A stretch of DNA of 56,837 nucleotides from Haliscomenobacteraceae bacterium (GTDB lineage: Bacteria; Bacteroidota; Bacteroidia; Chitinophagales; Saprospiraceae). Below, piece by piece: positions 1 to 56,837 of this stretch; the stretch's first letter is position 1; every line of letters begins with the position of its first letter. The stretch covers positions 1 through 56,837 of the forward strand of contig CANMVX010000023.1 of assembly GCA_947501115.1 (NCBI GenBank), given 5' to 3'. The notes below the pieces were generated by a model. It was not told the DNA's origin, did not search any database, and saw only the letters and a list, made by a program, of their open reading frames with translations. The position numbers and the translations under genes were made by a program.

Positions 1-1
1 A

Positions 2-73
2 AATGCTTACAAAAAATCACTGGAATTGGGCAACACAGGAAAAAGTTTGTCCTTAAAATTGAGTAAGTTTTAG
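2..73 (+). CDS. 3' end of an upstream gene, possibly TPR protein (partial)
   Basis: An open frame enters the window and stops at TAG 71-73, five bases before the next ATG. The 23 visible residues include AYKKSLELGN, which resembles the second helix of a tetratricopeptide repeat. TPR proteins commonly precede DUF4292 lipoproteins in Bacteroidota, so the reading is plausible, but the fragment is too short to be sure. The close spacing suggests co-transcription with the following gene. Confidence 0.45.
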   Translation, partial: NAYKKSLELGNTGKSLSLKLSKF

Positions 74-77
74 TAAG

Positions 78-833
78 ATGTATAAGTTAGTTTTTTCTTC
101 TTTTCTGCTTTTTGCCTTTCTTTCCTGCTCACCTAAAATAAGTAAAAAAGGAGGTTTAGTTGAAGATGATAACCCTTCTTTATTCCTTAAAAAAGCGGTA
201 TTCGCCCCAGAGTGGATGGAGGGAAAATGCCAGCTGCAAATGGCATCGGAAGGTTCAAATGTGAGTGGGCAAGGCATTATTCGGGTACGCAAGGATAGTG
301 CCATTTGGGTTTCCGTGCGAAAATTAGGGTTTGAAGTGGGAAGAGCGCTGATTTTAAAAGATTCTTTTTTTTACTTAGACAGGCTCAATAATGTGTTTGA
401 AGCTCATGCTATCTCTTTCATAAAGGAAAAATATCAGCTGCCCGGTGATTTTTTACATCTTCAGGCACTCTTATTTGGAAATGCGCCTTTAGACGATATA
501 TCTGATTTTACGGTGACTAATAAAGAATCATTTGAGTGGCAGTTGCAAAAATCAATGGATAATGGTATCTTGTCTCTAGGGTGGGATTTTAATAATAAAA
601 GGATTTCTGCTATTGATTGGGGTCAGCCTGCAAGCAACAAATACTTTAAAATGAAGTTTGGAGATTATAAAGAATTAGAAAGCAAGCAACAATTTTCTTA
701 TTTTCGTGATTTGAATATACAAAGTGCCGAAACTGGAAACCTACATGTCGTTCTATCATTCAACCAGGTTCAATTCAATTTGCCTGTCAGCCTTCGCTTC
801 GATGTCCCGCAAAGGTATTCTGGTAGCCATTAA
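78..833 (+). CDS. DUF4292 family lipoprotein
   Basis: The 251-residue product begins with a hydrophobic signal ending in a lipobox (AFLSC), so it is probably a lipid-anchored envelope protein. The body has the pattern of DUF4292, a Bacteroidota family with a predicted LolA-like beta fold: a GKCQLQM strand, a GQGIIRVRKDSAIWVSV block and an LGFEVGRALI segment around residues 60-95. Function is not established; the LolA-like fold suggests binding of lipid or lipoprotein. It lies 4 bp after the upstream gene and its 3' end overlaps the likely start of the EnvC-like gene, so the three probably form one operon concerned with the cell envelope. Confidence 0.8.
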   Translation: MYKLVFSSFLLFAFLSCSPKISKKGGLVEDDNPSLFLKKAVFAPEWMEGKCQLQMASEGSNVSGQGIIRVRKDSAIWVSVRKLGFEVGRALILKDSFFYLDRLNNVFEAHAISFIKEKYQLPGDFLHLQALLFGNAPLDDISDFTVTNKESFEWQLQKSMDNGILSLGWDFNNKRISAIDWGQPASNKYFKMKFGDYKELESKQQFSYFRDLNIQSAETGNLHVVLSFNQVQFNLPVSLRFDVPQRYSGSH

Positions 834-1995
834 TTTCCTTTTTTTATTCGCCATAATCGTTCCTGCCTATAGTCAATCGAGAAAGGAATTAGAGGAGCGA
901 AGGAAGGATTTGTTGAAAAATATTGAACAAACAACGAGGGAACTTCAACAAACCAGAGAGGATAAGGAAAAATCTCTACAGCACTATCTTAATCTTCAAA
1001 CACAGGTCTTAAACAGGCAACAGCTGGTAAATAATCTTAAAAGTGAAATTATTTACACGGAGTCTCGGATTTATCGGACTAGAGACGTTCTGGCATCTCT
1101 TCAATTAGATATTGACCGCTTACAGATAGAATACAAGCAAATGGTGAGGGCTGCATTGAGAAATAAGCTGAATAGGAATATGGATGCTTTTTTGTTTTCA
1201 GCTGAGAATTTAAATCAATTTTATAAACGGTTTGTCCTGGTAAAACAATATGAAAGTTATCGGCGAAGACAGGTTTCATTAATACACGCTACGCAAATAA
1301 CTTTAAAAAATAAAACGGTTCAGCTTACCTCCTCATTGGCAGAAAAAGAATCTATTTTACTGGCCATAAAGGGACAGGAAGTAAAGTTAGGACAGGAAAT
1401 GAAGGTCAAAAATAAGGTATTGACCACGCTAAAGGATAATGAACAGAAATTAGCTACCTCACTGGAAGACCAGCTTCGGCAAAGACTTAAATTGGATAAT
1501 TCCATAGAAAGGGTCATTCGTACAGAAATCGATGCGATGGCTAAGAGAAATGCTATAGCACCAAAATCAGAAAAAAAATCTATGCCTGCCTCAACCGCAT
1601 CCAATTTTCAACAAGCAAAAGGAAGTCTTCCCTGGCCTGTCGAGAACGGACAGGTAGTCAAAACCTTTGGTACGCAACAACACCCTGATTTTAAAGATGT
1701 GAAAACGGTGAATAATGGGATTGATATACTAACTTCCCCAAAAGCATCAGTCAAAGTTGTTTTTCCGGGAAAAGTGGTCGGTACCCAAGTCGTTCCTGGG
1801 TATCAATATACAGTGATTGTTCAACACGATAATTTTTATACCGTGTATGCCAATATGGAGACGATTAGTGTTAAAAGGGGAGATGTGCTGTCGGTTAATC
1901 AATCTATTGGGTCTTTAGGTGATGAAAAACCTGAGATTCATTTTGAATTATGGAAGGAAAAGCAGAGACTTAATCCTTCCGATTGGATACAATAA
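802..1995 (+). CDS. EnvC-like murein hydrolase activator (degenerate M23 domain)
   Basis: About 397 residues from the ATG at 802. I prefer this start to the ATG at 724 because it puts a clear signal peptide (ILVAINFLFLFAIIVPAYSQ) at the N-terminus; it overlaps the DUF4292 gene by 32 bp. A long coiled coil (about residues 20-260) is followed by a LytM/M23 domain. In that domain the usual metal ligands are incomplete: the His before GID is Asn (NNGIDI), and the HxH motif reads EIHFEL. That is the pattern of EnvC/NlpD-type activators, which switch on N-acetylmuramoyl-L-alanine amidases at the septum rather than cutting peptidoglycan themselves. Role assignment is inference from the architecture. 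Confidence 0.85.
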   Translation: MSRKGILVAINFLFLFAIIVPAYSQSRKELEERRKDLLKNIEQTTRELQQTREDKEKSLQHYLNLQTQVLNRQQLVNNLKSEIIYTESRIYRTRDVLASLQLDIDRLQIEYKQMVRAALRNKLNRNMDAFLFSAENLNQFYKRFVLVKQYESYRRRQVSLIHATQITLKNKTVQLTSSLAEKESILLAIKGQEVKLGQEMKVKNKVLTTLKDNEQKLATSLEDQLRQRLKLDNSIERVIRTEIDAMAKRNAIAPKSEKKSMPASTASNFQQAKGSLPWPVENGQVVKTFGTQQHPDFKDVKTVNNGIDILTSPKASVKVVFPGKVVGTQVVPGYQYTVIVQHDNFYTVYANMETISVKRGDVLSVNQSIGSLGDEKPEIHFELWKEKQRLNPSDWIQ

Positions 1996-2005
1996 TTATG
2001 TTAAT

Positions 2006-3220
2006 ATGAGTAATGGCTGGAATGTTGGGGAAAAGGCTCAAAAAGGTATTCTTTTAGAACAGGAATTTGCCGTTTTAGTAGGTCTGATCCAAAAGGGAGA
2101 AACGGAGGAACAAGTAAATGAATATTTAGACGAATTAGCATTTTTAGCTCTCACAGCAGGTGCCATTTGTCTTAAAAGATTTACTCAAAAATTAATTCAC
2201 CCCGATAGTAAAACGTTTATTGGAAAGGGTAAATTAGAAGAAATTCAAGCCTATGTCCAAAGTCACGAAAATGTAAATATGGTCATCTTTGACGATGATC
2301 TTACAGGTAAACAGGTCAATATCCTGGAGGCTTTCCTAAAAGTAAAAATAATTGATCGTTCTACCTTGATTTTAGATATTTTCGCGTCAAGGGCACAAAC
2401 CGCTCAAGCAAAAACGCAGGTTGAATTGGCTCAAATGCAGTATCTATTGCCCAGATTAAGAGGACTTTGGACGCATTTGGAAAGGCAAAAAGGGGGTATC
2501 GGTATGAGAGGTCCCGGTGAAAAGGAAATTGAAACGGACCGTCGTATCGTAAGAGATAAAGTTACTTTGCTTAGAAAGAAACTGGAAAAAATTTCTTTAC
2601 AAAATGAAACACAACGTAAAAGTCGGGGAGATCTTATTCGCGTAGCCCTCGTGGGTTATACCAATGTGGGTAAGTCAACCTTAATGAATTTACTAAGCAA
2701 ATCAGAGGTGTTTGCCGAAAATAAACTCTTTGCAACCCTCGATACGACCGTTCGAAAAGTAGTATTGGAAGATGTCCCTTTTTTATTGTCCGATACCGTT
2801 GGTTTTATAAGAAAATTACCTCACCATTTGGTTGAAAGCTTTAAATCAACATTGGACGAGGTAAGAGAAAGTGATATTCTTATTCATGTGGTCGATATCG
2901 CCCATCCTCAACATGAAGATCATATCCGTACGGTGAATCAAACGCTGCTCGATCTGGGCGTTGCCGAAAAGCCTACTTGGCTCATTCTCAATAAATTTGA
3001 CCTTTACCGTGAAAAATATTTTGACGAACTTCTCGACGAGGAAGGTAAAACTGAGGTCGTTTCAAGTATGATGACAAAATGGGTACAAGGTGAACTCATT
3101 GAACCGCTCCTAATTTCCGCTGAAAAAAAGGAAAATATGGATGTTTTTAGACAAAGATTACTTGGTCTTGTGAAGGATCAATATAAAATCCGCTATCCCT
3201 ATCAGGCAAAACAATGGTAG
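2006..3220 (+). CDS. hflX: GTPase HflX
   Basis: 404 residues from the ATG at 2006, 11 bp after envC; the frame is open further upstream but that would overlap envC. HflX is a ribosome-associated GTPase that splits stalled 70S ribosomes under stress. The N-terminal HflX domain includes DRSTLILDIFASRAQT and the glycine-rich GMRGPGEKEIETDRR signature. The G domain shows G1 (GYTNVGKST), G3 (DTVGF) and G4 (NKFD). Length and motif order are those of a complete bacterial HflX. Confidence 0.95.
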   Translation: MSNGWNVGEKAQKGILLEQEFAVLVGLIQKGETEEQVNEYLDELAFLALTAGAICLKRFTQKLIHPDSKTFIGKGKLEEIQAYVQSHENVNMVIFDDDLTGKQVNILEAFLKVKIIDRSTLILDIFASRAQTAQAKTQVELAQMQYLLPRLRGLWTHLERQKGGIGMRGPGEKEIETDRRIVRDKVTLLRKKLEKISLQNETQRKSRGDLIRVALVGYTNVGKSTLMNLLSKSEVFAENKLFATLDTTVRKVVLEDVPFLLSDTVGFIRKLPHHLVESFKSTLDEVRESDILIHVVDIAHPQHEDHIRTVNQTLLDLGVAEKPTWLILNKFDLYREKYFDELLDEEGKTEVVSSMMTKWVQGELIEPLLISAEKKENMDVFRQRLLGLVKDQYKIRYPYQAKQW

Positions 3221-3491
3221 TGGTTCGGAAAATAAACATATTTTTTCCTTGGTTTCCTATGGTTTTTTTATACTTTATTAAAACTTACCTGGGATGAAAC
3301 TAGCGTGGGTATTAGCAACATATATTTCTTTAAATGATTGTTAATCAGATAAGTTGATTTTTTAAAAAAATATTTAAAGTAAAACTTGTACTATTTATTT
3401 ACCTTTTTATGTTATATTGCGTTCGAAAATTTTTTCCCGGTTTTTCTCAAGGTGGTCTTGGTAAATCCGAAACCCAGAATACACACAAAAA

Positions 3492-4214
3492 GTGAATAGG
3501 AATATAGCCTTTTTGGAACTTAAATATGGTAATATCTACGGTGGATATCCCAACTTCTATGCTATTAGTGAAATTGCTTTTTTAGTCTTCGAGATTGGAT
3601 CTAAAAAACTTTTCCTTGAAAGTTGGATTAATAATGCGCCCGTTGATATCGTAAATGTCTATTCTGAAGTAAACGAATTGGGACATACTTTGTCAAGAAA
3701 TAAAGAGGTTTTCAATCTGAATACTGGTCTAACCAGGCCGTTCGATGAAAATTTTAAGTTATCAGAGGATAAGCTTTTCTTTGAATTTAACAAGTTAAAA
3801 AACGCCAAACTTCATATCAGAAATTTTTTGGAAAAGAATTTTCATAAATATGAATTTGATGACCTTGTGGTATTTGATGGTCGTCGGGATCTTTTTCTAT
3901 GTGAACGTTGTGGTGCTGATTTCTCAGGTTGGAATGTAATAGATTTACAAAAAGAGTTAAATAAAACTACCGAATATTTGTTTTCACTCAACAAATTATC
4001 AGTTATTATAAACTACAGGTTAGATAAGTCGCATTTAAAAAGTAATAACCTGGAATATTGGCTTCACCCCATTGCCGCCAGACAAATTGTACCTAAATCT
4101 GCCGCCTGGGATGCTGCTAGACTCATGATGATATATAATGAGTGGAATAATCATCACGCTGATTTCCTTATAAAAGCTCAGTTACTTCTTAATAAAATCC
4201 AAACTTCCAAATAG
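3492..4214 (+). CDS. unrecognised protein, weak resemblance to an RNase H/DnaQ-type exonuclease fold
   Basis: 240 residues, read from GTG 3492; no ATG lies upstream in frame before the stop at 3462-3464. I do not recognise the family. A beta-strand-like N-terminus with an acidic residue (IAFLELKYGN), a central VVFDGRRD strand and a C-terminal helix with AAWDAARLMMIY resemble the spacing of motifs I, II and III of DEDDh exonucleases, but the ligands are not canonical. A single CERC pair is present mid-protein. There is no signal peptide or membrane segment. It stands alone between hflX and the convergent MBL gene, with 271 bp upstream in which I see only AT-rich sequence. Coding is supported by length and codon texture; function is open. 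Confidence 0.65.
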   Translation: MNRNIAFLELKYGNIYGGYPNFYAISEIAFLVFEIGSKKLFLESWINNAPVDIVNVYSEVNELGHTLSRNKEVFNLNTGLTRPFDENFKLSEDKLFFEFNKLKNAKLHIRNFLEKNFHKYEFDDLVVFDGRRDLFLCERCGADFSGWNVIDLQKELNKTTEYLFSLNKLSVIINYRLDKSHLKSNNLEYWLHPIAARQIVPKSAAWDAARLMMIYNEWNNHHADFLIKAQLLLNKIQTSK

Positions 4215-4221
4215 TTCTTTT

Positions 4222-5631
4222 TTACAGGGCAAATTCTTGACCTGATGTTGGAATTACGGCTTCAGGCAATCCATACTGGTGAAGAAGCGTTGCAAAAGCT
4301 TTCTTTGCCTCATGTTCTCCGTGAACAAGGAACAATTTTTTCACATGACCTTTCTGGTTTTTTAAATAATCAAGCATTTCTAGTTTATCGCCATGAGCGG
4401 AAAAAGAGTCCAAAACTTCAACATTGGCTCTGACTTCCATTTTATGCCCCAATAAATAAATGCTTTTGTCGCCAGCTCTTAATTTTCCACCAGGCGTAAA
4501 AGGCGAGCAATATCCAACCATCAAAATAGTATTATTTGGGTTTTCAATATTGTGTGCCACATGGTGTTTTATCCTCCCCGCATTAATCATTCCTGAGGCA
4601 CTAATAATAATCGCAGGCCCTTTCAGTTCATTTAGAGCCATTGAATCGGCTTGTTTGCGCAAGTATTTTAGCCTTTTAAAACCAAATGGATTTTCATCAA
4701 GGAGTAAATATTCAGTCAAATCCTCATCGAAACATTCGGGATGAGAGGCATACACCATCGTTGCATTCACTGCTAAAGGACTATCGACAAATACGGGTAC
4801 CTGTGGCAATTTTCCTTCATTTTCCAGCTGATCCAGAATGAACAAGAGTTCCTGAGTTCTTCCGACACTAAAAGCAGGGATAATTACTTTTCCTCCTTTT
4901 TCAACACAGGTTTCAGTTAAAATCTGAAGAAATCTCTCTCTTTCCTTAGGATTAGAGTCGTGTTCTTTATTGCCGTAGGTTGATTCAGATATCAAGAAAT
5001 CAACAGGAGGCAAAGGTTTAGGATTTCTTAAAATAGGTCGTTCGGGTCTGCCAATATCCCCTGTAAAGCCTAATAATTTTTCCTCTTTATTTTCAATGAT
5101 ACGCAGGGTTACTCCAGCACTTCCGAGAATATGACCTGCATCGGAAAATTGAAAGGAGACCAGTTCATTGATGTTTATCCAACGGTCGTAACCAACCGTG
5201 ACAAATTGTTCTAAAGCTACAGGTACATCTTTGCTTCTATACAAAGGCTCCTGAAAATCACGATCTTGATAACCAGCATTTCGAGATCTTTTCTTATGAA
5301 AAAACTCAGCATCTTTTTCTTGAATAAAGGCACTGTCCAATAATAGAATATGAGCAAGATCACGCGTGGCATGGGTACAATATATATTTCCCTTAAATCC
5401 GTCTTTTACTAATTTAGGAATTCTTCCGCAATGGTCAATATGAGCATGGGAAAGTATAAGGCAATCGATAGAATGAGGGTCGAATAACCATTCCTGATTG
5501 AAATTTTCCATGTCGGGGCGATTTCCCTGGTATAAACCGCAATCTAATAAAATGGTAAACCCACTGTCCAGCGTAACCAAATGACTACTCCCGGTTACGT
5601 CCTGAACACCGCCACAAAAGGTTAATTTCAT
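4222..5631 (-). CDS. MBL-fold beta-CASP RNA-processing exonuclease/endonuclease
   Basis: 469 residues, the usual length for stand-alone beta-CASP proteins of the CPSF73/YSH1-like COG1236 group. The metallo-beta-lactamase motif SHAHIDHCGRIP (HxHxDH) lies around residue 60, and FTGDIGRPERP provides the later Asp. The beta-CASP region has SESTYGN, FSVGRTQELLF and ISASGMINAGR, and the C-terminal histidine motifs are VDSFSAHGD and VHGE. These enzymes cleave or degrade RNA with zinc ions. The substrate in Bacteroidota is not established. It is convergent with the preceding gene, separated by 7 bp. Confidence 0.88.
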   Translation of the reverse strand: MKLTFCGGVQDVTGSSHLVTLDSGFTILLDCGLYQGNRPDMENFNQEWLFDPHSIDCLILSHAHIDHCGRIPKLVKDGFKGNIYCTHATRDLAHILLLDSAFIQEKDAEFFHKKRSRNAGYQDRDFQEPLYRSKDVPVALEQFVTVGYDRWININELVSFQFSDAGHILGSAGVTLRIIENKEEKLLGFTGDIGRPERPILRNPKPLPPVDFLISESTYGNKEHDSNPKERERFLQILTETCVEKGGKVIIPAFSVGRTQELLFILDQLENEGKLPQVPVFVDSPLAVNATMVYASHPECFDEDLTEYLLLDENPFGFKRLKYLRKQADSMALNELKGPAIIISASGMINAGRIKHHVAHNIENPNNTILMVGYCSPFTPGGKLRAGDKSIYLLGHKMEVRANVEVLDSFSAHGDKLEMLDYLKNQKGHVKKLFLVHGEHEAKKAFATLLHQYGLPEAVIPTSGQEFAL

Positions 5632-5690
5632 AATTTTTTATTTATTCCAATATACGATATTTTTCAAGGTCTATGGTAAAAATGACCACC

Positions 5691-6713
5691 TTATTTATTT
5701 AATCGTACCAATCCATCTTTTGCATCTTTGTAATCAGGGGCTAATCGAAGGGCTAGTTGGTAATGTTTCTTCGCTTTTTGATTATCTCCTAACCATTCAG
5801 CGCTTAATCCGCAATAAAATTGCCCTTCAATGAGGAGTGGATTCAATGTAATAGCCTGGTCAAATTGGCTTGATGCCTGTTCAATGGAATCTACATCGAG
5901 AAGGATTAAGCCTGCATTGAAAAAGGGATCTGCATTTTCTGGTTCAATACTTTGCAACTTCCTAAAAATACGAAGAGCGGAAAGTAAATCATTATTTTTA
6001 GCGAGAAAATTAGCTTTGGCCATTAAAGCCTGTTTATTGGAAGGATTCCTCTGAAGGGCTGTCTCATAATACCTTTTTGCTATAGAATTTCCCTTCGCCT
6101 CTTGAAGCTGACCTAAAATAATCCATGCATCTTCAATATCAGCATCCCCCTCTATCGCCTCTTGTAAACTATTTATGGCCCTGGCGGTATCACCTATTTC
6201 TTTGAAAAATATACCCGTTAAAAAAGCGGTTTCCGGCATACCTTCTCCAATATTTCTTGCTTTTTCCAACGTTTTGAAGCCTTCGTCATATTGTTTTAGA
6301 ATAAGCTGAAGTTTGGCAAGATGCCTCATGGTTGGTGCTGAATTGGGAAATTTTTCAGTTGCTTTTATTAAAATTTGAAGTGCTTCATAAGATTTAAAAT
6401 AGGCCAAATAGGTGTCCGATAGTTTGTGAAGGGCTTCCGGATGGGTTGAATCTAATTTCCATGCTTGCATAAAATCAAGAACTGCCTCCTCAAATTTTTC
6501 ATTTTCAAGGTAAAAACTACCCCTGATAAGGTATAAACTATCTTCGTCAGGGGTAGTTCCGATAGCCTCGTTCATATTTTCAAGGGTATGGTCAAAACCA
6601 GACGGAGAATTATCTACAAAGGGCTTATCGTTATTTTTACAACCATATAAAAATAATATAGCTGGTAAAATAAACTTGCTTAGGCCTTTTTCCATTTTAA
6701 CTATATTGAACAT
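5691..6713 (-). CDS. TPR-repeat lipoprotein
   Basis: Up to 340 residues; the second in-frame ATG at 6695 (334 residues) is an equally good start and leaves more room for a divergent promoter. A hydrophobic segment ends in a lipobox-like LYGC, followed by a polar linker. The rest is a run of 34-residue TPR units (for example AVLDFMQAWKLDSTHPEA, SIAKRYYETALQRNPSNKQA, KAKKHYQLALRLAPDYKDA). Such proteins act as scaffolds in the periplasm or on the outer membrane. No partner can be named. It is divergent from the secreted protein at 6730. Confidence 0.8.
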   Translation of the reverse strand: MFNIVKMEKGLSKFILPAILFLYGCKNNDKPFVDNSPSGFDHTLENMNEAIGTTPDEDSLYLIRGSFYLENEKFEEAVLDFMQAWKLDSTHPEALHKLSDTYLAYFKSYEALQILIKATEKFPNSAPTMRHLAKLQLILKQYDEGFKTLEKARNIGEGMPETAFLTGIFFKEIGDTARAINSLQEAIEGDADIEDAWIILGQLQEAKGNSIAKRYYETALQRNPSNKQALMAKANFLAKNNDLLSALRIFRKLQSIEPENADPFFNAGLILLDVDSIEQASSQFDQAITLNPLLIEGQFYCGLSAEWLGDNQKAKKHYQLALRLAPDYKDAKDGLVRLNK

Positions 6714-6729
6714 TGAATTAATTTAAATT

Positions 6730-8385
6730 ATGGACAGCAAATTACAGCAATTTCTAAGATTTATATCTGTTATCACACTGATCCTATGTATAAAAAATAA
6801 TTCAGCCACGGCACAGGTTCTGGATATACCTTATCAAATGTCTATCAAAGGGGACATTGAGGTGATGTCGTTTTTTAAAAATACGGGTGGCGATACACTT
6901 ATGGCGGGAAATTATAAAGGTTCCTGGAATGATATGAATAGGTTATGGACGTCTGCTGGAGAAAATGATCTGTTTTTAGGCAAATGGATGCAAGGTCAAT
7001 TCAAGGTCTTACTCTCTTGGGGAGGTACGAGAAATGATGTTTTGTTTGATGCAAAAAATCTGGCAAATGGCGATGTTATCCTGTCGGGAAGTTTTACCGA
7101 ACGAATAGAGATAAACCAACAAATATTTTCAACCAAGGGAAATTCAAAAGCTATTTTTATAGCCAGAATAAATGAGAAAGGTGACTTACTATGGATCTCT
7201 CTTTTTCAAGGAAGTAGCTGGCAAGAGTGGGGTCAAATGTATTTGGACGAAACGGCTAATGAACTTATTTTATGTGGTAGTTTTCAAGATAGTTTAACTT
7301 TTGATAATGGACAAACTCTTTATGGTACAGGGGAATCATCGGTTTTTACAGGAATATTTTCTCTGAATACAGGAAAAGTAAAACAATTGAGGGCTTTTTC
7401 TGGTAGCTTCCCGAACAATCAAATGCAAGCTATTTCTTTATTTGTACGCGGAAATTCAATAGGAATAGCAGGAAATTTTGATCGGGATGTTTTAGTCGAT
7501 TCACTATCTGTTATAGCTTCATCCCGCGATTGGGATGTTTTTTTAGTGTATCTGCGGAAAGAAGATTTAAGGGCAGAAAAACTGGTGAAATTTGGTGGTG
7601 TTTATGAGCAAAGATTACTTACTTCCTTTATGGATGTTAAAAACGGTGATATTTATCTGTCCGGTTCTCTTGCGGGAGTAATGAAGATAGGGGAGAATAC
7701 AACCTTACAATCACAAGACGGATTATCAGATATTTTTTTATTAAAAATAGCTTTTGGAGGAAATGCACATTGGGCTACTATGTTAGGTGGTGAGAATGTC
7801 CAGGCTCCTTTAGCTGTGTACAAAACCGATGGAAACATTTGGTTAAGTGGATATTCTTTAGGAAAACTGCGTTGGCAGGGTGTCTCAACAGAAACATTTT
7901 CATCCTTTCATTCATTTATTTCAACGTGGACTTCAGAAGACGGAAAGCCTCAGAATATGTTAACATTTTCGGGGGACGGAAATGCCTTTCCTTCTCAGTT
8001 CAGGCAGTTTGACGGTCATTCTTTGCTGTTTTCTGGTTCCTATCGTGGTAAAGTATCCATAGTAAATGTCAATTTACCCTTTTCTTCTAACTATAGTGGG
8101 TTTTTGGGTTTTATCCCTTTAACGGTCACTCGTCTTACAGAGAAATGGGAGGTTCCTTCATTTAATTTATTCCCAAATCCAGGAGATGGTCGCTTTTATT
8201 TAAATGGTATTTCAGAAAATGGAGAGGTTTCCGTTTGGTTTGGCGAAAAAAATATTTATCAAGGACTTATTAATAAGGGGGATAATTTTGTCTCTTTGCC
8301 TTCTTACTTGCCTAAGGGAACCTATCTGATGGTTGTAACCCTTGCAGATGGTCGCAAGCAAACTAGGATGTACCTGAAAATTTGA
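6730..8385 (+). CDS. secreted protein with type IX secretion sorting domain
   Basis: 551 residues. The N-terminal signal peptide ends near NNSATAQ. The middle consists of repeated beta-rich units (GNFDRDV, GSFTERI, GSFQDSL, GSLAGVM) that look like a beta-propeller of the SBBP type. The last about 75 residues form a Por secretion tail: FNLFPNPGDGRFYL, then SLPSYLPKGTYLMVV, ending TRMYLKI. Such tails direct export by the type IX system and surface attachment. The ligand or activity of the propeller is unknown. Confidence 0.82.
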   Translation: MDSKLQQFLRFISVITLILCIKNNSATAQVLDIPYQMSIKGDIEVMSFFKNTGGDTLMAGNYKGSWNDMNRLWTSAGENDLFLGKWMQGQFKVLLSWGGTRNDVLFDAKNLANGDVILSGSFTERIEINQQIFSTKGNSKAIFIARINEKGDLLWISLFQGSSWQEWGQMYLDETANELILCGSFQDSLTFDNGQTLYGTGESSVFTGIFSLNTGKVKQLRAFSGSFPNNQMQAISLFVRGNSIGIAGNFDRDVLVDSLSVIASSRDWDVFLVYLRKEDLRAEKLVKFGGVYEQRLLTSFMDVKNGDIYLSGSLAGVMKIGENTTLQSQDGLSDIFLLKIAFGGNAHWATMLGGENVQAPLAVYKTDGNIWLSGYSLGKLRWQGVSTETFSSFHSFISTWTSEDGKPQNMLTFSGDGNAFPSQFRQFDGHSLLFSGSYRGKVSIVNVNLPFSSNYSGFLGFIPLTVTRLTEKWEVPSFNLFPNPGDGRFYLNGISENGEVSVWFGEKNIYQGLINKGDNFVSLPSYLPKGTYLMVVTLADGRKQTRMYLKI

Positions 8386-8537
8386 AAAGGTCATTCTAAG
8401 GGTTAATGCTTTTAAACAAGGTTTGAAATAGATTGAATTTCTTTAGGTATTTATCTGAAAAAGAAGGAATATAGATAGAATATTGATTTAAAAAATTAAT
8501 CTTTTAAAAATTATGGCATAATTCAAAAGATATCGAT

Positions 8538-8545
8538 TATTTTTG
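8538..8545 (+). promoter_or_regulatory. candidate -7 box (TATTTTTG) of ompH-like gene
   Basis: TATTTTTG matches the Bacteroidota -7 consensus TAnnTTTG and lies 20 bp before the ATG at 8565. No clear -33 TTTG is present. The motif is frequent by chance in AT-rich DNA, so position is the main support. Confidence 0.3.
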
Positions 8546-8564
8546 TCGTTCTTATTAAAAACAA

Positions 8565-9089
8565 ATGACAATGATTAGAATATTTTTGTTTTCCCTACTT
8601 ATAGTTTCCTCTGTTGGACTAAATGCTCAGCGTTATGGCCACATGAACTTCAATGCTTTTTTGACTTCATTAACAGACACCCGCAAGGCGGACATTGATT
8701 TGGAGGAATACCAAAACACCCTGGTGGCTGAAGGTCAGGCGATGGCTGAGAAATTTAAAAATAATTATATTGCCTTTATGAAGGAGCAGCAATCTGGTAA
8801 TCTTGCTCCTATAAAGGAAAAAGAGCAACAGGAGTTACTTCAAAAAGAACAAGAAGGAATTCAGGCTTTTGAACAGCAAATACAACAAAAACTCCAGGTA
8901 AAAAGAGAGGAACTGTTAAAACCTATTGTGGACAAAATAACTGCAAAAATTAAAGAGGTTTGTACAGAAAATAAGTTCGTTATGGTTTTTGATACGAGTT
9001 CTTTTAATGCTCTTTTGTTTACCCCTGAATCAGAGGATATTACAGCGCTTGTAAGAACAAAAATGTTGGTTGTTCCTGCAACGAAATAA
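8565..9089 (+). CDS. OmpH/Skp-like periplasmic chaperone
   Basis: 174 residues with a signal peptide (FLFSLLIVSSVGLNAQ). It has the OmpH/Skp plan: a short beta start (RYGHMNFNAFL), a long charged helical hairpin rich in Gln, Glu and Lys (about residues 45-125), and a closing beta segment (NKFVMVFDTSSFNALLF) with a GLN-like conserved spacing. Skp-type trimers hold outer-membrane proteins in the periplasm. It is a single-gene unit with its own terminator at 9114. The start could be the ATG at 8565 or two codons later. Confidence 0.85.
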   Translation: MTMIRIFLFSLLIVSSVGLNAQRYGHMNFNAFLTSLTDTRKADIDLEEYQNTLVAEGQAMAEKFKNNYIAFMKEQQSGNLAPIKEKEQQELLQKEQEGIQAFEQQIQQKLQVKREELLKPIVDKITAKIKEVCTENKFVMVFDTSSFNALLFTPESEDITALVRTKMLVVPATK

Positions 9090-9113
9090 TATAATTATAC
9101 TTTAAGAAATATG

Positions 9114-9149
9114 AAAAAGGGCGAAATGAAATCCATTTCGCCCTTTTTT
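9114..9149 (+). terminator. strong bidirectional intrinsic terminator
   Basis: A 15-bp perfect stem (AAAAAGGGCGAAATG with its complement, 5-nt loop) ends in a T run. It sits between the convergent ompH-like gene and the DUF1080 gene, and the A/T flanks let it work in both directions. Confidence 0.9.
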
Positions 9150-9188
9150 ATTCGTTATAGCGTGATTTTTTTACCAAATCAGTTTGTG

Positions 9189-9806
9189 TTAATTTATTTT
9201 GACCATTAAGTCCTTATAATTGACCTTACTATTTGGGTCATGGCCTTGAATAGCAATGGTTCCACTACTTAAAATTCTTTGAAGTTGGCCTTCTTTTCTC
9301 AGAGGTGTTTTAGGTTCTGTATAATCAACGATAGTAACGCCATTTATTTTTGTTATGATTCGTTTCCCCTTAACGGTTACATGTAGTTCAAACCATTCAT
9401 TATCGGGGGTATTTACTTCAGCAACATCCACTATATTGTATAGGCTGGCCGTTCTCCTCCAGTCACTTTGGGAATTATTAACTTGTATTTCGTACCCTTT
9501 TGCCGGCCATGCTTTTTCCAAAAACTCAGTATGAATATAAAGACCAGAATTGGCCTGAGGAAAAGTCATAATCTGCACTTTTAATTCAAAATCCTTGAAA
9601 TTATGATTTGCAAGAGGCCCGTCGTAAAAAAGGTGAGCTTTGGGGCCATGAACCGTTAAGGCTCCTTCCGTCAGATTGAAAGTTTCAGGATTTTCACTTG
9701 CTTTCCATGCTTTTAAATGTTCTCCTTCGAACAATTTTACCCATTGGGCATTCATCGTCATATTTACACTGAATACGACCCAGAGGAGGAGCATTATTTT
9801 TTTCAT
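9189..9806 (-). CDS. DUF1080 (3-keto-disaccharide hydrolase-like) secreted protein
   Basis: 205 residues with a signal peptide (LLLWVVFSVNMTMNAQ). The single DUF1080 domain is a concanavalin-like beta jelly roll; visible marks are WVKLFEGEHLKAWK, the NFKDFELKVQ strand, ANSGLYIHTEF, GYEIQVNN and the WFELHVTVKGKRI strand followed by NG. Characterised members hydrolyse 3-keto-glycosides or bind glycans. The substrate here is unknown. It is monocistronic between two terminators. A Gfo/Idh/MocA oxidoreductase, which often works with this family on keto-sugars, is encoded 22 kb away. Confidence 0.85.
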   Translation of the reverse strand: MKKIMLLLWVVFSVNMTMNAQWVKLFEGEHLKAWKASENPETFNLTEGALTVHGPKAHLFYDGPLANHNFKDFELKVQIMTFPQANSGLYIHTEFLEKAWPAKGYEIQVNNSQSDWRRTASLYNIVDVAEVNTPDNEWFELHVTVKGKRIITKINGVTIVDYTEPKTPLRKEGQLQRILSSGTIAIQGHDPNSKVNYKDLMVKIN

Positions 9807-9896
9807 TTTTTGTTTTTTTAGGTTATTAAGTTATTAAATATAATTCTTTTGGATTAGAATAAGGTGAAATCATTCAATTATATTGGTAAAACGAAA

Positions 9897-9941
9897 ACAA
9901 GGATATAAAACACGATGTAAATCTATGTTTTATATCCTTGT
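9897..9941 (-). terminator. intrinsic terminator of the leftward zinc-ribbon operon
   Basis: A perfect 16-bp inverted repeat (ACAAGGATATAAAACA and its complement, 13-nt loop) lies 26 bp downstream of the stop at 9967. On the minus strand it is followed by a T-rich stretch (TTTTCGTTTTACC). Confidence 0.8.
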
Positions 9942-9966
9942 CAGGAAAACTTTAAATAGATAAAAC

Positions 9967-10731
9967 TTAAGCTTTAGCGCTGGCTTCTTTAGAATTCATT
10001 TCTACGGTGAACTCGTCCACTAAAATTCTGCCACAATGCTCACAAGCCATAATATTTTTACAAGTAAAAATCTCTAATTTCACTTGGGGTGGAATTTTAT
10101 TGAAACAACCTCCGCAGGAATCTCTTTGAATAGTTACCACGGCGAGACCGTTTCTATAAGATTTTCTTATTTTGTCATAAGACTTTAGTAATCTTTCTTC
10201 GATACCATTTCTAGCTTTCACAGAGCGTTTACGAAGAGCATTTTCTTCGTCATTTGTTTTAGCTATAATATCGTCGAGTTCAATTTTTTTCTGCTCTAAT
10301 TCTTTTTGTTTTACATCTCTTTTTGAAATACTGGTGGTCAGCGCTTCCTTTTTATTTTCAATTTCGATGGTAACATTCTTCTTTCTTCTTTCAGATAGCT
10401 GAATTTCAAGTTTTTGAAGTTCTAACTCTTTGGTAAGGGCTTCAAATTCTCTATTATTTTTAACGTTATCAAGTTGAGTTTGGTAACGGACAATTAAACT
10501 TTCAGATTCTTTAATAGAGGCATCATATTGAGCTGCATTGCGAATATGATCTTCAACAATGGATTTTGCTTTTTCGATACGCGTATCAAGGCCGACGATT
10601 TCATCTTCCAAGTCGCTTACCTCTATGGGTAATTCGCCTCTAAGTACGGCAATCTGGTCTATTTTAGAGTCTATTTGTTGAAGCTCGTAGAGCATTTTCA
10701 ACTTTTCAGCTACTGTTTTTTCAACGGCCAT
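9967..10731 (-). CDS. coiled-coil C4-type zinc-ribbon protein (CT398/YbgI-partner type)
   Basis: 254 residues. Residues about 10-185 form a long antiparallel coiled coil, and the C-terminus holds a C4 zinc ribbon (DSCGGCFN ... CEHCGRILVD). The architecture is that of the CT398-like zinc-ribbon family, structurally likened to tether or flagellar-export coiled coils, whose function is unsettled. It is the last gene of a leftward operon, 28 bp behind a Nif3 gene. Next-door Nif3 and zinc-ribbon genes recur across many bacteria, which suggests joint function. Confidence 0.85.
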   Translation of the reverse strand: MAVEKTVAEKLKMLYELQQIDSKIDQIAVLRGELPIEVSDLEDEIVGLDTRIEKAKSIVEDHIRNAAQYDASIKESESLIVRYQTQLDNVKNNREFEALTKELELQKLEIQLSERRKKNVTIEIENKKEALTTSISKRDVKQKELEQKKIELDDIIAKTNDEENALRKRSVKARNGIEERLLKSYDKIRKSYRNGLAVVTIQRDSCGGCFNKIPPQVKLEIFTCKNIMACEHCGRILVDEFTVEMNSKEASAKA

Positions 10732-10759
10732 GTTGGGCAGGTTTATGATATATTCGAAA

Positions 10760-11785
10760 TTATTGGTGATAATACACCGGATTGGTAACTACGGTTGTTG
10801 ACCGAATGGCAAAATTAGTAAATTTTTCAGAAATAATTTGCTTTATTAAGTTAACTGCACACACTTCTGATTCATAATGACCAATATCGGCGATTATAAT
10901 TTTATTATTTGCTTCCTGAAACTGGTGGTATTTGTAATCCGAGGTGACAAATATATCTGCTTGTGCCCTAAGGGCGTCTGTCAATAAAAAGCTCCCACTC
11001 CCGCCACAGATAGCTACCTTATGAATTTTATCCTTGCAAAGAAAAGTATGCTTTATAACTTTGAGAGATAAGGCGTTTTTCAATAAATCTAAGAAATCTA
11101 TTGGAGGCATTGGCTGATCGAGATATCCAACCATGCCTGCGCCCACCAGGTATGAAGTGTTTTTTACCCCGGTAATTTCTTTAAAAGGAGTTTTACCTGT
11201 TGATGAATCAATAATATGACATGCTTCGGAAAGTTGATGATTAAGAAGAACCATTGATAATTTACCCTCTGACATATTTGCCATAACAGCTTGATATGAA
11301 ATAGAATGAGGCTTCAGTAAATTTATTTGAGGTAGTATTGTATTTGCTTCATTCTCTGAAAGGACACATTGAAGCTGCGATAATAATCCCTGTTTTTCTT
11401 GCAGAATGGACCTATTATTAAGCCCAATAATTTTCGCTAAAGTTTCATTTATGCCTCTGTGATAGGCGTTATCCAGATTGGTATGAATAACATAAATGGC
11501 GATATCATTTTTTATGGCTTTAAGCAGTATATTTTCAACAAAACCTCCCTGGGATAATTTTTTTAATGGCTTAAAAATGATAGGGTGGTGTGAAACGATC
11601 AAATTGGCTCCATTTTGAATCGTTTCATTAATAACTTCGAGGGTCACGTCCAGGCAAGTCATAATACCCGTTATAACGGTTTGATGGTCGCCAACCAGTA
11701 GCCCACAATTATCATAATCTTCCTGCCAGCTTAAAGGAGCATGCGAAGAAAGAACACGAATAACGTCTTGTATTTTAGTTTGCAT
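10760..11785 (-). CDS. Nif3-like dinuclear metal center protein
   Basis: 341 residues, about the size of Nif3/YqfO with the inserted PII-like domain. The metal-site signatures are WQEDYDNCGLLVGD, IVSHHPIIFKPLKK (HHP), IHTNLDNA near the N-terminal half and the C-terminal CGGSGSFLL, DIFVTSDYKYH and DIGHYESE (ExxxHxxH-type). Members bind two metal ions; proposed roles include GTP cyclohydrolase I-like activity, but no role is firm. The ATG is 2 bp after the upstream stop, so it is translated as part of the operon. Confidence 0.9.
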   Translation of the reverse strand: MQTKIQDVIRVLSSHAPLSWQEDYDNCGLLVGDHQTVITGIMTCLDVTLEVINETIQNGANLIVSHHPIIFKPLKKLSQGGFVENILLKAIKNDIAIYVIHTNLDNAYHRGINETLAKIIGLNNRSILQEKQGLLSQLQCVLSENEANTILPQINLLKPHSISYQAVMANMSEGKLSMVLLNHQLSEACHIIDSSTGKTPFKEITGVKNTSYLVGAGMVGYLDQPMPPIDFLDLLKNALSLKVIKHTFLCKDKIHKVAICGGSGSFLLTDALRAQADIFVTSDYKYHQFQEANNKIIIADIGHYESEVCAVNLIKQIISEKFTNFAIRSTTVVTNPVYYHQ

Positions 11786-11787
11786 CC

Positions 11788-12288
11788 TTAGTCATTTTTA
11801 TTAAGCATAAATTCGGCCATTTTTGTGGACGATATATCGGGCAACAGAGGAATTCGCACTACTTCGCCCTTATTTTCCAAAACAAAAGCTGCCCCAGCTA
11901 TATTTTCAAGGGTATAATCGCTGCCTTTTGCGAGTACATCCGGGATAATGGCTCGAATTAAATTTTCAGGGTTTAATTCAGAGAATGGAATGACCAGATC
12001 GACGGCTTGAAGGGAAGCCAAAACAAAAGCCCTTGAACTCAGTTTGTTAAAAGGCCGGTCATCTCCTTTTAGTTTGTGCACAGAGGAATCGTCATTCAGA
12101 CCAACAATTAGTTTCGTCCCATATCTGGCAGCATCGGCCAGAGAATGAGCGTGCCCGGCATGGAAAAGATCGAAACAACCATTCGTAAATACAATTTTTT
12201 CTTTGTTATTCCTCCAGATGGAAATTATGTCGAGCGCATCTTCCAAACTGGACATTATTTTATTTTCAATATTTTCCTTCACACTCAT
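11788..12288 (-). CDS. rfaE2: RfaE2-type D-glycero-beta-D-manno-heptose 1-phosphate adenylyltransferase family
   Basis: 166 residues of the cytidylyltransferase-like fold. The HxGH motif appears as NGCFDLFHAGH near residue 40, and the C-terminal substrate motif as ISSTKM. The length and motifs match the stand-alone RfaE domain II that makes ADP-heptose for lipopolysaccharide core. Other nucleotidyltransferases (glycerol-3-phosphate cytidylyltransferase type) share the motifs, and no heptose kinase or epimerase is nearby, so the substrate is inferred. Spacing to both neighbours is only 2 bp. Confidence 0.78.
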   Translation of the reverse strand: MSVKENIENKIMSSLEDALDIISIWRNNKEKIVFTNGCFDLFHAGHAHSLADAARYGTKLIVGLNDDSSVHKLKGDDRPFNKLSSRAFVLASLQAVDLVIPFSELNPENLIRAIIPDVLAKGSDYTLENIAGAAFVLENKGEVVRIPLLPDISSTKMAEFMLNKND

Positions 12289-12290
12289 TT

Positions 12291-13352
12291 TTATAGGGTA
12301 ACCGTTGGCTTATAACCTCTATTTATTAGGGGTAAGCAGATGAGCGAAATAGCACCATACAGCAGAGTACCCCCAATTTGAATGGTGAAAAAGGAAATAT
12401 TGGCCCATGAAAAACCATCTTCAAAGCTAATACCATACACAGCAAGGCCAATTTGAGTCATAAAATGGTAGGTTCCCATACCGCCTGGAGAAGGAACAAC
12501 AATGCCCCAACCACCCAGGATAAAAACGAACAATGCAGCTGAAACCGTTAAATTTTCAGTAATATGAAATGAAAGCAGGGTGAGGTAAGTCATTAAAAAA
12601 TACATAGTCCAGATAATGACAGTATGCAACAAAAACCGACTTTTACTGGGAATTTCTTTTATACTTTTTAGCCCACTGACAAAACCTTCGAAGAGATGTC
12701 GGATGGTATTGAAAATAGACCAGGCACTCATTTTTTTTCTAAATTTCCAGGCTACCAGCGTCATTATAATCATTGCTGAAAGCAAGAAAACGACTAAGCC
12801 TATTTTCTCCCCAAAGCGTTCATTGGGATTAATGTATTTTACGGCTATGGCTGAAATTTTATCAAATTCGAGGATAAATCCTAACAGAGTAATGGCTAAA
12901 ATCATGAAAAGATCAGCAATTCTGTCCACGACAATAGTACCTATCGCTTTTTCCACAGGGATTCTCTCATATTTGGCGATAGATCCGGCTCTGGCAACTT
13001 CTCCAAAACGGGGAAGGGCCAAGTTTGCAAGATAACCTACTATGGTAGTGAAAAACGCATTGCTCAATTTAGGGTGATACCCCATGGGGTGTAACAGCAT
13101 TTTCCAGCGTATGGCCCTGCTAAGATTAGAAATGCCGTAACAAAAAAGGCTTGCATAAATCCAAAAATAATTGACACCAGAGAAATCATTTTTTAATTTA
13201 TCCCAAAGGCTACATTGGGCGGCTGGAATATTCTTTAAAGCACAATCTTCCAGATAAGCCTGCTGTTGATTGCTATACAAAAGCCAAAGCAACAGGAATC
13301 CAAAAGCAAAAAAAAGGCCCAATTGCAGACCGGTCAACAATGTCTTTTTCAT
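12291..13352 (-). CDS. lysylphosphatidylglycerol synthase TM-type (UPF0104) membrane protein
   Basis: 353 residues with about eight hydrophobic segments. The LPG_synthase_TM family marks are visible: SRAIRWKMLLHPMG after the second helix, TTIVGYLANLALPRFGEVARAG, and GTIVVDRIADLF. There is no C-terminal aminoacyl transfer (GNAT-like) domain, so it corresponds to the flippase or transporter half only. The substrate is unknown. First gene of the operon with rfaE2, Nif3 and the zinc-ribbon gene, and divergent from the glycogen synthase-like gene. Confidence 0.85.
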   Translation of the reverse strand: MKKTLLTGLQLGLFFAFGFLLLWLLYSNQQQAYLEDCALKNIPAAQCSLWDKLKNDFSGVNYFWIYASLFCYGISNLSRAIRWKMLLHPMGYHPKLSNAFFTTIVGYLANLALPRFGEVARAGSIAKYERIPVEKAIGTIVVDRIADLFMILAITLLGFILEFDKISAIAVKYINPNERFGEKIGLVVFLLSAMIIMTLVAWKFRKKMSAWSIFNTIRHLFEGFVSGLKSIKEIPSKSRFLLHTVIIWTMYFLMTYLTLLSFHITENLTVSAALFVFILGGWGIVVPSPGGMGTYHFMTQIGLAVYGISFEDGFSWANISFFTIQIGGTLLYGAISLICLPLINRGYKPTVTL

Positions 13353-13468
13353 ATAAACTGGTATCTAAATCTGGCTATTGATAGCGCACAAATAGCAAAT
13401 ATAATGGAATAGCTAAAAGAGAGGGCATTGTTATGTTGTTATTTTTCCTTTTTGTCGTAAAATTTTCG

Positions 13469-13476
13469 TACTTTTG
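13469..13476 (+). promoter_or_regulatory. candidate -7 box (TACTTTTG) of the glycogen synthase-like gene
   Basis: TACTTTTG fits TAnnTTTG and is 49 bp before the ATG at 13526. It is part of an 11-bp arm whose perfect inverted copy lies at 13510-13520. Confidence 0.4.
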
Positions 13477-13512
13477 TACATTATTTTGGAAATCTTCCCT
13501 AATAGAATAGTA

Positions 13513-13520
13513 CAAAAGTA
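13513..13520 (-). promoter_or_regulatory. candidate minus-strand -7 box (TACTTTTG) of the leftward operon
   Basis: On the minus strand this reads TACTTTTG, identical to the plus-strand box at 13469. It would start a transcript near 13507 running left toward the gene at 13352. The two promoters would face each other. Confidence 0.35.
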
Positions 13521-13525
13521 AGTCA

Positions 13526-14344
13526 ATGGGTAAAATAAAAGTCTTGATTGTAACCCAAGAAATGGAACCTTATACACTTGGTTCTGAAATTGCCAAACTT
13601 TCCAGGAAGTTGCCGCAATACCTTCAGGAAAAGGGAATGGAGGTAAGGGTTTTGATGCCGAAATTTGGATGTATTAATGAGCGAAGACATAGATTACACG
13701 AAGTGGTCCGCTTATCTGGCATGAATATTATCGTTGATGATGATGATTTTCCGTTGATTATAAAAGTTGCCTCGCTTCCGGATATCCGAATGCAGGTTTA
13801 TTTTTTAGATAATGATGATTTCTTCAAAGGTAGAGAGATTTTTCACGACCTCAAAGAAGTGGAATATGATGATAATTCTGACAGAATGATTTTTTTCTGT
13901 AAAGGTGTCATTGAGACGGTAAGGAAATTTGGTTGGTCACCTGATATTGTACATTGCCAGGGATGGATGACTAGTTTAGTTCCTTTTTACCTTAAGACGG
14001 CTTACAAAAATGACCCTCTTTTTAATAAGGTGAAGGTAATTTATTCGGTTTTTAAAGATACCTTAGAGAAATCATTTGACTCTAAATTTTTTACAAAGGC
14101 AAGTATCAATAATTTACAGGAGGCAGATCTTTCCGCTTTTCGCTTGGGTGATGAGGTGGTTTTGCATCAGGGAGCTATAGTTTACGCTGACGCTGTAATT
14201 CAGGCGGAGGAGCTACTTGACGAGGCTCTACAAAGTGCCATTAACGAAATAAAGGATAAGCCTTTGTTAAAAATGGAAGGGGAGGATTTATTTTCAGGTG
14301 TTCCTGATTTTTACAGGGCAATGCTTCCGGAGGAAGAAAATTAG
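13526..14344 (+). CDS. glycogen/starch synthase catalytic N-domain protein (half length)
   Basis: 272 residues covering only the N-terminal GT5 Rossmann domain: KVLIVTQEMEPY at the start, RVLMPKFGCINERRH, MQVYFLDNDDFF, DNSDRMIFFCKGV and PDIVHCQGW. Complete glycogen synthases are about 480 residues and add a second domain that binds ADP-glucose; it is absent, and the following bases code for a different protein. The KxGGLADV loop is also altered (YTLGSEIAKL). Short GlgA-like proteins next to DUF4270 genes recur in Bacteroidota, so this is probably an inherited short form and not a fresh truncation. Catalysis is doubtful; a sugar-binding or regulatory role is inference. Confidence 0.85.
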   Translation: MGKIKVLIVTQEMEPYTLGSEIAKLSRKLPQYLQEKGMEVRVLMPKFGCINERRHRLHEVVRLSGMNIIVDDDDFPLIIKVASLPDIRMQVYFLDNDDFFKGREIFHDLKEVEYDDNSDRMIFFCKGVIETVRKFGWSPDIVHCQGWMTSLVPFYLKTAYKNDPLFNKVKVIYSVFKDTLEKSFDSKFFTKASINNLQEADLSAFRLGDEVVLHQGAIVYADAVIQAEELLDEALQSAINEIKDKPLLKMEGEDLFSGVPDFYRAMLPEEEN

Positions 14345-14415
14345 ATGGCCAAACAACCCTGCGTATCTTTTTAACCTCTTTTTTCCTATTAATGAATTGT
14401 ATTAAGATTAGTATT

Positions 14416-15753
14416 ATGAAATATTTCAGGGATTTTGCCCTCTTTTCAATCGCTGCCCTTTTGTTAGGTGCTTGTAATGATTCTACATCATTTGGCTTGG
14501 ATCTTCTATCGGAAGATACCACAAAAGTTGGATTTTCAGATACTTTACTTGTGCAGTCAACTACAGTGTCGGGTGATTTAGTCGAAGTCTATTCTCCTTT
14601 CACTGCAGCAAGTGCCTATTTATGTGGCCGGTTGAATGATCCTATTTTTGGTAAATCTGATGCCTCTATCTATATGCAGGTATTACCCCAACAAGGACTT
14701 TTCTATGATTTTAAAGATAAGCAAGTGGACTCTATTGTCTGGGTGTTGCCTTATGATACCACCGCTTTTTATGGAAATTTATCAGCTCCTATCACCTTTA
14801 ATATCTACCCTTTGGCAGAGCAGATGGATAGGACAAATACCTACAATTCAAATACTAATTTTGCGACAGAAGCATTACCGATAGGCACTGTTACCGTTAC
14901 GCCAACTTTTGCGTCCACCCAGGTTTTTGATTATCGTCAGGGAACCATTGATACCTTGAGGTTTCCACAGATTAGAATACCTATCAGTAAAGCTACTTTT
15001 TTAAAGCCATTTGCTCAGGCTGATAGCACAAACTATACTTCTGATGCCGATTTCTTTAAGCTTTTTAAGGGTGCTGTTTTGAGGCCTGCTGATAATGCGC
15101 AGTCTATAGTGGGAATAAATCTTCAAAGTAATTATGCTGGCTTATATTTTTATTATAATGGTTCTACTAGCCCGGGGCAATTTCAGTATGTGACCAATGG
15201 CTATTCTGCTAAATTATCTTCGTTTAGTCACGATTTATCGACGTCAAAGCTTAAAACTACGCTTGATAAACCTTTTTCGGCTGACGGTTCTACTATATAT
15301 ACCCAGGCTATGGCTGGTGTTTTAGGTGCTATAAGAATCCCGGAAATTACGAAATTAAAAGGAAAAATAATCAATTTCGCTGAGTTGGAGCTTAACATTG
15401 AAGCACTTAAAGAAGATAATACTACTTATTTTCCTCCAGCCTCGCAAATTATTTTATTCTACAAAAATACGGCAGGGAATTATGTTGTTACCTCTGATGT
15501 ATTGGTTGCTGGCGAGGAAGTTTTCAAGTTAGTCGGCGGAAATCCTGTATTCGCTGCAGACGGAAGTCCTGGTAAATACAGAGTTAATTTAAGCACGCAT
15601 TTAAATAGGATGGTAGATGGAAAAGTACCCCCCGAAATTTATATCCGTGTTTTCCCAAGAAGTGAACGTGCCGCAAGATCTGTATTATATGGAGCAGGAC
15701 ACCCTAAGTATGGAGCTAAGTTAAAGGTAACCTTTACTGAGCTACCTAAATAG
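14416..15753 (+). CDS. DUF4270 family lipoprotein
   Basis: 445 residues from the ATG at 14416 (an ATG at 14392 in frame would put eight polar residues before the signal). The signal MKYFRDFALFSIAALLLGAC ends in a lipobox. The DUF4270 family signature is seen in the start of the mature part (GLDLLSEDTTKVGFSDTLLVQSTTV), then LCGRLNDPIFGKSDASIYMQ and the later INFAELELNIEA segment. It is a large, probably outer-membrane beta-rich lipoprotein of unknown function. It follows the short glycogen synthase gene in the same direction. Confidence 0.85.
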   Translation: MKYFRDFALFSIAALLLGACNDSTSFGLDLLSEDTTKVGFSDTLLVQSTTVSGDLVEVYSPFTAASAYLCGRLNDPIFGKSDASIYMQVLPQQGLFYDFKDKQVDSIVWVLPYDTTAFYGNLSAPITFNIYPLAEQMDRTNTYNSNTNFATEALPIGTVTVTPTFASTQVFDYRQGTIDTLRFPQIRIPISKATFLKPFAQADSTNYTSDADFFKLFKGAVLRPADNAQSIVGINLQSNYAGLYFYYNGSTSPGQFQYVTNGYSAKLSSFSHDLSTSKLKTTLDKPFSADGSTIYTQAMAGVLGAIRIPEITKLKGKIINFAELELNIEALKEDNTTYFPPASQIILFYKNTAGNYVVTSDVLVAGEEVFKLVGGNPVFAADGSPGKYRVNLSTHLNRMVDGKVPPEIYIRVFPRSERAARSVLYGAGHPKYGAKLKVTFTELPK

Positions 15754-15984
15754 GTAGTTTATATTGTTATCTAATGTTTCTGGACAAATTGAACCTGATA
15801 AGCTCTTGGGCTTAAAAATTCTTTTTAAGGTTTTAATTAAAATATTTGAAACTGATGTTCTTCCATCAATCTCATAGATATTTTTTAAAACTTTTTAGCT
15901 GTATTTTCGACCTATTGGTAAATATTTTCACGTTTTAGTGACTTCTAACCATATATTATTATTCATCAAAAATAAATCTTAAAA

Positions 15985-16182
15985 ATGCTTAAAGACGTAT
16001 TTAAAAAATTTACAATAACTGACATATTATTGTTTATTGCTGCTTTTAGTTCCCTTATTTTTTCCGAGATCTTGTATTTCAATGGAGAAGAAAATGCAGC
16101 CATTTTCATTGGTATTTGGGTGCCATCTATTTTAGCTTTTGGTATCTATTTAAAACTTATAACCAACCAAAAAAATGATTGA
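15985..16182 (+). CDS. small two-helix membrane protein
   Basis: 65 residues with two hydrophobic helices (ITDILLFIAAFSSLIFSEIL and a second around IGIWVPSILAFGIYLKL). The ATG at 15985 follows 230 bp of AT-rich DNA where I see no other gene. The stop overlaps the next small ORF by 8 bp, suggesting translational coupling. The family is not assigned; function unknown. Confidence 0.6.
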   Translation: MLKDVFKKFTITDILLFIAAFSSLIFSEILYFNGEENAAIFIGIWVPSILAFGIYLKLITNQKND

Positions 16183-16270
16183 AATAATACCATATTTTGC
16201 GGGCTTTATTACCATTTTATTTGGATTTGGATTTTATTTTGGCCTAAAAGAATTTAAAAAATTTAAATAA
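16175..16270 (+). CDS. tiny single-helix membrane protein
   Basis: 31 residues beginning MIEIIPYFAGF, with one hydrophobic glycine-rich helix (TILFGFGFYFG) and a lysine-rich tail (KEFKKFK), a positive-inside signature. The ATG lies inside the last codons of the upstream small gene. The pairing and the membrane character make a real peptide likely, but the ORF is short enough to arise by chance. Confidence 0.45.
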   Translation: MIEIIPYFAGFITILFGFGFYFGLKEFKKFK

Positions 16271-16420
16271 ACCGAGAGTATTCATTGGTGTAAAATCAAA
16301 CGCTTCTCACATTTGGGTTCACATTTTACATGAATGATTCTTGTTTTTTATTTACAGAGAATTATTTCAGGTGCATTCCTATCAACAAGGGGAATCTACG
16401 GTTTGGTTTAGTGCATTACA

Positions 16421-17188
16421 TTATACATTTTCCCAGGGATACCTAACTTCGGTAAGCGTTAATCCTTCGGCGGGCACTGATAACCCTTGTTTTATGAAAC
16501 TTTGATTGTCGAGGGCGTATTCAAGTTCCCCGAGGCTCAATTTTCCTATACCAACTTGTATTAGTGCCCCTACAATTAATCGCACCATACCTCTTAGGAA
16601 GCGATTGGCAGAAATTTTATAGGTAGCTGTTTGTTTTTCTTCATCGAAAACCCAGGTGCTTTCATAAATTTGGCAAATCATACTTTGAGCACTGTGACCT
16701 GTTTTACAAAATGGGGTAAAATCGTGGTATTTAGCTATTAATTGTGCTGCTTTTTGCATCAGTAAAAAGTCAGGTTTCAGGACAAGGCCATATTTCCAGG
16801 TATTGTGAAGAACGAAAGGATTTTTTTGAAAGGTAATATGGTATTCATACGTTCTACGGCAAGCCTGGAAACGCGCATGCCTGGATAAGTCATCTTGAAG
16901 AATAAATTGTTTTATGGCTATATCCTTAGGGAGTAATCTATTAATGGTTTGCAAAAAATGGATGGGAAGTTCTTTTTCTATATCAAAATGACAGAAGTAT
17001 TGACTGGCATGAACCCCAGTATCCGTTCTACCACAGCCAAAAACGGTTATAGTGTTACGCAAAACGGTTGAAAATGCATTTTCAACCGTTTCTTGAACAC
17101 TTATTTTATTTGGTTGACGTTGCCAACCGTGGTAGTGAGTACCTAAGTACGAAAGTTCTACAAAATATCTTTTAACATCAGATGCCAT
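16421..17188 (-). CDS. truA: tRNA pseudouridine38-40 synthase TruA
   Basis: 255 residues, normal length. It converts uridines 38-40 in the anticodon arm of tRNAs to pseudouridine. The catalytic Asp is in GRTDTGVHA, preceded by YHGWQRQPN; RTYEYHI and FLRGMVRLIVGALIQVG are family motifs. It starts 10 bp after clpX in the same direction and probably shares its transcript. Confidence 0.95.
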   Translation of the reverse strand: MASDVKRYFVELSYLGTHYHGWQRQPNKISVQETVENAFSTVLRNTITVFGCGRTDTGVHASQYFCHFDIEKELPIHFLQTINRLLPKDIAIKQFILQDDLSRHARFQACRRTYEYHITFQKNPFVLHNTWKYGLVLKPDFLLMQKAAQLIAKYHDFTPFCKTGHSAQSMICQIYESTWVFDEEKQTATYKISANRFLRGMVRLIVGALIQVGIGKLSLGELEYALDNQSFIKQGLSVPAEGLTLTEVRYPWENV

Positions 17189-17198
17189 AATTTGAACA

Positions 17199-18479
17199 CT
17201 AGGCCGCGTGTTGGGAAGCTATTTTAGATCTGTTTAGTTTTTCCATGGCGTAGGAAAGATCCAGGTCAAAAGTTGTCTTGTCTTTTTGAGAGGGTAATTC
17301 GAACATAGCATCTGTTAGAATAGCTTCACAAATAGAACGAAGACCACGTGCACCTAGCTTGAATTCCATAGCTTTTGTGGCAATAAAAGAAATGACCTCG
17401 GCAGAAAAATTCAATTCTACTCCTTCGTAACTAAATAATTTTTGATATTGCTTTACCAAAGAATTTTTAGGTTCTGTCATTATCCTAACCAAGGCATCGT
17501 GATCTAATGGATCCAGATAGGTAAGAACAGGTAATCTGCCGATAAGCTCCGGAATAAGACCAAATGATTTTATGTCCTGCTGAGAAACGTATTGTAATAA
17601 ATTTTCCTTGTCAAAAGATTTATCACCTTCCTTTTTGAAGCCTATTACCTGCGTGTTTACTCGTCTGGCAATAAGTTTTTCAATACCATCGAAAGCACCA
17701 CCACAAATAAAAAGTATATTTTCAGAATTAACCTTCACCATTTTTTGCTCAGGATGCTTTCTGCCACCTTGAGGGGGAACATTGATATCGGTACCTTCAA
17801 GCATTTTTAGTAAAGCCTGTTGAACGCCTTCACCAGAAACATCACGGGTAATAGAAGGATTATCACTTTTTCTGGCAATCTTATCTATTTCGTCTATATA
17901 TACAATGCCTCTTTCTGCCGCGCTCACATTGTAATCACAAACCTGAAGTAAGCGGCTTAAAATACTTTCCACGTCTTCACCAACATACCCTGCTTCAGTA
18001 AAAACAGTAGCGTCAACAATAGCGAAAGGAACATTTAGCATACGTGCTATAGTTTTAGCAAGTAAAGTTTTTCCTGTCCCTGTGCGACCTATAAGTAGAA
18101 TATTTGATTTTTCGATTTCAACATCATCTTCTTTGGGTTGTTGCAATCTTTTATAGTGATTGTAAACAGCAACGGAAAGATACTTTTTTGCTTCATCCTG
18201 ACCGATAATATACTGGTCCAACTTCGCTTTCATCTCCATAGGAGAAAGAATATGATTATCAGAAGAATCTTGCTTATCAGAAGAGAGATTAGAATTTCCC
18301 ACTCCCTTCGTGCGCACGCCATTTTTCATGCCACCATAGAGTTCTTCCTGAACGATATCATGCGCTTGCTCAACACATACTTCACATATATGGGCATTAA
18401 TACCCGCTATAAGCATAAGTGTCTCCGACTTATCTTTTCCACAAAATGAACAGTGGAACGATGTTTTATTTTTTGCCAT
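17199..18479 (-). CDS. clpX: ATP-dependent Clp protease ATP-binding subunit ClpX
   Basis: 426 residues. An N-terminal C4 zinc finger (CSFCGK ... CEVC), Walker A GRTGTGKT, Walker [10 protein letters not shown], pore loop GYVGEDVE, and sensor motif LGARGLRS are all present. ClpX unfolds tagged proteins and feeds them to ClpP, whose gene is 16 bp upstream in the same direction. Confidence 0.97.
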
Positions 18480-18495
18480 TTATTTCAATGAAGAA

Positions 18496-19209
18496 TTAAG
18501 CTTCTTTCTTTTTTTCTTTGTTGCTTTTATCAAGGACCTCGTCTAATAATCCATAAGCTACAGCTTCTTTGGAGGTCATCCAATTATCTCTGTCACAGTC
18601 CTTTTCAATAGTTTCATAGGTCTGACCAGTATGATTGCTAAGGATATCGTATAATGATTTTTGTTGCTCTTTAACTAAAGTGTAGTAAATCTCCATATCA
18701 GATACCTGACCTTGCATGCCACCTAATGGTTGGTGAATCATAACACGGCTATGTGGAAGACCAGATCTTTTCCCTTTGGTACCCGCCGCCAAAAGCACGG
18801 CACCCATTGATGCTGCCATACCTGTACAGATAGTTGCTACGTCGGGGCTAATATACTGCATGGTATCATAAATACCCAAACCAGCTATAACAGAACCACC
18901 GGGACTATTTAGAAACATCTGAACGTCTCTTTTAGAATCTGTAGATTCTAAAAACAATAATTGAGCTTGAATTACATTAGCAACATATTCATCAATAGCC
19001 AGACCAAGGAAAATAATCCTATCCATCATCAGCCTTGAGAATACGTCTAAACCAACGATATTCATCGATCTTTCCTCGATAACATTGGGGGTAAACGCTC
19101 TGATATCAGGGATAAAAGATCCTGATTTTTGTGCATATTTATCCAAGTGCATGCCGCTCATTCCTAAATGTTGAACAGCGTATTTACGGAACTCATCTTT
19201 TTGAATCAT
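18496..19209 (-). CDS. clpP: ATP-dependent Clp protease proteolytic subunit ClpP
   Basis: 237 residues including an N-terminal extension of about 35 residues before IEERSMNIVGLDVFSRLMMDR. The catalytic Ser lies in GMAASMGAVLL and the His in RVMIHQPLGG; SPGGSVIAGLGIYDTM forms the substrate groove. It makes the tetradecameric protease chamber for ClpX. It sits between tig and clpX in the usual bacterial order. Confidence 0.96.
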   Translation of the reverse strand: MIQKDEFRKYAVQHLGMSGMHLDKYAQKSGSFIPDIRAFTPNVIEERSMNIVGLDVFSRLMMDRIIFLGLAIDEYVANVIQAQLLFLESTDSKRDVQMFLNSPGGSVIAGLGIYDTMQYISPDVATICTGMAASMGAVLLAAGTKGKRSGLPHSRVMIHQPLGGMQGQVSDMEIYYTLVKEQQKSLYDILSNHTGQTYETIEKDCDRDNWMTSKEAVAYGLLDEVLDKSNKEKKKEA

Positions 19210-19285
19210 GGTTTAAGTTTATTTACTAGAGAAACAACCAAAATAAAATAGGGTTTTAATTACTCAGGAATAAATTAATTAAAAA

Positions 19286-20704
19286 TTATTCTGCCACTAT
19301 TTCCTCTTCACTATTTTCTCCTTCAAGACTTTCTTGCTTATTAAATATTTTTGTCTTTTCTTCAAAAGCCTCTTTTGTCAGAACTATTTCATTAAGATTA
19401 ACAGCCTCTTGAATTTTGAACATCATCATAGAATTTTCCAATTCATCATAAGCTTGATTAACCTGTTTTTCGTCGTCCATCATTTTCTCAACCATATTTT
19501 GAATAAATGATTCCATTCCGGCAACCTGCTGTCCAAAATAACCTCTAATTTTATTAGATAGGTGGCTTTGAACCATTTCCTTAGTTACCTGAACGTTCAG
19601 CGCGCCCAATAACAGTGATTTTAAGTAGCTCCATTTGATAGACGAAATAACATTTGGAAATTCAATATCCAGTTTTTCAGCTGTTAAATTCTTGTCAGAT
19701 TCAAGTAAAAACCTTTTGATAAAGGATTCCGGCAACTGGATTTCATGTGAGGTCATGAGTTTTTCCTGAATATCTCTGAATAGAAGACCATTGGAATAGC
19801 TTAATGTCTCATTACCCAGATGTTTTCTTATAACCTCTTTTCCTTCAGCAGTATTCGTTACATTGTTTGTACCAAATGCTTTTTGGAAAAATGCCTCATC
19901 TTCAGTGGCCGGCAGGATTCTTTTAGCTTCGAGTATTTTCAAGCTAAACTTATCTGAGAAAGTACTGTCGTCGCTATCGTCTAATTTAAGAATATGTTTT
20001 CTAAATAACTTTTCTTCCAGTCTGGCATCAAGATCAGTAACTTTATCTACGGTAAAAGAATCTCCGACAGAAAGTTTTTTGAGCTGTTCTTTTATATCTT
20101 CGCTTACATCATCAAAGCTGATAATGTTATTTACTTTAAGAGAATCGGCTTTTTCCTCGCCGTCAATGAGTTCGGTAAAATCACAGGTTAACAGATCGCC
20201 TTGGGTAAATCCACTTTCAACAGGAGAGGGTTCCCCTAAATCTTTTAACAAATTCTGATAAGCTTCCTCCACTTTATCATCTGCCACCTCCTGAACAAAG
20301 TAATCATAGGTAGTTTCTTTGTCAAGACCCAATAATTTGACTTCAGGATAAAGGCCGACATCAAAAAGGAAATCCATCGCTTCTAAATGAAAAACATCGA
20401 AGTCATAAATAACTTGTTTTTCATTAATAAGTGGCTCACCAAACAAGAGAAGTTTTTCATCCCTTATATAGTTTGACAGACCCTCTTTTACTTCATTATT
20501 AACAATATCGAGAAGTACAGACTGACCATACAACTTTTTTACGTAGCTCTCAGGGGTTTTTCCTTTCCTAAAGCCTTTGATTTGAGCTTTTTGGGCATAC
20601 TTTTTTAACTCGGCGTTTAACTTAGGCAGATAATCATCTGTTGCAAGCTTAACAGTAATAACGGCACTCAATTCATCCACATTTTCTCTGACGACAGTTG
20701 GCAT
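19286..20704 (-). CDS. tig: trigger factor
   Basis: 472 residues, slightly longer than typical. The ribosome-docking loop GFRKGKTP is near residue 45. The central PPIase region is divergent (DLLTCDFTELIDG), and the C-terminal helical arms are well preserved in pattern. The C-terminus is acidic (GENSEEEIVAE). It is a ribosome-bound chaperone, encoded upstream of clpP and clpX as in many bacteria. Confidence 0.92.
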   Translation of the reverse strand: MPTVVRENVDELSAVITVKLATDDYLPKLNAELKKYAQKAQIKGFRKGKTPESYVKKLYGQSVLLDIVNNEVKEGLSNYIRDEKLLLFGEPLINEKQVIYDFDVFHLEAMDFLFDVGLYPEVKLLGLDKETTYDYFVQEVADDKVEEAYQNLLKDLGEPSPVESGFTQGDLLTCDFTELIDGEEKADSLKVNNIISFDDVSEDIKEQLKKLSVGDSFTVDKVTDLDARLEEKLFRKHILKLDDSDDSTFSDKFSLKILEAKRILPATEDEAFFQKAFGTNNVTNTAEGKEVIRKHLGNETLSYSNGLLFRDIQEKLMTSHEIQLPESFIKRFLLESDKNLTAEKLDIEFPNVISSIKWSYLKSLLLGALNVQVTKEMVQSHLSNKIRGYFGQQVAGMESFIQNMVEKMMDDEKQVNQAYDELENSMMMFKIQEAVNLNEIVLTKEAFEEKTKIFNKQESLEGENSEEEIVAE

Positions 20705-20746
20705 AAGGCTGAATTATTTAATTTAATGAAATGGGTAAGACTAAAA

Positions 20747-20778
20747 AAATTTTGCAGTTACCCAAGAAGGATAACTGC
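20747..20778 (-). terminator. intrinsic terminator behind tRNA-Leu
   Basis: On the minus strand, GCAGTTAtCC and its partner GGgTAACTGC form a hairpin with a 5-nt loop, followed by AAAATTTTTTT. It lies 15 bp downstream of the tRNA 3' end. A TATATTTG directly before it (20778-20785, minus) could alternatively act as a tig promoter. Confidence 0.65.
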
Positions 20779-20792
20779 AAATATAACATTTG

Positions 20793-20874
20793 TACGGGTG
20801 AAGGGACTCGAACCCCCACGCCTCGCGGCACCAGATCCTAAGTCTGGCACGTCTACCAATTTCGCCACACCCGC
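20793..20874 (-). tRNA. tRNA-Leu (anticodon TAG)
   Basis: On the minus strand the cloverleaf reads: acceptor GCGGGTG with CACCCGT, D arm TGGCGAAATTGGTAGACG, anticodon stem CCAGA and TCTGG around loop CTTAGGA, a long variable arm (GTGCCGCGAGGCGTG), and T loop GGTTCGAGTCC. The long variable arm is the class II mark of leucine tRNA. CCA is not encoded. Confidence 0.95.
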
Positions 20875-20924
20875 GTACAATCAATAAAAGTTAGCTGTTA
20901 TTCAGCTTTTAAATAATTTGACCG

Positions 20925-20932
20925 CAAATATA
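20925..20932 (-). promoter_or_regulatory. candidate -7 box (TATATTTG) of tRNA-Leu
   Basis: TATATTTG on the minus strand fits TAnnTTTG. It lies 50 bp before the mature tRNA 5' end and is followed by a GC-rich CGGTC start. Confidence 0.4.
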
Positions 20933-21058
20933 AGTTATTTTGTGTTCAATAAAAAATATAATTTGAATCTTAGTCATAATTTTTTTTTAGAAGAATAAAA
21001 TGATGGTTAAATGGGACAAAATGAGTATTTTAGACGTTATCTAATAGTTAATTATAAT

Positions 21059-21066
21059 TATTTTTG
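21059..21066 (+). promoter_or_regulatory. candidate -7 box (TATTTTTG) of rel
   Basis: TATTTTTG ends 10 bp before the ATG at 21077, which would make the transcript almost leaderless. The motif is common by chance in this base composition. Confidence 0.3.
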
Positions 21067-21076
21067 TTAGAAGCGT

Positions 21077-23299
21077 ATGGAAACATTTTTGGTTGGTGTG
21101 CAGGAAGAACGTAAAGTAGTTGAAACAGCTTACGAGGGGCTGATTCAATCTATTAGAGTTTCTATGGACGAAAAAGATCGGAAAGATATCAGAGAAGCTT
21201 ATGAAATTGCCCTAAAGGCCCATGCTAATCAAAGAAGAAAATCTGGCGATCCATATATTTTACATCCTATAGCCGTAGCAAGAATTTGTGCCGAGGAAAT
21301 CGGCTTAGGTCCAACGGGCATCATTTGCGCTCTTTTACACGATGTTGTAGAGGATACAGAAATTACTTTATCTGATGTTGAAAATAAATTTGGGGTTAGG
21401 GTAGCTAAAATCGTAGATGGCCTAACAAAGCTTGATGCTGCGTATAATTCAGAAAGTCACCAGGCGGAAAATTTCAAAAAGGTGCTTTCTACTTTGATTG
21501 ATGATGTCAGAGTAGTGCTTATTAAAATGGCAGATCGCTTACATAATATGCGAACCCTCGGGTTTATGGAACGTCATAAACAATTGAAAATAGCTGCGGA
21601 AACAAGTTATATTTATGCTCCTTTGGCTCATAGATTAGGGTTATATAACTTTAAAACAGAGTTTTTAGACCTTTGTATGAAAATAACAGATTCTGAGGTC
21701 TATCAGAATATTGCTAAAAAGCTGAATGAAACAAAAAAAGACAGAGAAAATTATGTCAATAAATTTATTGCCCCATTAAAGGAAAAGCTAAATGAACTTG
21801 GTTTTGCTTATCGAATTTTTGGTCGGCCTAAATCCATCTATTCTATTTGGAATAAAATAAGGACTAAAAAGGTAGAATTTGAAGAGGTTTATGATTTATT
21901 CGCCGTACGAATCATCATCGATGTGCCCGCAGAAAAAGAACGCATAAGTTGTTGGCAAGCTTATTCTGTGGTAACCGATGTCCATACGCCTATTGCAGAT
22001 AGATTAAAAGATTGGATTACCACACCGAAATCAAATGGTTATGAGTCATTGCACACTACGGTGATTGGCCCGAATGGCCGCTTTGTTGAGGTTCAGATTC
22101 GTACTGAACGGATGGATGAAATTTCGGAAAAGGGCTATGCCGCACACTGGAAATATAAAGGAATATCCTCTCAGCCAGATGTTTATGAACGTTGGTTAGA
22201 TTCCGTAAGGGAAACCATAGAAAATCCCTCTGCTAATGCTATTGAGTTTTTAGTAGATTTTCGAGCCAATAGTCTGTTTAAGGAAGAGGTTTATATTTAT
22301 ACGCCTAAAGGGGATGTTCAGTTGCTTCCGGCAGGTTCTACAGCGCTTGACTTTGCTTTCCATATACATACTGATGTTGGTTACCATTGCACTTCAATAA
22401 GGGTAAATAATAAGTTGGTTCCTTTTGGTAAAGTATTAAAAAATGGGGATCAGATACAAGTCCATACGTCAAAAAATCAAAAACCCTCGGAAGATTGGTT
22501 GAAAATGACCACCACGGGTAAAGCGCAGGCCAAAATAAGGTCTGCAATGAAGGAGGAAAGAAAAAGGAAAGGCGAAATAGGAAAGGAATATTTAGAAAGG
22601 AAACTAAAAAATCTGAAAGTTGAATTTGAAGAATCTTTAGAACTGATTTTAAAGGTGTTCGATTACAAATCGTCCGTTGATCTTTATTTCGATATAGCTA
22701 CTGAAACCAGAGATATTCAGGATATTTTTAAACGTTTTCACGTTGACGCTGGTAAATTAAAGGAAATTTCAGTCCCTTTTGTTCTTCCCGAGTTAGATAA
22801 ACATAGCACGGAAAAGAAAATATCTGTTAAACCTTCGGAGAAACCAAAGCTATTGGTAAACGGTGAATCAGCAGAACAATATGAATATAGCCTGGCAAAT
22901 TGTTGCAATCCACTTCCTGGCGATGATATTTTTGCTTTTCTAACTCATAATGTCGGACTAAAAATTCATAGAAGTTCCTGCCCTAATGCCGCGCATTTAA
23001 TGGTGAATTACGGTTATAGAATTTTGTCTGCTTCATGGCAGCATTCTAATGCCGAGGTGAATTTTATTGCAGAAATTAAAATAATAGGCGTAGATAGTGG
23101 CCCAGGTGTAATCGAACAGCTTTCTCACCAGATTTCTTCACAATTAGGCCTGAATATTCGCTCTATGGCCATTGAAGGCGATGAGGGTTACTTTGAGTGC
23201 AGGCTAAAAATAATAATTAAAAATACGGATCAGCTTCACATGGTTATTAAATCTTTACAGGCGCTCGATAATATTTCTTCGGTGGTTAGGCTAGATTGA
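21077..23299 (+). CDS. bifunctional (p)ppGpp synthetase/hydrolase (Rel/SpoT family)
   Basis: 740 residues with the full long-RSH layout. The HD hydrolase domain keeps HDVVEDT and the entry motif HANQRRKSGDPYILHP. The synthetase domain has DLFAVRIII, GYESLHTTV and EVQIRT. A TGS domain (IYTPKGDVQLLPAGSTALDF), a conserved cysteine pair (NCCNPLPGD) and a C-terminal ACT domain follow. Both catalytic halves look intact, so it should make and degrade the stringent-response alarmone. fur follows after 27 bp. Confidence 0.95.
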   Translation: METFLVGVQEERKVVETAYEGLIQSIRVSMDEKDRKDIREAYEIALKAHANQRRKSGDPYILHPIAVARICAEEIGLGPTGIICALLHDVVEDTEITLSDVENKFGVRVAKIVDGLTKLDAAYNSESHQAENFKKVLSTLIDDVRVVLIKMADRLHNMRTLGFMERHKQLKIAAETSYIYAPLAHRLGLYNFKTEFLDLCMKITDSEVYQNIAKKLNETKKDRENYVNKFIAPLKEKLNELGFAYRIFGRPKSIYSIWNKIRTKKVEFEEVYDLFAVRIIIDVPAEKERISCWQAYSVVTDVHTPIADRLKDWITTPKSNGYESLHTTVIGPNGRFVEVQIRTERMDEISEKGYAAHWKYKGISSQPDVYERWLDSVRETIENPSANAIEFLVDFRANSLFKEEVYIYTPKGDVQLLPAGSTALDFAFHIHTDVGYHCTSIRVNNKLVPFGKVLKNGDQIQVHTSKNQKPSEDWLKMTTTGKAQAKIRSAMKEERKRKGEIGKEYLERKLKNLKVEFEESLELILKVFDYKSSVDLYFDIATETRDIQDIFKRFHVDAGKLKEISVPFVLPELDKHSTEKKISVKPSEKPKLLVNGESAEQYEYSLANCCNPLPGDDIFAFLTHNVGLKIHRSSCPNAAHLMVNYGYRILSASWQHSNAEVNFIAEIKIIGVDSGPGVIEQLSHQISSQLGLNIRSMAIEGDEGYFECRLKIIIKNTDQLHMVIKSLQALDNISSVVRLD

Positions 23300-23326
23300 T
23301 TAATTTTGCTAAATAATACAAAGGTT

Positions 23327-23815
23327 ATGGTTGAGACAAAAACTACAAATGAAGTTTTTACAGAGGTAAAAAGAATATTTACCGCGTTTCTGGAACAACA
23401 GAATCAGCGGAAGACACCGGAAAGATTCGCTATTTTAGAGGAAATTTATCACCGAACGGATCATTTTGATGCCGAAGCGCTATACATCCACATGAAAAAT
23501 CAAAGTTATAGGGTGAGTAGAGCTACTGTCTATAACACCTTGGAACTTTTGGTTCATTGCGATTTGGTGAAACGTCATCAGTTTGGCAAAAATCTCGCTC
23601 AGTACGAAAAATCTTTTGGTTTCAAACAACATGATCACTTAATCTGCCTGGATTGTAGTAAGGTGCTTGAGTTTTGTGACCCAAGAATTCAACAAATAAA
23701 AACAATGATGGGTGAACTTCTTCACTTTAAAATTGCGCATCATTCCTTAAATCTTTATGGACATTGTGATGGCGCTTGTGATAAAAACAAGAAAAACTTA
23801 CCTACTTCGGCTTAA
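23327..23815 (+). CDS. Fur family transcriptional regulator
   Basis: 162 residues from the ATG at 23327; a TTG seven codons upstream is a weaker start. The winged helix includes RKTPERFAILEEIY and RVSRATVYNTLELLV. The metal-binding half has HDHLICLDC and a C-terminal CDGAC pair, forming the structural zinc site. It could be Fur or a PerR or Zur relative; the regulator's metal cannot be told by eye. The 3' end overlaps the convergent EamA gene by 18 bp. Confidence 0.92.
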   Translation: MVETKTTNEVFTEVKRIFTAFLEQQNQRKTPERFAILEEIYHRTDHFDAEALYIHMKNQSYRVSRATVYNTLELLVHCDLVKRHQFGKNLAQYEKSFGFKQHDHLICLDCSKVLEFCDPRIQQIKTMMGELLHFKIAHHSLNLYGHCDGACDKNKKNLPTSA

Positions 23816-24694
23816 ATAAACGCCGAATAAAATCAAAAACATTCCGGCAAAATTCCACCATCCCATTATTTCTCCATCTAAAAATCCCCACATCATAGCC
23901 ACTAATGGCATCATATAGGCTACCATAGAACCAAAAAGGGGCGATGTTTGCTGAATGAGCTCGAAAAATATAACAGAAGCTAATACAGTGCTTACCAGGG
24001 ATAAAAAGAAAATGTAACCCACCGCTTGCCATGCTCCAGGCTGAACACTCAAAATTTCTGTGAAATTGGTGAATCCAATGAGATAAATAAATAAGGGCAC
24101 GCCAGTTAACCCAAAAGAGTAAATACTAATCTGAAAACTTGGCATTCCTTTCAGTTTTGTACCCACTACGTTGGTTCCGGTACCGTATAATAAAGCGGCA
24201 ATAACTACTAATATTCCCCAGCGTACTTCTCCTTCTGGTATGAAAATTGACCCTTGTGTAAGCAATAAATAAGCACCGGCAAGACCCAGTATGACACCAA
24301 ATATTTTAAGCCAGGCAAAAGGTAAATTGAAAAATAAAACACCCAGAAATAAAGTAAATAACGGAGTCAGTGAATTTAAAATACCAGCCATGGATGAACT
24401 GATATGCATTTGTGCATTGGCAAACAAAAATGCCGGTATGGTACTACTTGCCAGGCCAACAAAAATAATCAAATGAACCTTACTCCAATCAAATTTTTTA
24501 AACTGTAAGATCATAAAGGGTAAAAATATTAATCCTGACATCCCCATACGCAAGCTGGCAACCTGTTCGGGCGGAAAAACACTCAGACCTTTTTTAATTA
24601 ATATGAAGGATGTCCCCCAAATCAAACTTAAAATGAATAACGTCAGATAGGCTCTACCTTTCGAAATCGTAGTGGGAAATAATATCCTTTTCAT
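23798..24694 (-). CDS. EamA/DMT-family permease
   Basis: 298 residues from the ATG at 24694 (the frame is open to a TTG at 24718). Ten hydrophobic segments form two EamA repeats; the first opens with FILSLIWGTSFILIKKGL, typical of the drug/metabolite transporter family. The substrate is unknown. Convergent with fur with an 18-bp overlap of coding ends. Confidence 0.9.
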   Translation of the reverse strand: MKRILFPTTISKGRAYLTLFILSLIWGTSFILIKKGLSVFPPEQVASLRMGMSGLIFLPFMILQFKKFDWSKVHLIIFVGLASSTIPAFLFANAQMHISSSMAGILNSLTPLFTLFLGVLFFNLPFAWLKIFGVILGLAGAYLLLTQGSIFIPEGEVRWGILVVIAALLYGTGTNVVGTKLKGMPSFQISIYSFGLTGVPLFIYLIGFTNFTEILSVQPGAWQAVGYIFFLSLVSTVLASVIFFELIQQTSPLFGSMVAYMMPLVAMMWGFLDGEIMGWWNFAGMFLILFGVYLSRSR

Positions 24695-24808
24695 AAATTT
24701 TGAAGAAATTTGTCGCAAATTAACTTTTCTTTGCAGATGTTGTTAACTTTTACCTCTTTAAATGGTTCATTCTGTTTCGGTATTCTTTTTTATTAGACAA
24801 TTTTATTT

Positions 24809-25765
24809 ATGAAAGTAACTGATTATTTAAAAAATGCAGGCAATAATACGCTGATCTCCTTTGAAGTTCTACCGCCGCTAAAAGGAAGTGGTATGCAGGA
24901 TATTTTTAATCTTTTAGATCCATTGATGGAGTTTAAGCCTCCTTTTATTGATGTGACATATCACAGGGAGGAATATATTTATAAAAAGCAGGATTCGGGC
25001 TATTACGAGAAAACGGCCATAAGAAAAAGACCCGGTACGGTGGGTATCTGTGCTGCCATAATGCATCGATATGATGTAGATGCCGTTCCACACCTTATTT
25101 GTGGTGGCTTTAACAGAGAGGATACAGAAAATGCGCTCATTGATTTGAATTTCCTTGAAATAAATAATGTCCTTGCCTTACGGGGTGATGCACTTCAATT
25201 TGACTCCAAATTTGTCCCTGAACCAGGTGGAAATGCTTATGCGCTCGATTTGGTTAAGCAAGTAGATGATATGAATCATGGTCGATATTTAGATGAAAAT
25301 ATTGAAAATGGACAAAAAACTGATTTTTGTATTGGCATTGCCGGCTATCCGGAAAAACATTTTGAGGCCCCAAATATGGAAAGTGATCTTGCTTTTATAA
25401 AAAAGAAGGTTGAGGCTGGTGCAGATTATATTGTTACTCAAATGTTCTTCGATAACAAAAAATATTTTGAATACGTAGAAAGTTGCAGAAATGCTGGTAT
25501 TCATATTCCTATTGTACCAGGTTTAAAGCCAATGACGAAAATGTATCAGCTCAGTTCTATTCCCCGGCATTTCTATATTAATCTTCCGGAAGATTTAGTT
25601 TCAGCTTTCCTTTCGGCAAAAACGATGGAGGCAAAACGTCAGGTGGGCATAGAATGGTGTGTAGCGCAAAGTCAGGAGCTTAAAGCAGCAGGAGTTCCTT
25701 GTTTACATTATTACACTATGGGTGATGTGGATACCATTAAAAAAATTGCGGAATCCGTATTTTAA
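24809..25765 (+). CDS. metF: 5,10-methylenetetrahydrofolate reductase
   Basis: 318 residues, a complete TIM barrel. It reduces methylene-THF to methyl-THF for methionine synthesis using a flavin. Family motifs are SFEVLPPLKG at the start, FIDVTYHR, HLICGGFNREDTENAL, NVLALRGD, CIGIAGYPEKH, GADYIVTQMFFDN and PIVPGLKPM. No SAM riboswitch is apparent in the short upstream gap. Confidence 0.95.
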   Translation: MKVTDYLKNAGNNTLISFEVLPPLKGSGMQDIFNLLDPLMEFKPPFIDVTYHREEYIYKKQDSGYYEKTAIRKRPGTVGICAAIMHRYDVDAVPHLICGGFNREDTENALIDLNFLEINNVLALRGDALQFDSKFVPEPGGNAYALDLVKQVDDMNHGRYLDENIENGQKTDFCIGIAGYPEKHFEAPNMESDLAFIKKKVEAGADYIVTQMFFDNKKYFEYVESCRNAGIHIPIVPGLKPMTKMYQLSSIPRHFYINLPEDLVSAFLSAKTMEAKRQVGIEWCVAQSQELKAAGVPCLHYYTMGDVDTIKKIAESVF

Positions 25766-25813
25766 TATTATATTAGAATGTCCTATTAGTTCATCTTCCT
25801 AATTATTGTTTTT

Positions 25814-28342
25814 ATGTCATTTATTCGACCTTTTATGCTGAAGTGTATTATCTCTTTTCTTTTTATTTTAGGGATAAATGCTTCGCTTTTCTCACAGCTA
25901 AAATCGCCATATAATTTCCTTTCTAATCGATTTGGAGAAGAGTTTACCCCGCATGAATCTCTGGTTGAATATGTCAAGCACGTGGCTGACAATAGTTCTC
26001 AGGTGAAACTGATAGAATACGGTCGTTCTACTGAGAATAGACCCTTATTGTTGACTTTCATTTCAACGCCTGAAAATCTGGCTAACCTGGAACAAATCAG
26101 GACTAACAACCAAAGAAGAGCGGGATTACTTCCTGGAAAAACAGATCCTAAATGGGACAATCTTTCCATTGTCTGGTTAAGTTTCGGTGTCCATGGAAAT
26201 GAGGCATCTTGTTCTGAAACGGCCATGATTACTCTTTTTGAATTGGCCAGTGCCGCAGATGATAATATTAAGAAACAACTTAAAAATACACTGGTTATAT
26301 TAGACCCGAGCTTGAATCCGGATGGATATTCCAGATATACTCATTGGTATAAACAAATAGCTGGAAAAACACCTGATGTACGGCCGGAAAGTAGGGAACA
26401 CCAGGAACCCTGGCCAAGAGGCAGGCCAAATCATTACTATTTTGATCTTAATAGAGATTGGGCCTGGCAAACACAAGTGGAAACGCAGCAGCGCGCCGTA
26501 CAATATTTGAGTTGGATGCCACAAATTCATGCCGATTTTCACGAACAAGGCTATTCCAGTCCTTATTATTTTGCTCCGGCAGCTAATCCATATCATAGTT
26601 ATGTAACAAAATGGCAAAAAGATTTTCAATTTCAAATTGGTAAAAATCACGCCAGGTACTTCGATGCAAATGGATGGCTTTATTTTACCAGAGAAGTTTT
26701 TGACTTACTATATCCAAGTTATGGCGATACTTATCCAACCTATAACGGGGCCATTGGAATGACTTACGAGCAAGGAGGCATTGGGGCGGGTCTGGCTATC
26801 CTTCTGCCAAATGGCGATACGTTGAGATTGTCTGATCGAATAGCCCACCATAAAACAACCGCTCTTTCTACCGTTGAAATGGCTGCAAATAATGCCGCCA
26901 GATTAAATGCAGAATTCGCCGCTTTCTTTAAAAAATCGTTGGAGAATCCTACAGGGATGTATAAAACTTATGTAATAAAAAAGTCGGCCGTCCCAGATCG
27001 GTTAAAAAGATTCTGTGCTTTGCTCGATAAAAATGGCATCAGTTACGGCACTGCTTCAAAGAAAATGAATGTGTCGGCTTATCAATATGAAACTGGTAAG
27101 AATACTTCTCTCGAAATAGCATCGGGAGATTTGATGATTAATGCTTGCCAACCAAGAGGTATGATGGCGCAAATTTTACTCGACCCGGAAGTGGAGGTTC
27201 AAGATTCAAATACTTACGATATCACGGCTTGGTCTCTTATTTATGCTTATGGATTGCCTGGATTTGCCACTCAAACTTGTATCGAGCCCGAGGTGAAAGG
27301 TTTTGTTTTCGATAAACCAGCTGCACTCAACACAAAAAGTAATTATGCCTATTTGGTGAAATGGGAATCATTGGAGCAAGCGGTATTTCTAACTAAGGTC
27401 CTTAAAAAGGGGGTTCAGGTAAGAGTGGCCAATGAACCTTTTTTAGTTGAAGATCAGTCTTATGATAGGGGCACTTTAGTGATAACCAGAGGAGATAATC
27501 CTAAAATATCAAATTTATCAGATATAATTTCTGCTACGGCCAGTGAAAATAAAGTAAAAGTAACTTCTGTTGCCACAGGATTTGTAAACGCAGGAAGTGA
27601 TCTGGGTTCCAGTAATTTTCAGTTACTGAAATCGCCCAATGTAGCTGTTTTAGGGGGTGAACAGGCTAATGCTAATGATCTGGGGCATCTTTGGTTCTAT
27701 TTAGAACAGGAATTGAATATGTCTGTGGCTATTTTGGATGCTGCAAGAATGGACAGATATAATTTAGATGCTTATAATGTTATCATCGTTCCCGAGGGTT
27801 ATTTCCGATTTTCAGATAATATGCTAAGTTCTTTCTCCACGTGGGTAAGAAAAGGGGGAAGATTAATTATTCTGGGCGATGCCTTATCCCTCGTAAGTGG
27901 TAAATCGGGATTTGCACTAAAAAATAATGAGGAGGATGCTTCAAAATCAACGGGTAAAAATATAGTATTGTCTGATTATACAGGGGACGATCGCAGGGAA
28001 TTAAGCGAAGGCACACCGGGAGCTATCTTTAAAGTAAAATTAGATAATTCGCACCCTTTAGCTTACGGACAGTCAGATGCTTATTTTTCATTGAAGACAA
28101 CGAATGCTACGTTTAAACTGAGTGGTGAAAATTCCTATAACATAGGTATTACAGATAAGTCATTCAAACCAAGTGGCTATGTAGGCTATAAGGCGTTGGA
28201 AAAGTTTAAAGAATCTTTGGTTATAGGTGCCGAGTCAGTAGGGCAGGGCAGTATGGTTTATTACGTTGATAATCTGCTTTTCAGAGATTTCTGGGATAAT
28301 GGGAAATTTTTATTCAGTAACGCTTTGTTTTTTAGGTTCTAA
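25814..28342 (+). CDS. secreted M14 family zinc carboxypeptidase
   Basis: 842 residues with a signal peptide (FLFILGINASLFSQ). The M14 zinc site is visible as GVHGNEAS (HxxE) and a later HADFHEQGYSSPYYFAPA, with a candidate catalytic Glu in GMTYEQGG. Residues beyond about 600 look like a class I glutamine-amidotransferase-like accessory domain (VAVLGGEQANANDLGHLW ... VIIVPEGYFRFSD). This long architecture is common in Bacteroidota. It probably digests peptides in the periplasm or outside. The stop overlaps the following protease gene. Confidence 0.88.
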   Translation: MSFIRPFMLKCIISFLFILGINASLFSQLKSPYNFLSNRFGEEFTPHESLVEYVKHVADNSSQVKLIEYGRSTENRPLLLTFISTPENLANLEQIRTNNQRRAGLLPGKTDPKWDNLSIVWLSFGVHGNEASCSETAMITLFELASAADDNIKKQLKNTLVILDPSLNPDGYSRYTHWYKQIAGKTPDVRPESREHQEPWPRGRPNHYYFDLNRDWAWQTQVETQQRAVQYLSWMPQIHADFHEQGYSSPYYFAPAANPYHSYVTKWQKDFQFQIGKNHARYFDANGWLYFTREVFDLLYPSYGDTYPTYNGAIGMTYEQGGIGAGLAILLPNGDTLRLSDRIAHHKTTALSTVEMAANNAARLNAEFAAFFKKSLENPTGMYKTYVIKKSAVPDRLKRFCALLDKNGISYGTASKKMNVSAYQYETGKNTSLEIASGDLMINACQPRGMMAQILLDPEVEVQDSNTYDITAWSLIYAYGLPGFATQTCIEPEVKGFVFDKPAALNTKSNYAYLVKWESLEQAVFLTKVLKKGVQVRVANEPFLVEDQSYDRGTLVITRGDNPKISNLSDIISATASENKVKVTSVATGFVNAGSDLGSSNFQLLKSPNVAVLGGEQANANDLGHLWFYLEQELNMSVAILDAARMDRYNLDAYNVIIVPEGYFRFSDNMLSSFSTWVRKGGRLIILGDALSLVSGKSGFALKNNEEDASKSTGKNIVLSDYTGDDRRELSEGTPGAIFKVKLDNSHPLAYGQSDAYFSLKTTNATFKLSGENSYNIGITDKSFKPSGYVGYKALEKFKESLVIGAESVGQGSMVYYVDNLLFRDFWDNGKFLFSNALFFRF

Positions 28343-31112
28343 AAAATGGGGCTTTCTCTTCGCGGCCGTTTTTTCAGGTGGTTTATTGTTAGCTCAAAAA
28401 CTACCTGAAAAAACCATGCCTTTAGGGAAATTGGCACTTGAAACCGTTAAACCCGTTAGATTTCCAAAAGTAGATAATCAAAAATTACTTGCTGAAGAGT
28501 TAGAAAAACGTAAGAAGGGACTAAATCCTTCTTTTGCTATTACCAGAAATACTTCTCTAAAGCCCTCTACGCATGGCGAATGGACGACCTCAAAAGATGG
28601 TCTGAACGAAATATGGAGGCTGCGTATTCAATCGGCAGGCGCATTATCCTTGAATTTGGGAATATCCGATTTTTATCTTCCCCCAAACACCAGATTATGG
28701 ATATACAACCTTTCTATGGATCAGGTAGAGGGACCGTTTACCTATAACGATAATGAATTACACGGTCAAATGTGGACTCCCGCTATGCTCGGTGATGAGC
28801 TGGTTTTGGAGGTTTCACTACCCTCCGTCGAGAAAAAATGGTTGAAAATGACCGTCGAAAAGGTAAATCACGATTTTCAAGGCATTTTTTCTATGTTATC
28901 GGGCAGCTGTCACCTCGATGTGGCTTGCGGGTCAAGAGAGGGTTGGAAGTTAGTAGATAATTATAGGGAAGTGATGAGGTCGGTGGGTATGTACACCATT
29001 AATGGTCGAAATTTTTGTTCCGGAGCACTGGTTAATAATGGGAGAAATGATTGTAAACCTTATTTTTTAAGTGCATTTCACTGCGATGTCACCTCCGCCA
29101 ATGCACCCTCTGTGGTTGTTTATTGGAATTATCAACATTCAGTTTGCAGGCCTATGTTGTCGCAGGCGAATGGAGCCACCGGCGACGGATCAAAAACTTT
29201 ATTCAATACGGGTGCTATTTTTCGTGCCGGATTTTCACCTACCGATTTCATTTTATTAGAATTGGATGACCCTGTTACCGATGCAGCTAATCCATATTAT
29301 GCCGGTTGGAATGCTACATCGGTTTTACCTGAAGATACCCTTGTTTGTGTGCATCATCCTAATACCCAGGAAAAAAGAATTTCTATTGCCTATCGAAAAA
29401 CGTATAGAGGTCAGTGGGGGCAACTAGCTTCTGAAGTATCTTTTGGAAATCATCTTATTATTCCCAGATGGGATGTGGGTACCACAGAAGATGGATCTTC
29501 CGGTGGTCCTTTGATTAATAAAAGTCAACAAATTGTAGGGCAATTACATGGAGGTTCTGCCAGTTGTTCTAATAACTCCTTTGATGCTTTTGGCTGGTTT
29601 CATAGTTCATGGATTGGCGGTGGTAGCCCCATGAACAGATTAAGTGAATGGCTTGATCCTGAAAATCGTGGAATAACAAGTATAATGGGTAGAAACGGAG
29701 TACTTTGTAAAAAAGGATTGGCAGCAAGTGTTACTAAAGTTAATATTTGTACCCCAAATAGTGCCAGTGTTCAGATATTTACTGGCTCAGCTTTTTCAGC
29801 GCCCATTACGTTTGATCTGGTAGGTTCAACGGCCGCCATAGCTTATTCTTTCAATCCAGCAACGGTTCTTCCCGGAAATGCTACAACCCTCTTTATTTCA
29901 TCAAAACAGATGGTTGGCGCTACAGAAAGTAAAATAAAAATTAGAGGTATTTCGGGAGAAGATACCGTATTTACAGAGCTACAACTGGTGCTAAATAAAA
30001 CACCCGATAAAGTCATCGTTAAAAATCCAGGGTCAGACCAGGGGGTTGAACCTACATTGAGTTGGTTTAACCTGGCAGGTATTTTTGATTATCAGGTTGA
30101 TATTGCTGTGGATTCCCTTTTTAGCCAATTTATTTCACGATGGGTTACCCTCGATTCTCAGTTGGTTATTAAAGGATTAGATTTTGATAAAACCTACTTT
30201 TATCGTATCAGAGCCAGAAACGAATGCGGGCAATCCCCTGATTATACCTTTGGTAGATTTTTCACTCCTTTAGATTTGGGTTTACAAATTGTCGATTTAA
30301 ATAATGTGATTTGCCTACCCTCAGATTTAAAAGCAGGACTAAAAATAGGCAGTGGTTTCATTCGTCCGGTAAAAATAACTTATGCTATTTCTCCGCCCGT
30401 TCCAACCTGGAAATTTATTGACGGTGATGCAGAGGCCAATGTAATAAATCTAAAGGCATCAGCGGTACTGGATAGTTTAAAATCTGGATCGTATAACGTA
30501 AAAATTGTAGTCTCAGATGTTAAAAATAGTAAGGAAACTAATTTTAACTTTCAACTGAAAGGTTTACCCCCTAAACCAAGTTTACTTTCGCCTGATGATA
30601 ATGAGGTTCTATTGGTTGAACGCCCGCAGTTGTCCTGGACAAATACCTCATTAACAGATAACTATTCACTTAGGGTCTCAAAAAGTATAGACTTTAATGA
30701 GCCTGTTTTTGCCGGAGAAAGGAATCTAAATTTTTATAAATTTTCACAAGATTTAGAAGGAGGTACATATTACTGGCAGGTAAAATCTAAAAATGATTGT
30801 GGTGAAAGTGCCAGTGATATCAGGAAATTTAAATTAAATCTCAATGATTTAGGCTCCATCTTCAAATGGCAGATAGCCGTCGAACCTAATCCGGTCGATG
30901 ATAGAGTGAACATTCATATTTCGGAAAAATTACAGGATGTCACTATTAGTATTTATAGTATAGAGGGTAGATTGTTGTTTTCAAAACTTTATCTGGAAGA
31001 ACAGAATCATTTTTCTGTTGATACTGCTCATTTTCCTTCAGGCATGTACATTGTTCGTGTATTGTATAAGCAAGGTAGTTTTTCAAAACGGGTAGTAAAG
31101 CAAGACTATTGA
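28299..31112 (+). CDS. T9SS-exported trypsin-like (lysyl endopeptidase-type) serine protease
   Basis: About 937 residues if started at the ATG 28299, which overlaps the previous gene by 44 bp; the upstream frame is open to 28266. A hydrophobic segment (LFAAVFSGGLLLAQ) acts as signal. The S1 triad is seen as FLSAFHCD (His), TDFILLELDDP (Asp) and GTTEDGSSGGPLIN (Ser), like Achromobacter protease I. Two fibronectin-like repeats follow (SWFNLAGIFDYQVDIA, LSWTNTSLTDNYSLRVS), then a C-terminal sorting domain (VEPNPVDDRVNIHIS ... PSGMYIVRVLYK). Specificity for lysine is inference. Confidence 0.88.
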   Translation: MGNFYSVTLCFLGSKKWGFLFAAVFSGGLLLAQKLPEKTMPLGKLALETVKPVRFPKVDNQKLLAEELEKRKKGLNPSFAITRNTSLKPSTHGEWTTSKDGLNEIWRLRIQSAGALSLNLGISDFYLPPNTRLWIYNLSMDQVEGPFTYNDNELHGQMWTPAMLGDELVLEVSLPSVEKKWLKMTVEKVNHDFQGIFSMLSGSCHLDVACGSREGWKLVDNYREVMRSVGMYTINGRNFCSGALVNNGRNDCKPYFLSAFHCDVTSANAPSVVVYWNYQHSVCRPMLSQANGATGDGSKTLFNTGAIFRAGFSPTDFILLELDDPVTDAANPYYAGWNATSVLPEDTLVCVHHPNTQEKRISIAYRKTYRGQWGQLASEVSFGNHLIIPRWDVGTTEDGSSGGPLINKSQQIVGQLHGGSASCSNNSFDAFGWFHSSWIGGGSPMNRLSEWLDPENRGITSIMGRNGVLCKKGLAASVTKVNICTPNSASVQIFTGSAFSAPITFDLVGSTAAIAYSFNPATVLPGNATTLFISSKQMVGATESKIKIRGISGEDTVFTELQLVLNKTPDKVIVKNPGSDQGVEPTLSWFNLAGIFDYQVDIAVDSLFSQFISRWVTLDSQLVIKGLDFDKTYFYRIRARNECGQSPDYTFGRFFTPLDLGLQIVDLNNVICLPSDLKAGLKIGSGFIRPVKITYAISPPVPTWKFIDGDAEANVINLKASAVLDSLKSGSYNVKIVVSDVKNSKETNFNFQLKGLPPKPSLLSPDDNEVLLVERPQLSWTNTSLTDNYSLRVSKSIDFNEPVFAGERNLNFYKFSQDLEGGTYYWQVKSKNDCGESASDIRKFKLNLNDLGSIFKWQIAVEPNPVDDRVNIHISEKLQDVTISIYSIEGRLLFSKLYLEEQNHFSVDTAHFPSGMYIVRVLYKQGSFSKRVVKQDY

Positions 31113-31114
31113 AA

Positions 31115-32092
31115 ATGAGGAATCATAAATGGATAGTTTCTGTTGTGCTTATTAACATAGTTTTTCTTTTAAACGGTCAGTCGGACAGTCTTTATATTTT
31201 TAGCAGACCTGCGATGGGTACCATATATTACGTATCTTTTTATACTAATAAAGAGGTAAATGCACCCTTAATTGCTGAAAAAGTATTTGACCGCATCCAG
31301 TTTCTTGATTACATTCTAAGTGATTACAAAGAAAAGGCTAAAGTATATCAATTAAACGTCAGGCAGCCATTGCAGTGGGAAAGTGTTTCAAAGGAACTTG
31401 GATTTGTGTTAAAGAAAAGTATTCAATGGAGCAAAATAACGGGTCAATATTTTGATCCGGCTTTGGGTAGTTTGACCCACCTTTGGCGCCGTGCCCGACG
31501 ACGAAATGAATTTCCGGCTGATTCGATGCAAACAGCGGCTAAAGATTATTCTGGTATTCAATATATTGCCCTAAGAAAAAAGGGTAAACAATATCAGTTT
31601 AAGTTCTTGAAAAAGGGAGTTAAACTCGATTTTGGGGGTATCGGAAAGGGATATGCTGTAGATGAGGCATTAAAGACACTAAAAATGCAAGGTGTTAACA
31701 AAGGGATGATTTCCGCAGGTAGTTCGATTACAGTAGGTAAAGCGCCTCCTTCCAAAAAGGGTTGGTCCGTTGCAGCTGATACTATCTTTTTTCCAGATAG
31801 GGCGAAACGGTATATTGAAAATAGATCGCAATCTGTGTCAGGGGATGATCAACAATATCTGGAATGGGGGGGGAAACGATATTCTCATTTGTTAAATCCG
31901 ATAACGGGTAAGCCGTTAACAAATGGTGCAACTTGCTTAGTGGAAGGTCCCAATGGATTGATTACCGATGCATTAGGAACAGCATTTAGCATAATGGATT
32001 TTGATGAAATACGAAAAGTACTGCGTTGGAGAAAAAGTATCAGGGTTTTATGTAAACGGGACGATAACTTTTTTAAAACAAACTGGCATTAG
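31115..32092 (+). CDS. ApbE family FAD:protein FMN transferase
   Basis: 325 residues from the ATG at 31115, two bases after the protease stop; a TTG two codons earlier is in frame. A signal peptide (VVLINIVFLLNGQ) is present. ApbE marks are SRPAMGTIYYV at the mature start, DFGGIGKGYAVDEAL, a YSHLLNPITGKPL motif and TDALGTAFS. The nucleotide-binding GGD-type turn reads SAGSSITVG. The enzyme attaches FMN covalently to Thr in partner proteins such as Na+-NQR or RNF subunits; no partner is encoded here. Confidence 0.88.
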   Translation: MRNHKWIVSVVLINIVFLLNGQSDSLYIFSRPAMGTIYYVSFYTNKEVNAPLIAEKVFDRIQFLDYILSDYKEKAKVYQLNVRQPLQWESVSKELGFVLKKSIQWSKITGQYFDPALGSLTHLWRRARRRNEFPADSMQTAAKDYSGIQYIALRKKGKQYQFKFLKKGVKLDFGGIGKGYAVDEALKTLKMQGVNKGMISAGSSITVGKAPPSKKGWSVAADTIFFPDRAKRYIENRSQSVSGDDQQYLEWGGKRYSHLLNPITGKPLTNGATCLVEGPNGLITDALGTAFSIMDFDEIRKVLRWRKSIRVLCKRDDNFFKTNWH

Positions 32093-32101
32093 GTGAAAAA
32101 C

Positions 32102-32139
32102 CAAAACCCCCTTTCTCAAAGAGAGATAAGAGGGTTTTG
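32102..32139. terminator. hairpin between convergent genes
   Basis: CAAAACCC pairs with GGGTTTTG, with a further TCTC/GAGA inner helix. It separates the convergent apbE-like and Gfo/Idh/MocA genes and is likely a shared terminator, although no strong T run follows on the plus side. Confidence 0.55.
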
Positions 32140-32161
32140 AAGTTATGGAAGCGCTTAAAAT

Positions 32162-33514
32162 TTAAATTTTATAAACGCCCGGCATAGCTATTTTATAATG
32201 ACCTGATGCGTCAGGTAAAGACTTAGGATTGGCATTCCAGTCCAATGATTCCGGGAAGAGATTTTCCTTTGAATTAATGGCTTGTTCCCAGGAAATAACC
32301 TGACCAGAGTACGTAGCCATTCTACCCAGGATAGCTGTCATGGTAGATTTAGCTCCATTTTCTAGATCATTAATGACCTCACCTTTTCTGATGGAGGCAA
32401 AAAGCTCCACATGCTCTTGTTGGTAAGGATTCGGATCTCCTTTTCTATTATGTTTAAAGATCACATTTCCTTTCAAATCCGTCATGGTACCATTACTTTC
32501 AGCGCGGCCTTTTGAACCAATGATTTGTTCTGACACCTTATCGGCACAACCCTTGATGTGACGGCACTGACTGTTAAGAACAGATCCGTCGGCATAAGTG
32601 TATTCCACGTAGTGGTGGTCATAAATTTCACCGAATTCTTTGCCTGTTCTTACCTGGCGTCCGCCCATTCCTTGCGCTTTAACTGGATAATCCTTTTTAG
32701 CCCAGTTGAAAACATCAATATTATGGATATGTTGTTCTACAATATGGTCACCACAAAGCCAATTAAAATAATACCAGTTACGCATTTGATAAGTCATTTC
32801 CGTCATACCCGGCAAACGATCTTTCACCCAAACACCTGACCCGTTCCAATACACCTGGCCACTGGTAACATCACCAATTTCACCTGCATGAATACGAGTC
32901 ATTATCTCGCGGTAAACTTTTTCATAATGACGTTGAAGACCAACGACTACGTTCAGCTTTTTCTGTTTGCTAAGCTCAAGTAAGCCCATTACTTTACGGA
33001 TACCTGTGGCATCAGTGGCCAGTGGTTTTTCGCAAAAAATATGTTTATTGCTATTGATAGCATATTCTAAATGATCGGGTCTAAATCCTGGAGGGCTGGT
33101 AAGAATAACGACATCTGCAAGATCGATGGCCTTTTTGTAGGCATCGAATCCCGAGAATTTATTAGATTCCGGTACGTCAATCTGTGTTTTCAAAGCACTG
33201 GTTGCGCCCTCTGATTCTTCCACTTTACTGGAAGTAATATAACTGTAGCAACTATCAACCCGATCTCTGAAAGCATCAGCCATAGCTACCAATTTAGTAT
33301 TGGGATCGGCGATAAGCGCTTGAACAATAGCACCGGAACCTCTGCCACCACAACCTACCAGGGCAATTTTCAACGTGGTAGCGGGTTGGCCAGATAGTGC
33401 ACGAAGATCAAAAGGAAGCGACGCGAGCATAAGACCACCGGTAGCAAGGGAGGCATCCTTTAAAAAGTCCCGACGATTTACGCCAGGTTTGTCAAAAGAA
33501 TCTGATGAAGACAT
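32162..33514 (-). CDS. Tat-exported Gfo/Idh/MocA family oxidoreductase
   Basis: 450 residues. The N-terminus carries a twin-arginine signal (NRRDFLKDASLATGGLMLAS). The NAD(P)-binding Rossmann turn is VGCGGRGSGAI, and EKPLATD plus the long central NWYYFNWLCGDHIVEQHIHNIDVFNW provide the EKP and substrate-site motifs. Periplasmic members of this type oxidise or rearrange sugars with tightly bound cofactor. The substrate is unknown. Translocation would need the Tat system, of which a TatA-like subunit is encoded at 55.6 kb. It is followed upstream on the same strand by the SUMF1 and YceI genes. Confidence 0.92.
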   Translation of the reverse strand: MSSSDSFDKPGVNRRDFLKDASLATGGLMLASLPFDLRALSGQPATTLKIALVGCGGRGSGAIVQALIADPNTKLVAMADAFRDRVDSCYSYITSSKVEESEGATSALKTQIDVPESNKFSGFDAYKKAIDLADVVILTSPPGFRPDHLEYAINSNKHIFCEKPLATDATGIRKVMGLLELSKQKKLNVVVGLQRHYEKVYREIMTRIHAGEIGDVTSGQVYWNGSGVWVKDRLPGMTEMTYQMRNWYYFNWLCGDHIVEQHIHNIDVFNWAKKDYPVKAQGMGGRQVRTGKEFGEIYDHHYVEYTYADGSVLNSQCRHIKGCADKVSEQIIGSKGRAESNGTMTDLKGNVIFKHNRKGDPNPYQQEHVELFASIRKGEVINDLENGAKSTMTAILGRMATYSGQVISWEQAINSKENLFPESLDWNANPKSLPDASGHYKIAMPGVYKI

Positions 33515-33594
33515 TATTTAGGATTTTAAGTAATTAACAAATAAAATTTTTTGTTTTCTAAAAATAGTAAAATTAATTAAAACAAAATAATTAA

Positions 33595-34560
33595 TTAACC
33601 TTCATCTAATACAAGAGACCAAAATTCTTCCTGTTCTTCCTTAGTAGGTTGAATCGTTGGTTTCACCAGTCTGATACCTATGAAGGGAGCATCAGAGCAC
33701 CACCAGAAACTTTTGGGAATTTGGGGGTCTCTTCTTTGCCAGGAAGGGTTTGAGGAGGTTCTGGCTGAAGAGCGAAGAACCTGTGGATTTTCGTCCCATG
33801 AGCCTCCTCTGGCTGTTCTTGGGAGTAATTTATCGGGGCGACGCCATGGACTAGCCGTCGCATCACCCAAAGTAGGGTAGTAGTCCGCCTGATATTGGTC
33901 GAGCGTCCATTCCATTACATTACCATGCATATCGTATAAACCCCAGGGATTAGGTTTTTTTGATTTAACAGGATGATATTTATCTTCACTATTATTAAAA
34001 CTCCAGGCATACTGGTCCAAAAGAGAGGGGTCATCGCCAAATGAATAGGCTGTATTTGTGCCGGCTTTACAGGCATATTCCCATTCAGCTTCAGTGGGGA
34101 GTCTGTAAAATTCGCCAGTAAGTTCACTCAACCATTTACAAAAGGATAATGCGGCATATTGCGTCATACTTGTTGCAGGAAAACTATATTTCCCCATACC
34201 ATAACTGGGATCTAAATAAGGGGTACTGGGTTTAATCACCGCATCGGCATTTCCTTTAACCAGCTCGCTTGAATAAATCAGGGCAGCTCTCTTTTCCTTA
34301 TCTGTAAATAATTCATATAACTCCCAGGTTACCTCCGTTTCAGCTATAGAAAAGCCATCTAATTTTACTTTTACCTGAGGGCCTTCATCTGCATTTCTAA
34401 GTAATTCTGTGGCGGGGCTTCCCATAAGAAAGGAGCCTGACGGTACTGAAATCATGTTAAATGATACGGACGAGCCTGGAATTGCGACCGTTTGAACAGC
34501 TTGTGCCCATCCTGACATAATACTTCCGAAAAGGAAGATAAATATTGAAAATATTTTCAT
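33595..34560 (-). CDS. SUMF1 (formylglycine-generating enzyme-like) secreted protein
   Basis: 321 residues with a signal peptide (FIFLFGSIMSGWAQ). The SUMF1 fold is seen in VPSGSFLMGS, FSIAETEVTWELY, RLPTEAEWEYACKAG, NPWGLYDMHGNVMEWT and RGGSWDENPQVLRSSAR. The two active-site cysteines of true formylglycine enzymes are not evident, so it is more likely a structural or ligand-binding relative, as with GldK-type proteins of the gliding machinery. It is 6 bp downstream of the YceI gene. Confidence 0.88.
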   Translation of the reverse strand: MKIFSIFIFLFGSIMSGWAQAVQTVAIPGSSVSFNMISVPSGSFLMGSPATELLRNADEGPQVKVKLDGFSIAETEVTWELYELFTDKEKRAALIYSSELVKGNADAVIKPSTPYLDPSYGMGKYSFPATSMTQYAALSFCKWLSELTGEFYRLPTEAEWEYACKAGTNTAYSFGDDPSLLDQYAWSFNNSEDKYHPVKSKKPNPWGLYDMHGNVMEWTLDQYQADYYPTLGDATASPWRRPDKLLPRTARGGSWDENPQVLRSSARTSSNPSWQRRDPQIPKSFWWCSDAPFIGIRLVKPTIQPTKEEQEEFWSLVLDEG

Positions 34561-34566
34561 ACTGAT

Positions 34567-35166
34567 TTATTTAACCTGGACATTAAAGGAAATGGTTACT
34601 TTCTCACCAGAAACAATCTGTCCGAACATCGCCGAGGGTGGCTCAATAGCATAATCTTTCATGTTTAAGGTATAAGAACCTGTGAAAGATAAACTTTTGT
34701 CGGCCGAAAAAGAAGCATTAACTGATAGGGATATAGGTTTTTCAACCCCAGCAACATTTAATGTTCCACTTGATTCTAACTGACCTGAACCCGTTGTTGA
34801 GGTGATGGTTTTGAGGTTGTTCAGCGTAAAAATAATCGAAGGGTGTTTTTCATATTTCAAGGCATTATATAACTTTTTTTCCATAGCCGCACCTCGGGGA
34901 CTTTTTATACTTTCTACCGGAACAGAAACTTTTAACGTTTTTATTTTACTGTTTTGAGTCCAAACTCCTTTACTTAAAACTTTATTGTCCATTTCAATGA
35001 CACCATCTACTTTGGTAACATTACAGGTCCAATCATGCAGGGTAGAGGTACCTTGAATCTGCATCGTAGTTTTTTCGGAAAATGAAAATTTCTTGATTTG
35101 TCCGATTAAGCCAACACCAGAGAATAATGAGGCAAAAAGAAAGGGAATGATGATTGTTTTTAACAT
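34567..35166 (-). CDS. YceI family periplasmic protein
   Basis: 199 residues from the ATG at 35166, which places a signal peptide (TIIIPFLFASLFSGVG) at the N-terminus; the longer reading from 35208 adds 14 unlikely residues. The lipocalin-like YceI domain shows IQGTSTLHDWTCNV, RGAAMEKKLYNALKYEKHPSIIFTL and LNMKDYAIEPP. Such proteins bind isoprenoid-type lipids. First gene of the leftward group with SUMF1 and the Gfo/Idh/MocA gene. Confidence 0.88.
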   Translation of the reverse strand: MLKTIIIPFLFASLFSGVGLIGQIKKFSFSEKTTMQIQGTSTLHDWTCNVTKVDGVIEMDNKVLSKGVWTQNSKIKTLKVSVPVESIKSPRGAAMEKKLYNALKYEKHPSIIFTLNNLKTITSTTGSGQLESSGTLNVAGVEKPISLSVNASFSADKSLSFTGSYTLNMKDYAIEPPSAMFGQIVSGEKVTISFNVQVK

Positions 35167-35254
35167 AGCTTCAAAAATATAGGGTTTAATAGGAATCATG
35201 TTTAACAAATCTAATAAAGTAATACAAAAAATAGGTCGATTTGGAAATAATTTA

Positions 35255-35262
35255 TATATTTG
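35255..35262 (+). promoter_or_regulatory. candidate -7 box (TATATTTG) of rpsA
   Basis: TATATTTG followed by CCCCGC lies 58 bp before the ATG at 35321, a typical -7 box and initiation context for Bacteroidota. No TTTG is found at the expected -33 distance. Confidence 0.45.
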
Positions 35263-35320
35263 CCCCGCAATTTAATTTTTTAACCAAAATCTACCTTTCG
35301 TAGATATTAAAACAAAAAAA

Positions 35321-37279
35321 ATGTCTGAAGAAAAAGACGAAATAACTACACCAGAAGAGTTGAATGGCGCTATTGAAGAGCAGCCAGCTACTATCGAGGA
35401 AGTTGTTGTAAAGGCTGCTGAGCCAGTAGAAGTGGTGGAGGAAGAAGAGGAAGTTGAAATGGAAGTTTTACTTGCTGGTCAAGAGACCGTAGGTACCGCA
35501 CATGATGATTTCAATTGGAATATTACAAATAAAGGGGGAATTAATTACTCTGACGAAGAAGCTGTTTCTTTTAGAGAGCAATATTCATCTACTATGAATG
35601 CCGTTTTGGAAAATGAAATCGTGAAAGGTTTCGTAACTTCTATTAATGGTGGTGATGTTGTACTTGATATTAACTACAAATCTGACGGATTAATTCCATT
35701 ATCAGAATTCAGAGACATTCCTGGTTTAGCCGTTGGCGACTACGTGGATGTTTATGTTGAACAACAGGAAGATGGTCGCGGACAATTAGTGCTTTCTCGC
35801 AGAAAGGCTAAATTGTTAAGATCTTGGGAAAGTATTGTTGATTCCTTTGAAAATGGTACTATTATTAAAGGTACCGTTATTAGCAAGACGAAAGGTGGTT
35901 TAATTGTAGATTGCAGTGGATTGGAGACTTTCCTACCTGGTTCTCAAATTGATATCAAACCTATCGTCGATTACGATCAGTATGTTGGTAAGACGATGGA
36001 GTTCAAGGTGGTTAAAATCAATGAAACTATCAAAAATGCTGTCGTTTCTCATAAAGCGCTTATCGAAAGTGATTTGGCTGAACAGCGCGAACACATCATC
36101 GGTAGCCTTGAAAAAGGTCAGGTGTTAGAAGGTGTTGTTAAAAATATCACTGACTTCGGTGCATTCCTCGACTTAGGTGGCGTAGATGGTTTACTCTATA
36201 TCACTGATATTTCATGGGGTCGTATCAATCACCCAATGGAGGTGTTGAGCCTGAACCAGAAAATAAGTGTAGCCGTTCTTGATTTTGATGAGAATAAGAG
36301 ACGTATTTCATTAGGTCTTAAGCAATTACAACCACATCCATGGGAAGTTCTTGCCGCTGGTATCACAGAAGGATCTACGGTTAAAGGAAAGATTGTAAAT
36401 ATTGAAGATTATGGTGCTTTCCTTGAATTGCAACCAGGTGTTGAAGGTTTAATTCACGTTTCAGAGGTGAGCTGGAGTAACCAGCCAGTTAATGCGCGCG
36501 AATACTTCAGATTAGGTCAGGAATACGAGGCAAAAGTCGTTACTATAGATCAGGATGACCGTAGAATGTCATTATCTCTTAAGCAGTTAAGTTCTGATCC
36601 ATGGAGCGAAATCGCTAAAACTTTCCCAGTAGGCAGCCGCCATTCCGGAGAAGTTAAAAATCTTACTCCTTACGGTGTATTCGTTGAGTTACAAGAAGGA
36701 ATTGGAGGAATGGTTCACATTTCCGATCTTTCCTGGACAAAACGTTTTGGCCACCCATCTGAATTCACAAAGGTTGGAGATAAAATTGATGTTCAAATAT
36801 TGGACGTCGATGCAGAAAGTCGCAAACTTTCATTAGGACATAAGCAGTTAGAGGAGAATCCTTGGGATACCTTCGAAAATGTGTTCCCAGTGGGTTCATA
36901 CCATGAAGCAACCATCTTACGTCGTGATGATCGTGGAGCTATCGTTCAGTTACCTTACGGTTTAGAAGCTTTCGCACCGATAAAACATATCCGTAAAGAG
37001 GACAATTCTCTTGCTGAACCAGAAGAAACTTTAACAGTTAAAGTGATTGAATTCAATCGCGATGACAAGAGAATCTTAGTATCTCATTTACGTTATATCG
37101 AGGATATAAAGAAAGAGGCTGAAGAGTCAGTTAAGAAAGAAAAGGTAGTTGAAAAAGATAAAACGCGCCAGGCTGTTAAAAAGCAGCAAAGCACCGTTGA
37201 AAAATCTACCATGGGTGAATTGGAAGGTCTTGCTCAACTTAAAGAGCAATTAAACCAAGGTACTTCAACAGAAGAATAA
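35321..37279 (+). CDS. rpsA: 30S ribosomal protein S1
   Basis: 652 residues with an acidic N-terminal extension of about 65 residues (many Glu), then six S1 OB-fold repeats. Repeats are marked by KGTVISKTKGGLIVD, GVVKNITDFGAFLDLGG, GKIVNIEDYGAFLEL and GEVKNLTPYGVFVEL with the recurring KRISLGLKQL-type ends. A lysine-rich tail follows. S1 helps load mRNA on the 30S subunit. The codon use is that of a highly expressed gene. Confidence 0.96.
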   Translation: MSEEKDEITTPEELNGAIEEQPATIEEVVVKAAEPVEVVEEEEEVEMEVLLAGQETVGTAHDDFNWNITNKGGINYSDEEAVSFREQYSSTMNAVLENEIVKGFVTSINGGDVVLDINYKSDGLIPLSEFRDIPGLAVGDYVDVYVEQQEDGRGQLVLSRRKAKLLRSWESIVDSFENGTIIKGTVISKTKGGLIVDCSGLETFLPGSQIDIKPIVDYDQYVGKTMEFKVVKINETIKNAVVSHKALIESDLAEQREHIIGSLEKGQVLEGVVKNITDFGAFLDLGGVDGLLYITDISWGRINHPMEVLSLNQKISVAVLDFDENKRRISLGLKQLQPHPWEVLAAGITEGSTVKGKIVNIEDYGAFLELQPGVEGLIHVSEVSWSNQPVNAREYFRLGQEYEAKVVTIDQDDRRMSLSLKQLSSDPWSEIAKTFPVGSRHSGEVKNLTPYGVFVELQEGIGGMVHISDLSWTKRFGHPSEFTKVGDKIDVQILDVDAESRKLSLGHKQLEENPWDTFENVFPVGSYHEATILRRDDRGAIVQLPYGLEAFAPIKHIRKEDNSLAEPEETLTVKVIEFNRDDKRILVSHLRYIEDIKKEAEESVKKEKVVEKDKTRQAVKKQQSTVEKSTMGELEGLAQLKEQLNQGTSTEE

Positions 37280-37292
37280 TTATTTGAAGCCT

Positions 37293-37326
37293 AAGATAGG
37301 GTATTTTAAAATGAATACCTTATCTT
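37293..37326 (+). terminator. hairpin after rpsA
   Basis: A 13-bp stem with one G-U pair (AAGATAGGGTATT against AATACCTTATCTT, 8-nt loop) lies 14 bp after the rpsA stop. No long T run follows, and the 3' arm (TATCTTTA) may double as the tRNA-Met -7 region. Confidence 0.55.
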
Positions 37327-37336
37327 TACGCTTCAT

Positions 37337-37410
37337 GGCGCGATAGCTCAGCCGGTTAGAGCGCAGGATTCATAATCCTGAGGTCGGGAGTTCAAGTCTC
37401 CCTCGCGCTA
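37337..37410 (+). tRNA. tRNA-Met (anticodon CAT)
   Basis: Cloverleaf of 74 nt: acceptor GGCGCGA with TCGCGCT, D arm TAGCTCAGCCGGTTAGAGC, anticodon stem CAGGA and TCCTG around loop TTCATAA, T arm GGGAGTTCAAGTCTCCC. The first acceptor pair is G-U, not the initiator C-A mismatch, so this is elongator Met; a lysidine-modified Ile(CAT) cannot be fully excluded. CCA is not encoded. Confidence 0.93.
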
Positions 37411-37412
37411 CA

Positions 37413-37449
37413 AAAATAAAGGACTTACGGTAATTCGTAGGTCCTTTTT
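37413..37449 (+). terminator. tRNA-Met terminator hairpin, left copy of a 35-bp direct repeat
   Basis: AAAGGACTTACG pairs with CGTAGGTCCTTT (one G-U pair, 6-nt loop) and is followed by TT. Bases 37413-37447 recur without mismatch at 41609-41643. Confidence 0.8.
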
Positions 37450-37503
37450 CGTTTCTTGGGGAGGGATGATCAACGTTATTATTTTCAAGAATAAGATATA
37501 AAT

Positions 37504-37712
37504 TTAAAAGCCAGTTCTCATCTCAGGCACTTCTTGGAACTCATCAATAAATATGAGAGTGGTAGTTTTTTAGCTAGTGTTTTACTTTTAAGAAAGAATA
37601 CCGTATTTATTAAATGCTCTATGGATGTGAAATTTTCAAACGGTTCTTTGTCTTCTGAAAGCTCCAGGTTTAAATAGATATATTGTTCATATTGCGTAGC
37701 TATCTTTTGAAC
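37504..37712 (-). pseudogene. fragment of a DUF4143-type AAA ATPase gene, frameshifted
   Basis: Reading the minus strand from 37712 gives VQKIATQYEQYIYLNLELSE and, after EHLINTVFFLKSKTLAKK and a frame change at the A6 run 37566-37571, TTLIFIDEFQEVPE followed by a stop at 37504. The first part matches the strand after Walker A in DUF4143 ATPases (YxYLNLE), and LIFIDEFQEVP is their Walker B. The Walker A region and everything past Walker B are missing. It is therefore a dead remnant of a second gene of the same superfamily as the intact one at 37893, but not a close copy of it. Confidence 0.75.
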
Positions 37713-37713
37713 A

Positions 37714-37801
37714 TGTCACAGAGTGAGGGTAAAAAATGGAAAAACTTGTCACAAAGTGAGGGTAAAATTTTATAAATCATGTAACAAAGTGACACGTAAA
37801 A
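37714..37801. repeat. three direct repeats with a 33-bp period
   Basis: TGTCACAGAGTGAGGG starts at 37714, TGTCACAAAGTGAGGG at 37747 and TGTAACAAAGTGACAC at 37780; each is followed by TAAAA after 0-1 bases. The starts are exactly 33 bp apart. The core TGTCAC-AAA-GTGA(C) is an inverted repeat, so each copy could bind a dimeric protein. They lie 92-179 bp before the ATPase start. Confidence 0.75.
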
Positions 37802-37829
37802 CCACTAATTATTCATTTTCATTTGAATT

Positions 37830-37847
37830 AATGTAAATATTTACATT
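37830..37847. promoter_or_regulatory. perfect 18-bp palindrome, candidate operator
   Basis: AATGTAAATATTTACATT reads the same on both strands. It is 46 bp before the ATPase ATG and covers the place of the -33 element for the -7 box at 37866, the usual position for a repressor site. Confidence 0.55.
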
Positions 37848-37865
37848 TATTCAAACGTAAAAGTG

Positions 37866-37873
37866 TAATTTTG
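37866..37873 (+). promoter_or_regulatory. candidate -7 box (TAATTTTG) of the ATPase gene
   Basis: TAATTTTG fits TAnnTTTG and lies 20 bp before the ATG at 37893, downstream of the 18-bp palindrome. Confidence 0.4.
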
Positions 37874-37892
37874 GCCACAAAATACGAAGGAT

Positions 37893-39200
37893 ATGGAAAG
37901 GGAGTTGTTGAAAAGTTTATTTCAATGGAAGAATAGAGCTGATAGAAAACCCTTGATTATTCGGGGTGCACGGCAAGTGGGAAAAACCTGGCTACTGAAA
38001 GAGTTTGGTAAAACGTACTACAAAAATATTGCATACATAAATTTTGAAACGGCAAAATCATTGCATAGCATTTTTGAAAGTGGGTTTGAGGTAGATAAAC
38101 TGATTATGGCCCTAAAAATTGAAACAGATACGGAAATTACTGCGGGAGAAACCTTGATTATATTGGATGAAATTCAGGAATGTGAAGCTGCCCTTACGTC
38201 TTTAAAATATTTCCATGAAAATGCTAATCAATATCATATCGCGGCAGCTGGATCGCTTTTGGGCGTTTCTTTACATAAAAACAGATCTTTCCCCGTTGGT
38301 AAGGTTGATTTTTTAGACCTGCATCCTTTACATTTCTTAGAGTTTTTAGAAGCAATGAATGAACTGCCATTGTTGGACTTGTTACAAAAAAAGAATTGGG
38401 ATTTGATCACTGGATTTAAAGCAAAGTTTATTCATTTATTAAAGCAATATTATTATGTTGGTGGCATGCCTGAGGCGGTATTAACTTTTATCAATCAAAA
38501 GGATTTTAAGAAAGTTAGGGAAAAGCAATTAGGTATTCTTGCCGCTTATGAGCAGGATTTTTCAAAACATGCGCCTCACGATATCGTACCAAGAATAAGG
38601 CTGGTATGGCAATCCCTTCCATCGCAATTAGCTAAGGAAAATAGAAAGTTTATTTATGGAAATTTGAAAAATGGCGCCAGGGCACGTGAATTTGAGTTAG
38701 CCATCGAGTGGCTTGCGGATGCAGGCTTAGTTCATAAAGTAAGCCGGTGTAATAAACCCGCCATACCATTGATTGCGTATGCAGCGCTTTCAGATTTTAA
38801 ATTATATTTATTAGATGTAGGCTTGTTAGCTGCAATGGGAAATATTGATATTCAAACCTTTATTACTGAACAATCTCTTTTCGAAGAATTTAAAGGCGCT
38901 CTGGCGGAGCAATATGTTTTGCAACAATTTAAATCCCTTAAACAGCTCCCCATTTATTATTGGACGGCAGAAAGGGCAACCGCTGAAGTTGATTTTTTGA
39001 TTCAATATCAACATCGTATCATTCCTGTGGAAGTGAAAGCTGCAGAAAATTTAAAAGCCAAAAGTCTCAAAGTGTATCATCAAAAATTCAATCCTGAATT
39101 AAGTATTCGTACATCCTTAGCTGATTATAGAAAAGAAGACTGGTTAATCAATTTGCCTTTATGTGCTTGTACGGCATTCATAGATGAAAATGGGCTTTAA
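37893..39200 (+). CDS. AAA ATPase with C-terminal DUF4143 domain
   Basis: 435 residues, full length for the family. The AAA_14 domain has Walker A GARQVGKTW near residue 25, Walker B LIILDEIQE near 90 and a sensor strand HIAAAGSLLG. The C-terminal DUF4143 domain contains DFKLYLLDVGLLAA and a PD-(D/E)XK-like core (AEVDFLIQYQ ... IPVEVKAAEN). The family is very common in patchy, repeated copies in bacteria and archaea; its biological role is unknown. Here it stands between two degenerate relatives and downstream of an unusual repeat array. No partner gene is translationally coupled. Confidence 0.9.
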   Translation: MERELLKSLFQWKNRADRKPLIIRGARQVGKTWLLKEFGKTYYKNIAYINFETAKSLHSIFESGFEVDKLIMALKIETDTEITAGETLIILDEIQECEAALTSLKYFHENANQYHIAAAGSLLGVSLHKNRSFPVGKVDFLDLHPLHFLEFLEAMNELPLLDLLQKKNWDLITGFKAKFIHLLKQYYYVGGMPEAVLTFINQKDFKKVREKQLGILAAYEQDFSKHAPHDIVPRIRLVWQSLPSQLAKENRKFIYGNLKNGARAREFELAIEWLADAGLVHKVSRCNKPAIPLIAYAALSDFKLYLLDVGLLAAMGNIDIQTFITEQSLFEEFKGALAEQYVLQQFKSLKQLPIYYWTAERATAEVDFLIQYQHRIIPVEVKAAENLKAKSLKVYHQKFNPELSIRTSLADYRKEDWLINLPLCACTAFIDENGL

Positions 39201-39244
39201 CGAAAGAAGCTTTTTCTATTAGTATGTGTTTTTATATGAAATGA

Positions 39245-39297
39245 AAACAAATACTTACGGTAATTCACAGGTCCTTTTTTGTTTCTTGGGGAGGGAT
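39245..39297. repeat. middle, degenerate copy of the tRNA-terminator repeat
   Basis: It shares ACTTACGGTAATTC, AGGTCCTTTTT and GTTTCTTGGGGAGGGAT with 37421-37467. The stem is spoiled by changes (AAATACTT for AAAGGACTT, CACAGG for CGTAGG), so it is a poorer terminator than the outer copies. It marks the 3' flank of the intact ATPase gene. Confidence 0.75.
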
Positions 39298-39387
39298 AAT
39301 TGAGAAGATTATAGTTACAATAAAATTCATGCAATTATAGTATTTTTACGACATACATTCATCCCGTAAAGAATATACCCTCGTAAA

Positions 39388-39963
39388 ATGTCAGACCATT
39401 TTTTAAACCTATTTGACAGTTATGTAAAACTTACAGACAAAGACATTGAACTTTGTAAGCAACACTTTGAATTTAAATCTTTACCAAAGAATACTATTGT
39501 TGAAGAAGAAAATAAAGTGCCAAAAAATTTGTATTTCATTATAAATGGATTCATGCGCTTATTTTATTATGATGACAATAGGGATGAAATAACAACCCAT
39601 ATTGAATCACACAACCGATTTATTACTTCGTTCACAAATTTTATTCGCGAAATAAAATCTAATGAAAATTTAGCGTGTATTACTAACTGTGAATTTTATA
39701 AAATTGAAAGAAGCAAATTGATTGAATTGATAGACAAAAATGAAAACTTTAAAAATTTAAGTCTTGTGATTTTTGAACGGGCTGCTGCCAGAACTCAAAT
39801 AAGAGCCAACGACCTTGCTACACTTACAGCTGATTTGCGATATAAAAAACTGGTTGAACAACAACCTGAAATAATTCAGAATGTTCCTATCCAATACATT
39901 GCTTCTTACTTAGGTATAAAGCCTCAAAGCCTTAGTAGAATTAGAAAGCAATTAATTAAATAA
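39388..39963 (+). CDS. Crp/Fnr family transcriptional regulator
   Basis: 191 residues, normal for Bacteroidota Crp-like proteins. A cyclic-nucleotide-binding beta roll (residues about 20-115, LPKNTIVEEENKVPKNLYFIINGFMRLFY) is joined by a dimer helix to a winged helix ending IQYIASYLGIKPQSLSRIRK. The phosphate-binding cassette is not conserved, so the ligand is unknown. There is no Fe-S cysteine cluster as in FNR. It precedes the hydroxylase fusion by 74 bp in the same direction and may control it. Confidence 0.9.
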   Translation: MSDHFLNLFDSYVKLTDKDIELCKQHFEFKSLPKNTIVEEENKVPKNLYFIINGFMRLFYYDDNRDEITTHIESHNRFITSFTNFIREIKSNENLACITNCEFYKIERSKLIELIDKNENFKNLSLVIFERAAARTQIRANDLATLTADLRYKKLVEQQPEIIQNVPIQYIASYLGIKPQSLSRIRKQLIK

Positions 39964-40037
39964 CAAATGTTAAGTGGTGTTCGGATCACTCATTCTAATT
40001 TCGTATCACATTTAATGGCATTAAAATTTGATATGAA

Positions 40038-41528
40038 ATGTTAGAATTCATAAAGCAGTATTTCACTACAGTTCTTGCAGCACTTACGATAATGAGTGTA
40101 GCTTATTTGATTTTCTGGGTAATCTTCGGCCAAAAACTTAGAAACAGAAAAATACAACTTTCTAAAAGAGCAGGTTGGGCTCAAATAAAAGGAGAAATTG
40201 GAGCAACACTACTTTCATTTATAGGAGGTACGACATTTTCAATTCTTTTAATATCATTAAAAGATGGTGGATTAACAAAGTTTTATGTTGAAGCGGGGAA
40301 ATATGGCTTATGGTATGAATTTTTTATGATTTTTATCATGTTGGTCATATCTGACACCTGGTTTTATTGGAGTCACCGGGTAATGCATCACCCAAGTATA
40401 TACAAGTATGTTCACGCCTTACATCATAAAAGTTTGGATGTAAATCCTTATACATCAAGTTCCTTTCACGTTATAGAGTCCTTATGGCTAACGTTTTGGC
40501 TTTTACCATTAGCCATTTTAATGCCCATTTCTATGACTGTTTTAGGAATCATGCAAGTAATTGGAACTTTAAATAATTTGAAGTCGCATCTGGGGTATGA
40601 GCTTTTTCCTAAATTTTTCATTCTTCCTCCATTTAATATGCTAGTAAATGCAACGAATCATAGCCTTCACCACACACAATACAATGGTAACTACGGTTTG
40701 TTTTTTCGGTTTTGGGATATCGTTTGCGACACAGAATTAAATTCGACAGAAAGTACATTTAATGAAATTCACCAAAGGGAAAATACATCCATCATTGATA
40801 ATTCCAAATACAGAACATTGATTATTGAAAAATTGGTAAAAGAAACTCCCGATACTGTTTCTGTCTATTTTAAAACGGCGGACAAAGAATTTTACAATTA
40901 TAAAGCAGGGCAATACCTCACTTTAAAAGTTAAAGTTGGTGGTAAAATTTATCATCGTTGCTTTTCATTAAGTTCTTCGCCAAATATTCATGATTTTCTA
41001 AGAATTACGGTGAAACTAAAGGGTGAAGTTTCGCATTATTTTTATAATACCTCAAAAATTGGTGATGAAGTAGAATCTTTGCTACCTATTGGGGATTTTA
41101 ATTTTAAACCAAATATAGCTGTTCAAAATAATTATGTATTGGTTGCAGGAGGCAGTGGAATTACCCCATTATATAGTATGATTATTCAAATGCTACAATT
41201 TGAACCTAAAAGCAAAGTGATTTTACTTTATTCAAATAGAAAGGTAGAAAGTATCATTTTCAAAAAAGAACTAGATCAATTAGCTCGTCAATATCCTCAA
41301 TTTGAATACATTGATTTTATTTCAGGCAACAAGCGAATAGAAAAAAATGATTTAAACATATACAAAGACGCCTGCTACTACCTTTGTGGTCCAGATTCTT
41401 TAAAAGATGAAATATCGCAACAGCTAAAAGATTTAGCTATTTCTAAATCTAATATCAATATAGAGCATTTTGCTGATGGCTATGTACCTTGGTTTGGTCT
41501 TTTTAAAGGACAAAAACCAAGTATTTAG
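40038..41528 (+). CDS. fatty acid hydroxylase/sterol desaturase fused to FNR-type reductase domain
   Basis: 496 residues. Residues about 1-235 are a membrane-bound di-iron hydroxylase with four to five helices and the histidine boxes HRVMHH, HALHH and HSLHHTQYNGNYG. From about 270 a flavin reductase follows: FAD site RCFSLSSSP, NAD(P) site VAGGSGITP, LLYSNR and YYLCGPDSL. The C-terminal 2Fe-2S domain that normally ends PaaE-type reductases is absent; the protein stops just where it would begin. The fusion would carry electrons from NAD(P)H to the hydroxylase, acting on a membrane lipid. The substrate is unknown, and a separate ferredoxin might be needed. Confidence 0.88.
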   Translation: MLEFIKQYFTTVLAALTIMSVAYLIFWVIFGQKLRNRKIQLSKRAGWAQIKGEIGATLLSFIGGTTFSILLISLKDGGLTKFYVEAGKYGLWYEFFMIFIMLVISDTWFYWSHRVMHHPSIYKYVHALHHKSLDVNPYTSSSFHVIESLWLTFWLLPLAILMPISMTVLGIMQVIGTLNNLKSHLGYELFPKFFILPPFNMLVNATNHSLHHTQYNGNYGLFFRFWDIVCDTELNSTESTFNEIHQRENTSIIDNSKYRTLIIEKLVKETPDTVSVYFKTADKEFYNYKAGQYLTLKVKVGGKIYHRCFSLSSSPNIHDFLRITVKLKGEVSHYFYNTSKIGDEVESLLPIGDFNFKPNIAVQNNYVLVAGGSGITPLYSMIIQMLQFEPKSKVILLYSNRKVESIIFKKELDQLARQYPQFEYIDFISGNKRIEKNDLNIYKDACYYLCGPDSLKDEISQQLKDLAISKSNINIEHFADGYVPWFGLFKGQKPSI

Positions 41529-41616
41529 GAATACAAAGCGAGTTATTGAAAAGTTTATTTCAATGGAAGATGCTTTATTTGACGGTGTATTTTTATATGA
41601 ATGAAATGAAAATAAA
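41529..41616 (+). pseudogene. internally deleted stub of the DUF4143 ATPase gene
   Basis: Bases 41535-41570 match the first codons of the intact ATPase gene (37898-37933; GAGTTNTTGAAAAGTTTA and onward, one mismatch after the first few bases). From about 41568 the match jumps to the 3' flank of that gene around 39204-39250 (GCTTT, GTTTTTATATGA-like, AATGAAAA). About 1.27 kb of coding sequence is therefore missing. It begins directly after the stop of the hydroxylase fusion and ends in the right copy of the terminator repeat. Confidence 0.75.
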
Positions 41617-41643
41617 GGACTTACGGTAATTCGTAGGTCCTTT
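41609..41643. repeat. right copy of the 35-bp direct repeat (hairpin)
   Basis: Identical over 35 bp to 37413-37447 behind tRNA-Met, including both arms of the hairpin (AAAGGACTTACG, CGTAGGTCCTTT). It ends 36 bp before the DUF3179 ATG and is likely to work as a terminator. Confidence 0.85.
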
Positions 41644-41679
41644 GTTGTTTCTGTCTGAGGTTTTCATTAAATTTAGGCT

Positions 41680-42861
41680 ATGAAAACAACGATAGCAATA
41701 CTTGGTCTGCTCCTTTTAATTCTTTTTGAATTCGCCAGAGTGTATTTAATTATGCCCATGCCTGGTAGTCAAAATTTTGATTCCATTGAAATTGCCTATT
41801 TTTTAGGGTCCAATAAATGGATTATTCGATTTATTGGGTATCTGATGGTATCTGTTCCCTTGTTTTTAATCCTTAGAAATGGTGTTAAAAAAGAAAAATT
41901 GATCATTGGAGGATTGACCGCAATGTATTTGATCGTTTTTTATGTTTTTACCTTTCAAATGGAAGCTGATAAAATGTTTTATCAGCCAACCAAAGTGGTA
42001 ACCACTTCTTTATCGAAAAATAAAATACCTGATAATAAATTAGTCATTGGCGTAGTGATAGATAGTGTCGCCAGTGCCTATCCAATTCAATTAATTGGTT
42101 ATCATCATCAAGTGGTTGATACGATGAATGGTCATCCAATAATGGTTACTTATTGCACCGTTTGTAGAACAGGTAGAATTTATAGTCTAATAGTAAATGG
42201 AAAGCAAGAGACCTTCAGGTTGGTTGGAATGGATCATTTCAATGCGATGTTTGAAGATGCTACTACAAAAAGTTGGTGGCGACAGTCAACTGGTGAATGT
42301 ATAGCGGGTCCTTTAAAGGGTTATAAATTAAAGGAATTTAAATCTGAGCAACTTATATTGTCAGCGTGGGCCAGAATTCATCCTAACACACAAATCTTAC
42401 AACCTGATCCTCTTTTTAAAGAGGAATTTGAGCAAATGGATACGTATGATAAGGGGATTTCTAGGGGAGATTTAACTAAAAGAGATACCGCTTCCTGGAA
42501 AAATAAATCATGGGTTTTAGGCATTCAGGATGGGGCCAATGCTAAAACTTATGACTGGAATCAACTTACGAAGCAAAGAATAATACAGGATTCTCTCCCT
42601 AATAATCCCATTGTTATTCTTTTAGAGAATGATACCGCATCCTTCCATGCATACAGTAGAATTGTTAATAAAGAAATTTTGATATTTCATAAAAAACAGG
42701 ATTCAATATGGGACGTAAATACTGGATCAAAATGGAACTATGAGGGAGTTTGTGTGGATGGAAAGTTGAAAGGGAATATGCTAAAAAGCGTTCGTTGTTA
42801 TCAGGAATTTCTTCATTCATGGGAATTTTTTCACCCCCAAAGTATTAGATACAATGATTGA
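41680..42861 (+). CDS. DUF3179 domain membrane-anchored protein
   Basis: 393 residues. The N-terminus has a signal anchor and two further hydrophobic segments (LIMPMPG ... GYLMVSVPLFLIL ... MYLIVFYVFTFQ). The DUF3179 region starts near 120: VTYCTVCRTGRIY, GMDHFNAMFEDATTKSWWRQSTGECIAGPLKG, followed by HPNTQIL. The cysteine pair CTVC is conserved in the family. The function is unknown; the fold is expected to be periplasmic. The 3' end overlaps the convergent fragment at 42845 by 17 bp. Confidence 0.85.
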   Translation: MKTTIAILGLLLLILFEFARVYLIMPMPGSQNFDSIEIAYFLGSNKWIIRFIGYLMVSVPLFLILRNGVKKEKLIIGGLTAMYLIVFYVFTFQMEADKMFYQPTKVVTTSLSKNKIPDNKLVIGVVIDSVASAYPIQLIGYHHQVVDTMNGHPIMVTYCTVCRTGRIYSLIVNGKQETFRLVGMDHFNAMFEDATTKSWWRQSTGECIAGPLKGYKLKEFKSEQLILSAWARIHPNTQILQPDPLFKEEFEQMDTYDKGISRGDLTKRDTASWKNKSWVLGIQDGANAKTYDWNQLTKQRIIQDSLPNNPIVILLENDTASFHAYSRIVNKEILIFHKKQDSIWDVNTGSKWNYEGVCVDGKLKGNMLKSVRCYQEFLHSWEFFHPQSIRYND

Positions 42862-43105
42862 CAGCTCCTTGTGATAGGTATAATTCGATATTGAGATTAT
42901 CTATCCAAAGATTATTATCGTTTACAAATTGAATTAATCTCTTTGTTTCTTCTTCTTTGTACTGCTGTTGATTTTTAACCATTGAACTTGCTCCCTGGCT
43001 TCCTTTAAGGTAACTGCAGGTTGTTTGGATAAGATGGTGGCACTTAACTTGGCTCGTTCCTGAAAGGATATGTTGGATGTCATCTCTCATATAGTTTTTA
43101 GTCAT
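42845..43105 (-). pseudogene. truncated N-terminal fragment resembling polyvalent-protein kinase-like genes
   Basis: 86 residues. Segments such as MRDDIQHILSG, QVKCHHLIQTTCSYL and KEEETKRLIQFVNDNNLWID resemble, from memory, the start of Bacteroidota mobile-element proteins with a kinase-like polyvalent domain, which continue with a GAEQ(K/R)V(Y/F) strand. Here the reading frame leaves that pattern at QGAVNHCI and stops inside the DUF3179 3' end. It is best seen as a remnant cut off by a rearrangement; a real short gene is possible. Confidence 0.5.
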
Positions 43106-43339
43106 ACAAAGTTAATCAATTATTTCAATTGTAATCATGTAAAATATACTCCTTGAGTAAATCATAATAAATTGTATATCAGTTTATTAATATTAAATAA
43201 ATATTCATAACTCATACAAAGGGAGTTTAAGTTGACCTCGCACCATAAGCATGAAAGCCTTTTGTTTCTACAATCCTCCCTTTCTTTTAAACCCTACTTT
43301 AGAAATTGCGTTATGTATTAAATAAACTTAAAAAGGGTC

Positions 43340-44440
43340 ATGAGTCAACATTTTCACCGTTTACAAGTCAAAGAGGTAAAAGAAGAAACCCCAGAGGCTT
43401 TCACTATAAAATTAATAGTTCCTGATGAATTAAAAGATTATTACGTTTATCAGGCGGGACAATATTTGACGCTAAAACTTAATATTAAAAGTAAGGAAGT
43501 CAGGCGCTCTTATTCCATGAGTTCCAGTCCTTTGGAAACTGATTTGTGTATTACGGTCAAAAGAGTTAAAAAAGGGTTAGTTTCAAATTTCCTTGCTGAC
43601 AATCTTACAAAGGGTGATTTTTTAGAGGTATCCCAACCAGAAGGGAATTTTCATCCTGAATTAAATCCGGAACAAAGGAAAAATTATTTCCTGGTTGGTG
43701 CTGGTAGCGGTATAACACCTCTTTTTTCCATCGCAAAAGTGGTACTTGAAGAGGAACCCCAAAGTTCAGTTTACCTGCTTTATGGCAATAGAAACGAAGA
43801 ATCCATTATTTTCAGGAATGAATTGGAACAAATGACAAAGCGGTATGCGGGGCAATTTTTCTGTACCCTAACCCTTTCTCAGCCTAAAAGAGAAAAACCA
43901 GGAGGTTTGGGTGGTTTGTTTTCAAAGGGCAAACTCACCTGGGATGGTGAAATAGGAAGAATTGATAAAAAAATGATCCAGCGTTTTAGATCGGAAAATG
44001 TGGCGTCGGGTGTGAAAAGTGAATATTTTATTTGCGGACCTGAAGAATTAGCTGCTACCGCAGAAACCTCTCTGATTGAAGATGGAATAAAAAAAGAAAA
44101 TATAAATAAAGAGTTATTTTTATCGGGTGACGTATCAAGCACAAAGAGTAATAAAAATGGGGTAAATGCCGTTATGAAAGTCGAATTGGGCGATGAAATT
44201 CTTACGCTGGAACTGCCCGCACAAAAAACAATTCTTCAGGTTCTTATCGCCGCCAAGAAAAATCCACCTTATTCATGTACCGCAGGCGCTTGTTCCAGTT
44301 GTATGGCCAAAGTGATTTCTGGTTCCGTTATTATGGATGTTTGCCACGCTTTAGATCCGGAGGAAATTGAACAGGGATATATTCTTACTTGTCAGTCGCG
44401 CGCTAATTCCGAAGAATTAGAGATTACTTATAAAGTTTAA
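43340..44440 (+). CDS. PaaE-like ferredoxin reductase with C-terminal 2Fe-2S domain
   Basis: 366 residues. FAD domain with RRSYSMSSSP, NAD(P) domain with VGAGSGITPLFSI, LLYGNRNEES and YFICGPEEL, then a plant-type ferredoxin domain with the cluster cysteines in CTAGACSSC and a last Cys in LTCQSR. This is the layout of the phenylacetyl-CoA epoxidase reductase PaaE. No paaABC genes are present, so it more likely serves another oxygenase or desaturase, possibly the one beginning at 56.7 kb or the hydroxylase at 40.0 kb. The next gene starts 8 bp downstream. Confidence 0.9.
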   Translation: MSQHFHRLQVKEVKEETPEAFTIKLIVPDELKDYYVYQAGQYLTLKLNIKSKEVRRSYSMSSSPLETDLCITVKRVKKGLVSNFLADNLTKGDFLEVSQPEGNFHPELNPEQRKNYFLVGAGSGITPLFSIAKVVLEEEPQSSVYLLYGNRNEESIIFRNELEQMTKRYAGQFFCTLTLSQPKREKPGGLGGLFSKGKLTWDGEIGRIDKKMIQRFRSENVASGVKSEYFICGPEELAATAETSLIEDGIKKENINKELFLSGDVSSTKSNKNGVNAVMKVELGDEILTLELPAQKTILQVLIAAKKNPPYSCTAGACSSCMAKVISGSVIMDVCHALDPEEIEQGYILTCQSRANSEELEITYKV

Positions 44441-44448
44441 AAAGAGTC

Positions 44449-46833
44449 ATGAACAAAATAGGTTTTAGTATCCAGTTTTTTTTCTTATGCTGTACTATAA
44501 GCCTATCTGCTCAATCTATTGTATCAAGAATTCGTGTTTTTCCAAATTTAAATTACGCTCATTCAGCGCCAATCCTGTCTCATGACGGGAATAAATTGTT
44601 TTTTAGCGTTGACAAACACCCTATTAATGTTGGGCTCAATAAAGGAAAGGATATTTGGGTGAGCGAAAGAACGGGTAATTCCGGGCAATGGTCAAAACCT
44701 TTTCCATTGCCTGGTGATGTTAACTCTGGGGAAGATGAACGCGCGGTGGCTCTGCTTAATCAGTCGGATATTCTTTTGGTACGCAGAGAATCCGATAGTT
44801 TACATTGGTCTTTCTTTGACTATAATGGAAGAATATGGGTGGCAAGTGACATTTTTCACACACCTCCCTTTTATCCGGCGGTAAAGTGGATTACCTACAA
44901 TAATTTTAAAACGGTATGTTTTTTTGGAATAGGAGATTCAATCCAGCAGCAAATTTTTGTTTCTTCTCTTGATTCAACCTTTAACTGGACAACCCCTAAG
45001 GAATTAAAGGGTTTTGAAAAATTCAAACAGGTTAAAGACCTCACGATTTCTTTGGATAACAAAACGATTTTTTTTAGCGCCGAAGGTGATTCAAGCTATG
45101 GAGGATTTGATATTTTTACCTCGAAAAGAACGACGGAGGGTTGGTTAAATTGGTCAGAACCAGAAAATATTGGTCTTCAGATTAATTCTTTATTAAACGA
45201 ATATGAACCTACCTTATCAGCGGACAGAAGAAAAATTATGTTCGCCGTGAAAGACAGGGATGGGGTTGAATCGATTTATCAGGCGATATTACCCGATAAG
45301 CTTCAAACAGAGCCTGTTCTTGCGATAAAAACAAATGGGCAGATTTTTTCAAAAAATGAGTTTTTTGACGGTGAAATAAAGTTTTATGGTTTTAACCGTA
45401 AGGAGAATACGTTGCATTTTATAAATAACGAACCTCTTTCATTTGGGGCAACAACTTTCCTTCCAAAATGGGATGATATCCTTTTAGTGTCGTTTAAACC
45501 TGAATATTTTATTCCTTCTGTTCAATTACCGCTAAGGGAAGGCAGAAATATTTATTCGGGAAAGTTTCAACGAAATAGTTATCTGGAAGAGTTTGATATT
45601 GAATTTGTAAAACTTGAAAAACAATTATCGGATCAAAATAATCTTATTTTAGATGTTCAAAGCGAAATCGACAGATTGCTTCAAAAGGTTGAATTGAGTA
45701 CATCGGCCATTTGGGAAAACATCAAAGATTTATCTGACATTGACGTGAAGCCTATTGAAAATGAATTAAAAATTCTATCGAATTCTTATTCACTCACCTT
45801 AAAATTAACGTCGGAAAAGAAACCCAATATGAATGTTGCCTTTTCAGAGGGAATCAATCGTATTGAATTTTGGAAAAATGAGTATGCTGCAAAAAACGCA
45901 GTGGAAGAAGATGAGGATACCATACAAAATTTTCAATTATTCGTGAAGGATATCGTTAATTATCAATGGTATGCCAATCAACTTGAATATGTAAAGGAAG
46001 TAGAAGCGGAGTATAAAAAAGAAGCGTTAGAAGGACTAAAAAAGTTATTGTCAATGGATGACTTAGCTCTTTCGCAAATTTTAATGGAGGAGTTTCTTAA
46101 TAAATTAGCGTCAACGAAACAAACATCTATATTTTATAATATTCCCAATGATGAGGTGGTAAAAAATCTAAGCTGGCCTGTTAAAAAGTCATTACAGCTT
46201 CCATTTTTCAATGAAGTAAGCTTAAGGTTAAAGCCATTGATTGAGCGGGAGATAACGAATAAGCTAAAAATGCCCATGATTGATTTGCTAAGTCAACAGT
46301 ATTATTTACAGTTTTTAAAGGAAAAGAAACAGTTGCTTTTAGTAAACAGAAGTGAGATTTCACTTAGAATGGAGGCATTAGAAATGAGAATTCGTGGCAG
46401 AAAGAAGGATTATGTCCTCAAAGATACCCTGAATTATCAGCCATTAAAGATAGTAAGAGACACCCAGATAAATGTGGTGGCATACCCTTTTTATTATACT
46501 GAATTGATTCCTCTAAATATACCTTTTTTCCCAACGGATAGCATTGAACCAGATGCCCCTGGATTTTTTGAACTACACAGGATTCGGCAAATACTCTCTG
46601 AATATCCAGGTTTAGGCGTTGAATTAGCTGTTCAGGTTCAGGACAGAGGGGGAGTGTTTTTAAAGGAAAGTAGAGAAATTGGTGAAAAACGCCTGGGGTT
46701 CATGAATACCTTTTTTGAAATGTCTGGAATAGGTGCAGATCGACGAAATATTTATCTCTCGCAAAATGCAGAAAGGATGACGAATAATAACTTACCTATT
46801 CAGGTATTGATTCGGTTTTTTTATCGAAGTTGA
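44449..46833 (+). CDS. PD40 beta-propeller / coiled-coil / OmpA-like outer-membrane protein
   Basis: 794 residues with a signal peptide ([13 protein letters not shown]). Residues about 30-290 contain PD40/WD40-like blades ([66 protein letters not shown]). A central helical region (about 380-640) follows. The C-terminus resembles an OmpA domain: [21 protein letters not shown] ... [15 protein letters not shown] ... GIGADRRN; the Asp and Arg that hold diaminopimelate in OmpA are in matching places. It probably links outer membrane and peptidoglycan. Confidence 0.75.
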
Positions 46834-46846
46834 CCTTTGTTTTTTA

Positions 46847-46854
46847 TATTTTTG
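46847..46854 (+). promoter_or_regulatory. candidate -7 box (TATTTTTG) of aspS
   Basis: TATTTTTG followed by CA, 31 bp before the aspS ATG, in the short gap behind the PD40/OmpA gene. Confidence 0.4.
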
Positions 46855-46885
46855 CATTTATTTACCTTATGTTAAATGTTTTAAT

Positions 46886-48643
46886 ATGTACCGTACGCAT
46901 AATTGTGGGGAGTTGAGAATTTCTGATGTTGGTAAACAAGTTAGACTTAGTGGCTGGGTTCAGGCAAATAGAGATTTTGGAGCAATGACGTTTATGGATA
47001 TTAGAGATCGTTATGGGATCACTCAAATCGTCTTTTCTCTGGAAGAAGATAAACAGTTATGTGAATCTGCCAGGAAATTAGGTAGAGAATTTGTCATCAT
47101 GATAGATGGGAAAGTTAGGGAAAGGACCAATAAAAATCTGAATAGGGATACCGGAGAAATTGAAATTCAGGTGAATGGGTTACAAATCTTGAACGCTTCT
47201 AAGGTTCCTCCTTTTACCATTGAAGACGATACCGATGGTGGTGATGACATTAGAATGAAATATAGATATTTAGATTTAAGAAGAAATCCAATTCAAAAAA
47301 ATATTCTTTTTCGTTCAAAACTATCTCTGGAAACCAGGAAGTATTTATCAGATTTAGATTTTGCTGAAATTGAAACGCCTTTTCTTATAAAATCTACGCC
47401 GGAAGGAGCCAGAGATTTTGTGGTTCCAAGTAGAATGAATGCCGGACAGTTTTATGCCTTACCTCAATCGCCACAAACCTTTAAACAGATTTTAATGGTG
47501 GCTGGTTATGATAGGTATTTTCAAATAGTGAAGTGCTTCAGAGATGAAGATTTAAGAGCTGACAGGCAGCCTGAATTTACACAAATTGACTGCGAAATGG
47601 CTTTTGTTACCCAGGAAGAGGTGCTAAATACTTTTGAGGGTTTGACAAGACATTTATTCAGACATACCCTTGGATTAGAATTGGGTGACTTTCCTCGTAT
47701 GAAATACGACGATGCCATGAGATTATATGGCTCTGATAAACCAGATCTTAGATTTGATATGGTTTTTGTTGAATTAAATGAGGTTGTAAAAAATAAGGGC
47801 TTTAGTATTTTTGATGAGGCCGAGTTGATTATCGGGATAAAAATTCCTGGTAAAGCTGATATGACCAGAAAGCAAATCGACGAACTTACAGATTGGGTTA
47901 AAAGACCTCAAATTGGGGCAAAGGGATTAGTGTCGGTTCGTTATAACCAAGACGGAATTAAATCGTCGGTAGATAAATTTTATGACCAGGATGCTTTACA
48001 GCAATGGGTAGAATTATTTGGAGCCACGCAGGGAGATTTAATGCTTATCCTGTCTGGCGAAACGGATAAGGTTCGGAAGCAGTTGGGAGAGCTTCGTTTA
48101 GAAATGGGACGTCGCCTCGATTTAATGAAAAAGGGAGAGTTTAAACCTCTTTGGGTGCTCGATTTTCCATTATTAGAATGGGATGATGATACTCAACGTT
48201 TTTATGCTATGCACCATCCTTTCACCTCCCCAAAAAAGGAGCAGATTGAGGCTATGGCAAGTGATGACCGGGAGGTGCTTAAAAACCTTCGTGCCGATGC
48301 TTACGATTTGGTGATTAATGGTGTGGAGATTGGTGGTGGATCTATAAGGATTCACGATAGAGCCTTGCAAGCCAAGAATTTTAAATTACTCGGATTCACA
48401 CCGGAAGAGGCAGAAAACCAATTTGGGTTCTTATTGGGGGCTTTTGAATATGGTGCGCCACCACATGGAGGTATTGCCTTTGGATTCGACAGACTTTGTG
48501 CCGTATTAAATGGCCAGAATTCTATCAGAGATTTCATAGCCTTCCCAAAAAATAATCAGGGTAGAGATATGATGATAGACGCTCCATCGGAAATTGCCTC
48601 AGCACAATTAGATGAGTTAGCCTTGAAATTAAATGTAAAATAA
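46886..48643 (+). CDS. aspS: aspartyl-tRNA synthetase
   Basis: 585 residues, bacterial type with anticodon-binding OB fold at the N-terminus ([26 protein letters not shown]), class II motif 2 ([18 protein letters not shown]) and motif 3 ([13 protein letters not shown]). The bacterial GAD insertion is present. It charges tRNA-Asp. A TATTTTTG -7 candidate lies at 46847-46854, 31 bp before the ATG. Confidence 0.97.
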
Positions 48644-48650
48644 CACTTAT

Positions 48651-48685
48651 GATACTTGTTATCTCAAAGTGGGGTAACAAGTATC
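48651..48685. terminator. bidirectional terminator between aspS and hemA
   Basis: GATACTTGTTA and TAACAAGTATC form a perfect 11-bp stem with a 13-nt loop in the 58-bp gap between the convergent genes. Confidence 0.7.
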
Positions 48686-48701
48686 TATATATTTTCAGTA
48701 A

Positions 48702-49931
48702 TTACAATAATATCTCTCTGGCGGTTTTCATTGGAACGCCTACACACTTTTTTTCCATATAAGTGAGCATTTTCTCAATTAATTCTCTGGTAGGTTCGTC
48801 CAGCTCAGCAAGATCCTTTTTAAAAACTTCGGACAAGGCTTTTTCTTTTATAGCTTTTATCTCATCTGGAAGCGAACTAAAAGCTTTTTCAATTTTTCGT
48901 TGTTTAAAAAGTCTGCTGAATTTTTCAATATTTGAGTCAATAACTTTGGTTGCTTTAATAACTTCTGCCTCTCTGAAGGCCATGTTTTCACTGGCAACCT
49001 GACGTAGCGTCTCTATTTCGACGTAATGAACTTGTTTTAGTTCTGCTACCTCCATCGTTACATTATTGGGAACGGCCAAATCTATTATAACTTTGGGGTT
49101 TTTCTCATTTTGTACCAACGAAGTAAATACCTGAAGGTCAATGAGAGGTGTCGGTGAAGAGGTACATGCAATTAAAGCATCAAAACCCTGAGAAAATTCA
49201 TTTAACTCACTAAGAAGTGAAGCTTTTCCGTTGGGAAATAATTTGGCTATCGATTGTGCTTTTGGTAGTGATCTATTGAAAACATGCACATTGGTAAAGG
49301 CATTACTATGAAGTATCTTTGCGACAATACCATTAGTTTGTCCGGCACCAATTAAAAGAATTCTGGCATCGGGTCGAAGAGCGTATCTGAGTAATTTTAA
49401 AACAGCTAAAGAAGCAACCGAAACGGGCTTTTCCCCAATTCGGGTAGTTGAAAATACCTCTTTAGAGGTTAGGACGGCCTGGTCCATCAAAAGGCGCAGA
49501 GCATCTCCGCATAAGCCCTGGGTTCTGGCAAATTCGTAGGCTTCCCTTAACTGTGAAAGAATCTGCCGCTCACCAACCACTAAAGAATCAACGGAAGAAG
49601 CGACATTAAAAAGATGAGACACCGCGTCTGTTCCCTGGAAAATTTTAACATTTTCCTTTAATATGGAATAATCTGATGTAGTTAATTGAGGAAGAAAGTG
49701 ACGGTAAAAAGGAATGACAGTGTTTTCATTGGCATTAAACTCACCATATAACAAAAACATAACCCTGTTACAGGTAGAAACATAAAATAACTCTTGAATA
49801 TTGAAGTTTTCTTTGGCACTGTGCAACAAATGAACTATCGTTTGCTCTAGTTCAGGCAATACAAATTTAGCTAAATCTCTGAGATTAGTGTGTTGATGAG
49901 AAAGCGTTATAATCTTATAATGTGAGAGCAT
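48702..49931 (-). CDS. hemA: glutamyl-tRNA reductase
   Basis: 409 residues, usual length. It reduces Glu-tRNA to glutamate-1-semialdehyde, the first step of tetrapyrrole synthesis in the C5 pathway. The catalytic Cys is in VSTCNRV; SVDSLVVGERQILSQLREAY and the NADPH site LLIGAGQTNGIVAK are conserved. The C-terminal dimerisation helix is present. A TACTTTTG box lies 20 bp upstream on the minus strand. Confidence 0.95.
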   Translation of the reverse strand: MLSHYKIITLSHQHTNLRDLAKFVLPELEQTIVHLLHSAKENFNIQELFYVSTCNRVMFLLYGEFNANENTVIPFYRHFLPQLTTSDYSILKENVKIFQGTDAVSHLFNVASSVDSLVVGERQILSQLREAYEFARTQGLCGDALRLLMDQAVLTSKEVFSTTRIGEKPVSVASLAVLKLLRYALRPDARILLIGAGQTNGIVAKILHSNAFTNVHVFNRSLPKAQSIAKLFPNGKASLLSELNEFSQGFDALIACTSSPTPLIDLQVFTSLVQNEKNPKVIIDLAVPNNVTMEVAELKQVHYVEIETLRQVASENMAFREAEVIKATKVIDSNIEKFSRLFKQRKIEKAFSSLPDEIKAIKEKALSEVFKKDLAELDEPTRELIEKMLTYMEKKCVGVPMKTAREILL

Positions 49932-49950
49932 AATACTTTAAAATTGTTGA

Positions 49951-49958
49951 CAAAAGTA
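49951..49958 (-). promoter_or_regulatory. candidate -7 box (TACTTTTG) of hemA
   Basis: The minus-strand sequence TACTTTTG fits TAnnTTTG and is 19 bp before the hemA ATG. Confidence 0.35.
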
Positions 49959-50033
49959 ATCCATAGAAATGGTAGAACTGTCATACAATTGTAACAAGTA
50001 GTCAGACACTGTAATTTGGAATATTTCTAAACA

Positions 50034-50468
50034 TTAAGGTTGAGCGCTCAAGCTGTCAACAAAATAGTCTATAGCTAACGAGTAACCCATTAATCCAAGA
50101 CCAATAATAACTCCTTTTGAAACGGGAGAAATGGTAGAATGATGTCTAAAAGGTTCTCTGGCGTGCACATTTGAAATATGTACTTCAATGACAGGCGTTG
50201 TAATGGCAGAGATGGCGTCTCTAATGGCAATAGAAGTATGAGTGTAAGCACCTGCATTTAGAATAATTCCTTGACAATCAAACCCTTTTTCATGTAATTT
50301 GTCAATGATTTCACCTTCATGGTTACTTTGGAAATAAGACAATTTCAATGAGGGGTACTTTAGTTTGAGAGAAGAAAAAAAATCATCGAAAGATTGACTT
50401 CCATACACGGAGGGTTCTCTTTTGCCGAGAAGATTCAGATTAGGGCCGTTTATAATAAGCAAATCCAT
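50034..50468 (-). CDS. aroQ: 3-dehydroquinate dehydratase, type II
   Basis: 144 residues, the small type II enzyme of the shikimate pathway. The N-terminus IINGPNLNLLGKREPSVYG holds the catalytic Tyr and lid Arg; ILNAGAYTHTSIAIRDA and EVHISNVHAREPFRHHS carry the remaining active-site Asn, His and Arg residues. It follows recQ by 12 bp on the same strand, an apparent two-gene unit. Confidence 0.96.
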   Translation of the reverse strand: MDLLIINGPNLNLLGKREPSVYGSQSFDDFFSSLKLKYPSLKLSYFQSNHEGEIIDKLHEKGFDCQGIILNAGAYTHTSIAIRDAISAITTPVIEVHISNVHAREPFRHHSTISPVSKGVIIGLGLMGYSLAIDYFVDSLSAQP

Positions 50469-50480
50469 AATATTGAGCTG

Positions 50481-52706
50481 TTAATTTGCCAGATCAGAAA
50501 GGAATTTAATTCTAAAAATTCTAATTTCTTCCTCCGTGATATCCTCTTCTTGCAACGATTTAATAGCTGGTTTGAGTAAATCTGTTTCTGCCTCCATAAA
50601 ATAATCATAAATTTCATCTCTTGCGCCTTCGTCAATAGCCTCTTCGATATAATAATCTATATTTAATTTGGTACCGGATTCCACAATAGCCTCCATCTCA
50701 GTAAGAAGCTCATCTAAAGAGAGTTGATTAGATTTTGCCAGGTCATCAAGAGGCATTTTTCTATCAATTCCCTGGATAATCTGCACTTTTACTTTTGATT
50801 TATTTGCTACCTGACGGATTAGGATATCGTCGGGTCTTTCCACCTCATTTTCTTCAACATATTTGGCTATGAGTTGGATGAACGGTTTTCCATAACGTAT
50901 AGCTTTTCCTCTGCTGACGCCAGCGATCAGCGTCATATCATCTAAGGAAATGGGATATTGAGTAGCCATATCCTCCAAAGACGCCTCTTGAAAAATGACA
51001 AAAGGAGGCAGGGAAAGGCGCTTTGCCTCTTTCTTTCTAAGATCTTTCAGTAAACTGAATAGAACAGTATCAAGGGCTGCATGCTTGGAAGATTCCTCGA
51101 TAAATTCCGCTGAGAGAGCTGCAAAATTTTGATTAATAGGTATTTGTAGAGAAAAAGGTTCCTGAATAAACTGTTTCCCTTTATCGGTCATTTTTAGAAG
51201 GCCATAACTTTCAATATCTTTATAAAGAAACTCGTTCAGGAGGGCATGTCTGAAAACAGAGAACCAAAAATTAGCCTCTTGATTTTTTCCAGAGGCGTAT
51301 CTCTCCAGTTTATTGAAATTAAAGTCTCTATTTTCTTTATTATCTACCCCGAGAATAAATTCTACGAGGATTTTTATGCCAAAATTCTGTTTCAGATCTA
51401 AAACGGACAATAGAGCCGTTTTCATTTCTTCTTTTATCTCCTTTTTCTCCTTGGGGAATTTGCAATTATCGCACATATTAGTGCAATGGGTATCATCAAA
51501 TTCTTCACCAAAATAATGGAGTAAGAATTTTCTGCGGCAGGCAGCTGTCTCGGAATAGGCCATTATTTCCTGCATAAGTTGCATGCCCATTTCTCTTTCA
51601 GCGACAGGTTTGTCGCGTAAAAACTTTTCAAGACGCAAAATATCTCTATAGGAAAAGAAGGCTATACATTTTCCTTCCAAGCCGTCTCGTCCGCCACGAC
51701 CTGTTTCCTGATAATAATTTTCTATACTTTTCGGAATATCATAATGGATAACCAATCGAACATCGGGTTTGTCAATACCCATACCAAAGGCGATGGTTGC
51801 GACAATGATATCAATATCCTCCATCAGGAAATTGTCCTGGGTTTTACTTCTTACTTTAGGGTCGAGGCCTGCATGGTAAGGCGCGGCTTTCACATCATTG
51901 ACCAACAAGGTTTTCGCTATTTCCTCGGCAGCGCGCCTGCTTTGAACATAAACGATACCTGACTGATTTGGGTGCGCTTTAATAATCTGGACAATATGCT
52001 TTATCGTTTGTTCCGGTTGTAATTTAGGTCTTATCTCGTAGTACAGATTCGTACGATTAAAGGAATCTATAAAAATATTTTCACCGCGCATATCGAGATT
52101 TTTCACTATGTCGGACTGCACTTTTGGAGTGGCTGTCGCAGTCAGAGCTACCAGGGGAACTTCCTTTCTGATAGCATCGAGCATTGCTTTGATTCTTCGA
52201 TATTCTGGTCTGAAATCATGTCCCCATTCTGATATACAATGCGCTTCATCAATAGCTACGAAGGACACATTTACGGACTGAAAGAACTCTATATTTTCGT
52301 CTTTAGTCAAGGTTTCAGGAGCAATGAAAAGCATTTTTGTTTTACCATCGGCAATATCCTGTTTGACTTGTTTCATTTGAACTTTGCTCAGAGAAGAATT
52401 TAGAAAATGAGCAATTTCATCGGTCTGACTGTGTCCGCGAATGGAATCAACCTGATTTTTCATTAATGCAATGAGCGGAGAGATAATAATGGCCGTTCCC
52501 TCAAGCATTAAAGCGGGGAGTTGGTAACAGAGTGATTTTCCTCCACCTGTTGGAAGAATAACGAAAGTATCTCTTCCAGAGAGAACACTTTGGATGATTT
52601 CTTCTTGATTACCTTTAAAGCGATCGAAGCCAAAGAATTTTTGAAGGGAAAAATAAAGATCTTCTTTTGCAAAAACCATGTTTTCGATACTATTGAGAGG
52701 GGTCAT
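50481..52706 (-). CDS. recQ: ATP-dependent DNA helicase RecQ
   Basis: 741 residues. Walker A PTGGGKSLCYQ, DEAH box FVAIDEAHCISEWGHDFRP, helicase motif VI QETGRGGRDG and the zinc-binding region (ACRRKFLLHYFGE ... CDNC) are present, followed by a winged-helix RQC, an HRDC domain and a helix-rich C-terminal extension typical of Bacteroidota. It unwinds DNA 3' to 5' in recombination repair. The start may also be the ATG nine codons later. Confidence 0.96.
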   Translation of the reverse strand: MTPLNSIENMVFAKEDLYFSLQKFFGFDRFKGNQEEIIQSVLSGRDTFVILPTGGGKSLCYQLPALMLEGTAIIISPLIALMKNQVDSIRGHSQTDEIAHFLNSSLSKVQMKQVKQDIADGKTKMLFIAPETLTKDENIEFFQSVNVSFVAIDEAHCISEWGHDFRPEYRRIKAMLDAIRKEVPLVALTATATPKVQSDIVKNLDMRGENIFIDSFNRTNLYYEIRPKLQPEQTIKHIVQIIKAHPNQSGIVYVQSRRAAEEIAKTLLVNDVKAAPYHAGLDPKVRSKTQDNFLMEDIDIIVATIAFGMGIDKPDVRLVIHYDIPKSIENYYQETGRGGRDGLEGKCIAFFSYRDILRLEKFLRDKPVAEREMGMQLMQEIMAYSETAACRRKFLLHYFGEEFDDTHCTNMCDNCKFPKEKKEIKEEMKTALLSVLDLKQNFGIKILVEFILGVDNKENRDFNFNKLERYASGKNQEANFWFSVFRHALLNEFLYKDIESYGLLKMTDKGKQFIQEPFSLQIPINQNFAALSAEFIEESSKHAALDTVLFSLLKDLRKKEAKRLSLPPFVIFQEASLEDMATQYPISLDDMTLIAGVSRGKAIRYGKPFIQLIAKYVEENEVERPDDILIRQVANKSKVKVQIIQGIDRKMPLDDLAKSNQLSLDELLTEMEAIVESGTKLNIDYYIEEAIDEGARDEIYDYFMEAETDLLKPAIKSLQEEDITEEEIRIFRIKFLSDLAN

Positions 52707-52831
52707 TAAATATTTGTTGAAGGTGACTTTTTCTAAAATTAATCATTTTTTGAATAAAAATCGGTTAAAATATTTATTATTTCAATTTTAATAAAATGAA
52801 AATTGAGAATAAATGTTTAAAATGGATATAA

Positions 52832-53902
52832 TCAAAGATTTTTAACATCTTCTGCTATCGATTTTATTTCCTGTTCTTTATTTAAAGGATGAATTAGGAG
52901 AATATCTCCTTCATCAATAATCATGAAATCGTGTAAGTCTTTGACAACCAATTTTTTATTTTCTGGAATCCGTAGGAGGCATCCCGTTGTATTGTAAAGC
53001 AGTACGTTTTTATTTACGTTAACATTGCCTTGACTATTTTTCGGAGATTCTGCATACAAAGATGCCCAGGTACCCAAATCGGACCAACCCCAATCTCCGG
53101 GCAGTGTAAAAACATTATCTGCTTTTTCCATAATGGCATAATCAACGGAAATTGAAGGTGTTTTTGGATATTCCCTTTTGATGAAAGCATCTTCGGCACT
53201 GGTGTTATAAAGGTCCGCACCGGCATGTAAAATTGAATAAATTTCCGGCGCATAATTTTTGAATGCCTTTAACAAAATGCTGGTTCGCCAGATGAATATA
53301 CCTGCGTTCCACAGATAATCACCACTTTCAACGTACTCTTTTGCTGTATTTAAGGGTGGTTTTTCAGCAAATCTGATAACTTTATAAACATTGCCCTCTA
53401 CGGGTGTTTTAATTTTTTGTATGTAACCATAACCTGTATCCGGTCGGACGGGTTGAATACCCAATGTTACCAGGGCATCATTGGATGCACTAAAAGACAA
53501 TGCTTCCTCTATGGTTTTGATGAAGGCAAATTCCTGCATAATAATATGATCAGAAGGAGCAACAATCAAATTTGCCTGTTCGTTCTGTGCGTGTATTTTA
53601 AAAGCAGTATAAGCAACACAGGGTGCGGTATTATTTCTACCTGGTTCTCCGATGATTTGGTCTGAGTGAACCTGAGGCAATTGTTCCTGAACTAAGGGTA
53701 CATATTGCTCGTTTGTTACGATATAAATTTGATTCTCGGGACAAATGTGTTTGAACCTGTCAAAAGTTAATTGAAGTAAGGATTTTCCACAATTCGTTAT
53801 GTCAAGAAATTGTTTTGGACGATCTTCTCTACTCGCAGGCCAAAATCTGCTGCCAATTCCTCCGGCTAGAATGGCTACAAAAGTATTTTTATTTAGTTCC
53901 AT
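52832..53902 (-). CDS. manC: mannose-1-phosphate guanylyltransferase
   Basis: 356 residues, the single-domain form without a phosphomannose isomerase extension. The nucleotide site is LAGGIGSRFWPASREDRPKQFLDI; VAPSDHII, EKPP and WNAGIFIW are family motifs. It makes GDP-mannose for surface polysaccharides. The C-terminal beta region (GWSDLGTWASL) is complete. Divergent from the lytic transglycosylase gene. Confidence 0.93.
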   Translation of the reverse strand: MELNKNTFVAILAGGIGSRFWPASREDRPKQFLDITNCGKSLLQLTFDRFKHICPENQIYIVTNEQYVPLVQEQLPQVHSDQIIGEPGRNNTAPCVAYTAFKIHAQNEQANLIVAPSDHIIMQEFAFIKTIEEALSFSASNDALVTLGIQPVRPDTGYGYIQKIKTPVEGNVYKVIRFAEKPPLNTAKEYVESGDYLWNAGIFIWRTSILLKAFKNYAPEIYSILHAGADLYNTSAEDAFIKREYPKTPSISVDYAIMEKADNVFTLPGDWGWSDLGTWASLYAESPKNSQGNVNVNKNVLLYNTTGCLLRIPENKKLVVKDLHDFMIIDEGDILLIHPLNKEQEIKSIAEDVKNL

Positions 53903-54045
53903 CTCTTAAATTTTTGCGAATATAAATAATTCTATACATAATTTTTCAGGAGTTAAAAGATTATGACGCATTATTTAGGACTAATATCAGTATAAAAACA
54001 TATTTTATTTGTACTTTTAAGCCTTTTGAATAAAGATTTAAAATC

Positions 54046-55476
54046 ATGCGAATCAAAATTATAGGATTTGCTGTTCTTATGGTCCTTAGTTTAGCTTCCT
54101 TCACACCGGAAGCTGATCCTGTTCCTTATGATGAAGAGGGAATAATAGCTCGTTTAGCTACTATGAATAATGGGTCGATTAAGGCAAGATATGATGTGGC
54201 CGTTAAGAGTTATTTGAAGACTTACACCGTAAGAGGCAGACGTGGTGCGGAAAGAATGTTAGGAAAACAGTTATTGTACTTTCCAATGTTCGAGGATTAT
54301 CTTGAGGAAGCAGGCTTGCCAAAAGATTTAAAATATCTCGCCGTAGTAGAATCAGCCCTGGAGCCGCGGGCACTTTCTCATGCAGGTGCCGTAGGTCTTT
54401 GGCAATTCATGGCGCCAACAGGTAGATTTTATGGACTACGTGTTGACAGTCAAGTAGATGAAAGGTGCGATCCAAGAGCTTCAACTAAGGCAGCTGTTAA
54501 ATATTTGAAAGATTTATATGCCCAGTTTGGTTCCTGGGAATTGGCTATTGCGGCCTATAACAGTGGTAGTGGCAGAGTGATTAGAGCTGTAAAGAGAGGA
54601 AGAAGTACTGATTACTGGGAGATTAGAAATTATTTGCCTAAAGAAACGGCTAATTATGTTCCAGGGTATATTGCAGCTAACTACCTCTCTACTTTTGCCG
54701 AGGCACATGGCCTTGATCCGGAGCTCCCCGCATTGGACTTGCAGTTAACCCAGGCTTTTAAAATTTATAGTGGTATAAGTTTCGAAACGATTGCAAAACT
54801 GACTGGGCTCTCTTTGGAAACGATAGAATTACTCAATCCCTCTTTTCGGAAAAGTGTCATTCCCGCTTCTGAAAAGGGTTTTGATATCTTTCTTCCAAGA
54901 AGAGTAGGGGGTTTGGTAAATAAATGGTTGAATTCCCAATTGCCCGATGCGGATAAGTTTGCTTCTATCTCCTCTAATCCTATTCATATTGAACTTCCCA
55001 AAGAGGATATGAACGCGCCCTATAATAAAACTATTTATTATACTCACCACGGAGAAAGTCTGGAAGACTTATCTGAATTATTTAAATGTGGCATTGCTCA
55101 ATTAAAGGCATGGAATAAAATAAAAAATGGAACCCTTGACTATTGCCAGCCCATATTGGTTTATCATACAGATGATGTGGTAATTCATCAGGATAGGGAA
55201 GGAGGGCCCAGCGTGAATAGGTTATCAAATATAGATGTTCCTAACCAATTGGGAGAGTCAAATCTAAGCTATAGGTTTTCAAGAGAGGTAGCCAATATCA
55301 AGAAAGAGGAGTTTATTCTTTATAAGGTTCAAAAACCAGAATCCCTATTTGAAATTGCCATGAAAATTGAAGGGGTAACTTTTTCCGATTTGTTATTGTG
55401 GAACCATTTAGACAGAAACTTTATACTCCGTCCTGGTCGTACCATTAAGGTAAAGAAACAAATTCAGGAGCAGTAA
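54046..55476 (+). CDS. MltD-like membrane-bound lytic murein transglycosylase with LysM
   Basis: 476 residues with a signal peptide (IIGFAVLMVLSLASF). The SLT domain (about 85-230) has the catalytic Glu in VVESALEPRALSHAGAVGLWQFM and AAYNSGSGRV. Two LysM-like segments follow (TIYYTHHGESLEDLSELF, YKVQKPESLFEIAMKIEG). It cleaves peptidoglycan glycan strands. The Cys lipobox of true MltD is not evident, so it is likely soluble in the periplasm or attached via LysM. Confidence 0.92.
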   Translation: MRIKIIGFAVLMVLSLASFTPEADPVPYDEEGIIARLATMNNGSIKARYDVAVKSYLKTYTVRGRRGAERMLGKQLLYFPMFEDYLEEAGLPKDLKYLAVVESALEPRALSHAGAVGLWQFMAPTGRFYGLRVDSQVDERCDPRASTKAAVKYLKDLYAQFGSWELAIAAYNSGSGRVIRAVKRGRSTDYWEIRNYLPKETANYVPGYIAANYLSTFAEAHGLDPELPALDLQLTQAFKIYSGISFETIAKLTGLSLETIELLNPSFRKSVIPASEKGFDIFLPRRVGGLVNKWLNSQLPDADKFASISSNPIHIELPKEDMNAPYNKTIYYTHHGESLEDLSELFKCGIAQLKAWNKIKNGTLDYCQPILVYHTDDVVIHQDREGGPSVNRLSNIDVPNQLGESNLSYRFSREVANIKKEEFILYKVQKPESLFEIAMKIEGVTFSDLLLWNHLDRNFILRPGRTIKVKKQIQEQ

Positions 55477-55520
55477 AATCTTATTTAGGTCAAAATAAGG
55501 ATATTGAAATAAATCCTTTC

Positions 55521-55566
55521 ACAAAAAAAATATACACAATATATGATAACATATAATGTGTATATT
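55521..55566 (-). terminator. terminator of tatA
   Basis: AATATACACA and TGTGTATATT form a 10-bp stem extended by five more pairs after one mismatch. On the minus strand it ends in a run of T, 45 bp downstream of the tatA stop. Confidence 0.6.
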
Positions 55567-55610
55567 AGGATATAAAAACAATAACCAGCGGTTATTTATT
55601 TTAATAACAT

Positions 55611-55829
55611 TTATTTTTGTTCTTCCAAACGAGCACGTTCGGCTTCTTTGGTACCTTCCTTTAATTCAGTTTCTAAAGTAGAACGAGCGGAATTAAATTC
55701 GCGGATACCTTTTCCAATGCCACGCATCAACTCAGGAATTTTCTTGCCACCGAAAAGTAGGAGAACGGCACCAAAAATGAGAACTACTTCCCAAGGACCT
55801 TGACCGAAAATAAAAAGATGAAGATTCAT
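55611..55829 (-). CDS. tatA: Sec-independent translocase subunit TatA-like
   Basis: 72 residues. One N-terminal helix ([23 protein letters not shown]) with the family FGxxKIPEL turn, an amphipathic helix ([14 protein letters not shown]) and a charged tail. TatA forms the pore for folded proteins with twin-arginine signals, such as the Gfo/Idh/MocA protein at 32.2 kb. It could be classed TatA or TatA/E by eye; tatC is not in the window. Confidence 0.93.
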
Positions 55830-55891
55830 TATTTTAGTTTTAGAAATTCAAATATACGAAATTAAATAATAAAGTACAATTTAAAAGTAGG

Positions 55892-56638
55892 TTATTTCTG
55901 ATTAAGTAATTGCCTGTAGTTATTAATTTGAGATTCTACTTTTTGACAAATATCTGTTGCATTAAGTTGGTCGGTAGAAAAACCAGGTAATACAGTCCAG
56001 CTTAAGTTTTGGCCTGATTTTAGGGGAAAAAGGCCCTTGGGGTTCATGGTTGCATTGCCACTTATGGCTATGGGTACAATCCATGCATTGGGTATTTTCT
56101 TTACCAACGCGGCAACACCGCCAGTCATAAAAGGTAACAATTGTTCTGTTGTAGCTCTGGTTCCTTCCGGAAAAATAAGCGTAGCCTGATTATTTTCAAC
56201 CACCTGCGCCGCCATTCTTACAATTTCTTTTATAGCTTGTTTACCATCTTTTCTGTCAATGAGTGCCGCGCCACTTTTTTGCAAATTATATGAAATGCTT
56301 GGAATGCCTTTTCCTAAAGAGATTTTGGAAACAAAAACAGGTTTGTATTTTCTGAGAAACCAAATCAATGCTGGTATGTCATGCATACTTTGATGATTGG
56401 CAACAAAAATAATACGCCTGTCCAAAGGAGGTCTTTCGATGAAGGTAAAGGATATTTTTGAAAAAATATACAGAAGGGTGCCAACAAGGAAGAAGTTTAA
56501 TATTTCAACAACCCTTCTTTGTGCTTTTTCTCCAATGGTCTGATAAGCAATCCATTGCATAGGGTGAAAAATAACCAGAAGAAGAAAAAAAGAACCCATA
56601 CAAAGGGCACTTAGAATAAAATCGATAAATTTTCTCAT
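55892..56638 (-). CDS. 1-acyl-sn-glycerol-3-phosphate acyltransferase (PlsC family)
   Basis: 248 residues from the ATG at 56638; two codons further a TTG is in frame. Two N-terminal hydrophobic helices precede the acyltransferase motifs: NHQSMHD (H-x4-D), FPEGTR and a IVPIAISG segment. It would add the second acyl chain in phospholipid synthesis. Divergent from the putative desaturase start, with a palindromic promoter in the shared 105-bp gap, so lipid genes may be controlled together. Confidence 0.9.
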   Translation of the reverse strand: MRKFIDFILSALCMGSFFLLLVIFHPMQWIAYQTIGEKAQRRVVEILNFFLVGTLLYIFSKISFTFIERPPLDRRIIFVANHQSMHDIPALIWFLRKYKPVFVSKISLGKGIPSISYNLQKSGAALIDRKDGKQAIKEIVRMAAQVVENNQATLIFPEGTRATTEQLLPFMTGGVAALVKKIPNAWIVPIAISGNATMNPKGLFPLKSGQNLSWTVLPGFSTDQLNATDICQKVESQINNYRQLLNQK

Positions 56639-56694
56639 TTTCAATACTATATTTAAAGTATAAACGGTGCGAAATTATTAATTACTTATAAAAG

Positions 56695-56710
56695 TTGTAC
56701 ATTTGTACAA
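56695..56710. promoter_or_regulatory. palindrome TTGTACATTTGTACAA overlapping a -7 box
   Basis: TTGTAC and GTACAA flank ATTT. Within it TACATTTG (56698-56705) fits the plus-strand -7 consensus, 39 bp before the ATG at 56744. It could be both promoter and operator. Confidence 0.45.
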
Positions 56711-56743
56711 ATCAAAATTCCAAAAACACCAATACCATATTTC

Positions 56744-56837
56744 ATGCAACTATCTCCTAATCGCATCGAAGTGATGCAATTCCTGGCTAAGAACATGGAT
56801 GATATCATTGATTCATACCTTACGCCTGTTGATAAAA
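56744..56837 (+). CDS. 5' end of a probable acyl-ACP desaturase (partial)
   Basis: The frame from ATG 56744 is open to the window end and gives 31 residues, including RIEVMQFLAKNMDDI and YLTPVDK. This resembles, from memory, the N-terminus of stearoyl-ACP-type soluble desaturases in Bacteroidota, which continue with WQPTDFLP-like sequence. The identification rests on a short segment. Confidence 0.5.
   Translation, partial: MQLSPNRIEVMQFLAKNMDDIIDSYLTPVDK

Follow-up and report, generated by a model that had tools for sequence, protein, structure and literature searches.

Genomic islands that are targeted to tRNA genes by an integrase have the tRNA at one end and a duplicated downstream sequence at the other, and tycheposons are small cargo islands linked to tRNA genes. 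Hotspots of gene exchange between core genes have been surveyed by Oliveira et al. 2017 (PMC5635113), where the accessible part of the report gives an integrase in 45% and a tRNA or tmRNA in 29% of them. For the core defence hotspots of Pseudomonas aeruginosa, the accessible part of another report (PMC10250203) describes additive islands that are often tRNA-associated, and mobile genes are reported. None of the titles listed by a literature search concerns the tRNA-Met locus described here, which lies within the window, the whole stretch of 56,837 nucleotides that was analysed. The reading that we favour, with reasonable though far from complete confidence, is that genes are exchanged in this genus at a hotspot on the 3' side of tRNA-Met, formed by a probable ancestral integration and then by modules being swapped, lost and stacked through recombination at terminators and homologous flanks. 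The features of the locus are as follows.

35321-37279, plus strand: rpsA (30S ribosomal protein S1), left backbone gene, adjoining tRNA-Met in 6/6 congeners (NCBIfam PRK06299, 810 bits)
37337-37411, plus strand: tRNA-Met (CAT) (ARAGORN; Rfam RF00005, 72.7 bits)
37413-37447, plus strand: T1, terminator hairpin of tRNA-Met and left repeat, present in 6/6 congeners (repeat comparison, folding)
37534-37716, minus strand: remnant of another DUF4143-type ATPase gene, in divergent orientation (tblastn with own-genome paralogue)
37710-37775, no strand: two tandem 33-nt copies, 79% alike, of a AACATGTCACAAAGTGAGGGTAAAA-type repeat, between both ATPase genes (repeat search)
37893-39200, plus strand: module A, AAA_14/DUF4143 ATPase, phage-defence candidate PDC-S01 (Pfam PF13173, PF13635; PADLOC PDC-S01, E 1e-180)
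39244-39300, plus strand: T2, hybrid copy of the terminator, flanked as T3 on the left and as T1 on the right (repeats, flank comparison, folding)
39388-39963, plus strand: module B, Crp-like cNMP-binding regulator (PF00027)
40038-41528, plus strand: module B, fatty-acid-hydroxylase domain fused to an FAD/NAD reductase (PF04116, PF00970, PF00175)
41529-41608, plus strand: remnant of a PDC-S01 ATPase, start region joined to its 3' tail (tblastn, repeats)
41609-41643, plus strand: T3, right repeat, identical to T1 (repeats, flank comparison, folding)
41680-42861, plus strand: DUF3179 gene, also accessory (PF11376)
42862-42890, no strand: right edge of the variable region; the alignments to G003, G004 and G006 start again here

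The gene content noted in the first-pass annotation (ATPase, regulator, hydroxylase fusion, DUF3179) agrees with the Pfam domains. Using tblastn on two short stretches, we found a match of the own-genome paralogue (locus L005) to window 37578-37712 (E 2e-4), within the remnant that contains LIFIDEFQEVPE, which we take to be a Walker-B-like motif, and a match of ATPase residues 1-13 to the remnant before T3 (E 2e-4). The GC content of module B, 0.29-0.32 versus 0.40 for rpsA and 0.37 for the window, is weakly consistent with import.

The perfect 35-bp direct repeats that had been claimed were borne out by sequence comparison: 37413-37447 and 41609-41643 agree at all 35 nt, and the adjacent base on either side is mismatched. 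A repeat search of the window gave a family of three, starting at 37414, 39244 and 41610; over 57 nt, the second copy has 86% and the third 81% identity to the first. The degenerate third copy noted before is therefore real, but its limits are about 39244-39300 rather than 39245-39297 and it is a T3/T1 hybrid. A 60-nt terminator query found exactly these three places in the 4.70-Mb own genome (E <= 0.001), which excludes for this genome that the terminator is a common element. T1 and T3 fold into strong hairpins (-17.3 kcal/mol, z -6.5, and -21.2 kcal/mol, z -7.1, respectively), and the hairpin of T2 has decayed in the window, no strong one being formed (-1.2 kcal/mol). The right flank of T1, GTTTCTTGGGGAGGGAT, extends to about 37469.

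Comparison with six congeners, all of them draft contigs, found rpsA, tRNA-Met and T1 together in every one, as the view of rpsA-tRNA as backbone had implied. The content downstream varies and differs from that of the window in five of the six (it is the same in G001), in keeping with the accessory character proposed for the segment. There are six arrangements across the seven genomes, three of which (G002, G005, G006) were read only partly, their locus contigs ending inside the island. Behind T1 we find the PDC-S01 ATPase with the Crp/hydroxylase genes in the window and G001, the ATPase only in G003, and, in the parts read, AbiL/RloAB-like genes in G006, BREX-type genes and others in G005 and other genes in G002. 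The allele of G004 is nearly empty, with about 235 nt behind T1 and contig ends that overlap by exactly 55 nt. G003 is without the segment between copies 2 and 3, and the junction falls inside the terminator. The search for empty sites in relatives thus gave a partly empty one, although a state that never had the segment would look alike; the predicted arrangement, a single intact terminator directly between tRNA-Met and DUF3179, was absent from the readable parts of all seven genomes.

The right boundary, earlier placed at 41643, had to be moved. The DUF3179 gene is 99% alike in G001 and 89% in G005, is present as remnants in G003 and G006, and has no match in G002 and G004, where the G004 allele alignment resumes only at about 42890. 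The variable region runs right through DUF3179 to about 42.86-42.89 kb. G005 aligns to window 41535-42871 at 87%, and a similar ATPase remnant precedes T3 there. The rpsA gene of G006 is 98.9% like that of G001 and the two pair in the tree (support 0.938), whereas its OmpA-like gene is 91.3% like that of G001 and a split of support 0.997 separates G003, G005 and G006 from the other four. The placement of G006 therefore conflicts between left and right of the locus, with one gene compared per side, and the two flanks may have different histories, the OmpA-like gene possibly having been exchanged alone.

The locus is a variable hotspot, partly of defence type. PADLOC models predicted several kinds of defence gene, PDC-S01 in the window, BrxF, BrxC, PglX and BrxH in G005, and AbiLi/AbiLii in G006, and gave no match for one G005 protein and for the single G002 protein submitted (of three ORFs); any anti-phage benefit is putative. 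Close relatives of PDC-S01 are sporadic: counting the own genome each time, 7/149 genomes of the order have one at E <= 1e-60 and 8/392 of the phylum at E <= 1e-100. Megablast against plasmid records found no near match, and phage records gave a single distant match, which covers 18% of the query at 64% identity. Among 80 PDC-S01 loci, the best 80 of 576 relatives, there are six tRNAs at a distance of 1 kb or less, each followed on its 3' side by the ATPase, and one of the six is at the G003 copy of the present locus. With the present locus removed and 14 further loci added to this set of the best 80 of 576, there were 5 tRNAs in 175 kb within 1 kb versus 6 in 717 kb at 2-8 kb (p = 0.046). Taken by themselves, the 14 added loci have no tRNA within 1 kb, the three own-genome paralogue loci hold no tRNA, and we did not retain PDC-S01 as a general tRNA neighbour, the association being suggestive at most. 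Separately, variants of the motif GGATGAAATTTCACCGGA were seen by eye near module ends in G002, G004 and G006, and the motif was not found in the window at <= 3 mismatches.

The middle copy is a hybrid in both the window and G001, its left flank being that of T3 and its right flank that of T1. In the window, the left flank scored 25 against T3 (shuffle mean 10.3, reached in 0/2000 shuffles) versus 6.0 against T1 (mean 6.8), and the right flank scored 12 against T1 (mean 5.4, 0/2000) versus 4.0 against T3 (mean 4.0); in G001 the scores were 28 on the left (0/2000) and 8.0 on the right (27/2000), for flank lengths picked after the sequences were known and shuffles that preserve single-base content only. 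The G001 middle copy also has the loop base of the G003/G006 T3 and the T-run of T3. In the window copy both lean to T1, and the exact crossover point is therefore indistinct. T2 would be the join expected from two alleles crossed over at their terminators, and a site-specific recombinase acting in trans would yield the same hybrid junction as RecA.

We propose that the tRNA-Met/terminator site was probably the integration point of an ancestral element that carried two divergent PDC-S01 ATPase genes. T1 would have stayed behind the tRNA, and the sequence natively downstream would have been moved to the right end, as T3. The right flank of T3 is probably this native sequence: G005 has it after the terminator, and G003 has it after a tRNA-fragment copy. 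The window T3 with its right flank is 88% like a G003 copy standing behind a tRNA-Met 3' half. Accessory modules may later have been swapped, lost and stacked through the terminator repeats and homologous flanks, presumably with RecA as the enzyme. In a lineage behind the window and G001, whether through descent or transfer, the T3 of an allele T1-A-T3 would have crossed with the T1 of an allele T1-B-T3, giving T1-A-(T3/T1)-B-T3 with the middle copy as crossover junction. To the earlier alternative of target duplication or recombination site the answer is probably both, T3 having a flank that is probably native and T2 being the crossover hybrid.

Perhaps occasional conversion maintains the likeness of T1 and T3. 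Three hairpin positions distinguish the clade from G005, and T1 and T3 of the window and G001 are both in the clade state although both T3 flanks are homologous between the window and G005, which suggests conversion between the two copies. Against this, the argument uses these three sites alone, and at one of them the T3 of G003 and G006 has a third base. Two further points weigh against the exchange that we favour: repeats of about 35 nt are short for efficient RecA exchange, and the rpsA tree pairs G001 with G006 and not with the window, so that a single shared ancestor with modules A and B is unsupported by it.

It is possible, but we think rather unlikely, that the modules instead accreted in tandem, each in an element whose integrase recognises an att site at tRNA-Met/terminator, with element B entering at the attR copy T3 and the integrases since lost or acting in trans. 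This would also predict a hybrid att copy. The repeat was said to start after the tRNA; that holds in the window, but in G005 and at a single G003 site (on a contig without link to rpsA) a tRNA-Met 3' half precedes this terminator, and a second G003 tRNA fragment begins at the same anticodon-loop position with different sequence behind it. These 3' halves, which equally fit the reading that we favour, point to an older tRNA-targeted integration. However, T2 and T3 of the window are terminator only, without a tRNA part, and the right end of module B is a decayed copy of the resident ATPase end that G005 has as well, and this is easier to reconcile with allele exchange than with a foreign element. 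The reported lack of an integrase held as well: none of 30 tyrosine recombinase (PF00589) matches in six genomes (G002 excluded) and none of 6 serine recombinase (PF00239) matches in seven genomes is on a locus contig. Tyrosine recombinase genes are nevertheless present elsewhere in all six genomes searched, and a recombinase may lie in the unread part of the G002, G005 and G006 islands.

We consider it improbable that the terminator hairpin is itself a dedicated site for a chromosomal recombinase in trans, with the modules as cassettes between terminators. If true, the end of the tRNA transcript would stay protected while modules are added or removed, and T1 would equal T3 through recombination and not through recency. 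Still less credit can be given to a simple tandem duplication of the ATPase segment, the interior of the second copy being later replaced by the Crp/hydroxylase genes. It would account for the remnants of an ATPase start and tail with which module B ends, but the similar remnant before T3 in G005 comes with no second copy in the readable part of that island and is therefore probably older than any duplication in the line of the window. That a transposon duplicated its target site is very improbable: direct repeats do flank the segment on both sides, but 35 nt is long for a target duplication, there are three copies with mixed flanks, the sequence after T1 varies among species, and the three ORFs of 37413-41643 show no transposase domain in Pfam. 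Chance resemblance between terminators of unrelated genes, for which we found no supporting point, is negligible given two window matches of the 24-nt hairpin core (<= 3 mismatches) versus none in 100 shuffles, the only three genome places and the homologous flanks.

Under the allele exchange that we favour, the way in which a defence-type hotspot may change in the absence of an integrase can be read from this locus, where one preserved junction resembles an end-to-end fusion of two alleles at a terminator copy. Other genomes could be screened for terminator repeats behind tRNA genes as scars of such exchange, which searches for tRNA-end repeats alone would miss.

Compared with tRNA-targeted islands, the locus shares the tRNA gene at one end, the duplicated downstream sequence at the other and the tRNA 3' fragments of G005 and G003, but the window repeat lacks any tRNA part and the locus contigs searched yielded no integrase. 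It resembles tycheposons in being a small cargo island linked to a tRNA, and differs from them in that no tyrosine recombinase is on the locus contigs of the six genomes searched. It is unlike an integron cassette array, with no tyrosine recombinase on the contig and the tRNA as the sole match of an Rfam scan of 35000-44000, and the lack of a transposase domain in its three ORFs sets it apart from a transposon. The Pseudomonas aeruginosa hotspots, as far as the accessible part of PMC10250203 describes them, likewise hold varied anti-phage systems and, at one of them, a tRNA beside translation genes; here the organism is another, the modules are small and no mobile genes were found on the locus contigs. 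With the core-gene hotspots, judged from the accessible part of PMC5635113, it shares conserved flanks, varying content and no integrase seen in the spot; signs of recombination at flanking genes are a feature of those hotspots to which the conflicting placement of G006 may correspond. It differs in that short terminator copies inside the spot mark the exchange points, one of them a hybrid junction. Having the same neighbours with differing content and several kinds of predicted defence genes at one place, as gene-transfer and defence hotspots do, the locus seems to add one more case to a known class of gene-exchange hotspots and not to represent a new class of element.

The first-pass annotation had described the terminator behind tRNA-Met as a perfect direct repeat, and this observation stands, because the 35-nt identity (41609-41643 equals 37413-37447), the count of three copies and the folds of the two outer copies all hold. 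Repeat and genome searches found the terminator in its own genome only as a left copy, T1 (37413-37447), a middle copy, T2 (39244-39300), and a right copy, T3 (41609-41643), and so not as a common element at many unrelated loci. When the window copies were folded, T1 and T3 gave terminator hairpins and T2 did not.

The left flank, consisting of rpsA, tRNA-Met and T1, is found together in all six congeneric draft genomes (G001 to G006). Among the 13 less related genomes examined (of 33; 12 from the family and one from the order), none has tRNA-Met directly behind rpsA, and in G012, a less related genome, it lies 1.8 kb downstream. Between T1 and T2 the window carries an ATPase matching PDC-S01, a predicted phage-defence family, and between T2 and T3 a Crp-like regulator and a hydroxylase fusion. 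G001 has both modules as in the window, with ~97% identity and all on a single contig, so an artefact of assembly in the window is less likely. In the rpsA tree the window and G001 are not paired, and therefore the common two-module state may have been either inherited or transferred.

A search of relatives for empty sites had been proposed, and G003 lacks the Crp/hydroxylase module: in this genome the ATPase behind tRNA and T1 is followed by a T3 in shortened form and by what is left of DUF3179. The islands of G002, G005 and G006 run past contig ends, and their content is that of the readable part: AbiL/RloAB-like genes and an ATPase remnant in G006, whose second contig starts at a T3 shortened as in G003; a different gene followed by a tRNA-Met 3' half with terminator in G005, whose second contig has BREX-type genes, an ATPase remnant, T3 and then DUF3179; and other genes in G002. 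In G004 there are ~235 nt from T1 to the right flank, spread over two contig ends overlapping by 55 nt. The right boundary, which had been drawn before the DUF3179 gene (41680-42861), has to be moved: this gene varies among the congeners and is itself accessory, so that the variable region extends to ~42.86-42.89 kb. By eye, ~0.6 kb extra between DUF3179 and the right flank is common to G001 and G003 and missing from the window. Near-palindromic CCGGATGAAATTTCACCGGA variants, a motif not found in the window, were also seen by eye close to module ends in three congeners:
4575-4600 and 6980-7000 of locus stretch L039 (G006), CCGGATGAAATTTCACCGGA variants
~2640 of L040 (G002), CCGGATGAAATTTCACCGGA variant
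~110 of L080 (G004), reverse strand, CCGGATGAAATTTCACCGGA variant

The two flanks of G006 disagree. Its rpsA is 98.9% like that of G001 and pairs with it (tree support 0.938); in the OmpA-like gene, to the right of the island, it is 91.3% like G001, and there a split (support 0.997) separates G003, G005 and G006 from the remaining four genomes. The T3 shortening, too, is common to G006 and G003. These signs fit recombination through the island, and an exchange of the OmpA-like gene on its own would give the same picture.

T2 is read as a join of the T3 left side to the T1 right side. With flank lengths picked after the sequences were seen, the 60 nt left of the hairpin score 25 against the T3 left side (shuffle mean 10.3, 0/2000) and do not match the T1 left side (6.0; mean 6.8), and the 14 nt to the right score 12 against the T1 right side (mean 5.4, 0/2000) and do not match the T3 right side (4.0; mean 4.0). 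G001 T2 gives the same pattern (left 28, 0/2000 shuffles; right 8.0, 27/2000). In the G001 copy the loop base is C, which T3 also has in G003 and G006, and the T-run agrees with T3; the two features lean towards T1 in the window's copy. Exactly this flank order would result if two alleles of the locus were joined at the terminator, and such a join could be produced by homologous recombination or equally by an integrase using the terminator.

The annotation had remarked that no integrase is present, and we found no tyrosine recombinase (searched in the window's genome, G001 and G003 to G006) and no serine recombinase (all seven genomes) on the locus contigs. Integration targeted to a tRNA usually leaves 3' halves of the tRNA behind. 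A search with an exact 17-nt pattern found, apart from the gene itself, one tRNA-Met 3' half in G005 and two in G003, and nothing but the gene in the other five genomes. Over 59 nt, the stretch made of T3 and its right flank matches the G003 copy behind a tRNA-Met 3' half at 88%. On G003 contig C81 (L180), halves at 226-257 and 11718-11821, the second with the same terminator, enclose ~11.5 kb including a 2885-aa predicted protein.

Three positions of the hairpin differ: T1 reads G, T and A in the window clade, against T, A and G in T1, T2 and T3 of G005 and in the G003 fragment copy. In the window and G001 the clade bases stand in T3 as well as T1; in G003 and G006, T3 has two of the three and a different base at the third. 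T3 has the same location in the window and G005, with both flanks homologous. That two copies in fixed locations should share a change suggests conversion between T1 and T3, on three sites only.

At other PDC-S01 loci (L085-L164), a short motif resembling ACAAAAAGTCGTTCGAAAAAATGTA (transcribed by eye) is repeated just upstream of the start codon of many of these genes. Counted with a regular expression for its core, it matches in 28 of 76 upstream 300-nt stretches versus 1 of 73 controls, with at least two copies in 11 versus 0; it may be bound by the ATPase itself or by a regulator. In a Lentisphaerae MAG (L164, 7040-7678), tandem tRNA-Gln 3'-end copies, with up to ~150 nt behind them, lie between the tRNA and a PDC-S01 gene. 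In a Draconibacterium MAG (L108, 7186-9560) such a gene is flanked by tRNA-Leu on one side and, on the other, by a tRNA 3' fragment that has a hairpin resembling a terminator (by eye) behind it.

At least one event in which alleles were joined is most likely preserved in the terminator copies. The locus behind tRNA-Met, with its predicted defence genes, is a defence-type exchange hotspot, another case of a known phenomenon.
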